In this document: one piece after another, positions 1 through 64,000 of the stretch
Position numbering within the stretch: the stretch's first letter is position 1
Layout: every line of letters begins with the position of its first letter
Assembly (NCBI GenBank): GCA_015499995.1
Contig: JADNRV010000139.1
Coordinates: 62,001-126,000 of the forward strand
Source: Flammula alnicola
Lineage: Eukaryota > Basidiomycota > Agaricomycetes > Agaricales > Strophariaceae
DNA: 64,000 bases
Direction: 5' to 3'
The notes under the pieces: generated by a model
The model's database searches: none
The model's input: only the letters and a program-made list of their open reading frames with translations
What the model was told of the DNA's origin: nothing
Translations under genes and position numbers: made by a program

Positions 1-830
1 TTTTGATAAAATAAATAGATATTGTGCTGCTCACTCCCGTCGCGCGTGTGTCTCTTGCATGGTCCCAAATGCGGGAGTGATCTGCCTCGCTTGCAAGTGT
101 GAATGAATTGGGAGAGGCGATGGCCTGATTGATGAGCTCAATCATCTTCTTTATCTGTCTCCTGTTCATGTGAGCGTCCAACATGACCTCAGAAACTTCG
201 AAGTCAAGACGGGTTGGAAAAGGGCGCCATGGATTTTCGTCCTTTGGGATAGCGCTGTTGGGTTCAAGTTCTTCTGGACTGTCGGTATATTCCTGAAAGC
301 TGAAAGATTCTGTCTCCATCAGAGAATGTGGGTGATACTCTATCCGTATTTCATTCATTTCAGGCTCTTGCTCATTGTCAAGACCAGTAGGCGGGTGAAT
401 CTCTGCCTCGAATTCATCAGCCTCATGATAGTCGTCATGATGATCAAAGGCCCAATCTTCTTTAAGAATACCCGTGAGATAAATTGAATAGGTAGAGCAT
501 TAGATAAAGTACCTCGGTCTTCATGAACAATTCGTGCATTCGCTTCAGGCATTGGTCCAGCGTTGTCGATCATGGCAGCATCCCAAGCCGCCAAGTCTAT
601 TGTAATGTATAAGTGAGTAGAGGAAATATAAGTAATCTATTAGTAAACCACTGACCAGCAGCCCTTTCCTGCTCTACGAAATTGCGGAAAGCAACATCTG
701 TGGGATCAGGTTCAGCCCTGTCGATGGGTCGCTCTGGGCATCTTGCTTCATGGTTTTTAACGCCGCGTGCACTATAGTCGTGGCCGCAGAATTGGCAAGC
801 AACCAAAGCGGATGAAAGTCGGGGTGGCAT
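1..830 (-). CDS. Plavaka-like transposase, 5' part, cut by window edge
   Basis: Three exons read on the minus strand: 830-656, 596-513 and 456 to beyond position 1, joined with consistent phases (1 and 1). The protein starts MPPRLSSALVACQFCG and has a Cys/His zinc-finger-like cluster (CQFCG...HEARC) in the first 35 residues. It then runs through an acidic linker into the segment PWRPFPTRLDFEVSEVML, which resembles the region just before the catalytic domain in fungal Plavaka-type transposases. That family is known for an N-terminal zinc finger followed by an RNase-H-like DDE domain. The catalytic part would lie left of the window, so intactness cannot be judged. An upstream ATG at 890 is possible, but 830 gives the zinc finger directly at the N-terminus. 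The repeat field to the right may be this element's terminal region. Confidence 0.6.
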
Positions 831-1009
831 TTTAAGTTTGAGTTCTAAGAGTGGGGAGCTTTGGTGTTGGAGAATTGTTCGATCCTCCATGGCCTTTTGT
901 AGCTGCAGGAAGTGCTATGGATAGGGATATTAATTTTGGCTAGCTCTTGTGCAGTAGCTGGTAGAATCTAGAAGACTTTTCCTAACACTATTCTGTTTTA
1001 ATTCAACGC

Positions 1010-1440
1010 TTGTGCAACATTCATGTGCTGCGTGTTCAACATTAGTGTGCGCATTCAATGTGCGCATTCAAAACTAACGCTATTTTGTTTTAATTCAATG
1101 CTTGTCAACGCTAATGTGCTGCGCATTCGAAATTTAGTGTGCGCATGCAACATTAGTGTGCGTTCAACATTAGTGTGCGTTCAATATTAGTGTGCATTCA
1201 ACATTGGTGTGCGCGTTCAATGTGCGCATTCAAAACTAACACTATTTTGTTTTAATTCAACACTTGTGCAATATAGCATAGTGCAACACTAATGTGCTGC
1301 GCATTCAACATTAGTGTGCACGTTCAAAACTATCACTATTTTGTTTCAATTCAATGCATGTGCAACACTAATGGGCTGCGCGTTCAACATTAGTGTGCGC
1401 GTTCAAAACCGCTTCAAGTCCAACACTATTAGGTGTGCTG
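1010..1440. repeat. Irregular tandem repeat field (cattagtgtgcg / gcgcattcaa motifs)
   Basis: About 430 bp is built from imperfect, interleaved copies of short motifs such as aacattagtgtgcg, gcgcattcaa, ctaatgtgctgcgc and actattttgttttaattcaa. Unit order and spacing vary, so this is not a simple satellite. It lies 180 bp upstream of the Plavaka-like transposase start and could be the subterminal repeat region of that element. No TIR pair can be tested because the other end is outside the window. Confidence 0.7.
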
Positions 1441-4175
1441 CGCGGTCTACCGTCTAATACCGTCAAACGGCAGTTATTTCTTCTACATAGGAATACTCTA
1501 AATATGTAATAGGTTCGATTCATCTGTTTACTTTAGCCGCAGAATTAAGCCTGACTTGTGCAGAGGCCGGGAAGTACAACAATGGTGACATCCGAATTCC
1601 GATCTGTCCAGCTGAAGTTCTAGCGAGACAAATCGGAATTCGGAAGTGCAGCAATGCTATATTTAGATTGCGCGTTATCAAGCCAGCACAGCCGTGATGT
1701 TATCCCGTTTAGGATAATCATGAGATGTCATCATTTTTAGACATTAACAGGGCTCTTATTAGGGAAAAACCGGCCCTTGTCAGGGCTGCGCCTAAACAGG
1801 CACTTTGGAACTTTCCGACATGGGGGGCACTTGACATTATTTCCATTTTGGGTTTTCTGGTTTGCTTTCCTCTCAGATGTTCAGACAGCGGAAATTAGGA
1901 TAAATAGAACATGTATTGCATTGAAACTACTACAACAGGTGCCCCAAAGTATATAGAAAATGATATGGGGCTCAATGACCACCAAATGCTGCTTGTTCCG
2001 TACCAATCCTTCTCTCCCCAACCTCCTCATCCACCAGTGAGCCCAATCAACTACAAAGACTTCTGTAAAAACATAAATGAGTAGGATGAACGGTCTTCCC
2101 AGAAGCTAAGATGGACCCAAGCACAGAGGAGACCCAAGCCCGAGGGAGCAGGACCTAGAACCGAGCCCCAAGCCAAGTAACGGTAAGCACCAAGTACCGA
2201 GCGTCACAAGGGAGATGTACCAGGGGATCCGCAGGCAGATAGGATACAAGGATGGTGGTAGCTGCAACATAAAAGAATGTCAGTATATTATAAGAAAAGA
2301 GGGAGGGCGCATTGCACAGAGGAATGACACAGAGTTGGGAGGGAGTTGAAGAGAGAAAGGGCAGGAAGCGAAGGAAGCGAAGGCAGCGAAGTTGATTCAT
2401 TTTGCGGAGTTTGTCTGAGTTTGAACGGACTTGCGAGAAATCAAGAGTCACGCATGCGCACAGACCCATTGCCAATGACGAGCCACAAAGCTTCCTGACG
2501 GCAATAACAGTGGTGGGAAAGGTACCATTTAGAATTCTAATGAGTATTGAACATTTTTTTCAAACTTTTGAATGCCATTTCACTCAGATATCAAAAAGGT
2601 AGCTACATCTAGTGGACACCTCGAAACGGAACACTGTGGCCAGATTCTCCACAGCTGGTGGGCAGCTGGCGTCGCGCAGCTGTGCTGAACCTGACTGCCA
2701 CGCCCTGACATGCTAATCAATCAGCCCCAGATCAGGAAATTGATCCAGCTGCCATCAACCCGTGACCCAAATGACGGTGATATCTGTCGTGCTCTCGTTC
2801 TAAATGAGGAGATAATGGCCACATTCGGATTTGGATAAGCAGGCGGACGAAAACCGGGGGACCCCGGCCACTGCGACCACATCGTCAAGTTCTCTGCCAG
2901 TGGACTTCTTTCAACTCGGGTTTCAACGTTTCAACGTCAACCTTCGTATCGAGCAAGGAGAACACCTAAGCGTTTATCTTGCGCATGTCGTCATTCAGCT
3001 TTCTCGTCGAAAACACTCTTCGATAACTCGTCACTCGTGTTTGGGGGTCGCTGCCAGCTGGGAGTCAAACATCGCATTCAATGGCAAATGCAAAGCGCCT
3101 TTCAGTTGAATGGTTCTCAATCTTGCCTTGACTTAACTCTCGCCGACTCGAATGCATTGGCCGAAGTATGCAGAAGGCTCTGATCAACGAATAACGATAA
3201 AGCTAGGAAGCTACCAGGCAAGATGCCCTATTGTTGCTGGTTCCTCTAACTGGATGGCGCTGGTAGGCACTCTACTTAACGGGAAGGTTGAAAGTCTCAG
3301 ATTTAATGCTACAATTAGATAGCCCTCAACAACTCAGGTCTTCCAGCGAAGGGCCTTTTTTACGCCAACTATGGATGCTTGCACATTTCTCAATTTCTAC
3401 ACCACGTTGAGCTATCTGTAGCCTTTTATGCCATTAGGGATCTCATTTCACAATGCGTAGGCGCATTGACCAGAAGAGCCAAGCAGGATGCACCTGCCTC
3501 GTATGGTGGGACATGCTTTGGCCGTCCAAGCTAGAAGAAGGACTGAACATTTTGCCGCTTGAGTTGCAGTGGAACGTTTCTGGATCCTCGGCACGTTCTC
3601 GCAAATAATCCCCTTTGCCTTTGCGGACAGGCTTTCTATACAGTTTAGCTGTCCCTAAAGTTGGTACGGTTCGAATGACTCTCGGTGACCGTTTCGATGC
3701 GGATATTTAACAATAATCGAGAGGCTTGGAGGCTATATAACGTGAGCGTTCATTTGCCCTAGATCTTGCTTTCAAGCTAAAGCGCTGCTGTCTCGACCAT
3801 TTCAGGTACACTTCGATGGAAACGAGGCGGTTTCAAAAATGCTCAGTGCTACATTTCCTTTTGTAGAACGGAAGTTTGGACAGGATTTGTTTGTATCCTC
3901 AGAATACAACATAGCCTCCGTTTAGTGCCACTAAGCGACACGCAACAATCAAGCGGGGTCGCATAGTCCGATTCCTTTTAACGCGACTCCCTGCGAAGCC
4001 TGAGATCTGCCCTCTACTGCAACCTATCTTTCCTCCGAGCGACTTCGATTCAAACCGATCGCAATTTAACGACTACGGGCACCATTTATTCTTCATATCC
4101 GCACCATTCTCTATCACCAGAAGTTGGGTTCCAGGAACGACATTCTGCTACTGCCGCCAGAATCGACCATACAAG
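1441..4175. other. Intergenic, no supported gene
   Basis: Only short ORFs without family features occur here, for example minus 2475-2155 and plus 2831-3109. A TATATAA at 3734-3740 lies about 440 bp upstream of the next gene's ATG. Apart from the hairpin at 1591-1644 I see no structure. Confidence 0.5.
1591..1644. repeat. 13-bp perfect inverted repeat (hairpin)
   Basis: tccgaattccgat (1591-1603) and its reverse complement (1632-1644) flank a 28-nt spacer. Each arm also contains an EcoRI-like gaattc palindrome. Function unknown. Confidence 0.7.
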
Positions 4176-6742
4176 ATGAATGCCCACCTTCGGCTCGTTG
4201 ATATGTCAGATTTGCATTCTTTGCCTTCTGTCTCTCCTCAGCCCCTAGTCGAGGAAAATACCACCCAAGAAGCCACTCAGAATGTATCCCTCAAGGGTAA
4301 ACAAAAGCGAAAGCTTGACAGCGAACCTCAGGAAAATGCGTCCCAGCCAAAGAGACCCAGAACTCAGGAGGAGATGACACCCTTGCTGCCATCCAATAAT
4401 ATTGTGGCCGTAATGCAGGTTTCAGGCACCCTTCCTTCATACTCGCAACCCTCTAGCTCGAACGTAGTTGATCAAGGCCACGGCACTCCGATTTTGGTAG
4501 AGTTAATTTTATCATCTTAACTTAGCTCGCAACTAACAACACATTCGTCCCTCTTTCCAGCCTAGCGACGAATTCCGTGAGGGGCTTCGAAAACAATCAA
4601 GACAATTGATCAACTTTTTTGACGATACTAAATTGGGCTGCAAAGCTATCCAGTTGGTCAGTCTTTTTTGTCTTTTTATTGTTGATTATAATTGAAATTT
4701 GTAATGCAGTGGATACGAAACGGAGGCCTCGTTGACACGCTCGAGGATATGCAGAGATATACCCGACTCATCAACGGCGAACTGTTTCCACCCATCCTAA
4801 AACACTTCGACTCTCGCGAAAAATCATTTGCCGATTACACGCATATTGCCATCTTCCAAGTTCTCTCGGCCTTGCTCGTCATCTACCGAAATATATCCAA
4901 GATACCAGGGCTTGTCGCAATAAGCCCTGTCGGAGAGCTATTCGTCGCAATGACTGAAGCAGACAGGCAACGAGTAATCAATGATTTGGAGCACCTTTCA
5001 ACGGTACGTATTTTGGTTGCCACTATACTATGTGCTACCGAGTTCTGATTCGTTTTATCCACCGCTAGAGTGGGCCCAGTATTCCTCGATTTCCTACACC
5101 ACAACACGGCATCGACAAATTCCATCCTTTTTTCTTTCACCCAAGAAACACAGTGTTGTTATCTATCTTTCCGCGACATCGGTTACAACACGCTAATACA
5201 GCTGGGGTTGTCACTCACAACCCAATAATGCCTCTAATATCTGTGACGCCCCCCAGAAATCCACCCGTCTGCGCTACCACAGGGTACAATCCAAGCAATC
5301 AGATGCCACATCCTGGCACACGCATTATGCACGTTTTGCTAAATCGAATCGCAACACCACCGGATGGGCCGACTCAACATAAGCCAAATAACTCTCTGAC
5401 GCATAACATATTTCCTCGTGCAATGATGGGTCAGCCCGATATACCTTCAGAGCATAATCGAATGAGAGCCAATGCTCAACCTGTCCGATTCGCATTGCCA
5501 CTGACTTACGATCGTCAAGCAGCAATGCAGCCCACTCAGCATCGGACTTTCTCGGGCTATTCGCAATTCGGAGCAAACTCCCTGGCCACAGGCTCGAGGC
5601 AGACAGTCCATCGAATGCCCACCCAGCCCTTCGAACGCACTCGACTAATGCCAAATCTCCAACCTTCTACCAATGCCATGTTTCTTCAGAACGGGATGAT
5701 CCCGCGACCACCCACGTTCATGCAGAACTGTCATCAAGGACTGAATCTACCGAAGACTCAGCATAGTGGCTATGTCAATCCAGGGCCTGCCCGACCAGAG
5801 CAGTTAACTTCACAATTCGTTCCAGAGTCTGTTCAGCATGCATATGGAATAAGTCCTTTCCAACTTCGAGGCCATGGCCCCATCGCTCATCCTGCATGGG
5901 CGGAAAGTAGTCAATCTGTGGCGTTCAAGGGAACGTTGCCTCAACGATTTATGGACTGGCCAATCCACCAAGGACAATCGGCCGCTTGGACCAATACAAC
6001 TACATCGTCTTTACACTTCCGCCTCGATGTTTCGCAAGAGCATGGCCACTGCGACCAGAAGACCATGCAAACCGACAAGCTCGAACCTACTAAGGACAGC
6101 GTTGAGCATTTGGACGACTTACAAGAATCTGTCAGCCAGCCAAATACCAGTCGAGAAGCGGACCTCGAGGACCCTCATGCGGATATTGATTCAATGTACG
6201 GGGATGAAGCCCTGTACTACGATACAACACCTCTTCCATCCTCCGACCTTGCCAACTCTGAGGACAGCTCGGCTGGCGTAGATGTCTTTCCTTCATTGAC
6301 AGAGTTAGACACAGATCCAAATATCTCTTCTCATTCTCAGTCCATACTAAGCGGGCAGTCGGAAGCTCGAAGAACGGACGAGCTCCAACGAGCAATGGGC
6401 GAGCAGTTTGAGGCGCAATCTGTTCCAGACGAGGTTGCGACGCAGGAGACCACCGACAACTCGAACGTTCAAGCACTCCATGATGAATTGATTTCACCTT
6501 TTCACAATGAACACGAACTCCCAATAAACAATGAAGACCACGACTCCCCTACCTCTGGAAATCTCGGCGATCCCTTAGCTTCTAGGTCAGAGGAACAATC
6601 ATCGGCGAGAGATCTTCCCGATGATCCTTTTTGGCGGATGATATACCTTGAGAGCATTGACATAGGTTTATCTCTTACGCCCCCCGCTCAGGAATCTCTT
6701 GAACTTGAACTCATACTTAGCCAAACAGACAATCTCTTTTGA
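4176..6742 (+). CDS. Hypothetical protein, Pro/Gln/Ser-rich, possible nuclear protein
   Basis: Four exons, 4176-4496, 4561-4656, 4710-5003 and 5069-6742, join with all phases 0 and encode about 794 residues. I do not recognise a family. Residues 40-65 carry a basic stretch (GKQKRKLDSE, then QPKRPRTQ) that looks like a bipartite nuclear localisation signal. Residues about 110-235, spread over exons 2-3, look folded and mostly helical. The large last exon is low-complexity, Pro/Gln/Asn/Met-rich, and becomes acidic towards the C-terminus. The overall look (NLS, small helical domain, long disordered acidic tail) would suit a transcription-associated protein, but that is inference only. The start is the first ATG after a stop-rich leader. 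Confidence 0.65.
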
Positions 6743-7180
6743 ATAATTCTACTCCTGAAAGACATACTCTACTGTATATGACCAAAATAATACTTAATGA
6801 TGTACCTTATGATACTGGAGAATAACATTACTTTCCATCCAGTTCTGGTCGAATAAGCATGACCGTTACAAAGCTTGCATCATATCTTTCTCCCCTCCAT
6901 GATCGACAGTAGTCGACAGCGCGATACTCGCTACAGCTTCCACGGCACCTCGGTGGAGGCCGCAACGCTCGGGTTTCCATATGTCGCCAGTAAGGTCGTT
7001 CCTCATTATATACATTGTACCAGTTGTCAAGTTCTGCTCAAACTAAAGGCAAAGTTACTTTTGCTGCGGTGTAAGCCATAGAGTGGTAAACAGGCCGAAA
7101 TGTTTCCAAGAATGTAAGACCTCTTGACTTGTTGTTCTGAAAATTTTAGATATAAAATTACTATTTGTTAAAAATCGTCA
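6743..7180. other. Convergent intergenic region
   Basis: Lies between the 3' ends of a plus-strand and a minus-strand gene. It is AT-rich with no supported gene. A 68-codon ORF at 6875-7081 has no family features. Confidence 0.5.
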
Positions 7181-10100
7181 TTATCCCGGCCGACGGCGGC
7201 GTAGAGAGTCAGTGTTTTGGCTTTGTAGGTCAGTTGATTCCTGATGCGTCACGCTAATTGACGATGAGCCAGCCAGCGCACCAGCGGCGCTCGTGGGCGG
7301 GATATCGTCTCTGCCCCAATCACTACCTCCAAAGCTTGCAGTTTCTTGAGCAGAGGCCAGAGGGGATCGGAAGCGTACACGATTTTCACGTGTGTCAGGA
7401 TCCCTATAATTTGGGTAAGGGTCGCCCCAGTTGTCGTCCTCATTCGGACTGGCCGAATCTGCCGCAGTAAGATCAGTGACTCGACGATCGTTTCGTATCT
7501 CGGCCATACGAGGGGTCGGGGGCGGACTATCAGTCAGTTGAGTCGTTGTCGACAATATCCTGGGTGTGGGGGATACGATACCAGGCGGAACAGGTATTTC
7601 TTGTTTATCACTTCGAGAATTGCCTGAGCGATGGGTTCCGTTCTCAGTGGGGCGATTATTGCCCGGGCTGGCGGTTCCTGGGGTTTGAGAGTGTGCATCT
7701 GGTGCACTTGATCGCCGCCTGGACCTCCGAACTGGAGAAGCCTTCTCAGAGGACGACTCGGTGTCACTCTCTATATAAATGTGCACGGGTAATGGAGTTT
7801 GGTACGGTTGGTTCGAAGGAGGGACGTTGGGAGTTTGTGAAGGGCCCAATGGATTGGACATGGTTGCCGGGTCTAGGTAAGGTGAAAACCCGTAAGGAAG
7901 GTATGGCACCTGTCCACCTAGCGGGAGGGCGTAAGGATGATTCGTGGACCGTGCCTCGACAGCCTTCAACTTCTGCCAATCGTCTATCCATGTCCTCCAA
8001 TCTTTATCCAGGGCTTCGCCATAATCCCTGAACGTGCCTGTAATGAGCCCTCCGTTGAGTACTCCTAATCCTAGAACAGCGCTCATTACGATGCGAATCG
8101 CAAGGAGGGCTCCGTCCGAGAGATTTGTAGGAGTAACATTGCCATCTGGAGTCGCTCGCCAGACAAAAGACATGATGGCCGCAATAAAAAGAAGGATAGA
8201 CCTGCCATGCGGGTTAGATTGTGGGATTTGTATTACAGATTAAATGTATATTTACCAAGTAAGCCAGACAGCTGGCATGGCCAGCAAAACCCACACATTC
8301 CATATGACCGATTCAGACGAACCAACAACAGCCTATAAAGATATCAGACGGATTACATTTAGTCAACAACCAAGCATTGAACTTAAGCAAACGACTCACT
8401 TTTGCCCATTCGACAGCCGCATATGTCTTGCGCATGGTGCCAAAACGGATGATGTACATGCATCCAAAAAGGAGGCTGATTAACGCGCAGATCAGCGAGA
8501 AGAGCGCAGCATATCTCGTAACAGGATCACTCGCAGCCGTACTAATTTGCAGGATAGTGAGGATAGCACTATCATCCCAGAGATGAGAAGGATAAAACTC
8601 GGTGATGAATATGAGATACGCACGTCAGAAGCATGACTGATACAATGTTAAAAGTTTCCCATTCGCGCATAAGCGAATCGATAAAAGATTCCCAAGATAT
8701 CTTCAGCCTCTCGTATTGAGGTCGAATTTTTGGAGGAACAAGCTGAGACACTTGCAAGTTCATAGCAACTTTGGTAGTATCTTTGTTATCGGACCCTGCA
8801 GCCGTTTCGAACACCATTTCCGCCATCTCGTATAAATTGAGATTGGCTTCGTCGAAGATTCTTGAGACCCTGGAAAAATAAAGGGAAGGAAGGCGAAGCA
8901 GGACGTGGAAATATATCTGCCCAATTATGATCGCCACAATGGAATGAGTAGGTTCGTTAGCTGAACGAGGATAAGGAGCTTGAAAAGTGGCAGGCCGTCC
9001 GCCCTCGAAGGGCGATTTGAAGAAACTACCTACACGAGACCAAACTGATGGCTTCTGAAGGTCGTAATATGTTGGGGGAGCCAGATAGTCGGACGACGGA
9101 GATCCAGCTGAATGGACACGGGCTGGAGCATGATGACGTCTGTACGGCGAAGCAGTTCGCCGATATCTTCTTCTTGAAGGACGAGTATAATGGTCTGGGG
9201 AGCTTGGTCGGTAGGAATACGCCGGTCGCTGTATTCCTGAAGTCCAGCCATAGCCCTCATCAGCCCGTCGACCGTAAACACCATATGAGTCCTCTGGATA
9301 AGAATCTCGGCGAGAGGGACGACGTCTCGCCGGACCTTCTTCATAGGGAGCAGTCTCATACCACGATTCATCAGCCGGGCCGGGCGGTATGATTGGAGCT
9401 TCTCTGCGTGGCGTGCGTAGACGATATGGATTGTGCTCTGCGAACGATCCTGTTTCCCTCCTTTCTGGTACTGGGGTCATCACAGCTGCGGTAACCACAT
9501 CAGCCGAAGTCATACGCCGTCGAGATGGGGTAGGATCATGCTCGTATGAAAAGTCAGGTATTACAGGCGGTAAGTCGTGGTGTTCGCTTGAATAATAAGG
9601 CTGGAATTCAGGTGGCGGCCCTGGGATAGGTGACGTGCTCCTCCTACGCTGTCTGGCTGAAGGTCGGTAATAATCTCTCGATGACGGCGAGCCTGGTCGA
9701 TAGTCGTATGGAAGCTGTTGCGTTCCTGTGGGCGGTATTACAGGAGCTTCTGGATAGTATATGAAATCAGATGCATGTTTGTCAGCCTTGCTATGACTGC
9801 GAAGACGGTACGGATTGCTTTGAGAGAACGACCCTGGGTCGGGAAGTGGTGCTGGGTCTGGGAATGACCTTGAACGCTTCCTTTCCGGTGTAGCCGCCGC
9901 GACAACAACATCAGCGGAAGTCATAATTCGAGGTCGAGGAGGGTCTGAGTCCATCATAACAGGGGGTATAATAGGACGAAAAACAGGAGGAGTGTCCGAG
10001 TCCAGCGGAGGTATAAAAGGACTAAAAACAGAAGGAGGAGGAGGCAGAGGAGAGTGTGGAATCCAGGGGGAGCGATTTCGCTGGAAAGAGGATAATTGGC

Positions 10101-10830
10101 CGTTAGGTGCGTAAATGTGTGAATAGTCAACTGGAGGAGGTAATGTATATGGCATTCCCAAAGGCGACGCATACATCTGAGGTGTGGCGTAGAGGCCCAT
10201 GCCTGAGTACGGATTAGGTGGCCAACCTGCATTGACCAATGCCGGCGATGGAGCTGTAGGGTAAGAATTTGCTCGAGGAGGCCGAGGTCGGTGCGAGTGG
10301 GATTCAGCGTCATAAGCGGGGTTGAGCCGTGAACCAGGATATGAAGTAGGTGTACGTTGCACAGGGGACTCAGATCGCCTGGATGGATCAGGTCCGACTT
10401 GGTTTTGGCCAGACGAGTCGTTCTGTGATCCTTCTCGAGGACGGTTAGGAATTTGGTACGAGTCGCTTGTGGTCTGGCGCTCGCGTCCCGATATATTCGT
10501 TGGTGTCGTCGCAATATTTTGAGAGAGATTTGCAGGAAGTGGTGGATACGGCAACGGAATGGATGGAAGTGGAGATAGGGAATCAATGAGAGGGGTCTCT
10601 GTGACATTTCCGCTCTGAACTGAATTGCCTGGAGCAGGGATTGCATCCTCATCTAGTTCATAAGCTGGATCTGTACTTCGATTGCCTTGAGCGCCCAAAA
10701 TCGAATTTGAGGTGGAGTTTTCGGGTGCGGCAATATCTTCAGTCTGCCGAGAATCCGTATTGTCAAGAGAATGTCCAAGAGACGCTCTATTTTCAGAAGA
10801 ATCGACCACAGAGTTGTTGTTGCCCAACAT
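7181..10830 (-). CDS. Large Pro/Ser/Arg-rich polytopic membrane protein (Agaricomycete family)
   Basis: Four exons on the minus strand, 10830-8624, 8568-8400, 8332-8256 and 8201-7181, join in frame to about 1157 residues. The first about 600 residues are disordered, rich in Pro, Ser, Arg and Tyr, with an internal duplication (MTSADVV, NPYRLR and IPP blocks occur twice). A membrane domain of about four hydrophobic helices follows, spread over exons 1-4 (including ALFSLICALISLLFGCMYII, VWVLLAMPAVWLTWSILLF and IRIVMSAVLGLGVLNGG). The conserved block DYGEALDKDWRTWIDDWQ comes next, then a second disordered Ser/Pro-rich tail. I recognise the helix-plus-DKDWR arrangement as a common uncharacterised family in mushroom genomes; no function is known to me. 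A 5' non-coding exon is plausible, with an acceptor just upstream of the ATG. Confidence 0.75.
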
Positions 10831-11686
10831 AGCGCCCGCCAGTAAGCGCAAGTATCTGGAGAGAAACCAGAAGTCAGGATGGTCTCCACATAGCCTCTAC
10901 GTCTTTGGGACGAGTTGCAAACATACACCTGAGAACACAAGTACCTTACTGTCGGAATGCTTGGAGTTTCGACGACTTGGACGATAGAATGGTTGAAACG
11001 GCGAATGTTTTTAAATAAACGCTATGGCTATATCTGTGATATGCCGCTCTCACCGGCATTGTGCACGAGGAGAATGTGCCTGTGGGGTGCCTTTGACATT
11101 GACACTGACAAGCCGTTAAATAAGTTTGACGAAAGGTTGGACCTGCGCCGGCCTAAGCCACCCACGAGTTGAAGGAGTTCGAGACTGGGTCCGGTTAACG
11201 AGAATATGATAGGACGACATAGTGGTTACTGGTAGACGAAGGATTTTGGACGCGTCAAAGGGAGCAGTCTGTCGGCATCAGAGCTCGGCACGGGCAATAT
11301 CCGAGGCAGGCCACTGGCCCACTCCTCGACAAATGTGCCATGATCTCTTTGCAGCTATACTTGAGCTATACGAATGGGCGTTAAAGTTTGGTTAAAGTCG
11401 TCTCTTATTATCCTTCTTCAAAACAGACCATGTCCCAGCAAATGTCACGCAGGCTGTAGTTTATCTTGGCCAAGGAGAATTAAGAATTGAGAACCGACTG
11501 GACGGCTCCGTTTCTTCTGGTGGACGTGAAGGTACTTCCTCGGTTTATGACCTCGCTACTGTGGATCTTATGGATTTATCATGACAGCATGGCGCTTGTC
11601 CATGGCAGTCCAAATTGGCTGTCCTACGAGTACACGCCGGGTATGTCTCTGTGCATTTTGCGTCACTCATTGACTCAAATCTGATA
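10831..11686. other. Intergenic, upstream of the membrane-protein gene
   Basis: Presumed promoter and leader of the minus-strand gene ending at 7181. No supported coding region; short plus-strand ORFs lack family features. Confidence 0.4.
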
Positions 11687-11688
11687 TA

Positions 11689-12278
11689 AGGTAGAGGCCA
11701 TCAGGAACTGGCTACCTTATGTAAGCGCTTATATAAGCGGCAAAATCTGGCCTTCAGGAAAAAATAAAAATTGTGGACCGTATTTTGAGTGATAATTGAC
11801 CCAAGGATGGGTAAATTTCTTTTTTTGACTTACATTGGATAGAAATGGATGTATTTAGGCTGACTTTAATGCCTTAAACGTGAAGAATTCTCCCCCAGAC
11901 CACAGACTTGCGTGTTTGAAGCGAGGTTGTCGGCATACAATGCCGCTCGGGCCGACGGTCGCCAACCTACCTATTATAGTAGCTTACATAAGAACCCTAA
12001 CCCTAAGTCGCGGCAAAATCTTAAGGTCAAAAATCTGAAAAGTTGCAGAACGAACGGGAAAGCACGAAAAAACACTCAGAAAAATCAGATTTTTCCGAGA
12101 ATGGTCAATAACTTTCTCAAAAGTTACTCAATTTTAAATTGGTCTCCTGGGAGTTGCAAGGGTGCTCAAAGGCTTCAATTCTGTGATCTCAGAAATGTGG
12201 GAAAATAGTTTGTGGCCGAGGAATAGCGAGCTCGTCATCTGCTTACATAAAGGTGCCGGTTCCTGATGGCCTCTACCT
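11689..12278. mobile_element. MITE, 590 bp, TA target duplication
   Basis: About 38-bp terminal inverted repeats start AGGTAGAGGCCATCAGGAAC at 11689; the first 20 bp match perfectly at the other end, reading back from 12278. TA dinucleotides flank both ends (11687-11688 and 12279-12280), as in Tc1/mariner-type elements. There is no transposase, so it is non-autonomous. The interior contains a two-unit CCCTAA stretch at 11995-12006. Confidence 0.85.
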
Positions 12279-12531
12279 TACTTGAATTTCAACAGGCTAC
12301 AACATCCTGAAGGACGAGTGATTTCTCTCTTTCGACATCTCTTGGAACCCCTGGAAGCTTGAAATTGTACGATCGCCGTCGATGCATAGATGCAGTAATC
12401 TGTGAGGCCTTCGAGTCGACTATCGTGGTGAGTGTATTGATTTCTTTCGCCAAGATCAAAGCTGTATAATGTGGCACTGATAGTTCTTTTTTTCACCTTC
12501 ATCAACTTAAGCATCAAGACATGCAACGTCA

Positions 12532-12640
12532 CACTGGAGGCAAACAACGAGGCGGTTGATATTGAACTGCCTTTAGGTCGGTTGATAAGGCAGTTGAAAC
12601 ACGGTTGACTCACGGTTGACTCACGTTTATTATTAATCCT
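12532..12640 (+). repeat. Left TIR and subterminal repeats of the CACTA element
   Basis: Inverted match to 22680-22788. The outer 22 bp are identical, and the inner part carries several copies of GGTTGA-like motifs that could be transposase binding sites. Confidence 0.9.
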
Positions 12641-13004
12641 AGCGGCGCCTGTCCCTAAAATAAATATGGATAAATAATGTAAATTTGAATATTTTTTAGC
12701 CCTTTCTGCGTGGCCTGCCCCTGCGTAAATCATTTTTTGAGGCCTTACATATCTATTCAAATATTTCTGAAGTAGTTTTAGAGGCACAGCTATTGCCGTG
12801 CCGTTTTTGCGCGGAATGGATGCATGCAGAATTGGGGCGATGCGGCCCGGAGTCACATGCCTATCACGGTCATGCCTAATTATCATCCCTGAAAGTCCTT
12901 TGTTCTCTGACGCGAAGGGCGCATACGACTGCACGATGCATTCTACACATGTCTGTCCGCATTTTTAATAAAATATATCCTAGTTTCTCCCCTCATCTTT
13001 CTCT

Positions 13005-14619
13005 ATGGAAGAACCGGATGCTTCAATGGAACCTCCTGCAGAGGGTTCAAGCCGCTCACAGGCTAAATGGAAGCGTTCTGCAGATGAACCGGAGCCGGAA
13101 GCAAGCACCTCACGCACAAAGAAGCCCCGCCTTGCTATTGCTCGTCAGCCTGCAAAGCCAAAGACACCTAGTGATTGGCATATGCGAAAGGGTGAAGTAC
13201 CGAAGGGTGCAGAGAAGACAAAGGTGAGTTCACACCGCATTTATTTTTGGTGTATATCCTCACTTCTTTTCAGCTAGCCCTTGAAGTCCACCTTCGTGCG
13301 CTGTGGATGCTCCCACATCAGAATGCAATCCCGCCTACGGTCAGCGCTGGCAATAAAGCACATTACAACCAACGCTTTTCTTCGGAAGCCGCCATCAAAG
13401 CGTCTGTGACAGCTCAGCTGGACAGCAATGCTGGTAGCATTGCTGATGCTAGGGCTCGAGTTCAGGAGCTCCATAACCTTCTGGCAGTGCATGGATCTAG
13501 CATGACCTCAAACCATATCAGACGCATTTCGGAGGGTCATCTTTTGATTATCTTCCGCACTGCCGCTTCCTTTGGACTTGCACGTTGGGCGCCTGACATT
13601 CTCAGTGGCGATCCCGATTCCATGTATAATCTTCTCCATGAGTACATTGCTCTCCACACCTTTGAGCAGGTCTCGACTGCTTTCGGCTACACCCATGTTG
13701 GCAACAACTTGTCTGTTATCCAAAACTTTGTCCTTATGCGCAAACTTTACCGGAGTTTTGTCTATTCGCATATGGTCAAGATTGCAAAACTCGAGGCAAA
13801 AACCCCAGGAAGAGTCGCAAAGTTGAATGATATGGGTAATGTGTACAAACGCCGTGATGAGGTATGTACATGTCTTTTACTTTCAGCTGGTTATTTATTC
13901 ACAACTTACATTTTATCTCAATAGCTTACCCAGGGCCAAGTTGAGACCGTCAAAGAGCAAGGCTTCAATGAAGCTGTTGTTTTACTGGTGGAAGAGACCG
14001 CGGCCAACTCTGACGACGAATTTGCATTGACTGCGAACCAGTTGAACCAACAAACTTACCACATCAAGGCCAAAGCAGGCCGTTCGAAGAAAACAACAAA
14101 GTTCGTTAGAATGTTGGATGGAGTGCGTCGTGAGGTCGCCCTGAGAAAGAAGACTGCCCGACATAATAGGTTCATATTCCCCTTTTTTATTATTACATTT
14201 TCTGACCAATTTTTTTTAGGGTAGAACGTATCCGTGTGGAGCCTGACCCACCAAAGGTATCAGAGCTCACAGCTATGCCAAAGTCTGTGCCGATCGACTG
14301 GTTTGAACCTGAATACTGGAACGACACTCTGACTCTGCGTGAGCGTGCGGACTTCATCAAAGGCGGGGTTTTTGTCGCACTACCACTCGAGCAACACTTC
14401 GAGACGTGGGGGAAGTGCAAGGCATGGAAGAATCTACCGGAGGCCGAGTTTATGCAAAAGTTCGGCAAGGATGTCTTGGCCTTGTATGAGATGCCAACGG
14501 AACAGGAGCTCCAGCAGCTGGAGGAATGGGATGAAGGGGAGAAAGCTGACGACATCGAGATTGACGAGGGCGAGGGCGAAGTGGAGGATGAATTGAGAGA
14601 TGACGTCGAGGATGCTTAA
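13005..14619 (+). CDS. CACTA accessory protein (unknown function)
   Basis: Exons 13005-13223, 13274-13861, 13925-14169 and 14220-14619 join in frame to 483 residues. The N-terminus is charged with a nuclear-localisation-like KKPRLAIARQPAKPK. The middle is a helical domain with LFRTAASFGLARWAPD-like text and a conserved YNLLHEYIALHTF block. The C-terminal part contains PIDWFEPEYWNDTL and ends in a strongly acidic tail (EIDEGEGEVEDELRDDVEDA). I recall similar proteins scattered through mushroom genomes next to Tnp2 transposases, which fits its position just inside the left TIR, divergent in layout from the transposase. It may be the TnpA-like DNA-binding partner, but no DNA-binding motif is recognisable, so this is inference. 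Confidence 0.75.
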
Positions 14620-15076
14620 CGAGATCGCAGATACTGAGAATTCCGGCCAATGTATGATATTTATCAAAATACATACAAGTTGATCTTGTACTACTAGGTT
14701 CTGTTGAACCCCAGCAAGTGCCTCAAGCATCCGCCGCTCTCACATTGCCGCCGCCTCGCATCGTCGCCGCCCTTGTAGTAGCGTGATGCTCCGTGCTGCT
14801 TCCGCGTCCAAGCTCTGTGGCCATCAAGCATTACCTGTGAGGGCGAGGATGGTATCTACTATACGTACGCTCTTGTTTCTTTCTTTCCGTCATCTGGGTC
14901 ATCGACTTCTCTCAGAGCTTATCTCTTTCTTAATTGTTATAGACCCTCTCCTGAGTCCCTGGCTCACTAAATCAACTTGTGGACAGCTTAATGGGCTTCG
15001 AACTACGCCCGCCAACACAACTCGCCAGAAGCCGGACAGGAGCGGATGGATTGCCTCAACGTTCGCATACGCGTTC

Positions 15077-18000
15077 AACGGCGGTGACAGCGGGATCGAC
15101 GACCAGCAGACGACCAGCTGCTCAACATCATAGCACCAACGGAAGAATGTGATCGACTGCGGCGACAGCGCGGATCGACAACAGCGCGGCAGACGACCAG
15201 CTGCTCGACATCGTCGACAGCATGCGCTTGTGGTCTTGTGTCCTGCCGCTTGCTGACTCGGGTGCTCGCTGCGGCTCGTCGTGGAGTGGATGGAGGATGG
15301 GCGCGAGAATCGCTTTGGGCGAGGACTGTGCCAGGTGCCCTCAATGTCGGTAACCAGCTCGGTACGTACCTTCCATCCCCGTGCATAAATCCATTCTAAC
15401 CATCCCGTATAGGTTACGCCACTCCCTCCGCAATCTGCCAGCCATTTGAATGTTAGGCACGATTCGTGTCGCATGTGCTTGAGGGCTAGGGAGATGACGG
15501 GATGGACCAGACCATGGTAAGTTCCCATTTTCAACACGAAAATGAGATCAGGATTGCTTACCTATCTCGCTCTTCAGGCCTCTCGTCCTCGTTGATGACC
15601 AGGCACCTCCGAAGACGACTCAGCAAACATGTTCGACGCATAGCATATGGGCACGTACCGGCGCACAGACACTGGCGTCGTTCAGTTCTTTGGCATGTGA
15701 AGCTGGGATGAAGGGTTCGCGGAATGGGATGCAGCTGATGCAGGTAAGTGTTAGATCGACAACGAGAACAGGATATGGCCCATCATATGGGATACTTACC
15801 TTGCCTGCGTTGCAGTGTTTGTCATCCAGCCCCATTGTGCCAGCAGCATCCGATAAATCGGACGGGGACAGGCGTGTTATTGGGAGGTTTAAGGGGCTCA
15901 GGAAGCTGTTGCCATTTCGACGACCGTAACGCAGGCGCGAGATTTCACCCCAGACGACTTTCCAGCACTCGGAGGGCAAGCACAGACTTCACAACGAGCT
16001 TACCTCCGATTTCAATGTTCTCCATCTGGACCTCAAGCTTCTTAATCGCGACAGCTTGAAGACCACAGCTGTCTTCGCTCGCCAAGAGGAAATCGACGTC
16101 GTTGTCTTCATTGTCTCCGCCGAGAACCATTTCACTCTTTCTGCCAAGGAATTCCTGTGGAATGCCAGCAACGAGAAGGCCTATCTCTTCATCGTGGTCA
16201 ACAAGTACGATCAAATCAAGAATAAAGATAAATGTCAACTGGTCCTCGAGCAAATCAAGCAGCTTAGCCCAAGAACCTACGAAGACGCGGAAGATCTCGT
16301 CCACTTCGTTGATTCCGCCTCTGCTCCCCAACCTTTCGCCACTGACCCAGCCTTCGATGACCTCGAACAATCCCTGAGATCCTTTGTCCTCGTCAAGAGG
16401 TCGAAGTCGAAGCTCCAACCCATCGCCACCTACCTCTCCAACCTCCTTGCCGACATCGAGCTTCTTGCTGGTGCCAATGCCATCGTCGCCAACTCTGAGC
16501 TCCAACATGCATGCGAGGAGCTCGCAGAAGCCCGCCCTGTCCTCGAAAAGATGAAATGAAGAGTGGACGCGACGTACTCGAGCATGCCCTTGAGAACGTG
16601 GTGGAATCGGGCTTTCATCTATCGAAGATTCATGCACTTTATAAATTGGGCGGATGTGTTTGGCTCTGGAAAGAAGGTCATCGAGAGCCGTACGCGACGA
16701 AGGGGTCCGGTAGGTCTTTCTTCCTCTGCTCGTCTGCATTTGAACTCACAAACCATGGCCACAGTAACTCTCCTCACAACAGGCCACAAGACATTTTTCG
16801 GGGAAGTCTGCGATGTATGCTGCAGGAATGCTCGCCAGAGGCTGGACAGGAGCGGGTGGATCGCCTCAATGTTAACATATGGGTTCAACGGGCGGGAAGA
16901 ACGCGATCGATGACACACCAACGTGAAGAATGCGATCGACTTCGGCGACAGCGCGGATCGACTTCAGCGCGGCAGACGACAAGCTGCTCGACATCGTCGA
17001 CAGCGTGTGCGTGCAATCTTGTGTCCTGCCGCCTGCCGACTCGGGCGCTCGCAGCCGCTCGTCGTGGAGTGGATGGAGGAGGGGCGCGAGATCTGCTTTG
17101 GGCGAGGACTGCGACAGGTGCCGTCAACGTCGGTAACCAGCTCGGTATGCCCTTCCATCCCCGTGCATACATCCATTCTAACCATCCCGTATAGGCCACC
17201 TATGCCACTCTCTCCACAATCCGCCAGCCATTTGAACGTTAAGCACGATTCGTGTCGCATCCCGCAGACCATGGTAAGTTCCCATTTTCAGCACGAAAAT
17301 GAGATTCAGGTTGCTTACATAGCTATCTCGCTCCACAGGCTTCTCACCCTCGTTGATGACCATGGCACTTCCGAACACAACTCAGCAATCACGTTCGACA
17401 CATAACACGGAGGGCTGGGATATGGTGAGTATTCGACCACCAGAAATGGATACAGGACACTTACGATGCCTGCCTTGCAGCATTCTCGTCGTCCAGCCCC
17501 ATTGTGCCAGCATCGTCCAAGAAATCGGCTACGCAACCGTCCAGAGCAGCGCAACAGCAGAGCCACGTACGACCTCCGCGTCGTCTGCTGTCCTTCAGCC
17601 AGGCTTTTGAGGTGCCGGTGGCGATATCGAGGAGGAGATGTACCCAACAATTGCGGATTCGAGAGATGGCGGCGGGTATGGGGAAGAAGAGGGGGCAGAG
17701 CAACGTTCACGCCGTAAGCATCCAGACGTGATACTATGGCTTTAGCGCTCACTCTTTCCTGTGTTTTCCAGCAACAACACCTTTCGCTACTTCCTCCGCG
17801 ATCCAACAGTCATTTGAACATTGCGTATGGCAAGTGCGGCGTGTGTTTGAAGGCTCGGGGCAGTGGGCAGGGCGGTGGCGATTGGACTTGCAAAGGCACG
17901 GTAGGTTCTCGTTTTCAGTACGAAAATGGGATTGAGGATGCTTACTCACCTCTTTCCTCAAGCCTCGCCCTCGTTGACGATCACAACGCTTCTGAAGACA

Positions 18001-18700
18001 ACTCAGCAAGAATGTTCGACACATGGGATATGGCAGCACGTACCAGCGCACAGACACCGGTGTCGCGCAGTTCTTCGGCATGCCAAGCGTGAATTTGCAC
18101 GCTGGACGCTGGGATGAGGGGTTCGCGGAATGGGTAGGAATGCAGCTGATACAGGTAAGCATTAGATCGACAAGGAGAACTGGACCTAAGATATTTTACT
18201 TACCTATCTTGCTTTGCAGCGTTCTCGTCCAGCCCCATTGTGCCAGCCTCATCCAATAAATCGGCTCCGTAACCGTGCATAAAGCGCAGAAATGGAAGTA
18301 TGTACGACCTCCGTGCGTACGACCTCCGTGTCATTGTACATTGTGCTCCAGTGTTATTCTCTTCTCTTCTACCAGGCTTTTGAGGTGCAGGCGGCATGCT
18401 GTCCAGGAGACGATGTTCAGAGCGAGCTAATGGAGGCACCCAGGTGCCGCCAACCTTGTGTATTCGAAAGTAAGCCATCCCCGACACACAGAATACGATG
18501 TTCTGCGTTTACCAGCTAACAGCTCACAGTACAGCCTTCTCGTCATCCATCCGCGACCCAATCTTCCATGAAACGGCTCCGCAACCGTCGATAGCAGCGC
18601 ACCAGCAGATGCCTGTACGACCTCCGTGTCATCTGCTAATCCCAAGTGTTGCTTCCCTTCGATTCGGCCATTTTTTCGAGGTGCGGGTGGCGATATCGAC
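15077..18700 (+). repeat. Diverged internal repeat units with splice-like borders (CACTA cargo zone)
   Basis: At least three diverged copies of a segment occur: about 15160-15880, 16925-17400 and 17890-18260. Shared landmarks are cgctcgtcgtggagtggatg (15272 and 17059), accatggtaagttcccattt (15510 and 17270) and gtccagccccattgtgccag (three copies). A shorter unit around acgacctccg[tc]gtc recurs near 17565, 18310-18330 and 18620. Copies keep gtaagt and ag borders at matching places, so they look like repeated exon-intron cassettes. No continuous reading frame links them. Confidence 0.6.
15990..16700 (+). pseudogene. Captured fragment of mitochondrial fusion GTPase Fzo1/mitofusin
   Basis: The translation from about 16030 reads LNRDSLKTTAVFARQEEI, then VVFIVSAENHFTLSAKEFLW, FIVVNKYDQI and LEQIKQLSPRTYEDAEDLV. 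This matches my memory of the dynamin-like GTPase domain of fungal Fzo1, where the VVNKYDQ segment is in the G4 position (normally N/TKxD). Fzo1 is an outer-mitochondrial-membrane GTPase needed for fusion. Here only an internal piece of about 180 residues survives. It ends at a TGA at 16557-16559, and the next homologous-looking block (SGRDVLEHALENVVE) is in another frame. The G1 P-loop and the C-terminal membrane part are absent. It sits in the CACTA cargo zone, so it is best explained as a host gene fragment carried by the transposon. Confidence 0.7.
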
Positions 18701-18989
18701 GAGGAGTCATGCTCGGAGCAGGGCAGGATGCGGCAAGAAGGGATTTAACAGGTGTCAGGATCACTTTCGCCATCAACATCCGACAATGCCAACCCTATCA
18801 GCCCTGCGGCACCCAAGACACTAGCTGATGAGGGCGTCGAGTTCTTCCAGGCCAAATCGCAGCCAGGAGAGACCCCTATTTGTGTCTATGAGCTCAGGCC
18901 ACATCTTGATGGGCCCAGCAAGCCGCTCTCCGTACGTGTTTTTCTCTAGTGATGGCATTGCGCGTGCTGATTTTTTGCAGTACATCTGT

Positions 18990-19275
18990 ATATGCCCTAT
19001 ATCCTATGCGTCTCCATCCAGGCTGGATCGCCTGCTGCCAGGAATGGCATCTTCAAGACCAACTTTATGCGCACTGCCCCAAACCTCTTCAGCCTCCTTG
19101 GTCGCATCGCCATTATCACAGGTGGGCACCGCGGCATAGGGCTCGAAATAGCCCTAGCCTACGCCAAAGCCAGCGCCATCGTCTACTGCCTCGACCTGTC
19201 TCCGAGCTTGCCTATTCTCAACTCGGACAATCTTAGGGCTCTTCCGCATGGTGAAGGCGCTGTACTCAAGGGTAA
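18990..19275 (+). pseudogene. Captured N-terminal fragment of a short-chain dehydrogenase/reductase
   Basis: An open stretch reads LFSLLGRIAIITGGHRGIG then LEIALAYAKASAIVYCLDL. TGGHRGIG is the TGxxxGIG dinucleotide-binding motif of classical SDR enzymes, preceded by the usual LxGRxAIITGG strand. The copy stops before the NAG and YxxxK catalytic motifs, so no enzyme activity is expected. It lies immediately before the 3' end of the CACTA transposase gene and is the second host-derived fragment in the element. An upstream open piece at about 18790-18930 might belong to a further captured gene that I cannot name. Confidence 0.65.
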
Positions 19276-19375
19276 GCTTGAAAATCTACCATTGAATGGT
19301 CTCTCAATTCTTACGGTCATATTAAAGTGGATGGGCGCTACATTTACAGACTGATTGTATATATTATCCACTTCC

Positions 19376-22300
19376 CTATCGCCTCCCTCTATTTAAAGCC
19401 CAACACACGACTAATGTTTCTTTTTCAATACCATAAGTTCCTTTTGGCCTCCGGAAAGTTGTGAGATGTGTGATAATATGGGTGGGCTCGATGATTGCAA
19501 AGCTTTTAGAGGGGAGTGCATCGTAAATCCGAGTCATAAACCCAGGATAGTGAATGAATGGTGCACGCTCCTCATCGAGATTGGATAGTGGACAGTGAGT
19601 TTGGACAACAACAAATGTGTGAATTACCGCATTAAGTGGTAATCTCCAAATTGTATGGATAAATCCTGTATCCTGGCTTTGCGTTAGAGGATTGTAGAAC
19701 TGAATAGCACTATTTCCCTGGTGTGACTGCTGGCAGCTAAAGGTATGCTCGAAATGATGGAACTGTAAAGGATGTGCTGCATATGGGGGGAGAACAAGGG
19801 CATTGGGGGGGTGAGGAATAGCATGGAAGGCACGATATTGACGTCCAGTGTGCTGCAGATAGTGAAGCAAGGCATCATAGTCTTCTGGCACAAATTGAGT
19901 TGCATTCTTTAGGAATGTTGCCACTTCAGTTGGATGGAGAGATGGTGGGCTATTTCTGGATACATCCATGGGTTCCAGGATATTGGCAAACTCTTTTGAA
20001 GATGCATCTCCATCATGCAGCAAAGCATCCAAATATGCTCGACGGCTCATTTGTCGGAGCATAGTGAGATCAAGATCCCCTAGTATATTCTATATCAGCT
20101 ATACTGTATACATTTTATATAAAATTGTGAAAACATACTGAATTTTCGATTGGTCTTGATTTTCTGCAACATGCCATTCATTCGCTCACCTGGAAACTCG
20201 CTGAGAGCTGGAAGAGGCCCCCAGTATTTGAGAAGAGCTCCATTATGCATTGCATAGTGGTGATTCGGCTTGGAATGGTAATGTGGAAAAAGGGCTTGAA
20301 TTGATGCTCGATATTGAACATAGTGTTGGGTGTAGGCATCTGCAGCGGCATTTGAAGTTTTGAATGAAGAGATAATGTTGGTGGCAGAAACAAGATGGTG
20401 GAAAGATTCAAGATGTCGGCGAGGAGATTCCGTAGCAGCGGCAAAATACCAGAACTCAGGAATAATGAGAGGGAAAATACAACTGAACAGTGACAGGTGA
20501 TCGCGAGCTTTAAGCTTTCCATGGCTTTTTTCACCTAGATTGGTTGGTGGCCGCTCTACCCATGTTGGAAGAGTAATGGTGGAAATACAATCCCGGATTG
20601 CTTGGAGCTCTGTGTCCTTGAAGCTGAAAGGAGGGATATCAATCGGGACAAAATCAGGGTCCCCAGGATCTGGGTCCTCGTGCTCTTCATCCATATCATA
20701 GAGAGCAGAATATGTTTGGTGGCTGTTCTGGGTTGGTGTTGTAGATGAGCCTTGGGATGATGTCTGAGAAGATAGTGTTGAGGAACGTGTTGGACGATGA
20801 GATGTAGATGGGATAAAGCTAGCAGCCTGGCTGTCATACTCTGCTGCTTCTTGGCATAGATCATCAAGCTCATCGGCAGAGTCAGAAACATCTGTTTCTG
20901 TCCACTGCTCATCCTCCTCTATTTCTTGGACCTTTTCAGTATCCCCAATATCCCGTCCGATACCCCAGAGTGTCCGAAGCTGATGCTCGAGAATGCCCTC
21001 AAGCCAGTTGTGCATAAAGCCCAGCATAACATGTGCTACTGGGTCCCAGTATGGAAGACGATGGAGTGGAGTCCACCGAACGCCAGTTGCTTTCGAATGC
21101 TCTTCTCGTCCACTCTTCGTTTCTAAATCTAGCCACATCTGGGCCTGGGCTCGTACCTCTGCACCACTGCGGAGCTGCCAGGATTGAAAATTGAGATCTT
21201 CAATCTGGGCAGAAGTACAGAGGCAGAAAGAGCAGAACATAGTAGCGGCGTGCGCCAAAAAACCACCAACTTTGCGGCTTGCTTCCAAATCTGAAATCAG
21301 AGGTGCAGTCTTTACTTCCACGGGAATACCATTCGGATATTGAAATGTTGGTACAAGCTGACCTGGAGCAGGAGCATATTTGAGGACAGAATCGACCAGA
21401 GGATTGATAACATGAGAGATGGTTGTCATGTTTGGGGCACGAGGAGGAGGTGTGAGACCAACAATGAAGATGTTCTCAGGTCGGTAGCGTAGATGTGGGG
21501 GTAAATTCAAGCAATAAAGTGCAATAGTTCCACACGATGCAGTCTTGCCTTTTCAGAAAGTTAGAAATATCTTTGAATATACAATTAAATGACTTACCTG
21601 CAATTTTATTACCGAAAGGATTAAACCAATCAACATAAATTCCAAATACTAGATGATAAGGTGTCTGAAAAACACCATTCAAATGCTGCCAAGCAGGGCT
21701 ATCCTGCACGTCATGCATATCTCCACCATATGCAGCTGTTGGATTATTAACGCGTTGGTGAAATGTATCCCTAAGGCTTTCTTCAATTATCTGGCGAGAT
21801 AAGAAGAATCGAAGCCAGGAATCAAAGGATTGTGTAGAATACATGCGCCGGGGAATCCATTTTGGCCCTTTGGATGTGTTTTGGAGTTTCCAGAGCTCAG
21901 TACCACAGGGTCGCGATCTGGGAGACTCCTTCCATTGACATGTCCAGGGAATTGGGCGAGAAATGAGGGAGAAACACCGAGGACAGCAGACTGTTCGAAT
22001 GATATCAGGCTCTGCACACTGCCGCTGATATGCTGTATGAACATCGTGAGGAAGTTGGATATCAGGAAGCTTGACATGGATGCCCGATAAACCAAGAGCA
22101 GTTTCAATGAGGTGGATAGTTGCCGAAAGAATGAACCGGATAGCATGGAGAACAGTATTAGCCACCGAACGGCTCACACCAGCTCGAATATGGAGCCAGA
22201 TAATAAGAACACAGATGAATTTCACAATTGGTTCCATTGAAAACACAATCTCTGAATTATTTATTAGCCAGAATCAATTAAAATACTTTCATTACACACC

Positions 22301-22597
22301 CTTTGGAGAGGAGTCTGATCCTTTGGAAGGCTTTGGTGCTGAGCTTGGTCGTGATGATGATGGTGATGAATATCGTTTGTGGGCGCTGGAAGGTGATGCA
22401 TGTCGTTGATTCTGTCTTTCATGATCTCGTCGTGTTATTATAGACACTTCTCGGCCTGGTTGTTGTGTGCCATGGACAGTGACAGTGGATTTTATACACT
22501 CAGAGCAAGTGCAAATGACCATGATGGTGGAGGAGAAACAACGAGCAAATTCATCAGACGTCTGAAGATAAGTACGGATGTTATCGGGAAAGATCAT
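19376..22597 (-). CDS. Tnp2-like (CACTA) transposase
   Basis: Exons 22597-22300, 22251-21598, 21548-20139 and 20079-19376 on the minus strand join with consistent phases to about 1021 residues and no internal stop. The N-terminus has a small Cys cluster (ICTCSECIK). The second exon ends with YVDWFNPFGNKIAG, and the third starts SCGTIALYCLNLPPHLRYR, the signature block I associate with fungal Tnp2 transposases. Around residue 500 comes FMHNWLEGILEHQLRTLWG, then an acidic Ser-rich insert, and a final domain starting DLDLTMLRQMSRR. Such enzymes cut and paste CACTA elements by RNase-H-fold chemistry. The open frame together with matching TIRs and TSD suggests recent activity. The donor and acceptor for the last intron (acceptor ctag at 20080-20083) were chosen because they alone keep the frame. 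Confidence 0.85.
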
Positions 22598-22679
22598 CCA
22601 ACGTGATCTCTAGTCACGTGCCAGTACAGCCGGAATTGATTGTATCCCAATTTGGCTGCAATGTGGTGTCGATCACGCA

Positions 22680-22788
22680 GCCATATGGGTCAACCGTGAG
22701 TCAACTGCCTTTCAACTGTGTTTCAACCGCCTCATCAACCGACCTATAGGCAGTTCAAAATTAACCGCCTCGTTGTTTGCCTCCAGTG
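22680..22788 (-). repeat. Right TIR and subterminal repeats of the CACTA element
   Basis: Reverse complement of the left terminus with scattered substitutions and about 12 extra bases near the inner end. It is followed directly by the TCA duplication. Confidence 0.9.
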
Positions 22789-22949
22789 TCATGGTCCCTG
22801 AATGAATGCCTTGACCAAACTCTCACCTTTGCCACTCATCCTTCGACTTGGCGACGCACAATGCAGCCTCATGCCATCAGTATCCTGGGAGTGGGCCACG
22901 ATACCTTTGAACGCGTTTAGTCCTTCCCAACCGCTTCAGGTCTACAAGC

Positions 22950-24646
22950 ATGCCACCACACTATGGTCCTCCCAAATTTATGGTATTTAAGACGCGTCGA
23001 TCTCCTATCTTTTCGCCGCCACGAGAAGCCAGGTGGCATCTATCTCCTTATACACTCCTCGTCGCGTCAGCCCAGGTACATTCATTCCTTCCTTCAACTC
23101 TACCTTCTCGCTAATCTCCAGCGACTCTGAACCAGACTTTATTTCTCTAATGGAAGCCGAGTCGTCCGAGTCGTCTCGTTCACAATCCCCAGAAACTCCC
23201 TTGCCAGTCACACCGACCGAAGGCCCATTTGAGGCGTTGGCGTCGAAAGACAATACACCCACGCAGGCTTCCATTTCTGCTGGCTTTGAAGTCACACTCT
23301 CTGCACGTCTATGGGAGCATTCTAAGCAGGTTTCGCCAAGCCCAAAGCGGCACATAACGCCTGCGAAGCTGCAAGACAAAAGTTCGCCTAAACACATTGC
23401 GCGTTCTCACAGACGCTCGAACCTAGGGACAGTTCGTACTATATCGCTAGAGCCTAGTGATATTCCGTCCCTGGCCCACGACTTCCTCATCCTCTCGGAC
23501 ATGCCACTGGAAAGCAACGACCAGGACTTCATGATCTTCCCTGATTGCAAGACCGGCTTCCTGTTCATGTCCCAAGCCACGGAAGGCGAACGCGAGGTCA
23601 ATGTGTCAGCGCCTTCTTTGTCCTCCCGCTTCTCTGTCGGAATGAAGGATACCCGCGTCCTACCCCTCCTAGAGAAATGGCTCTCCACCCATGGCTCTGC
23701 TCTGTTCTCTGTGTACCTTAGGTGCAGGGACTGGATGATGGAAGGCTATCTCGATGATGTGTTCGGTGTTTTATGTCAACACGGAGATCGATTCCACGAA
23801 ATTGTTGTGCAAGCAAACGACGTGGTTGCCGAGAAATTCTTCACTAACATCGTCCCCTCCAAAGCTGTCAATGTGACCTGCGTAAAATTTGACACGAAAG
23901 CCTGCACCACCACTAATGTGCTGTTCAAAATCTTTACGGTAATCCAGAGTTTCCCAAAGACTACAAAATTGGTCTATCCTCACAATGGTTTCCTTCGAGC
24001 GCCGGATTTCAAGCAAGTTGGAATGTGCACTCGTATAAACTGGCTCAACTTCACTGGCACTCTTGATCAAGATGCCTGCACAATGATCCTCACTCAATGC
24101 ACTAACGCTGCAGGTATACAGTTCCATAACTTGGTCCGAGGTCAGGTAATTGTACAGGAAAAGCCCTGGAGGCGCACTGTTCTACCCCAACTAAAGCATC
24201 TCGACATCGTAATATCCGATTTCGACATAACCACCATCCTCGATTACGTCACTTGCCCTGCCCTCCGCTCTCTCAATTTCACTACCGCCTCCAGCCTCGC
24301 AATAACTCCGAAAGGTTTGACCAACTTCCTCAAAGTTTCTAAGGCTCCTCTGCGCGTCCTCAACATTTTTGATTACTTGATGGAAATGGACGTTGCCATC
24401 GCCATCATCCGCGCCGTCGCGACCCATGGCTCACGTCAAGGCAAGTGGAGGCCAATCAAGAATTTTGGAATCTTCAGCAGCAGTTTGCCGAAATATCGGG
24501 AGGACTTTTTCAAGGCTTGGAGGGCGTCTGAGAGAGCGGAAGGAAAAATTGGCTTGAAGGCGCTTTATTTCTGGGAAGGACGATGGGATAGATCAACTAA
24601 TCGGTCGAGAGTTGGATGGGGCGACGGGCCTATGTTGTTGGAATGA
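22950..24646 (+). CDS. Leucine-rich, F-box/LRR-like hypothetical protein
   Basis: Two exons are proposed: 22950-22982 (MPPHYGPPKFM) and 23033-24646, separated by a 50-nt intron, giving about 548 residues. The large exon is open for 1.6 kb. If the small first exon is wrong, the first in-frame ATG is at 23150. The first 150 residues are Ser/Pro-rich. The rest alternates hydrophobic strands and helices with LRR-like spacing (PQLKHLDIVISDFD, CPALRSLNFTTAS, APLRVLNIFDYL), as in mushroom F-box/LRR proteins, although no F-box is visible. It starts only about 160 bp from the right end of the CACTA element. Confidence 0.65.
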
Positions 24647-24863
24647 AAAACAACATCTGATGCTCAACATGTCTGACGAAACTCATGTCTAAACTCTAAT
24701 AATGAGTACAGATCTCATGAAATGTAATGTTGTTCATGTTCCCAATATAAATTGTCATTTCTACTAGATTTCGAGTTAATTCCATCTGAATACACGCACA
24801 GTACATAACGAGCTTCCCACCCGAACTTACAGCCCATCAACCCAACCACGATAGAAAGGAACT

Positions 24864-26625
24864 TTAGGCCACTCTCTTTATATCATCTTTAAAATCGCCA
24901 AACTCCCATTTGTAACAGTCCTACATAGCAGTGACACAGGTCAGCGACATGGTGACGAGAAAGCAGGCAAAAAGGAAGACGTACAATGCAATCGCTTTCG
25001 ATAACAGGCACTGGTACACTCCTCATTCCATCCCTATCCTTGTTCTTATCCTTGTCCTCGTCGCCCTTCTTGCGCTTCCCTCCCGTACGTCGTCCCCAAA
25101 AGCCTTCCGCCTCAACATCTCCTTCCTCAGCGCCCGTATCATCTTCCGGATCATCCTCTCCCCACCAAACATCTGCTTCAATGACATTCTTCACCACCTC
25201 CTTGATAACATGCTTGCGCACATCCACTGCCCAGCCGAGCTTGTTGACAGTGTCAAAGATGACGCTGTGACCTAAATGACATCTCGTCTCGAGAGCGAAG
25301 CCCGCTTGAGCACATGCCGAACGAAAGCCAGTGCACGTACCCTGTGGAATGGGGTCGGCAGTGTGATAGACGTGTGTCGTGGCGACTGGATGATGCGAAG
25401 GCGATGGAGGGGGGTCAGGAGAGGGCGGAGAAGGAGCAGAAATAGGCGGATCTGATGGTTTGCTCGGAGGAAATGGGAATTTGATATGAGGCAGGTGGAA
25501 TTTGCGAGGCGAAATAAGAGGCTTGGGATTCGGTGCTGGAAAGGAGATGGGCGGAGGAAGCGGGAGGTGTAATCGAGATGCTGCAATGCGCTCGCCTGGA
25601 GCTTCGAATGCAACAGCCGGAAGTCCGTACGTCGCGCCCAGCAAACTCGCAAGCGCGCCTCCCAAGGAATGGCCAACGAGCCATACATTGGAATCGGGGT
25701 ATATCTTAAGGAGGTCATCTATGAGTGTCTGTGTTGATTGGTGCAATGATTAAGAACGGAGACAAGAAGATGGAATGGAAAACACTGACAACTCCAATGG
25801 AATAAAACAAGCTATCTTGAACGAGAGCGTCTGTCAAGCATTGACTGTCGCATCGATAGTTATGGGAGTAGCAATCGCACACGGTCGAAAAAACCCAAGA
25901 AACGTCAACCCGCGCGCAGCAGCAGGAGAATAATCTGGCCAAAAAATACAGTGTAAGTCGCTTGGAATTAAAGCATCACGGACGATACCTACAGGTTATC
26001 GTTAAATTTATCCAATTTAGATGTAGGTCCTTGCAGCGTAGTGCCCTTGATGGACAGCACAATCGTTGAATTATCGGATGACGAAAATACATGCCCTCTG
26101 AAACCATCTGACTCTTCCCAGCCAAAAGGGAAGCTCTGGATTAAGAAAAGAGAAAGTCAGCTTTTGGTGCGTCTTCAGACGTTTCAAGAGACGTACCTTG
26201 TTCCAAGCACCGTCAACCTCGTACCAGTTCTTCTGCCCTGGCAAAGCATACGCGTTGCCTGACATACGGGCTAGCTGAGCTAGCGTATGCAAATTTCCTA
26301 CATCTGGCCCCAGAACGTCTACGCGATCCCATACGACTTGATCCAGTTCGCTTTGAGCATGCAGCAAAGAGCGGAGCCGGGTCCGATGGAGGACATCGAG
26401 CGAGCGTGGGCGGTACACAGTTGTCGGTCGAGCCTTGAGTTTGGCTGAGGTGGGTGGAAGTAAGTATGTGGATGAGGGCCTGAACCAAGTTGTATTCTCT
26501 TCATCTTGCACCCCAGGGGCGTCCTGGAGTTCTAGCTGAAGATGGGACGAGAATGTCAACTGCTGCCCGTAGGAGGTGAGGGGTAAAAGGAAGAAGATTG
26601 TCAGCAAAAGCGTTCTCGGTAGCAT
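24864..26625 (-). CDS. ATG15: Autophagic lipase ATG15
   Basis: Exons 26625-26197, 26135-25993, 25934-25790, 25728-24985 and 24920-24864 join in frame to 505 residues. It starts with a hydrophobic signal-anchor ([11 protein letters not shown]). It then shows a cysteine-rich block ([14 protein letters not shown]...CDCY), the lipase nucleophile motif [10 protein letters not shown] with the catalytic Ser near residue 260, [12 protein letters not shown], and [14 protein letters not shown] with the probable catalytic Asp. The tail ends CYKWEFGDF, which is typical for fungal Atg15. The enzyme is a vacuolar phospholipase that lyses autophagic and multivesicular bodies. Oddities are a Pro/Ser-rich insert of about 50 residues after the nucleophile region and a Lys/Asp-rich stretch before the last exon. 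The start at 26625 is chosen because it puts the signal-anchor at the N-terminus. Confidence 0.92.
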
Positions 26626-27044
26626 CGTAGTGACAAAACCATGAGAAGGGAGAGAGACGTAGGGAACTAGAATCGTCCACTTTGCGAGATGAGATGGTAC
26701 CGAGTGCGCAGTGATAGCACCAGGACAGCACCGATCTAGAAAACACATACTCGTATAGCTTTCGGATAACTCCGGACCGGCAACGGATGCAATGGCTCGG
26801 CTTGGCTCGGCCGCGACTCGGGCCCAACTCGGGTCTTTAGCGCTCGTGGTGCAAAGTAAGGCGATTGTCCTATTATCATTAAATTAGGCCAATGTATTCA
26901 AGTATTGTGTTAGTATATGCGTTCTGTTTTCCAGGAAAATCCCTGCATAAGCTTACCACAAAACACATACTTCATCTGTTTCGGAAAAGCAAAGTAGAGG
27001 TCGAATCTCGCATGCAACCACTGCTTCTGAGTTGCATCAGAATT
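26626..27044. other. Intergenic between Swi5 and ATG15
   Basis: Contains the Swi5 3' end and the ATG15 promoter; both genes run on the minus strand. No further gene is supported. Confidence 0.4.
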
Positions 27045-27554
27045 TCAATCGTCATCCGTCAAGCCGTAATCTTCGTGAATCTGTCTGATTGTTGTCTGCT
27101 TTATAGAGGCTAGCTAAACATAAAACATTAGATATGGCTTCCGACCACTGGCAAAACCGAGAAACACACCCGTCCAATCAAAATCTACATAATATATGCG
27201 CCAAATTCCAAGGCAAATTAGTCGTACGTGTACTTTCAAAAAATACCGAACAGAAACAAACCTGTGCTGCGTCTTTGGCTTCGTTATATTTGTGGAGCAG
27301 TTCGATGTGCCGTTTCACTATCTTTTCGGCGTCCTCACTCTCCCTAAAGTCATGCGAAGGTATAATCAGCAAGTTTAATTGGAGCATATAAAGCTACAGA
27401 AGCGAATTAACCCTAATTGTGCTTGAAGTCTGTCGATTTCGAGCTGGAGTGCAATACTCCGTGCTTGTTGGTTCTGAAAGTATTGGAGGTTGAGTGGAGG
27501 TTGAGGAATCCTCGCTATTAAAATGCTTGCCTTCGCAGAAAATGGAGCGTGCAT
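27045..27554 (-). CDS. swi5: DNA repair/recombination mediator Swi5
   Basis: Four exons, 27554-27412, 27343-27262, 27184-27170 and 27113-27045, give a 102-residue protein. The third exon is only 15 nt and encodes ILIGR. The product has a coiled-coil (ALQLEIDRLQAQL) and then the Swi5 core HIELLHKYNEAKDAAQ and IRQIHEDYGL at the C-terminus. Length and layout fit Swi5, which pairs with Sfr1 to stimulate Rad51/Dmc1 strand exchange in the nucleus. The microexon is supported because both neighbouring phases are 0 and the joined text AQILIGRLASIKQTT is as expected for the family. The N-terminal about 28 residues are less certain, since an acceptor-like tttcag lies inside exon 1. Confidence 0.88.
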
Positions 27555-27722
27555 TGGTTGCCAGACAAAAAATATGTGGTGGAAAGGAAGAGAAAATCAC
27601 AAGAAAGTCATAATGGATGTAAGAATGGATGCCGCATCGATGGATGCTAAGTTTGGTCTGATGTTTGGCAAAGCCCTCTGGCGATCTATTAGCGCGCATT
27701 CGTTTCTTGAACCACATCTAGT

Positions 27723-28338
27723 ATGATCTACTTATGCCGGGTTCACCAAGGTTTCGATGGACCGCTCACAGTTGGCTTCCGTTTCCCGAGTCTCCTCTCT
27801 GGGCCAATGGCTGAGCTCATGGATAATTTGGATGCTTGGCTTCGGACGCAATCTAGATTACCACCGGAATGGAATCTCAAGCCACTCACTCACACATATG
27901 TGTTGTCTGAATTGAAGTTTAATTTGGACAAGGCAATTGCGAAGACGGTTTGACTAACACGCCACAATCTTCTCAACCAGGCTACACAAACTGCCGTTCG
28001 ACTTCGAACTTAACGCTTTAGACAGCGCAGAGTTTCCTCCCATAATTGCCATTCATCCTCTGTCCTTTTTTTCTGTCGACGTACGCAACCACACACGGTC
28101 TGTCTCATTGCCGCCCTTTCCAGACACCATTCGCTTCCCCACAAGGACGACGTTTCTTGATGCGCTTATCATCACCATATGCGAACCCCCTATTGGATAC
28201 CACAATATTCAGTTCTACTATGAAGGATTTGGGCTATTTGAACTTACACCCTACGAAACAAACCACGGGTCCTCCCTTCTGACGACTTGGAGAAAGAACA
28301 TCAAGACAGTCTTCAGGAAGAAAATAGGCCCTATTTAA
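27723..28338 (+). CDS. Hypothetical protein, two exons, uncertain
   Basis: An open stretch from 27723 to about 27942 (GPMAELMDNLDAWLRTQSR, LPPEWNLKPLTHTYVL) and a second from about 27975 to 28338 (LPFDFELNALDSAEFPPI, RFPTRTTFLDALIITICEPP, IQFYYEGFGLFELTPYE) look like parts of one folded protein. The intervening gtttga...ccag could be an intron of about 30 nt, which is short, and the phase does not close perfectly. The gene may therefore be mis-split or damaged. I recognise no family. Confidence 0.35.
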
Positions 28339-28609
28339 AAAAATTTGCTACAAGATCCCAGAGTTAGTCTCATTTACGAGTTTCAATCTCTCTGTCTGAC
28401 TTTTCACAGATATATACTGCAGTGGCAAAAGGGTCACTGGCAGAGGCCGTCGCGGCCGCTCGCAGAAACTTCTTGAGTGTCTCACCTGCCAGTGTGAGAC
28501 AAATATTTTCATATCGCCGTCTCCAGTAGGCCATATTCAATGGCGAGCTTGAGTGCCGTTGCACAAAGGAGTATCCCTCGGGTATGCCGTTTGTTCATCT
28601 GACTGCAAG

Positions 28610-28905
28610 ATCCCAAACGTACAACATTGGGACGTTCGAACTCTCGACAGTCTATCAGATATTGATTTTAGTTCATTGTTTCAGATGCCGTTTGGACAAT
28701 ATGCTTTGAAATGTTCCTTTGGTTTTTCCTGCAGTGCCCGACCTCAGGCTACCTGGTTCAGCCCAGGTTAGTTTGTTGTGCTTTTTTTGTGTAATTGCTA
28801 AGTACTAATTGTAATCATTGGACGACGACTAATGTTGACAAGAAATTCATGCCTAGTAATTTTTCAATACAATTAGGTACTTAGAGGATTCAGATCTTCG
28901 CTTGC
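28610..28905 (+). pseudogene. Relic of the 3' end of a gene duplicated at 50.6-52.0 kb
   Basis: The sequence matches 51817-52050 in the same orientation. Shared stretches are tcagatattgattttagtt (28656 and about 51838), a following ttgtttcag acceptor, ctttgaaatg and gttgacaagaaattc. At 50.6-52.0 kb this segment follows the last coding block of a repeated family, so here it is an isolated 3' remnant. Confidence 0.65.
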
Positions 28906-29140
28906 ACATTGAAAGGGTGTATGAGTCTGTACTAGTAGAAGCCAGTACGAGACTCTACGAGACTAGGTACTTTGCCAATCGACGTCAGCGATGGCTACAA
29001 GGATCCGATATCCAAGGCTGGAATATGCCGTCATAACCCGACAAACTGCCTAGATTAGATATCCATACCCAGACTTTCCCTGCACCAGGTTATATCATGT
29101 CACCGGTTTATCCTCTCCTCCTCTCAACTCACTATCAACT

Positions 29141-30470
29141 ATGCAACCCACAGGCGATCCCAGTATCCCATTCCCATGCGCTCCAGAGATCGTTGACAAT
29201 GCGCTACTCCTCGCGACTCTACCGAGTCTCACAGTACCCCACTTTTTGACCCCAGTGATATCCTACGCAACGACCCACACACGCAAGCGTCTCATCATCA
29301 TCCTCTTCTCTCGACACTTTAACGTGCACTACAAGAAGGGGACCGGGAAGAAGACGCAGCTCACGCTCACGTTTCCCGAGATCCAGGCGCTGCCGCATAC
29401 TAAAATGTGGGACGCGGTGCAGCGGATCCTCACGTTCACGTATGTGCAAGCGACCAAGATCGCACAGGAGATGAACAAGGTGCTTATGGACATCGATGTC
29501 CTGCTCAAAGGCATGAATGAAGACCTTGAAGAAGAGATCGCGAAGGGTGTTGACATATGCTTTCGGGTCGATGGCGGTACGTCCCTCTCGGACTCGCCGT
29601 GCGCTTGTGGTGTTGCTCATCCTCCTTCGGTTTGCGTTTGTAAGATGCCATAGCTGTACCACTACCACAATCCATTTCTTTTCTGAGACAGTCGTATCTC
29701 CGTCCTGGAGATCGAAGCGACTCTCAATTTGCAACGGCGGTAGGTACTCCGTCGCCGTCAGAAACTCAACTACCGCCTGTATACCCCGTCACTGCACTTG
29801 GGGGAACATTTGACCACCTCCACGCGGGCCATAAGATATTGCTCTCGATGGGTGCCTATATCACGAGCAGGAAGTTGATTGTAGGCATTACAGGTCCGTC
29901 TTTTTTTGTTTCACGCGACCCACCTAATAAGCTTGCTAATTTCACATGGATGTCATCGGGTCGAGCCAGACGACGCCCTGCTCAAAAACAAAGCTAACCA
30001 ACACGTCCTCGAGAAGCTCCCGACGCGTATACAGAAAGTCTACGATTTCTTGAAATTCTTCAAACCCGAGATCGTTGCAGACATTGTGCCGATAAACGAC
30101 GTCTACGGACCCACCGGGTGGGACCCGGACATCCAAGCCCTTGTCGTCAGCAGGGAAACATTAGGTGGAGCGGAAGCCAGTAAGCCTGTGTCCTTACTTG
30201 TTGTGTGGTGACGAACATTGTGATGACGCAATTGCAGTCGCAAAGCACCGAGAAGCGCACAATCTCCCCGCGCTACAGACGTTCTTGATCGACGTCATAT
30301 CAGCGACAGAAATGAGTCTGGACCACGAAGATGAGGATTGGCTAAAGGCTCATAAATTGAGCAGTACTTTTATTAGGCAGTGGATTGTGGATAACAATAA
30401 GCAGGAAGAGGAGGAGGGCGAAGAAGAGGAGAAGGAGAAGGAGAAGGAGATCCCAGCTGTGAATCAGTAG
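29141..30470 (+). CDS. Pantetheine-phosphate adenylyltransferase (PPAT, CoA biosynthesis)
   Basis: Proposed exons are 29141-29635, 29692-29893, 29970-30179 and 30238-30470, giving 379 residues with all phases closing. The core reads VTALGGTFDHLHAGHKILLS with the nucleotidyltransferase HxGH motif (HAGH, about residues 209-212). DVYGPTGWDPDIQALVVSRE then lies in the region that contacts substrate in eukaryotic PPATs (yeast Cab4 type). The enzyme adenylates 4'-phosphopantetheine to dephospho-CoA. The N-terminal about 145 residues are a eukaryote-specific extension. The exon 1-2 junction is not certain: a stronger donor (gtacgt at 29577) exists but breaks the frame, so I used gtttgt at 29636, which gives a 56-nt intron. 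The C-terminus is a run of Glu/Lys. Confidence 0.85.
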
Positions 30471-31087
30471 GAATTTAAATCCATCGGATGTCGCCTATTT
30501 GAACGCGATGTGAGTAGTTCGCATTACGCAAGATTTTAGCTAATGTTTTCATTCCAATTTCAAACTCGTTCACGATAATAGTAAGTATTTTGTACTTTTG
30601 GATTTATATCTCTATCTTCTAACCTCCACAGTCTTCGGGGTCAGGATGTACGCCGTCCACTCTAATGCTTCAACATAATCGACCGGGTTTAATAATTAAG
30701 CACGGCGCTTATAATCTACTTACCTTCCGTCATCGCGCCGTCCGTCATAGAAGCGGGCCTCGCCCACCTTGCCCACGCCGCAGGACCCAAGAGCCTGCTC
30801 CAGAACAACCAGGCGGCATATCTAGAGAACCCGGACCTCCCGATACAAACGAGCTCACCGGATCACCTAAATCCCATAACCGGCCACGGATACCTTGGCC
30901 ACTGAGAGGCGCGACCAGCCGCTTCAGGCATCCGCTGGCTCGGGAGTATAGGACTTGCAGACGTGGTCTTCTATAGCTAGTTCCATCTCGCAGTTTTACA
31001 ATTGGTTTCAGGTAAACGAGGCCTGAATGTGATGAGTTCGCGCTTTGAAGTCAGAGGAAGCGTTGCATCTGGGGAGAATTGAAAAAT
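30471..31087. other. Convergent intergenic region with an unexplained GC-rich open stretch
   Basis: 30720-30980 is GC-rich and open in more than one frame (for example SVIEAGLAHLAHAAGP in one frame). It may be a fragment of a former gene. I cannot assign it. Confidence 0.3.
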
Positions 31088-33045
31088 TCACAGACCATCG
31101 GGTTCTAGACAGACATGGCGCTCTTCAAGAACGCGTTCAACGAGTCGCTCTGAAGGTGGAAGAACGGCGTCATCCTAGTCAAAATGAAAGCGCCGGGTTA
31201 AGACCCCCATAAAGGCGCCAACAATTCGAAACTGAGGCCATACCTCAGTAATAGCACGAATCCAGTCCTTGTCTTCTGTTATTGCGATTCTGGCAGTAGG
31301 GTTCTGAAAATGCGTTGAGAAGATGTTAGCAATCAAATTTCCAATGGCCATTCCCCGTCAGTAACAATAGGCGCCCGTAAAATTGCGCACTTGGTTTAAT
31401 AATGTCTCATTGAGCAAGGTCGATGGATGCGCTGGCGTCTGTCAGGTTCGTTAGAAATCTTTAGTTTACTTACGATAAAACTTACTACACCGGCGTGTAA
31501 ATTATGTGGTTGAACGAGAGGTTCTGGGTCTATTGACCCTGGAATACCGCAGGAAGGAACACCGCGATCACGGTGGACTTCGACTGGTTCCTCGTTCGCA
31601 GCTGGCATAGACGATGTCGAGGATGCCTTATTGAGGCCTAAGCCGGATACGCTGTTGCTTCCCGAGTTCCCTATTCCAGACGATAATTCCAAAGCCTTGT
31701 CGGCACTCGAAGCGGTCGAAACAGAGTCAGCCGAGTTAACTCGTCTTTCGCCTTTCAAGATTTTGGCCAACCGCCTGCGTCGAATAAATGCAATCCCAAC
31801 AATGATGAGGACAATGAACGTGATACCACTGGCCGCACTTTTGAAGATGTCTGCGATACTGAGATTAGATCGTATTCCTGCTGATCTATTCGGCAAGGTC
31901 ATCCCTGTAGAAAAAGACCCCAATGTTGAGATGGAAGAAATTTGGGGGGTCGAGATGACTGGAATGGAAGTGTGGTGCAAGCCTGCTTGCCTCCCGGAAT
32001 CCGAAGTTGACATATACAAGTATGTAGAGGGGCCGGACAGGGATCCGGGCGGGTGACGGGAATGGAAAGGGAGGTACAGATTTGATGCGTTGATATCGCC
32101 ATGTATTTGTCCCATTCCACATTCAAATGCCACCTTTTCCCAAACATCTTCGCGAAATGTAGCGTTCAACGTTCGCACAAACAGGCATTGATTTTCATAC
32201 GCCCTCGATCCTTCAGAGTCGCTAGGGCCGGCCCTGAGCGCCTCTAATTCTCGCACATCCGGTCCGGTCTTCACCTCAGCCGTCCCAGAATACTCCCAGC
32301 CGTATGCCAGTCCTCTGGGATCTGAATATCGTCGTGTGGGTTTGAACTTAAGGCGGGACTCCTTCTGTTTAGAACAGTTCGCAAATGTCGCCATTCCCCA
32401 TGCGGTAGTCTTATCGCAGCCAATGACCAGTCGTAGGTCACCGTTCCTGGCTTCACGGCCGCGAGGACCATTGGCGTATTGGTACCATCTCTCTACATTG
32501 GCCGCCATGTAATTTCTGAACCTAGTGATATTGCCTAGGTCGATAGAGAGAGCGCCATGCGGGATAGCGAGTATAGCGCCCTCTGAAGCAGATGTTTCAA
32601 AAGTGAGGCCACTGCCATAAACGGTGCGCACGTCAGAGCATGTCTGACCATCTCGAAAGCAAAGGACATACCCATCACCGTCGTCGCTCCAAGTCCTTCT
32701 AACCGAAGCGCTTGTGATGTAGCTATCAGCTCTAAATTCCAGCTGACCGCGAACGTCGTTCGAGTCGAATGCCGGATGCAAGGGCGTGAAGCCCTCAGGA
32801 ACGCGACCCAGGTTGATGATATGATCATGGGGCAGACAGATATTGAACAAAAAGTCGAAGCCCCCAGAAGCAGTGATGATGCCCACATCCCCTATAGCTA
32901 TTCCTTTTCTCTGGTATTGGATCGGAAGATAGAAATTGGGTTCCGGGAGCCATAGAGGATATCCACGCTTTTTAACTGCGAGATGCCGATAGTAGATGTC
33001 AGAGCTTTGCTGAACTGTAATATTTGTCTCCTGCTCGGACTCCAT
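31088..33045 (-). CDS. Agaricomycete-specific single-pass membrane protein
   Basis: Exons 33045-31486, 31438-31391, 31303-31244 and 31174-31088 join with all phases 0 to 584 residues. Residues 15-75 (IYYRHLAVKKRGYPLWLPEP, GIAIGDVGIITASGGFDFLF) match a block I know from large, uncharacterised mushroom gene families. The middle continues with a conserved domain (YVLCFRDGQTCSDVRT absent in some relatives, YGWEYSG). One transmembrane helix (ITFIVLIIVGIAFI) is followed by RRRR, a usual cytoplasmic stop-transfer signal. The C-terminal exons give a short helical tail (PPSERLVERVLEERH). The start at 33045 directly follows a ttacag acceptor, so an extra 5' exon or the upstream ATG at 33111 is possible. 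Molecular function unknown. Confidence 0.75.
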
Positions 33046-33635
33046 CTGTAACATAATATTATAGGGATTAGTATGAATCGGTGGGATGCGAGATGAGTAT
33101 AATAAATCCATACGGAGGCGCCAGAGTCTCCTGTATCCTTTGGAGTTCCATCATCGAGTATTCCAAGTCCTTCCTCTGGAATCCGATTGGCAAGTCAGCT
33201 AATAAAAAACATTGAAGGACGTAGCAATACAGACGATGCAAATTGATTGTCAAGTTGGTGCAGTGTCCTCGTGCGTTAGTGAAATGTCCACCGTTTATCC
33301 CCACATTACTGGACGACTGAAAGAAGGAGCCCGCAGAAGATCTATTTTATCATCCTCCATAATGAGTACTTACTTGGTCATGAATATTTGGAAAGCAGAG
33401 GGACATACTGTATATTCGTGTCTGACTCGGGTTCTCTCGCTGGAAACCGACTCCGACTAAGTCTAGCTTCAGCTATACGGTCCTTCTGGAAACGGTCTCG
33501 ACGATAAGGGGTGCCATGACGCCTCCCTTTCTTGTACTTGACGTTCTGACGGATGGATACAGCAATGGAAAGCAATGTGGATCACTGAATGCGACCACAC
33601 GGTACGTCGTGACACACCTGACTAGGTAACCCTTC
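33046..33635. other. Intergenic, nothing recognised
   Basis: Presumed upstream region of the preceding minus-strand gene. Short ORFs have no family features. Confidence 0.4.
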
Positions 33636-35150
33636 CACTGTGGGAGCGGCTTAGGTTGCCAAGCAACCAAGGACAGGCTGAAAACTAGATTTCAACCTGT
33701 CCTTGGGTGATTATTAGGTTGATTTGAATCAACCTAATATTTAGGTTGCGCGGCAACCTAGCAAAACAACCAAGAAAGTAGTGATATTAAACCTACATAA
33801 TTAGACCATGAGTATGCTACTTTTCAACCAGACTCGTCAGCCAGTAAATAGGCACTTATCAACCTAAGTATGCCCCAGTAGGAAAGATATTATTTTTTTT
33901 GATAAGACTGTTAATTTATATATTCTAAACATGTTCTGAGAAATTTTAAAGGAAAAAGGTTGACACCTGGAACAGGGTGGCATAAATAAGAATTTGGCGC
34001 GCACCTTTTTTTTTTCCTAAGTCCAAAATGCTGCGTTGGATATCAGTATCCGGCGATGGCCGATATTTCAAACTCCGCCTGAACAGAGCGTCAGGTGGTT
34101 GACCTTTGTTCTTAATCACCGTCGTCCTGGATCCATCCTAACCCTCAACTGCATATGACCCCGACGAGTCCCCAACAACCTACCTGACCATAGTCTGCTC
34201 ACACCATGGGCTGGCATTCGATTAACAGCACCGCGAGGGCATAGGAAGTCTTAGGGAGATAGGAGGTAGGGACCCATGGTAGGAGGCCCATCAGGTACGT
34301 CGCGACTCGCGAACAACGCCCCACGATGTCAGTGACAATGGAAAGCCATCTACGTGAATGGTAAGTGCTCCTTTTGAGCATGAGGAAAATAACCGGGATG
34401 CTTGCTTACTGGTTTCATAGGTACCCAACATATCTGTGCAGATCCGTTCAAGGTGAAGACTATTGCCGACAACATGTGAATATTGACAGTGCCTGTTACA
34501 GTGGAGTCGAGGGATGGAAGCGGGTATGAGAATGCAAAGCGCCAATATCTAGCAGGTAAGGTCCTCAAATATTGGACACGGAAGGTCGCATTCTGACCTT
34601 TCTCTGTGCTTGCCAGACGGCAACACCCATCACCACTTCCTTTCTCCACGGTTCGCCACGTCTTCAGGTGTTGGATGCGACTTGGCATGGGAACCATATG
34701 CTTGAGGCCTCGCTGTGGGTTCAGCGATGGTGGCCTAGACTGTAGTAAACAGCGTGTAGTTTGTTCTCATTTAAAGTTTGTAGCTGTATGTAACCTAGTA
34801 TGTAGTCGCAATAATAGGTTGACTTTTGATTTAAAATGCCCACAGCGAGCTCAATCACGGTCCACGGAAGCTGCTAATTGGATACTATTTAACCAGCAAT
34901 AGGTTGATTTTCGGTATGAATATAGGTTGGTTAACACCCTGTGTTAGGTTGATCATACACCTTACTCAACCTATTTGTACATAGGTTGAAAAGTTAAAAA
35001 ATAGGTTAGAAAATGACCAAGGCGTCAACCTACTTACAAGGTTGATCACCAACCTAACGAAGATGAAAATTAACCTTTTATTTACTGATATGTAACCTAA
35101 CTTAGGTCAAATCCTCAGGTTGACCATCAACCTGGGCCGCCCGCACAGAG
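33636..35150. mobile_element. Non-autonomous CACTA-like element with GTTGA-rich ends
   Basis: Terminal inverted repeats read CACTGTGGGAGCGGC on the left and CTCTGTGCGGGCGGC on the right strand, with about 24 of 31 bases matching. TTC flanks both ends (33633-33635 and 35151-35153), a 3-bp duplication as in CACTA elements. Both subterminal regions are packed with AGGTTGA/TCAACCT motifs in both orientations, including a long hairpin at 33667-33706. The middle (34290-34710) shows intron-like borders but no transposase, so it may carry a host fragment. GTTGA motifs also occur in the termini of the 10.3-kb CACTA element. Confidence 0.75.
33667..33706. repeat. Inverted repeat (11-bp arms) inside the CACTA-like left end
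   Basis: ccaaggacagg and its reverse complement flank an 18-nt loop. Confidence 0.75.
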
Positions 35151-35153
35151 TTC

Positions 35154-35897
35154 CTTCGGCATATTTTACAACGCAGGTCCAAGTAATAAGATACAGCGAC
35201 ACAGCTGCGGCAGAAGGATATGACGGGGGTTGGAATCAAGAACAAGCGGAAACTAGGCGCCCGATTTTGCTCACCAATTTAAGTCATCTGGGTCATGGGT
35301 CCCTCCCGAGTCGCTTATGAACGTCGTCTCACTCGAGTCATCGACGGGCTTGACAGGTAAGAGTTACGTTTCCGTGGCATGTAGGTACTTTAGGAATCCG
35401 GAAACGATGGATCATGGATGGGAGAATTCAGGGAACGGAAGGTGTGTCTTGAAACAGGGCGCCATTAGCGCCGCCCTTTGGAACAAACAAACAAACCGTT
35501 TTGAAAAATTGCGTTAAGGCAGGACCGCGCGTGACCATAGCAAGACACCATAGCTCACCATAGATGATAGCCCCGGCCCCCACCAAGCCCCGACTGTTCT
35601 CCTTCCATTAGTAAGTAGGTGACTTCTTTCCTCCAGTTTACATTGGCATGCTGAGCGAGGATTCCATATATTAAAGGTCATGCGGCCCGTTTTCACGCAT
35701 TATAGATCCCAGGAGCAATGGCGGACATTTACGACTCATATACATTCGCAATCCCTCTTGCCTGACACCCTCCTGGGTCACGAGGAACTTAGGAAGAAGC
35801 TATCAGCATGTCTGTTGTCATTTAAAGCTCAAACTTGACAGAAATCAAGTAGACCGCTCTGTCTCCTCTGGCTATTAACGCCAGCTACATCAAAGCT
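35154..35897. other. Intergenic, nothing recognised
   Basis: No coding family features. Presumed promoter region of the WSC gene. Confidence 0.35.
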
Positions 35898-37301
35898 ATG
35901 TCATGTCAAATCAGAATGAGAGATCACGGAATGCCACTTGCAGCAGGGTGGCGGCCCAAGGCACAGACTTTGATGAAAGTTTGGAGACATCGTGGGGAGA
36001 AGGATTCAAGCGCAACGGGATCCGGGGCAGGCGGTCTGGCTTAAAAGGAGGAAAGTACGGGGTTGGTTCTTCGTCGACTCATTCGTCGCCGGAAGTGTGT
36101 CAGGACCTTGGAATAAATCTCCTGCATTCTGTGATGCTGTTGACGCTCAGACATGCACTCCTGGTAAGTTCTGCCACCGCACTCTTGTATCAGTGTATTC
36201 CTGAAGTAGTATCAACAGCTTCTACTAGGTTTCTTCACGTATACGTGTCTCGGAAGCTTGATACCTCGACAAGATGGACCAACAGAGACCGTCGAGTACC
36301 TCGGATGCTTCGTGTGAGTAGGCTACGGTTCATAAACGAACGCAAAGATAACCTATGCCGCCACGCTACGACAGAGACAGCGCACCACGCACGCTCCATC
36401 ATCCCGCTGGCAGCTTCAACGACCTCTCAAGTTTCCAGTTCTGCGCGGACCTGTGCTTCAACGCTGGATATCCGCTTGCCGGAGTTGAGTACGGAAAGGA
36501 ATGCTGTAAGTCATCCCTCTGATATTTGCTTCAAGTCGCTTTATTGTCAAAACTAAGCGTTCAAATAACGTAATTACAGACTGTGGCTATGGGATCTTGT
36601 ACGGCTATGGCTCATCTGAGGCATGCAACATGCCGTGCGCTGGTAATTCAGCGAATACTTGTGGCGGCCCAGATGCTATTCAGATCTACTCGACCGGAGC
36701 GGGTCCGTATACTGTTGGGCCTGGATCCATTCTCCAGTCATATAAAGGGTGGTCTTTCACTCAGTGTTGGGAGTAAGCCACGTTCGACGGTCGTGCGTTT
36801 AATGTCGATGCTGATATTTTTGGTTTGGCAGGGACGACCTCTGGCGGTACGTTTATAATCCTCTCTATCCTCTGAACATCCATGCTAATTTTATTACCTA
36901 GTTTCAACGGACCACGTATACTCCCTCACGTTCCGGCCAATGATCCACCGGCAGAGTCTATGACAGTCGGAGAGTGTATCGACGCCTGTGCTGCCTCGCA
37001 CTATACCAGTGCTGGTTTGGAATGGGGACAGTAAGTGGATCCAATTGGAAGCACATTTTCCTTGCTTATATATTTGCACCTTGTTCAGGGAATGCTGTAA
37101 GTACTCGTCTTAAAGACTGCTCGAGTCGCGCGATTATTGACGCACGATATCAAAATTGAATCAGGGTGCGGAAATGTTACTTATCCTCCGGGAGAGTCTG
37201 TTCCAGGATTTGAGTGTCCCATGGCCTGTAATGGGGATGCTACTGAATTATGTGGTGGTTCTGACCGTATCCTTATTTATACCAACCTTCCTGGGGTATA
37301 G
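35898..37301 (+). CDS. WSC-domain protein (two WSC domains)
   Basis: Exons 35898-35978, 36031-36163, 36229-36313, 36381-36505, 36580-36772, 36832-36846, 36902-37030, 37089-37096 and 37165-37301 close in frame to 301 residues. The first WSC domain runs from VEYLGCFVAPRTL through CADLCFNAGYPLAGVEYG and ECYCGYG to NTCGGPDAIQIY. The second runs from CWEDDLWRFNGPRILPHVP through TVGECIDACAAS and ECWCGNVT to LCGGSDRILIY. WSC domains are Cys-rich modules that bind cell-wall glucans or act in wall sensors. No transmembrane helix is seen. The first exon lacks a clear signal peptide, so the true start may lie upstream or the 5' end may be rebuilt. One exon is 8 nt and another 15 nt; both are needed to keep the domain text and frame. 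Confidence 0.8.
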
Positions 37302-37734
37302 ATCATGTATGGTAGTCTGGACTTATTCTGGAAGGGAAGAAAAATGGTCGAGCTCTGGCGTAATAACTATTCCGTCAATACCGCTTACTGTAGCCATGTG
37401 CTTCTGGCCGAACGCAAGCAACCTGCAATGTGGACGATATTATGCATGCCGATGAGTATTTGGCAAGTCCAAATAACGGCAGAGGCTAAACAAGACCGAA
37501 TGCGGATTTTCGTCTTTCATCCTGGACTCCTCTGTGGTGGTCAACGGGTTACGGAGTGTCTTGACTCTCTTCCTTTCCTTTAGCTTACATGCATATCTAA
37601 CTCGCCTGCCACACATCTTACCCATATACTCAACTCGAATCCAAGGAAACCCATATATTCCAACCTACTAGATACCTGAAGACGACTAGCCTACCATCGC
37701 CTTTCCCGAATTCACCATCTTAATACCCTTCGAA
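37302..37734. other. Intergenic, promoter of the peroxidase gene
   Basis: No supported gene. Short ORFs have no family features. Confidence 0.4.
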
Positions 37735-39963
37735 ATGGCTCGATTACCTCTAGTCTTGACTCTATATCTGCTGTCTCTCGTTACCCCCTTTTCTTCTGCA
37801 TATACATGGCCGTCACCACAATACGACACTCTCGAAGGTCTTCTCTACGAAGGACGCCGGTCGGACGGATCCAGTCTCGCCTCTCTCGTCCATCCTTGTC
37901 GGAAACGCACTGGTACTCTTGCCTCGGTCGCTGCTGAGTGGCTTCGCTTTGTGAGTACTCGCACAATGGCATTCCCTGATCTATTCTGACGAATTTATTG
38001 TATTTGTATTTCATGTAGTCCTTCCACGATATGGCAACTCATAACGTCGACAATGGCAGTGGTGGCATGGATGGATCGCTTGTCTATGAACTTGACCGCG
38101 CCGAGGTGCGTTGTTATGTTCGATGTGGTGATGGGGTTCGATGTTGCAACGCGGTGTGCTGACCTCGCCCCCAGAACTTTGGTCTAGGCTTCAACCAGAC
38201 CCTAAGCGATTTCGAGGCTTTCCCCAACAAGATGGTTTCCCGTACGTCGCTTCCGAGAGTCTATCTGGTTGTCTGACTTAACATTTACCTATCCATATTC
38301 CTTTCGACGTCGTTTAGGTGCCGATGTCATGAGCATTGGCGCTATCATGGCCGTGTCGACATGCGGCGGGCCCATTATACCCTTCCGTGGTGGCCGTGTC
38401 GACGCCTGGTCGGCGGGAGCCACTGGTACACCTGAGCCGCAGCAAGACCTGCCAACCCTTACGGAAAGCTTCAGGAAGCAAGGTTTTAACCAAGCCGAGA
38501 TGATCAAGCTCGTTGCCTGCGGCCACACCATGGGTGGAGTCAGGAGTGCCGACTTTCCCCAGCTTGTTGCTCCCGACCCGAATTCAGTTAATCCGGTCAT
38601 CAAGGATTTCGATACGACCATGAACTTTGATAACGCTGTGTAATCTTTCCTCTCGTTTCTTTTCCCTCTGAAGTGACCGGCTCATTCCTTTTTCCGTAGT
38701 GTCACGGAATATCTCGCTGGCACCACGCAGAATGTGCTAGTTGTCAGTTCGAATCAGACCATGGATTCGGATCTTCGGGTCTTTCAAAGTGATAACAATA
38801 GCACCATGAAGACGTGGGTCGAGTTCTGCCCTGTCAAACCTGAACCTGCAATACTTTTACTGACGTTTGAGGTTTAGTTTGGCGGATGCATCTACCTTCC
38901 AGTCAGAATGCCAGGCTATCCTGACTCGCATGCTGAATACTGTACCCACCGGCGTGACACTAACGGACGAGATTACCCTCCTGCCTGCTAAGGTCTCTGC
39001 TGCACAGCTGACTTTCGAGAAGAACCAACTGGTCTTCAAATCAACTTTCCGCGTCCGTTAATTCTTTCTTGCATATACTGCATTGGTAACTTATATGTAC
39101 GTCTACTCCAGCTGACACAAGCAATCAACACGACAGCAAATGCAAACCGTAACGTCACCATGCTCTGGTGCGACAAATACGGCTCCAACGCAAATTGCAC
39201 TGGCAAGACAAACGCCGCTTTGTCTGTTAGCACAGTCGCGGATGACCCGAACGTTTCGCCTATTACTCTAAAGCTCGGGTATTCTTTCCTCAACTACAAC
39301 TTTGTCGTGCCTATCAGCTCCAACGCGTCCATCACCAAGTTCTGGTTCTCGGTGGACGAGAAGAACGGCAGCAAGCCCACAGTTTACGATAACGGCGGCA
39401 GCGGATACGTCATCGATCAGGACCAGGTGCTGTTCGTCCCGATGCTGAGCCACGTTGATGTGGTGCCCAACACGACCTACACCCAAACCTATACCAACCG
39501 ACAGGGACAGGCTTTCACGCGCGTCTACAATCTCGTCGCTGCCGTGCGGGATGGCACGAACCCCTCGCGGGTGTACGTCGATGCCACGGACGTGGCTGTC
39601 ACCGATTTTCCCTACGCGATCAACAACCCTGTCGACCTGACGCTGAACTCGACGATGCCCGCCGTGTCCGGGTACTCGTTCTATACCGCCCAGGTGCAGG
39701 ACAGCGGCGTGCAGCTGAGCATTGACGTGCATGCAGTGACGGCGGCGCAAACATATACGCAGACGTTCATGCAGACGCTGTTGTTGGATAATACGCCGTA
39801 TGTGCAACCGGGGGCGGTAACGACTGCCACTACTGCTGCGACGACCAAGAGTGGTGCTGGGAGGTTGTCGCGCGTGGAAGTATGGCATGCTTTGCTTGCG
39901 GCGGTTGTTGGTGCTGCTTGCCTTGGAGGTGGAGTGGGGACCTTGCTGGACTTGGCTCTGTGA
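37735..39963 (+). CDS. Secreted heme peroxidase, probably GPI-anchored
   Basis: Seven exons (37735-37950, 38019-38105, 38175-38241, 38318-38639, 38700-38813, 38878-39052, 39112-39963) join in frame to 610 residues. A signal peptide (LVLTLYLLSLVTPFSSA) is followed by a plant-type peroxidase fold. The distal Arg71 and His75 lie in RFSFHDMATHNV, and the proximal His193 lies in KLVACGHTMGGVR. GGRVDAWSAG and PEPQQDLPTLTESF are also typical. The C-terminal 280 residues are a Thr/Asn-rich domain with many N-glycosylation sequons. The protein ends in a hydrophobic tail (WHALLAAVVGAACLGGG) with no basic residues after it, as in GPI signals. It resembles ascorbate-peroxidase-like surface enzymes of mushrooms; the substrate is unknown. 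Manganese-site acidic residues could not be located by eye. Confidence 0.85.
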
Positions 39964-41134
39964 TTGGACTGTCTGGAATTCAATTGGATCATAGATCGTT
40001 GCACCTTGGTGTTGCAGCATTACCCCCCGAAAACATGGACTGGAAAATTGACTGTTATTATCATTCATTCGTTGAATAGTTCGTATCTATTATACTTACC
40101 TGTGGACGTTTGACTACTGCTTTATTTAGTGGTAGGGAAGTTAGGCTCGGGGTGGAGTATCTTACAACTTGCATGCAGTACTATAGCGAACGCGGAAAGT
40201 AATGTATGTAATGAAATAAAATGCAATAAGGAATGCTGCAGAACTCGGCGCCTCCCAGTCTGCCACTCGAGTCGGAAAACCTTATACTTACATAAGCACG
40301 GTCGACTCGGAATATGGGCGCTTAACTTGCGCTCAACTCCTATCCACAGTTCAACATTCCTTGCTTGCCCAAATTCCTCCAGCTTTATGTCCGCGGATAA
40401 TTTACGATGGTTTCTCGTGGACAATATCGACGCCAATATACACTATCTGGGATCTTGGTTCAAAGACAAGGGCGTCCGTGATTCCGATCATCCAAATACT
40501 ACTAGACCCACTTTCAACAAGTGACTCTTCATGAGACAACGTCTAAAGCCAGCTTCTCATATTCTTCAATGGCGAGCTTTTTGCAAATCTACTACGGTAT
40601 AGGTTGACCAACTTGGAAAATGATTTGCTACAGGCTCAAAGGTCCGAGTGTTGGGGACAACAAATTTCTCTGATGATGCCAATGGGCAATTGGTAAATCC
40701 ATGGCAGTGCTACGTCGACAATGTCAACATCAGCATGAACAACCAGGTCGCCCAGAACACAACGATGGACATCGAAGTGCTTTACGAGCACGATCGTCGA
40801 TGGACTGGTGGACGGTCCGCATGTAATCGCTAGTAATGTCAACCAAACTTCAGTTCAGACACGAACGTTTTCGTTCGATCGCCTACGTATACAACACGTC
40901 GCATCTGCGAATGAGCGACGATTCTTGTTGGTTCTCTCGATTCAGATCTGCAATACGGATCGGGATGGCAGGCCGTGTTATCCAGCGCTGTAGTAGGGGT
41001 GAATACAACAGCGCATGTCACCAGAACAGCGCTCAAAGAACGGTCACACCTCTACCCCTCGACTATCTTATTGTCCAACGGCTCATCGCTGCCGTCCAAT
41101 GCCGCCACCACCTTGAAGAGGAATACAACGCATA

Positions 41135-41405
41135 CTGTCCCATTTCAATCAATTCGGCAGGCCTTGTTACGCGTTACACACCTGCCGAAATTTGGATTTC
41201 GGCACCTTGCAGAAATGACCGTTACCTCCATTTTTTTTCGGCAGGTGGGGAATTTTTTTGCGATTTTTGAGCCTTTTTGGGCCTTTTCCCCCCGATTGCT
41301 CAGATGGATTCGGCACATGGCCAGAACGACCGTTACATCCGTTACATTCCGGCGATTTGGGACTGCCCGTTACGCGTTACTGCCGAATTGATCGAAATGG
41401 GACAG
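41135..41405. mobile_element. MITE, 271 bp, TA target duplication
   Basis: About 27-bp TIRs start CTGTCCCATTTC(A/G)ATCAATT with one mismatch. TA flanks both ends (41133-41134 and 41406-41407). It contains repeated gttacgcgttac/ccgttac motifs. No coding capacity. It is inserted in the dead surface-protein gene. Confidence 0.85.
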
Positions 41406-41559
41406 TATTCCATCATTGGATGCAGTGTCGGCGGAGCAGCTATGTTATTTATCAGTTTTGCGATCATCCTTATTTATCGACGACGACGACGATTCGGATA
41501 TAGACGTCATCAAGCAGCGGTCATGGCGAGACCACCAGCCGTCGCCGTTGAGCCATTTA

Positions 41560-42264
41560 CAGTCCTTTGCATAATTTTGTGAAAGTTGAAACGTTTTTGA
41601 AATGATCACGTGCTGATGGTGCCTCAGCCAAACACCATCGGCAAGGCATCGGCAGGTACTTGGCAGATACGGGCAATCCTTGCGCGCTCGCCAGTGTGCT
41701 AAAGCCTTTTGGAGAATTTGTACGAACTTGTGCTGGCAATTGGAGTGTGGTTAGGCTGGAGTGGGTGTGTTGTTTAAATTATTGAAGCGGATGGACAGTT
41801 ATCGAGGATTTAGAATCATATTGTTCAGTAGACTGTAGGATCCACCGGTATTTGCCTGCGACGCTATGTAGGGGAAAATTTAAAAATCCCCAAGAAATCC
41901 TTTGTTCTGCGACCTTTTACCTTACAGCAGCACCATACACAAAGTGGGCAGTTCAGGTGCCAACGACCCATCAAGTGGTCCTTGATAGTTAAATCTTGAC
42001 TGTTGGAACTTGGCGCATAGCTTCATATATTAAGAATTAATAAAATAATCAAAATGCATTTTATAGCGAGGGCTTAGAGCTTGTAAGGTAGCAGAACGGG
42101 CAATGGACAGAGTAGACGGAGTGCTATAGTACAGAGGGTTGCAGATGGGAAGTGACATAACCGCCGATCGGTGCCGGCTGGTGCCGGGCATATTTGGCTG
42201 AGGCACCATCAGCACGTGATTATTTCAAAACGTTTCGACTTTCACAAAATTATGCAAAGGACTG
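41560..42264. mobile_element. MITE, 705 bp, about 75-bp TIRs, TA target duplication
   Basis: TIRs begin CAGTCCTTTGCATAATTTTG and continue for about 75 bp with few differences. TA flanks both ends (41558-41559 and 42265-42266). There is no transposase. It differs from the MITE 155 bp to the left, so two families hit the same pseudogene. Confidence 0.85.
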
Positions 42265-42376
42265 TAAGCCATCTCTATTAAGAGCTGTGTCCATTCACGA
42301 AGACTCCATCCAGTCAGGCTATGCCCCACCCTTACCCCTACATGAAGCAACCAATGGAGGTCAGAGACGACGATGA

Positions 42377-42900
42377 TCTGATCTACCAACAAAGACCGAA
42401 CAAGCGTGAGAGATGGGAACAGGTAATGGTTGTTGCTGTTGTACTCGCAGTTACCAAGACGGCTGATGCCTCATAGAGGTTCCTCCGAGGTATACTGAAG
42501 TGTAAATATAAAATTTAATCAAGAAGTGGAAGTACATATATAGCTACAAGTGGATATATACCATAATACATGCAGGACAGTCAAGTCGCAATTTTGCGGA
42601 ATTATATAACTTGGGTTTAATATATAAGCGCTCCTCACAATGTTCTCAACAGTCCAAATAAAAATACACCAGGGCCTAACCATGAGGGTCAAACGTTCAA
42701 CGTTCAACGTTCAATCAAGAAGGATCAAGGATGTTCTTTTTCTAGGTTTCTGTTTTCTCCGTAAATGATATCAGCTCTACATTGATGTTCGGCCAAGTAG
42801 TGTTGGGCTCACCTTGGCGACGCAAAGCTGCATCAGCAAACCTGGGGGATGCGGCAGAGCGCTGCCGAGCACTATATAGTGCCATAGTCTCATAGCATAG
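42377..42900. other. Intergenic, AT-rich then CATAGC-containing
   Basis: No gene supported. The last 40 bases carry CATAG/CTATG motifs that recur at 43700-43740 and 45430-45490. Confidence 0.4.
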
Positions 42901-43637
42901 CAAGGGGCTGCCAGCGGGCAAATCGGCGAAATCAACCCATCCCATGGGGTCGTAGGGTGGGAATCCCTGCCTCTGTCACACCTCAGGGTCTTGCCAGGGT
43001 CCGCTCACGTAGATGAGATAGCGCGCACTGGGAAATACAGTAGAAACTCTTCTAACCCATCCTCCGTGAATGGCCCAGGCTATGTTATGGGTTATGAGAG
43101 GCAACTTTTGGTGCAAACTGATGATCTGGTAGCAAAAAAAAAAGGGGGGATATGTGCTACTAGGGCTATGGGTTAAGAGGGTTCGACTGTACCGTACTCC
43201 AGTCCTACTTAGTACTTATCAACATTTTCGACCCCTTTTCCCCGATGGCTGTACTGCTAACATTGTAGCTGACCTCTCGCATTTCTGCCATTCCTCCTCT
43301 GGCTCCTCCTCTTTAACTTGCTCCTTCACTTTCCCCATATCTTCACTCCATATTTGTCACAGAAACTATCTGTTGGTCACTGGGGAGAGAGCCTTTGGCA
43401 TCGAGAAAAATATCTATGCTGATTATAGGGCGGTGAATGGAAAGAAGAGGAAGTAAACGGCGAGGGAAGAGGGAGAGTCGCAAACTTGAATCGCATGTTA
43501 TCTACGGAGTGATCAGTGATCGCACTGTGACTTGCCGCGGTGACATCCCTGATTGTGATGGCTGTGACATTCCACGTCATTCCTTCGACCCCATGGGAGG
43601 GGTTGATTTCGCCGATTTGCCCGCTGGCAGCCCCTTG
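42901..43637. mobile_element. hAT-like MITE, 737 bp, 8-bp target duplication
   Basis: TIRs of about 55 bp start CAAGGGGCTGCCAGCGGGCA and match almost fully in inverted orientation. The 8-bp sequence TAGCATAG lies directly outside both ends (42893-42900 and 43638-43645), the duplication length of hAT elements. No transposase is present. It shares the terminal CAAGGGGCTGC with the element at 48948-49737. Confidence 0.88.
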
Positions 43638-44079
43638 TAGCATAGGGTACCGAATCCGTAGTTTTACATAGCGTTCTCACGTTTATATATAGATGGGGCT
43701 GGGCACTATGGCGTGCTATGGATTGCTATGTAGCATTACGTCACCTCTTCACAGTAGTATGCTGGGCTTCCTCTGCAGGGCCTTTTGCACTCAATCATGG
43801 CATATTAGACTTGCAGTTCTCTAGATGATAGCTAACAGTAATAATATATTTGAACTACCGAATACATATTTAAATACTAGCCTACATAGTCAACGCGGCA
43901 GCCGGGGGTTAGTATATCAGTCAAGACCACCAGCGCGCTCATTATTGCGGCACCACTGAGCAACGCCGATACGGGGTGTGTTCGTGCGGTGTTGGTGTGT
44001 TGTTCTGGCTGCGGTGGCCGTTTAGGCGTAGATGGGTGGTGCCAGTGGTGGTTGGGTGTCGAGCGTCACACATTAGCGC

Positions 44080-44956
44080 AGAAGAGCAGAGAGAGAGGGC
44101 GAGGGAATTGCCTCGAGCCCTGCCTGCTGCTGAAAATGGGGATTGGGGGTTAGCTACATCATACAAAGTGGGTTCCCATGTACCTGGTGGCTCTCCCTCA
44201 TCACCGGGCCCTATCGCGTCGCCGCTGCACTGTTTTGGGGGTGTCGTCGCGCCGCCGTTTCGGTAGCTGGAGTGGCGGTTTTTGCATGAAAAGTGGATAT
44301 TGGGGATTAGTAGCGATGTAGGGGGTGGGTTGCCACTTACCCGGTGGCCTTCTTCCTCCTCCTAGTGCCCCTTCTACTCCGCTTAGGGTACTCGACTCAG
44401 ACGAGCCCCTGGCGCGAGCCGATGTCTGTGCGACAGGTTTTGCGTTGCCAGCGTGATTTTGCGCAGTTGCGGTAAGACCGAGGTTGATATTTGCGGGACG
44501 GAGTTGTTGCACCGCCGTCGAACGTGGGACAGGAGGCAGGGCAGGCACGAATGCAGTAGGTGGTGGAGCGAGTGGGCCTGGCATCGGCGTTGCAAGGACC
44601 GGGTGAACTTCTTGATGAGGTCTACAAATCCGTTGTTAGTAATGCTATATCGAAGAATGAAACTGGGAACGGGTTTGGGGTCACTGCATTCGGTGGCCGT
44701 GTGGCTTGCCGGTGACCCGCAGTAGCGACGACGAGCCATCGTCATTTGTCATGCTTTCTGGGGTTCCTCGTGGCTTTCGTAGGGGCGACATGGTGGGCTG
44801 GGGCCGAGGTCCACGTCCACAGTGACGGGAGGGGTTCGGCGATGGGTTGTTCAACCAGCTGCGAGAGGCAGAGGCCGTCGTCTCAAGCCCTGTTGTCTGC
44901 AAAAAGAGGCGTAGGTGGGTGAGTAGGGGCAAAAGAGAAATAGCGAAATGACGCAC
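44080..44956 (-). CDS. Uncertain multi-exon gene in a repeat-rich zone
   Basis: On the minus strand, open pieces with plausible splice borders occur: about 44900-44720 (MSPLRKPRGTPESMTNDDG), 44584-44340 (MPGPLAPPPTAFVPALPPVP, ending GGGRRPPG before gtaagt) and 44267-44200 (after ctccag). The pieces are Pro/Ala-rich and unlike any family I know. A similar PPG-gt donor context recurs at about 44185, 44335 and 44990, so exon-intron cassettes seem to be repeated. This may belong to a transposon rather than a host gene. Confidence 0.3.
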
Positions 44957-45462
44957 AACATTGAATGCTGCACGTCATTTCGTAACACACCAGGTGGTCT
45001 CCTCACCCAGGACTCCCCTTATGTCTCAATGTCGGCTAGCATCCCTTGAAAAGGGAAGGAGCTGGTAATGTTGCGTTGCCCAGTGGCGAAGTGACAGCAA
45101 GCCCGGCTCCACATCCCTCTCAGAGGGGAGGGGCACATGAGTTGAGGTGTGAATGGTGGTCTGGGGTGCTGTGGTAGAGGTGATGGTGGACGGAAGGGCG
45201 GGGCGACGACGGTGGTGAGGACCGAGGTGGTGGGAATAAGCAAGAGACATCGAAATTTCGCCCAAGTCCAAATTTACATTTATGAACATCAACCATATTA
45301 TGTAATAGGGTTCCATTAGCGTGACTTTGTCGAACGAACTTCAAGGTCTCTTATTGTAATGCTCTGTAGTCAATCTGTAGTCTATCAAAGAACTGTGTAT
45401 ATATTTCGGTAAGGGACCTAGCGCGCCAAAGTGCTATGTAGCAGCCTATCGTTACTATGGCA
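44957..45462. other. Repeat-like intergenic zone
   Basis: GC-rich, then a CTATG-rich stretch at 45430-45490 that runs into the end of the next gene. No supported gene. Confidence 0.3.
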
Positions 45463-46917
45463 CTATACGATGCTATGGCCGCAATAGGAATAGTATGACA
45501 TGCTATGGGAAAAATCACGGTTTGCTGATGTGAACCGGGTCTCATGCGGTTCAGAACTAACTGGGCTTCCATATTCACTCCCAACTTGGGCAGTTTGCTG
45601 TGGTTCAATGCCGTATGACCTGATGGAGAAAGATTTTGCGATGGAAGAACGGTATTTGGGAGCAGGAGGAATGGATTTGTGCATAGATGACCTGTATGGT
45701 TTGCCAGCGACGAGGTCGACAGAAGGTTCAGCAGCACTATTGATATTTGACAAGACTGCAATAGCCTGCGAGCGTGTTCTGCGCTGACGAAGCGCGAAAA
45801 GCGCGAAAATCACGAGAATGACGAATGCTAGACTGCCGATAACGCTTCCAATGATGACGCCCGCGTTATCCAGTCTATTGTGTCCAAGTCTCGCCGAGGC
45901 AATTGGAGCGGAAGTCGAACTAGGATCCTTTCCAAATGGCGCGACTGCAGAGGACGTGGTGGCAGAAGTACATCCAGGGACAAGATAATCGGAGACTGGA
46001 CTTCCGCAACCTGGTGGACTGGATGATGTGATGGTTGCATTTCCGATCACAATTCCACCCAAAGTCAAGGGTGTTTCTTTGAGATCTCCAAGATATGTAA
46101 CTAGAAGCTGGTGTGGGCCAGCAGGAAGTGGTGCGGTCTGAAATAAAATCTCTCGAAATTGGCTGCTGGTACTGGTGAATGGAATGGAGCCTTGCTGATC
46201 AATTTCGTAGGTCGCTTGTCCTAGAGGTAGATCTGAGTCGTTAGAAGAACAACTAAACCAAGTAACTGAAGTGCCTAGACACAAACCTAATTACTGACAA
46301 AACTCGAAGAAATTTTAGCGCAATCTACGCACCGACGAAGTCGAAATCGAGTGTTGCGTTACTTTGATGGGTCAACTTGTTAAGACTGCCCGGAGGATCT
46401 TTCAGCCATCCTTTTCCAAAGTGAAGCCGTGCATCCGTCGGATATATGAAAACGTTTGCCCCTTCCGGCGGCATTGTAGTAGATGAAAAATATTGAATGT
46501 AGTCCAGCCAGATTGAACTGCCTTGATCGGGAATAGTTGCATTCAGAGTTACGACATGAAGTCCATCTTGAAGTCCTGCCTTCTGGCAAAAGAAAGGTCC
46601 AGTCTCTGAGACGCTGTATATGTATTGCGGATGCACCACGTTGTTGTCGACGAAGCATTGGACATTTGGCGCTGCAGAATCATTCACAATTTGGCCCCCG
46701 CTGACAACAACTCTGGAGCCTAGATGTATGTCGGTAAGGATTCAGAAGACGAATAGAAAAGAGACTTACCATTGAAAGAATATGATAAAATGGCACTAGT
46801 GTTTACACTATGCACAGTGCCCTGGAAAAGTGGCATAGTATCCTGTGGCATACCTTGAGACCATGCTGGATCGTATACTATGGAGGAATCCGTATCGTCG
46901 ACGACAATCGAGGACAT
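45463..46917 (-). CDS. Surface receptor-like protein, two ectodomain repeats plus TM (paralogue A)
   Basis: Exons 46917-46770, 46719-46333 and 46274-45463 join at phase 1 twice, giving about 448 residues. Repeat 1 opens IVVDDTDSSIVYDPAWSQG; its intron falls after SYSFNG. Repeat 2 opens VFIYPTDARLHFGKGWLKD, with its intron after DFDFVG, and ends LPAGPHQLLVTYLGD. A Ser/Thr-rich stalk, one TM helix (GVIIGSVIGSLAFVILVIFA) and a basic cytoplasmic tail follow. No signal peptide is seen, as in its relatives here. The last about 15 residues (SMSYYSYCGHSIV) are encoded by CATAGC-rich sequence and do not resemble the PPQYTAV-type end of paralogue B, so the natural C-terminus may have been replaced. Ligand unknown; a galactose-binding-like sandwich is a guess. 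Confidence 0.78.
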
Positions 46918-47715
46918 TTTTTGTGAGACAAAGAATCTCTGAAGTGAGTGCAGGTACAGTGTCAGCTTCTTGCCACAAGATATAGAAAAGAAAGACAACT
47001 GGCGTTGCGAGGGGTGGGATCGATATCATCGCTGGAAGATCATACGAGATCTATTTAACAGGCGACGAACCTGTCTTTCTAAGTTCCGTGATGACCATCG
47101 ACGCAATAGATAGATAGGAAGTTCCAAGACAACAAGACACGAGGGTGTCATTTATAGCGATGCGGGTGGATATCAAGATGGAAAACGGCGAGTACTAGTT
47201 TCAGCGATCTCGAAGTAGAAGGAAAGATTATGCGCAGCTGACGAAGTGTCAGTCATAGCTGATTTCAATGCAAATATAGAATTTCGACTCAAGTGAGCAT
47301 AGCATCAACATAGCATCGTGCAGTGAGTGATTTGAAGAAACGTTTGAGGCTTGAGTTGAACTGCGCGCTAGTGCCGGTGGCTGTGTCATATCTGTCACGA
47401 CCATTGGATGGCTTCTCTGATTCTCTGCGAGCTCTCTGAAGACTTGGCAGACGTCTTTCCAGGATAATATATGGTAAAGGGGTCTATTATAACTGCGAGC
47501 AATTATTCTCTAAGGGCTGGGGGCCCGGACAAACCCAAACTTTGCGATGCAAAAGAAAGTCTCAACAATTAGTATATCTCTTCTATCTCCGTCATTTCTT
47601 GCTCAATGTCTTTCAACTTGCAGATATGAGTAGAATCAATGCTATTCTATGTATTTGTGCCAAAAGAAATGGGATTTTTTGTTGCTGAAACTCGAATGTT
47701 GATCTGACTGCGACA
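46918..47715. other. Upstream region of paralogue A, no gene
   Basis: No supported gene. Presumed promoter. Confidence 0.35.
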
Positions 47716-48124
47716 AGGACCCGGGAAGCTCCTGTTATTTGGTGTCCGCGAAATCTCCAAAATTCGGCCTCAAATCCGCACGGTTTCCGCCCTCAAATCC
47801 GCAAAAACGGACAGAGATTGTCACGTGAATGTCCAAATTTTCTCTCCTTGCGGGTGCTAAAAGCAATTTTTCTGGTCCCCAGCATTCGTGCGTAGGTAGA
47901 ATTTCCCAAAATGTTGGTCCATTTGGGTAGTACATGGGCATGAATCTGAAAAAATTTCGGCTGCCTGGAAACTTTGTCCGGCTGGCCTCAAATCCGCAAG
48001 AAAGTGGACAGAACTAGGATTTTTGGGCTGTCAAATCCGCAAAAAATGGACAGAGATTTGACGAATTTTGGGCCTCAAATCCGCAAATTCGCGGACACCA
48101 ACTGGGGGGAGCTTCCCGGGTCCT
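47716..48124. mobile_element. hAT-like MITE, 409 bp, 8-bp target duplication
   Basis: TIRs start AGGACCCGGGAAGCTCC and match with small gaps for about 40 bp. CTGCGACA lies directly outside both ends (47708-47715 and 48125-48132). Inside, the motif tcaaatccgca occurs five times in the same orientation, often followed by a cggacagag-like string. Confidence 0.88.
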
Positions 48125-48132
48125 CTGCGACA

Positions 48133-48381
48133 GCCTCGACAAAAGCATTGTTGGACGCGGCGGGACCAGGACCCGGACGCCCGGCCTCACCCGATCACCC
48201 TGGCCGGCGGGAACCCCACTCTAGGATGGCGCAGCGAGCCTTGCCCCGGCCGGGTTGGCGGATACGTAATCAATAGGCATCAACGCTGCTGCAGTCGAAT
48301 CCTCCATCCAGAGTTCGCCATGCTAGACACTCCTGCCGTCCCCCCCGTCTTCACGCACAGAGTCAATACTGGCGCCGCAGA
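48133..48381. other. Short host segment between two transposons
   Basis: Contains an ATG at 48320 opening MLDTPAVPPVFTHRVNTGAA, cut at 48381 by the next element. It may be the first exon of the damaged gene that resumes at 50583. Confidence 0.4.
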
Positions 48382-50513
48382 TAGGGACTAGCACGGATCG
48401 GTCATTTCCGTGGTAAAACCGTAATTTTAGTTACCGGTAAGGTACGGTACAGAACCGTGGATAAATACAAAAAACCGTGGTTTTCCGGAACAACCGGCAC
48501 CCTCATAAAGACTTATCTGAGTTTAAAACAGTGACTAGATCTAAATCGCCTTGCTGCGTAGCAGAGAGGCTTCTCCCGGTCTAAATTCACTATATAAGGA
48601 AGTGGACTTTTGTCCCATTGTTTGTTTGGTTTGGATGGTTACGTCTTCCTGTCAATCACCACCAAATAAAAGTTTATACCATTCAACTTGAAATCGAGTT
48701 TTGTCCCAATATTTGTTTGGTTTGGATGGTTACGTCTTCTTGTCAATCATCACCAAATAGAATTCTCATCCAACTTGCGTTTTGCTTGCGTTCTTGTCGA
48801 TTACCTCAATGTATTTTCGAATCTTGTACTTGTTCCCAAATTCTAATTTATAATATCATTAGCGTAGTTCCGTGCTACGCACAGTTCCTTGCAGCTTCCG
48901 CACAATTTTTTTTGATAATATTCTTTACCTGACAGGGTACAGTAAGCCAAGGGGCTGCACCCGGAAGATCCCGAGACATCGACTCCCCTTACCGTTCCTC
49001 TGATGCGAGGTGCTATCAGCTGGGGTCCTAGTCAGAAACTTCCATATCAGGAAGGGAACACTCGCGTAAGTAGGGAACCGTCGCTTAGTGGGGGAAAGGG
49101 CTGTGGCATTGGAAGAGCCACCAGTGAATGCTTCATTGCAATAAAATGTTATATAGTAAGTGCTAGTAAGGTCAAAAATATTACTGGGAGCACTGCTTAC
49201 TTGGTGAAGCTGAATAAATGTAGTTGACCTGAGCCCGGCTGATCAACAAGCTCAAGAACCCGAACCTCGGAGGGAAAGATATCGACCATGGAGGTCATAC
49301 GAGTACTGTACAAGTTCCTTGCCAGATCCTACTTCGATGTGGACCTTTGAATGACAATGAAGCACCAGTATCCTTGTCACGGAAGTAACACTGGCATACT
49401 CGACTGCCAGTGGGTCTCTGGCAATGGCAACATACTCTGTGTCTGTGCGAGGCATCACATAACAGAATGGTGATGATGACAATTTCGATGGGCATCTCGA
49501 GATATAAGTAGTGAACACTAGTGAAGCTTAAGAGACCTAGAAAAACGGATATTAGAGACAGGTAGAAAAATGTAATCTATGTGCAGCTGCCACAGTCGAC
49601 GGTACCATTGGTGATCTAAGCGAGCGTTCCCTTCCTGATATGGAAGTTTCTGACGAGGACCCCAGCTGATAGCGCCTCGCATCAGAGGAACGGTAAGGGG
49701 AGTCGATGTCTCGGGATCTTCCGAGTGCAGCCCCTTGCAGTAAGCTATTCCATCTGTTGTGCAATAAAACCAAGGTAACTGCTCGAAAACGGTACAGTTT
49801 CAGACCTGTAACAACCAATGTTGTTTCTTCGTTCAGCTCAATCTAGCCCTTCCAAGAAGTGTGAAATCAGTGATGATGCCGGGCCTGATGCTTTGAAGTC
49901 ATAATAACTTCGCCTCTAGACATAGTTGTCTCTATACATAGTAAGTAGTCTCTCTGAAATGGCGATCTTTATCCTTTCAAGGCGTGACAAATGTGACAGT
50001 GTTGCCGATGCAGCAAGGCGCTGGAGACGAAGTCGACCTTTTATAAAGAACTGTATACAAAATTACTAATGCTCATAGATGCGTCTCATCCTTTCGTCTT
50101 TCGATACCTTTCGGCTGGGGATATCCATATAAATTGACTGAAAATATTATGGAATATATGCCCAACTTTTTTAAGCACTTTAGATACCCCAGAAATTAAA
50201 ATATGGCTATACTCCATTGGGGTCTGTATTTTCGACTCATGGCATTAGCCATCTTGCACACCGCCCATGGGACGGGGCTAAATTGAATCATAGAAAATGT
50301 ATTTAAACATTGATTAGAGGTCTATTACTTCTCAAGAAAAGAAAGAACATGCAAAGCATGCCCGGACACGACAATATTCAAGCCATGAAGTCAGATTGCC
50401 AATATACGGTCGGTAGAACCGGTAACCGCGGTGGCCGTACCGTACCATACCGTATTTGGTTAAACCGCGGTTTTCGTACCGGTCGTTACCGGTCGTTACC
50501 ATGCTAGTCCCTA
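48382..50513. mobile_element. hAT-like non-autonomous element, 2.1 kb, with a nested MITE
   Basis: Ends read TAGGGACTAGCA in inverted orientation (left from 48382, right back from 50513), followed by subterminal ACCGGT/GGTAACGACC/CGGTACGG motifs in both orientations. GCCGCAGA is duplicated directly outside (48374-48381 and 50514-50521). No transposase ORF is present. A second element sits inside at 48948-49737. Confidence 0.88.
48948..49737. mobile_element. hAT-like MITE nested in the 2.1-kb element
   Basis: Very long TIRs (about 125 bp) begin CAAGGGGCTGCAC and contain gacatcgactccccttaccg in both copies. CAGTAAGC is duplicated outside (48940-48947 and 49738-49745). This gives the order of events: the outer element landed first, then this one. 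Its terminal 11 bp equal those of the MITE at 42901-43637. Confidence 0.9.
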
Positions 50514-50582
50514 GCCGCAGACCGCCTCTCCTCACAGTCGCCACCCTGACCCCGCACACCGCGGTGCTCGTGCTCATTTCAG

Positions 50583-51192
50583 ACTGCGCTGGAAAGCACG
50601 GCCCACCGACGCTCGCATCATTCAATTCTGTTGCCCAAATCCGTACTGATGCATCGGCATACTATGGGCCTTGGAACAAATTACTCCATTACCTATTCCC
50701 CTTGACTCTGGATACGAGGTCATTCCCCAATATAAACGACCGTCACAAATGAACGGGAACATCGATTTTGTTGCGCTTTTCACTGTCAAGGTCGTGCATG
50801 AACCTGTATTTTTCCTAACAATCCATCCTCCGGCCGCGTTCGACGTGGCTTCCAAGCGAGAGGAGGCCGATATACACATCCGCGACTGCTATGGCTATTA
50901 CATGGAAGGGGTCTGTGTCCCGGTCCTTCATGGCGTTAGCGCACTGGGTACCAAGCTCAGTTTCTACCGTTGCGAGGCAGACACTAAGGAGTGGACACCA
51001 CATAACGTACCTCATGAGGACGAATACGTCACCGACATCGCACCTCAAGAAAGGTGGAATGCGGACGTCCTTGAGGAAGAGGGTGCTAGGAAACTTCAAG
51101 CAATTGTCGACAATGTAAAAGCGATGTCTGCTCAAATCCAGATTTCTGTTCAGCACAAAGAAGGTGCATGCATGAGAATTCCAAGATTCTAG
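50583..51192 (+). pseudogene. Member of an uncharacterised mushroom family, frameshifted (copy 1)
   Basis: The segment follows an acceptor (atttcag, 50582). It reads ASFNSVAQIRTDASAYYGPW and LLHYLFP, then continues in another frame with DSGYEVIPQYKRPSQMNGN, HGVSALGTKLSFYRCEAD, ERWNADVLEEEG and LQAIVDNVKAM. Copy 2 at 51.3 kb has LFPVDSKYDV with no shift at this point, so copy 1 appears to lack one base near 50700. The HGVSALGTKL..FY and ERW..D(V/I)LEEEG blocks are ones I recall from a large Agaricomycete family with no assigned function. The 5' region is disrupted by the hAT-like insertion at 48382-50513. Confidence 0.6.
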
Positions 51193-51240
51193 CCTTGTCC
51201 ATTGCTTTACTCGCGTCCTGACGCTGTGTATTAGTTTCAG

Positions 51241-52050
51241 CTCCGTCCGGGATATTCTGGCCCCAACCCATTCTTGCATCGTTCGATTCCGATGCGCGAT
51301 TTAACCATATACTGAACGAGTTACCGTATGATGGCGCTTACAACCAGCTACTCAGCTATCTATTCCCCGTCGACTCTAAATACGACGTCGCTCCGCGCTA
51401 CTATCAAGTCCTTTTAGAGAGGGATATTTATTTTCACACTGTTCTCGTTGTGGAAGTCGCACGCCATCCAGTGTTTTTCATCGCAACTGGGAGTCGCGTC
51501 TCATTCGACTCTGACTACTCGCGATTGCTGTCTGATATAAGAGTGCGCCAGTACTTCGCTTCCTTGATTGACGACATCCGCATCCCGTCCTCCATGGTGT
51601 TGGCGCATTGGGTACCAAGCTCTGCTTCTACCGTTACGAGGCAGATACTCGACGCTTGACACCACCTAAAATAACTCCTCCGGATCCGAATCGCCTGACC
51701 GATACTGCACCTCTAGAAAGGTGGAATGTGGATGTCCTTGAGGAAGAGGGAGTCAGGAAACTCCAAACAGTTGTTGACGAAGTGAAGGCAATGTCTGCTC
51801 AAGCACAGGGTGCGTTCGAACTCCAACCGTCTACATATCAGATATTGATTTTAGTTTATTGTTTCAGATTGATATGTCGCTTGGACAAATTTTATCCTTT
51901 GAAATGTATCTTTTGGTGTTTCGTGCAGTACTCTATCTGGTTCCAGCCCATGTTAGTTTCTTCCACTTTAATGAATTTTTGTAACTACTGCCACTCATTG
52001 TAATTGTTGACAAGAAATTCTTCGCGCCTACTTTTCGATACAACAACTAT
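51241..52050 (+). pseudogene. Tandem second copy of the same family, also frameshifted (copy 2)
   Basis: It follows an acceptor (gtttcag, 51240). LASFDSDARFNHILNELPYD-like text leads to LLSYLFPVDSKYDVAPRYYQ and FFIATGSRVSFDSD in one frame. HGVGALGTKLCFYRYEADTR and ERWNVDVLEEEG are in another, with the shift near 51590. The 3' end carries an intron (gtgcgttc...gtttcag) that also survives as the relic at 28.6 kb. Copies 1 and 2 are a direct tandem duplication. Confidence 0.6.
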
Positions 52051-52735
52051 ATTGAAAGTGTGTACGAGACGGTACCAAGCCAGTTCCTTTATCCGTGAAA
52101 CTACTTTTCCCTCACCTCGATGAGAACTCGGAATGTCGCAACCGCTAAACGACTAAGTGCACTCTGCACGTATATGTGGTTGTTCGCTCTGTCTCCTGGC
52201 CAGGCTTTCGACTCTTGATGCAGGATGTGCAGAAGAGGATTTTGAAGGGATTATCGGCTGCAGCAAATCGACATTCGGCTCAGGTGATGCTAATTTCTTT
52301 CGGGGGTGTTTAACGTTAACCGGACCACGATGGATCATGGCGCCACGGTGACGCTGCCTGATCAGGCTTCGGCTCGTTGTCAGTTGATACCTGCGCATAA
52401 GTGAGTGGCGTTATTTCTCATGGCTCTTCCAATACGACAATGCAACATCTCGTCTCGATTCATGAACGATCAACAAATAATATGCTCGGGTATTACAGCG
52501 TAATTATCCTTACTGGCCAAGTCACTGAGGCTCAGCGATATAGAGGTTTCTGACGACGATTCTATACTCCTCCCAGACATGACTACACTACGATTAACTC
52601 ATTTTTCTACGGCCTCGCCATCTACTGCGGCAATGACGTTGGTCAAGTCTGCAGTCGCAACCAGTGAACTACAAGTAAGACATGTGTAAGTTGAAAACAC
52701 AGAAAAAAATATTATAACGTACAGTAAGTAATAAT
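52051..52735. other. Intergenic, nothing recognised
   Basis: No supported gene. Confidence 0.35.
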
Positions 52736-54287
52736 TTAAACCGCAGTGTACTGAGGAGGAGACATGTCGCTCGGTAGACGCCCACCACGATGAAATTGCT
52801 GAATTTCATCCTCATTATTGATCGATACCATGGGCGCTGTCGAAGACTGACTGAGGCTATCCGGAAGAAAGCGAGATGCCAGGGGTTGTGTCTGTCTTGG
52901 TAGAGCTGTCCGATGAGCATGATGTGCTACCATCTGCGCCTTGCTCGCCATTTGCTGATCGGGCGTGTGCGTCCTCTGGTCAAAAACGGATATCCCCGTA
53001 CTGCTGACGTGCTTTTTTGTTGTTCTGAAAAAGCTAGAGTAAGATGACGTCTCGGATTCCGTAGGAGGTTGGCTATGAGCTCCGAGTGATGCATAAGGGT
53101 CGACGAAAGGCTCTATGGTGGTAGGTCCAGTTGAACTTGTCGCAAGACCATAACGCATCCGTTCGCTTCGTCGTCGGAGGCGGATTACCGCAATTAAGAG
53201 TGCTACTATAACACAGAGGGCAGCGCCTGCTATTGTACCTCCCACGATCCCGGCGACATTGGGTATCTTCTGTGCCGAAGCTGACGCCTTAGTTATGGGC
53301 GGACTAGAAATGGGAGGGATGCTCGAAGCAGTGACATTCAGTGGTGATGTAGGATTTATCTGAACAACGAAGTAATGGAGGGCCAGGGGTGCCGTTTGGG
53401 GATTTCCGAGATAGACAACGTCAAGTTTATGCTGACCAGGCAATAATTGCCCAGTTTCAAAGAATACTTGGTTGAATGCCGATGTATTGGAGGGCCCAAC
53501 CCATGCGAACGTGATGGGAGGTTGTTCATCGATGGTATAAGTTGCTGTTGCCGCGGCGGTAGCAACAGATGGGTCTCTAATTCTAAATCCATACCAAGTG
53601 AGGGATGTACCTAGAGCCTTACAAGATAAGAGTTACGACCAAGAGTAGACATCACGTAAGTATGTGCATACCGTTGAATAAAAGGCTGAGAGTCGACCTT
53701 GTTTGCGTCGTGATATTTCCTAGTCCCGGCATGACCACAGGAAGCAACTCCCATCCGGGCCCATATTGCACTTGTGGATCATTCGAACTGATATGAGTAT
53801 ATCCATCATCTAGCACCGCAGTAGCGGATGGAAAGTAGCGGATATAATCAAACCAAAATATTCGGTCCTCCGTAGCCGTTGCGTTGATGATAAGGACATG
53901 AGGGCCGTCTAGCAATGTCTGCTGGCATAGCGGGAAGTAATTTACCGGATTTGTAAATTGTCCGCTTGGAATTTTGACACCATCGACAAAGCATTCCCAA
54001 GTGGCAGGTTCGAAATTGGCAAGGAGTGATCCTACTACAATCACTGAGGATGCTGGGTAATGGTCCAAGTTTGTTTACTTTGAGGAGGAGAGTTCAGATG
54101 ATGAGGGTAAGGATGACATACCATTGAAAGCATATGAGAAACTTGCATTAGACGCTGTTCCATGCAACGTCCCCAGAAATGGATACCCAAATTGACCCTG
54201 GTCATCATGAGTGGTTGCATTGAACCATGACCCGCTGTAATTTATATTGAGGTCGGTGTCGTCCACCTGTATGGTCGGTGTTGACAT
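52736..54287 (-). CDS. Surface receptor-like protein, two ectodomain repeats plus TM (paralogue B)
   Basis: Exons 54287-54122, 54052-53672 and 53610-52736 join at phase 1 twice to 473 residues. Repeat 1 opens IQVDDTDLNINYSGSWF and reaches its intron after FSYAFNG. It then has WECFVDGVKIP, LLDGPHVLIINAT and FWFDYIRYFPSA. Repeat 2 opens ISSNDPQVQYGPGWELLP, its intron follows LSLLFNG, and it ends LPGQHKLDVVYLGNP. A Ser/Thr/Pro stalk, a TM helix (VAGIVGGTIAGAALCVIVAL), RLRRRSERMR and a tail ending SPPQYTAV follow. No cleavable signal peptide is visible. Many NxS/T sequons in the ectodomain fit an extracellular location. This is the best-preserved full-length member in the window. Confidence 0.82.
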
Positions 54288-54862
54288 ATCAAATCCACGA
54301 GTCTATGAGTTGAATGATTGAATCTAGGTGGTGAAAGTGAAACTTCGCCGGGTAGTAGTACGATTGATATCGACGTGCTTTTATCCCCCTCACGACACTT
54401 GCAAATATGCAGATCAGCGAACCGAGGTCTACGATGGATTCTGAAACCACACACCGGTTTATAGATCTAGACACGAGGACACACTGATGGTAATTTAACG
54501 CATTGCAAACGACGAATGGCACCCAATTGCAACCTTGAAAGAACGTCGGCGTGATCGCGACCCGATCGCGAGCTTGGGTGTGGCTTCTTGGGGGAAGTCA
54601 AAACGCAGCCAGAATCAACTGCTATTCGAGAAAGTAACGAGATTGGGAGGTGCATTCGTCGAGGACAGCGGTATGCTGGAGGGACTCGGAAGCAGCACGC
54701 ATCATTACTCAGTTCACCGTCCTTGTCGCGAAAGTCGAAAGAGGAGCTGGAAACCGGACAATGGAAAATACATCATGATGTGCCAGGAACTAACACGGCT
54801 CCTGGGAGACTGAGGATCAGAGACGTGTAGGCTCGATGTAGTAGTAGCGTTGGCGGGAACTA
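54288..54862. other. Upstream region of paralogue B, no gene
   Basis: No supported gene; short ORFs only. Confidence 0.35.
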
Positions 54863-55367
54863 GGATAAAACTATTCAGAAACCCCGTTTCTGAGGGTTTC
54901 TGCGGAAGTTTCCGTAATGCGAGTCTGCCGATTGATGGCCGCTCCCTGTCACTGGTCCGTTGCGCCCCTAGATATAACAATTCCTCAGGTAAATTCATAT
55001 ATTCAACCATGTAATTACTTCCAATAATGCTTCTCTCGTTTGTCGAATATTTTGTGCGCCAAAATTTGGCGTACAGCATCTCTTGGGAGCATTCCAAGCT
55101 GCTAGACGGCCTTTCTGGGTCTTATCTCCAACTTCTACCGTTATCCCTGCAAATTAAATCTCATTTTGTTTCTTAGATGTATTTATATAGATCAAATATA
55201 CGTTCTTGCGGACAAAATTGCAACCATTAACATCGCAGGCAGCGGGGAAACACTAAGTTCATCAAATTAATTTCAATCGCCGACATGTTTTTTTTTTTTT
55301 TCCATCAACGGCATCTGTCGGCAATCACAGAAACCCCAGAAACAGGGTTTCTGAATAGTTTTATCCA
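54863..55367. mobile_element. MITE, about 505 bp, probable 8-bp duplication
   Basis: TIRs begin GGATAAAACTATTCAGAAAC and match for about 40 bp with two differences. GGGAACTA lies at 54855-54862 and 55368-55375; one extra A at 55367 separates the right TIR from the duplication. The TSD length suggests a hAT-like origin. No coding capacity. Confidence 0.8.
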
Positions 55368-55375
55368 GGGAACTA

Positions 55376-56908
55376 TAGTATATGTCACGTTTGCCGATCA
55401 GATGGAGAACCGGAGTGGCAATGATTTATTCCATTTACATATTCATTTGCAAAAGAAAAATAAGAAAAAAGAGAGAGTAAGAAAAAAAAAAAAAAGCAAT
55501 CCAAATAGAGTTCGTCAAAGCGTTCATATCATGGGCATGCGCGTGAAATTACCAAATTGTAATCTGGTCAATAATACCAGTTGGAGGATTGGGATTGAAT
55601 ATTGAGGGTTGAGGGTACGGGGGACGTGAAGGTGAAGAGGAAGATGAAGACGGAAATAAAGAAATAAAGAACCAAGCGAGAAAAACAGAAAATCGTTGCA
55701 GAGGCAGGTAATTCAGTCATGATCGCAAGAGGATAAAACAAAAAAAATCTATATGCGTAAGGGGAAAGATATGTAATGCCAACGCAGAAATAAGGTTGCT
55801 ATAACTAACGGACAATATAGAGAACTTTTGGCTCCAAGGTAGGTTTGGGGTGGATGAAGGTCGGACCTCGATCGAAGAAAGAGGCGGAGAAAAGGGGGGA
55901 ATATCAAAACCTGGGGTATAGAATTGAATTGTGGACGACTGTAAGCTCTTGTGAAAAAAGTAAATGTCAATGTCAGGGGCGATGGGGTTCGAACAGGTTG
56001 GGGTGGTGGGGATGGGATGGTGATAGATGTAAGGTAAGTAAGTAAGCGAAAATAATAGGGTTTTAGAAAGTCATTTGGCCAAAGAGTCAATAAGCCGGGA
56101 AAGTTAGAAGATGAGAGTGACAGGCAGGAACAGAACGAGGGGTAGGGCGGGACGTAATCAGAGAGGCATTGGAGGGACGGCAAGGAGGACGAGGAAGCGG
56201 GTTGGGTGTGGTGGAAAGGATAAAAGCGTTCATGTACGATAAGCGTCACGGAAGATGAAAAATAAGGGATAAAAAATATAAACCCATAGTGAGAAGAATA
56301 CGAGGGACACAGCAACAAGGGGGGTAGGGTGTGCAGTTGCAGATAGTTAGGCTGTGTGTTTACAAGGGGTGTGTGGGGGGTAAATGCGTTGGTTGAACGA
56401 GAAGAAAGGGCGGATAACTGGCATTAACGAGGAACGATGGATGGCGTGTCGGAGGAGAGATAGGCGATCTAAAGTAGCGAAAAAGGGGGGGGCAAAAAGA
56501 AGAAGTGCAGAAATCCGTAGTAGTAGCCGTCTTTTGAATTTTTTTTGAAGGCTGGACCATAAGCGTAAACCATAGCAAAGGAGGAGGCGTCGGCGGCGGC
56601 GGAGAAGAGGCGAGCCAGAAGTCGAACTGAGTCGAAAGAATCCAAGAATAGAGGCGCCACGAGCGCTCCGAAATAGGATTTGTGGGGCAAGCAGCTGTCA
56701 GTTAACCGCCCGTCCCGCACCGCCGATCCTCGTGTCCAATCGTCGGCTCATCTCCAAAACCCCAAACGCTGTATTCCCACCCTCCTGTCGTGCCCATATC
56801 ATCGTCATATCGTCATCGTCATAATGAATATATCTCTTCATCTCATCCCTCATCGATCATCATCCACATCGATGAATACACCGACGTCGTTGGCAAACTA
56901 GGCCATGC
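55376..56908. other. Intergenic and 3' region of the transporter, low complexity
   Basis: Long purine-rich plus-strand stretches produce spurious minus-strand ORFs rich in Ser, Phe, Pro and Leu. No family features. Confidence 0.4.
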
Positions 56909-58769
56909 TCACGACGCCGACCCATTGCTGCCAATTCTATCAGAGCTCGGCTTGCTGAATGAACCCAGTCCTCGCGGACTAGGACTCGGGGCTCTCGACG
57001 GCAGCCTCGAAGGCGGCTTGGACGAAAAGGGACTGCCATACGGCGCCTCATGGTACCGCTGTGTATCAAGCGCATCGTTCGCGCCCTCTACTCCTTGCCC
57101 ATGGACCAGTTCACCACTCTCCGCCAACCCAAGTTCACCCCGACCTCCTGAAGGACCTCCATTCCCACCTAGCAGCCCACTCAAGCTTGCTGTGCTGCTA
57201 TTCCGACTACTCCCTGCGCCTCCAAAACCACCCGATTTTCGGCGCATGAAAGAACCCAGGCCCAGTGCTGCAGCCGAATCTGAGGTCAGGGGTGTGCCTG
57301 GAAAGTGTGGGTAGGATGGTGAGGGCGAGGGCGACGATTTGCCAGATGATGCAGGAGAGGCATCGTTCAACACGATCGAGAACGGCGGCTCCTTGCTGAT
57401 GGGTGACGAATTGGCAGACGGTAAAGTCGCAGACGGCGGCGTAGGCTGGTTGTACATCCACGTCGCGCCGAGCACTGTCGAAGCTCCGATAATGAACGAG
57501 GGCGTAATATGGAAATCGAACAGCGCCACCGACGCGAGGAAGGATAAAACGATAGATAGCGAAGTCGCAAACCCCTTCAGGATGTTGTCAGAGTATTTAA
57601 TGACAATCGCCGTCACGAGGCCGCCAAACACCTGAATCGCGACCGTCGCCCATGCCCATCCTCCAAAGTTGCGGAAGAGGTCCAGGAAGAAACCTTGCGA
57701 GTTTGGCGGCGGCGCAGCCCACAGGATGGGCAGGAGGGCGGGGATGAGCGAGAACAAGGACAGCTGGACGTTCCGCACCCACAGGTCGGCCTTGGACCCT
57801 TTCAGCACCATCTCAAAGTACACCCCCGCCAGGCCTGAAGTGAAACATGCAGCGGTCACCGCGCCGAAGCCTTTGAGAGGGTTCATCACATGTACATGAA
57901 ACTCGTGCGCACTTCCCACCGCCGTTGACGATGGCTTGCTCATCGTATGACCCGTCCCCGCCGAGTTCTGAATCTGCACGATGCCGACTCCTATCGCGAG
58001 GAAGAAGAGCGAGAGCCATTTCACGCTCGTCAATTTCTTCCGGAGAAGCGCGACGGAGAAGGCCGCGGTGGTGAGTATTTTCATCTGATACGTAACCTGG
58101 AAGGAGGCGACGGGCAGGTTGGAGATGGCCACGAACTGGAGCGAGTTTTGGACGACGTAGAGGATGGCAGGGATGGAGAGCTTCCAGCAATCCGGGCTGA
58201 AAATTTCACCGCATAGGTCGGCAAAGGCGGTCCACCAGAGAAAGGGGGTGTTGATGGGTTTACGCCGTGTCAGGGGATGTTGATGGAGGACAGGCGAGCG
58301 GAAGAGGGCAATGACAAAAGATATAGAGCCCTTGAGGAGTTCGTTGAGAAGAACGGCTGAGGCTGGAGAGTACGCCAACGCGGGGGGTATTGACACGCGA
58401 GAATAGTGCATCACGATAGACAGCGCGGCGTTTTGGACGGCGAGGGTGACCAATCTACGTTGTGTCAATGACAAACTCCTTGCTGGCACTCCAGAGCACT
58501 CACGATACGTATTTCAGAGGCAAACCGCATATAGTCGGCTGTTGCAGCTGTTGTTGTTGCTGCTGCTGCTGCACTTGTGTGTCATATTTGTCCATGGGGT
58601 AGCCGAAGGACGCTGGGGGGAGGAGCGGCGATTGTCTTGGTGTTGGTACTCGACTCGATATGATGCTCGCTGTGAGAGAGGACGAGGAGCGGACGCTGGG
58701 CAGGGGACGTTGGTGCATTTCGGGGGAAGCAGGATGGACAGCAGCTGAAACTGTGGGGGTGTAGGCCAT
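56909..58769 (-). CDS. Golgi nucleotide-sugar transporter (UDP-galactose type)
   Basis: Two exons, 58769-58504 and 58454-56909, join at phase 2 to 603 residues. After an N-terminal Pro/Ser/Gln-rich cytosolic part of about 85 residues (with a Gln-rich run, QVQQQQQQQQLQQ), the text GLPLKYVSLVTLAVQNAALS starts the first helix. The diagnostic blocks follow: PAILYVVQNSLQFVAISNLP, TYQMKILTTAAFSVALL, GFGAVTAACFTSGLAGVYFE and VIKYSDNILKGFATSLSIVL. These fit the SLC35A/UDP-Gal transporter family (fission yeast Gms1 type), which exchanges UDP-sugar for UMP across the Golgi membrane. The C-terminal about 170 residues are a Ser/Pro/Gly-rich extension, longer than in yeast. The exact sugar is not shown by the sequence. 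Confidence 0.9.
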
Positions 58770-61052
58770 GCTCAGGAGTTTTAAGACAAAAGAGATTTAA
58801 AAGGACTTGCAGACCGAGGTTGGGCTCCGCCGTGGTCGTCGTCTCTATCGTCGTCGTTGAAGAGCTCAGTGTCTTCGTCGGCTCGTCGTCGTCGTCGTCG
58901 GTGGCAGAAAACTAGGACGGACAGGAAATCAAACAAATATTGACCCACTTTTGCGGCAAATATGGAAAAAGGGAATTGTTGCCCTTTGCGCTTCCCACGA
59001 CTCTGATCGTCCCTCTAACCCATATAGTTAGCCGCCCTATTCACACACCCTCCGATAACTCGTCCAGTGGATATTGTACTCAAGTCTTCCTTCTTCATTC
59101 AACAAACGACCTTATCATCGCTATGTACCACAGAAAAATCCTCTCAAAAACAGTCCAACGCCTCTCGAGTGATATCATGGGAACTTGTTCGTGATATCAG
59201 AAGCAGCTCGGCTGTCAACATGTCAGGAATATCAATGCCTCCACAGGGTGGCCACAGGTTTTTATTTATACCCGACGGAACGGTTTTGTCAACGTTACAT
59301 GCTTCGGAGCTTCGGACTTGAATAAAGCTTGAATATTCCAACCTCAAGAACGTTCCCGGCTTTGCAATTTTTTGTCGCGAACACGGCGCACGGCCCTCAC
59401 ACCCTGGATGGCGAAATCGAGGCACGTGTGATCAAAAAATTCGTCCCCTATAATTATAAAATCTTATGCATGCGTTGTCATATCTTCCGCGCTGCGCATG
59501 CCCTAAATTATTCCCTGGTCGCCAGCCAACGTCCTTATCCGAAGATTTTCGTGCGTTCTCGACCTCACCTCACGGTGGCGCTAGAAGACGGCAGCTGGCT
59601 TCTGGTAACCTTGAACGTCCCAAAATTAACGCACTCTCCGATTATCGTTGGGATCACCGTACGCCTCGGAATGAAGCTTCTGAATCTCGGTGTTCGCACA
59701 CGCTATCGATAATGTTATGAGGCGTTTATGCGATGCACAACGTTAACGTATTGCTCTGAAATTAGTCTGCGACGTAAAGTGTGCACGGATCAAAGCATTA
59801 GAGGTGTGTAGAACTATTCGGGTTTAGAGCTGCTTAGTTTAACCATACAACGGTAGTTAGATTCTTATAGGATGACTTACTCGCTTGACCACCGACTACG
59901 TTCTCCAAGAAGCGTGTCGGAAGGAAGGCCTCAATCTTTTATACAACAGACTCCGCGTTTCTATCGAGAGCGAGCAGACTATGCCAGGTCGTCTTCTGCG
60001 AGCGCTATCCAGGTGCCGTCATGCCTCGCTCCATCCGCTCGTGTCCGTTTTCCATGTGAAGCGGTCTTCAGCATATCGAAAATGTCGTTGTCAATTAATA
60101 CACTGAAAATGGAGTGCTCATTTTTCATCAGGTTGGCCGTTGAGCAACGCGAATTCCAGGAAGATATAATCGCCATTTTACACAGAGCTTGCGTGATAGT
60201 CGTTGCCGAAACCAAGCGCTTTTAGAGGCTTTCAGGTTGTTTAAATACACTGCCTTTAGCGCTCGGAGCAGTTGTGCACGGTAATTGTCGGCTATTTGTC
60301 GCAACCTTGGTCGCAAGTTGCAACACTGTCGCGTATGCCTGTACAGCCACCTCCGAATCGGTCCGGTAGGAACGTGATTCTACTCGAACAAACGACTCCA
60401 TGATTAACGTCCCTAACCCGTAAACCGTTACCCGTTGGGCATTTTAATGTGCCATGGCCATAGTTCTGAAATCTCCTCGAGAATGCCCCATTTTCCATTA
60501 CCTGGCCGTCTTGCCACCCTTTTTCGGGACGCCTCTCAAAGACAAAGAAAACTTCCTGGGACCTACTAAACGCAGTGCTCGTTCCAAGATCGATGTACCC
60601 GAGTGGAAATGGATTTCGTTGAGCTCAGACATATCGTATTATGGCGCTAATACAGCATCAGATTATGACTGGTCCGGATCCAATCCATTCGGTGAGTGCT
60701 GTACATGCAGTGCATGTTTCTTTATGTAAATTGGAATAACATTGATCGTTCAGAACATAGTTTTGATGCCCAGATATTAATAAAACTCGACGGGGTGTCC
60801 GTGAAGCCCACTGGCTACCAGCCATGTCATCAAACCACTGTTTTTGTTCTTTGAGAAGGGCTGATGAACTGACGAAAGTTCGTTGCCATGGGGCTCAGGC
60901 CCGTATTTCTACCAAGTCAACTTTGCAACTTCACAGTGAATCTTTTCTTTCCCAATCCAACCACAACCACGGTATTTCATCTACCAGCTGAAGAGACGCG
61001 AACTGGGCGCCCTTGACGGATTATCTCTTCAGAAGTCGAAGAACAAACAAAA
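58770..61052. other. 2.3-kb intergenic stretch
   Basis: Contains the transporter promoter with a short gtc microsatellite (58884-58900). Several ORFs of 60-130 codons, such as 59329-59712 and 60454-60729, show no family features or consistent exon pattern. Nothing else is supported. Confidence 0.4.
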
Positions 61053-62252
61053 ATGTCGCGATGGGTAGTTGTCGATGATGCCGACAGTGGAATTTTTTAC
61101 AATGGGGCATGGTTCGCAGATCGAGGGACGCTAGACAACCTGGGGAATTTTGGTGCTCCTTACCTGAGTACCTTGCATGGAACGAATTCCACTGCGAGCT
61201 TGACATACGCATTCACAGGTATGTTCTGGCCCATATCTATTATTTTATTCGAGACTCAAGCTGTCCAATAACGCAGGCACCCGAGTGCTTATTACGGGGA
61301 CAAACCAGTTTGTCAACCCTACCGGAGTCTCGTGGCAATGTTCTGTGGACAATCAGATCTTCCCAAGCGTCCCAAATAGCGTTCCAGTGAACAACCTTCT
61401 CCTTTGCGAGAAGGATGGACTGGCAGACGGACCGCACGTTATAACTGTGAATGCGACAGTATCAAATCAGGAAACCTTTTGGTTCGACTACGTCAAATAT
61501 CTTCCATCTCCGAGCGTTTCGTTAGCCCAAGCGGCGATTTCTATCGATTCGACGGATTCAGGGTTGCAATTTGACCCAGGATGGAAGCAGTTCTCCCCGG
61601 GCTTTGAGACGACGCAAACAAGCTCGAAACTTTCTTTCAACTTCACTGGTGCGTGAGACTACCTTCATCTCTTTCGATAGCCTTATCTAACGTAGTTATT
61701 TTCCTAGGTGTCTCCCTCATCTATTATGGATTTTACGATCCGAGCCTCCCTTTCGACGCAAGTTCACACACGGCGACCTACGCCATCGACGGCCAAACAC
61801 CCATCCCTTTCGACGCAATCATCAATGCTTCATCTTTGACCACCAAACCCACCGGCGTGCGATACAACCAGGTTCTCTTCGAGACCGCAAAACTTCCTGC
61901 TGGCCCGCATACGCTCGAGGTCGAGTACTTAGGGACAAATGCAACAACACCGTTAACGTTCGAATTCCTGGTAGTTCAGAATGGCACATCGGCCTCATCT
62001 CCAGCTCCGGTCTCGTCTTCCACTCTCCCTGGACCGGTCGCCTCTTCTTCTGGTGTTCTTCCGTTCACACCGACGTCGTTTACAACGTTAACTCTGTCGG
62101 GTACTTCATCCTCTACGTCTTTGGCGCCTGGCGTGACGCCGACTTCTGCTGCTAGCACCGCATATCAATCAAACAACACCTCCATGCTGGCCCTCGCCAG
62201 TCTTGCAGTATTCTTTCTTTGTCGGCGCAATGCGCGATCAAATCGGTATTAG
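61053..62252 (+). CDS. Surface receptor-like protein, two ectodomain repeats (paralogue C)
   Basis: Exons 61053-61218, 61277-61648 and 61708-62252 join at phase 1 twice to 360 residues. Repeat 1: WVVVDDADSGIFYNGAWF, intron after LTYAFTG, then WQCSVDNQIFPS, LADGPHVITVNATV and WFDYVKYLPSPS. Repeat 2: ISIDSTDSGLQFDPGWKQF, intron after LSFNFTG, then LPAGPHTLEVEYLG. A Ser/Thr-rich stalk follows. The C-terminus is a short hydrophobic segment (MLALASLAVFFLC) with only RRNARSNRY behind it, so unlike paralogues A and B it lacks a long cytoplasmic tail. It may be tail-anchored, GPI-processed or truncated. Confidence 0.82.
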
Positions 62253-62830
62253 CAGAGTAGTAGTAATACTTCCTGACAATAGTTCCTGGATGTTAAATGA
62301 TATTTCATTCTCAGAGTCTGTTCGATTTCTTAATACCATATACCGAGTTCTACGTAGGCCAAGGTTTCACTGTGTCGTGCTTAAGAAGGTAGCTTTGCAT
62401 ACCTCAGGGATGGCTTTGTAATTCTCGCTCAAACTCGAGTTGACTGGTGCTTGTATTTGTACGGGGCGTCGTTGATCGAGCGTTGCACTCGATCAGCTCA
62501 CCGAAAGCCCTACGTTAAAGGCAACTGTAAGTAGTTGTACTCAGCCGCGAGCTCGGAGTCTGTTGAACTGTGCGAGCAGAAAAGCATGAGAGAAGTTGAA
62601 AGACGGGAATAAGCTGAGGGGATTGCGCCATGTAGTGCAACGGGTCATTGATGATACAAAGTTTCAGCGACTAGTACAACATTACAATGGGCGTCTTTGT
62701 AGCAAATTATTTATTCTTCTTATTCTCGATGCATGGAAGTAACGAAGTTACTGAAAACAGGTCTTTGGAAAGCGTATTTATCATCAATTCACCGGCTAGC
62801 ACAGCAAACCAGAGGAAACGAATCACATAC
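62253..62830. other. Convergent intergenic region
   Basis: No supported gene. Confidence 0.35.
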
Positions 62831-64000
62831 CTATTCCACTGTCACATCATGTACACTTTGAGGGAAACTAGCCGAAGTCTTCACAGTTGGCGGCCAATCA
62901 ACTGACTTTGGGGATAAGGGCGCAGGTGCATCATGCTCGAAAGGGTATTCGTCGAGCACTGAGAGGCTCTGGATCCTAGAGACTTTCATTCCGCTCGACG
63001 GCCTCGAAAGCCATGGAAAACTCCTCCAGGAAGATATCGACGCCCTTGCACAAGGATATCTGGAAGAAGCTGGCAGGAAATCTTCATACGAAAATGGGCT
63101 GGGCGCCATGATTTCGTTTGTAGGGCGAGAGCGTGAGGGGGCCGAGGTTGAGTTATCGGATGTCGCTAGGCGAAAGGTGGGAAGCGTAACCATTGAGTGC
63201 AATGATTGCGCGCGGGAGTAAAAAATACTGCCTAAGTATTCCTTTGGTTCGAAAGAGCTAATCGTTGGTGGTGCTGGTGGGTACTTTTTCGTTGAAAAAG
63301 GGCCAAAGATAGGAAACCTCGGTCTCCTAACATAGATGACGAGGCAGAGAGTTATGAAAAAGAGACACCCCATAATTATTGCAACAATGTATCCCAATGG
63401 GAGCGGCTTGCGCATTCCTGTAGGGAGGGAGGTTGTTGTCCCAGTAGAATACTGAGAAGGACTTGAAGGTAGAGCCTCGGAGATTGAAGCTGGTAACGCA
63501 CTCGAAAGGGGTAAAGATGTCGAACTTGATGTGGTATAGGCGCCTATAGTGGCGGATGATGCAACAGAGGCTGAACTCGGCGCAAGCGTAGTCGTAACAA
63601 TGACTCCTTCTGTGGTCGCGACGACTGGCTGTCCATTGGAACTGTCGCTCTGTCCATTGGAACCGCCGCTCTGGCCATTGGAACCGTCGCTCTGGCCATT
63701 GAAACCGTCGCTCTGGCCATTGGAACCATCGCTCTCGTTCGTCGATTTATAGGCGTTGAGGCCGACAACTGCTGGATTAATGGGTGTTGGCTTAACGAAT
63801 GCTGGTTTTGCGAATGCTGGGTTTATGGGCGTCGGTTTTACGGAACAGACAGGGCCAAAGGGACAGGAATCATGTTCATTCGGCGAGACTGGTGCCATAT
63901 TCCTACCAGAGTCTGAGCATTAATGCTGTTGTGCAACGCATAAATTGGAGGGGGACTTACTGACTGAAAGGCGAAATCTAATGAGATAAGAGGCGAAGAA
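62831..64000 (-). CDS. Single-pass membrane protein, C-terminal part; 5' end beyond window
   Basis: The main exon ends in the stop at 62831 and starts at about 63899. An upstream exon from 63965 into the right edge can be joined (FAFQ then NMAPVSPNEHDSCPFG), leaving the N-terminus outside. After a short Cys-containing segment come a Pro-rich stretch, five SDGSNGQ-like heptads (63629-63733), a Ser/Thr stalk, one TM helix (LGYIVAIIMGCLFFITLCLV) and a cytoplasmic tail of about 150 residues rich in Ser and Pro. The architecture (stalk, TM, tail) matches the neighbouring surface family, but the ectodomain is not visible, so membership cannot be tested. Confidence 0.6.
63629..63733 (-). repeat. 21-bp minisatellite, five units, coding
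   Basis: Units such as ctggccattggaaccgtcgct repeat in phase with the reading frame and encode the heptad SDGSNGQ (variants SDGFNGQ, SGGSNGQ, SDSSNGQ). Copy number could vary between strains and change stalk length. Confidence 0.9.

Follow-up and report, generated by a model that had tools for sequence, protein, structure and literature searches.

How did a cluster of genes come to encode proteins in which one kind of domain occurs twice, each copy cut by an intron, and what sort of surface protein might they be? Mushroom-forming fungi must recognise walls and neighbours, and few of their surface receptors are known. We analysed a window of 64,000 nucleotides of Flammula alnicola DNA from contig C45; the genome measures 74.4 Mb in 861 contigs. 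The window carries three such genes, A (45463-46917, minus strand), B (52736-54287, minus strand) and C (61053-62252, plus strand), belonging to a family present in many Agaricomycetes. Public databases list its members under the labels hypothetical, uncharacterised or transmembrane protein.

We observed that each gene has three exons and two cleanly spliced introns of 50-69 nt with GT..AG ends, and exon lengths modulo 3 of 1, 0 and 2. The encoded order is the same throughout: two homologous domains, a stalk, a transmembrane (TM) helix and a tail. In gene A, exon 1 (46770..46917) encodes the N-terminal half of domain 1, with the ATG immediately 5' of VVDDTD and no in-frame ATG further upstream before a stop. 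Intron 1 (46720..46769; 50 nt, phase 1) is followed by exon 2 (46333..46719; phase 1-1), which joins the C-terminal half of domain 1 to the N-terminal half of domain 2. After intron 2 (46275..46332; 58 nt, phase 1), exon 3 (45463..46274) supplies the C-terminal half of domain 2, the stalk, the TM helix and the tail, and ends without a PPxY motif. Gene B, also on the minus strand, divides its domains in the same way over exon 1 (54122..54287), intron 1 (54053..54121; 69 nt, phase 1), exon 2 (53672..54052), intron 2 (53611..53671; 61 nt, phase 1) and exon 3 (52736..53610). Once spliced, it encodes a protein identical at 472/473 residues to the public Flammula alnicola model BDZ97DRAFT_209852 (P0001); other family genes of the genome match further models of this species (P0009, P0013, P0036, P0043). 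Hydropathy on P0001 places the TM helix at residues 308-327 of 473 (53177..53236, minus strand), followed by RRRSER, and the C-terminal PPxY motif reads PPQY (52748..52759, minus strand). On the plus strand, gene C comprises exon 1 (61053..61218; domain 1 N-half), intron 1 (61219..61276; 58 nt, phase 1), exon 2 (61277..61648; domain 1 C-half and domain 2 N-half), intron 2 (61649..61707; 59 nt, phase 1) and exon 3 (61708..62252). This last exon encodes the C-half of domain 2, a Ser/Thr-rich stalk, a weak TM helix and a short basic end, the tail being ~10 residues as judged by eye.

The first-pass annotation of this DNA had described two similar repeats in the ectodomain, and profile comparison bears this out. 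The two domains (D1 and D2), of ~130 residues each, were aligned with hhalign as profiles built from 36 and 37 rows (probability 97.47%, E 7.8e-12, score 70.4, 111 columns). The controls scored 15.9 (reversed D2) and at most 17.3 (30 column-shuffled D2 profiles). The opening block of the repeats, previously written D-x-(5-6)-Y/F-x(2,4)-W, had to be corrected to D-x4-[YF]-x3-W, a form found in 6/6 repeats of A, B and C. Used alone, the D2 model found two stretches in 28/42 homologues and one in 14/42, and the D1 model two in 6/41 matched homologues and one in 35/41, each model having been trained on most of the homologues it was then run against. These data show that the predicted ectodomain of A, B and C contains one domain type twice.

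To place the doubling, we built trees of the separate domains, which are short; deep forks were poorly supported, and Serendipita (P0062) and the other two-domain type (L028, L029) were not placed. In a 76-row tree, the 34 main-family D2s formed one clade (99/98) and the 34 D1s another (98/86), and neither clade took in the one-domain forms or any domain of L028 or L029. A 56-row tree, made after removal of six long or odd branches (P0077_D1, P0077_D2, P0088_one, L028_D1, L028_D2 and L029_D2), gave 100/99 for each of the two clades. Both clades span Agaricales and Sphaerobolus (Geastrales), and the doubling is therefore old rather than local. Individual placements were uneven. Gene C grouped with a Psilocybe protein in D2 (94/93) and likewise in D1 (98/90), and gene B with a Hebeloma protein in D2 (98/88), its D1 having no supported placement. 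For gene A, the allele on contig C46 joined a Hypholoma protein in D2 (90/91) and fell elsewhere in D1. From their positions in these trees, the three genes look like old paralogues.

A one-domain gene with an intron had been proposed to have doubled in tandem. The homology of the domains, their shared intron and the presence of intron-bearing one-domain genes in the same genome all favour this; internal duplication and the fusion of diverged genes are not distinguishable on these data. Under the fusion history, which we hold as a tentative possibility, two already diverged one-domain genes, one D1-like and one D2-like and each with the ancestral intron, would have joined. One-domain proteins occur in Daedaleopsis (Polyporales) and in many Trametes, Ganoderma and similar fungi, which we take to be Polyporales as well. 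We observed that D2 groups with four Flammula one-domain genes (96/81), and that in profile comparisons both halves of the Flammula one-domain proteins score higher with D2 (N-half, 39.8 vs 35.6; C-half, 93.0 vs 45.7), as both Polyporales halves do with D1 (N-half, 57.6 vs 43.7; C-half, 81.3 vs 71.9). However, D1 and the Polyporales one-domain forms were not a clade in the best tree, a constraint to that effect not being rejected (p-AU = 0.206, AU test on the 56-row set), and D1 and D2 together as one clade were not rejected either (p-AU = 0.222, same test). The shortness of the domains and the lack of support at deep forks weigh against reading a fusion from these groupings.

It is unlikely that the one-domain genes are secondary products of a recombination of intron 1 with intron 2 that removed exon 2. 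The exon is suited to such a change, as it is phase 1-1 and holds half of each domain, so that its gain or loss would toggle domain number with the frame kept. Single-sequence HMM scores were suggestive of hybrids: the N-half was nearer D1 in 31/40 one-domain rows and the C-half nearer D2 in 29/40, counts that are not independent because the 40 rows are mostly close relatives. The profile-profile comparisons did not uphold the hybrid model, as the Polyporales halves were both D1-like and the Flammula halves both D2-like. Nor did we see a three-domain protein, the triple-match rows P0036 (among the 42 homologues) and P0079 looking like a split D1. In our main reading, the two-domain form of the main family would have a single origin that predates the split of Agaricales and Sphaerobolus, its source being one-domain units with the intron, of a kind that still exists.

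We next consider the topology of these proteins, using the 37 aligned homologues minus the fragments P0006 and P0034. This left 35 two-domain proteins, or 34 with a start, P0005 having none. In 34/34 the first domain's DD followed the starting Met at a distance of 6-15 residues, and residue 2 was S, A, T, V or G in 32/34. No signal peptide was found in the 34 complete homologues, and 0/35 had a 12-mer of mean hydropathy of at least 1.0 in the first 46 residues. Upstream of the proposed start, as far back as the nearest stop, 22/24 genes of the genome had no in-frame ATG (L009b and L017 have one). By the criteria applied, a plausible upstream signal-peptide exon was found in 0/24 of these genes, compared to 3/400 random places, and we rejected a hidden exon of this kind. 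The ten residues after the TM helix were net positive in 35/35, and D1 held a Cys pair in 34/35. N-glycosylation sequons were enriched in the predicted ectodomain (182 vs 107+-9 shuffled; 0/500 shuffles reached 182) and showed no clear enrichment in the tail (37 vs 30+-5; 38/500 reached it).

One-domain homologues gave a similar picture. The set comprised P0040 and P0043-P0088 (47 rows; P0089-P0102 left out) minus nine two-domain or partial rows, giving 38 proteins. Among these, 32/38 started directly at the domain, P0085 and P0087 had signal-peptide-like starts, and P0040, P0053, P0059 and P0088 had longer or odd ones. The flank after the TM helix was net positive in 37/38, sequons were again enriched in the ectodomain (104 vs 50+-6; 0/500) and near expectation in the tail (34 vs 32+-5; 184/500), and a DSGxR motif occurred in 34/38. 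The D1 Cys pair was not common to them, 29/38 having no ectodomain Cys. Signal-peptide-like starts were also seen in some relatives outside the family (P0042, P0085, P0086, P0087 and L015); in the L015 relatives the stretch lies within the same exon. Two L015 remnants hold the last domain half only and were kept outside the gene counts.

The missing signal peptide, the sequon enrichment confined to the ectodomain, the Cys pair and the positive flank after the TM helix together lead us to infer a signal-peptide-less, N-out (type III) surface protein. An ectodomain kept inside the cell, as a soluble N-terminal domain on a tail-anchored or type II protein, would also account for the missing signal peptide. 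We consider this improbable in view of the sequons, the conserved Cys pair and the positive flank, and the sequon and charge trends, unlike the Cys pair, recur in the one-domain relatives. In the N-out arrangement, the TM helix would act as a reverse signal-anchor that places the N-terminal domains, with their glycans, on the outer side of the membrane and keeps the tail cytosolic.

The intron within the domain was surveyed across the genome. The survey covered 18 main-family two-domain genes (A, B and C of the window and 15 from loci L009-L021), with one haplotype of each as far as match scores allowed pairing. It also took in the two-domain L028 and L029, the one-domain L022, L025, L026 and L027, and one copy of L015, a signal-peptide relative. 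In A, B and C, 6/6 introns were phase 1 and lay after F-N/V/T, in agreement with the earlier report of one intron position in both repeats. The F(N/V/T)G text that had been given for the site holds in five of the six repeats, where the split codon is Gly; in gene B domain 1 it is Ala. Alignment of the repeats across the family, with intron positions mapped, placed the phase-1 intron in the same column, within one codon, in 45/45 modelled domain copies, a count biased towards the expected site because several genes offer other in-frame splice options and the best-scoring or consensus-like one was chosen. The position was exactly F-x-(split codon) in 43/45, and the split codon was Gly in 44/45. 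All main-family sites (36/36) were phase 1 after F-x. L022 and L025 have the intron exactly at the site; in L026 and L027 the best-looking donor is one codon off, and an alternative donor would give the exact site. Domain 1 of L009b is incomplete and has a displaced acceptor.

A check independent of this splice-choice bias came from ORFs on other contigs that carry 17-21-residue inserts at the intron site: P0027 (both domains), P0037 and P0038 (domain 1) and P0064 (one-domain). Judging by their sources and sequence, these seem to have been called without splicing; the inserts are intron-sized. Among 33 other two-domain models, an insert of at least 12 residues was seen only in P0028 (13 aa, ~4 residues after the D2 site). 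L031 and L032, two sub-threshold places from a CE2_N search of the genome, have frames that read straight across the site as F-N-G-T, uninterrupted, and hence some members of the wider superfamily lack the intron. Because the same intron is found in D1, D2, one-domain and other relatives, the comparison indicates that it is older than the domain doubling. Separate insertion at one site in D1 and D2 is very improbable: intron gain is known in fungi and the site is flanked by F-x-G residues that are conserved in their own right, but column and phase agree in 36/36 main-family sites and in one-domain, signal-peptide-type and other two-domain relatives, inserts lie at the same site in ORFs from other contigs, and, apart from the split-codon G, the exonic bases leading up to the donor differ among copies, with no single target seen.

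We then assessed what the domains resemble. Pfam CE2_N (PF17996), whose fold is a galactose-binding-like jelly-roll, matched 15/37 members at E<=0.1 (best, 1.2e-9). Five members were scored against the gathering score of 27.9 bits: P0030 passed with 38.6 (over two stretches), P0032 fell below with 25.5, and P0010, P0017 and P0040 gave no CE2_N row. A, B and C had no CE2_N row at E<=1; their sole ectodomain Pfam row was a sub-threshold match of C to PF09264 (E 0.18, residues 187-210). Beyond the weak CE2_N matches, Pfam scans of the 37 members yielded no family name, nor did ten domain sequences compared with NCBIfam. Sequence searches of the PDB, run with gene B and with the full alignment, gave matches confined to the TM and tail part, and a PDB search with the domain profile gave two chance-level rows, the better one to 3nqh, a glycosyl hydrolase (E 0.15). 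A DNA search of a plasmid collection returned zero matches, as expected. From the CE2_N matches we infer that the domains are probably CE2_N/galactose-binding-like.

The tail carries a second recurrent feature. PPxY was present in the last 25 residues of 27/35 two-domain homologues and in the last 35 residues of 37/38 one-domain homologues; within the window, it is C-terminal in gene B and absent from A and C. The genome encodes WW domains, including three close together on contig C179. Each domain would be a CE2_N/galactose-binding-like beta-sandwich binding a glycan of the cell wall or of a neighbouring hypha, and in most members, B included and A and C not, the C-terminal PPxY would recruit an Rsp5-type WW-domain ubiquitin ligase and so control turnover at the surface. 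The proteins may act as sensors or adhesins, and a receptor or adhesin role is consistent with the predicted topology.

Taken jointly, we consider it fairly probable that A, B and C are old paralogues in an Agaricomycete family of single-pass surface proteins with two intron-split CE2_N/galactose-binding-like domains, no signal peptide, an outside N-terminus and mostly a PPxY tail, whose two-domain form arose once. Possible, though held with some doubt, is a broader reading in which Agaricomycetes have a large class of lectin-like surface receptors, exported N-end-first without a signal peptide. Each would carry either one intron-split galactose-binding-like domain or two, and a PPxY at the end would mark it for endocytosis under ubiquitin control. 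If true, mushrooms would have a recognition layer specific to them, whose receptors changed in domain number and kept the intron within the domain in place. The fixed intron offers a clean marker by which the domain doubling can be dated. The N-out arrangement also poses a problem of cell biology: some 270 N-terminal residues, with a likely disulfide among them, would have to pass the ER membrane unaided by a signal peptide.

We compared the family to known systems. The kind of protein is known; the combination of features is new. Beyond the first-pass annotation, we observed the missing signal peptide, the PPxY tail and the CE2_N-like match. The likeness to CE2_N proteins is the sequence match in 15/37 members, with P0030 above the gathering score; in contrast to CE2_N carbohydrate esterases, no esterase domain was reported beside the domains, which here sit on a TM protein. 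WSC/Mid2-type cell-wall sensors share the layout of an ectodomain, a Ser/Thr-rich stalk, one TM helix and a cytosolic tail. Known sensors of this type have signal peptides, and the ectodomain of our family is different: the best Mid2 row among five proteins scored was P0010 (E 0.064; 13.5 vs a cut-off of 23.2 bits), and WSC was not among the best 25 of 30 Pfam families for the 37 members. P0088 carries the source name 'Mid2 domain-containing'. Yeast Fus1, too, spans the membrane once with its N-terminus outside and has no cleaved signal peptide, but its outer part is short and is not known to form a folded domain pair, whereas here ~270 residues form two domains.

Armillaria has a large galactose-binding-like class, and in this we see a likeness in another agaric: 84 and 89 genes for galactose-binding-like proteins (GBDPs) are reported, of which 13 and 29 were raised in invasive mycelium (PMC7827401). 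This count takes in all GBDPs, CBM67 proteins included (PMC7827401). The likeness to our family is one of class. Another Agaricomycete membrane protein family, snb1/snowball, is described as having seven predicted TM helices and DUF6533, with its mechanism unknown (PMC10949477). We rejected identity with snb1 on the difference in architecture. Among the literature matches listed, which took in few subscription papers, no title dealt with this family.

A dead copy had been suspected in the cluster. We observed a recognisable decayed copy at 40387..41081 (plus strand), outside the 45463-62252 span to which it had been assigned. Several stops and frame changes interrupt it; P0012 gave the best tblastn match (E 6.4e-15), and HMM pieces fell there too. 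A suspected copy near 60.4-61 kb was dropped, as the N-terminal 330 residues of 44 family proteins, used as tblastn queries, gave zero matches at E<=10 in 60.3-61.05 kb. Exon-2 pieces of the decayed copy are also present at its counterpart on contig C46 (locus L024). Because C46 matches all three genes of the window and the decayed copy, in inverted order, the assembly seems to hold both haplotypes.

We observed a one-domain gene in near-identical copies at L015, L033, L034 and L035, loci of the F. alnicola genome where the match to the query was 90-98%. Both L015 copies and one L033 copy of this gene had a signal-peptide-like start. Frames close to the one-domain copies of these loci ended in PPGYTP. 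Loci L031 and L032 formed a separate subfamily with a CE2_N match (Pfam PF17996, galactose-binding-like) below cut-off, and the F-N-G-T site in their frames was read straight through, without an intron there.

The homologous protein P0062 from Serendipita sp. 396 (Sebacinales) was a two-domain protein that had the same DSGLR and ended in a PPxY motif. The domain tree could not assign its domains to either the first (D1) or the second (D2) domain of the main family.

The interval separating genes A and B contained a 121-nt inverted repeat (48948-49068 and 49617-49737; 96% complementary arms, 548 nt between them), which looks like a transposon. Upstream of gene B, we observed MITE-like 36-nt inverted repeats (54863-54898 and 55331-55366; 92%, spacing 432 nt).

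Two other open frames in the window, at 62834-63919 (-) and 31399-33150 (-), each had one TM segment and Ser/Thr-rich parts, as judged by eye; neither matched a Pfam family at E<=0.001. Three frames had matches to the Pfam families nucleotide-sugar transporter (PF04142; 56912-58513, -), peroxidase (PF00141; 38206-38640, +) and class 3 lipase (PF01764; 24892-25749, -).
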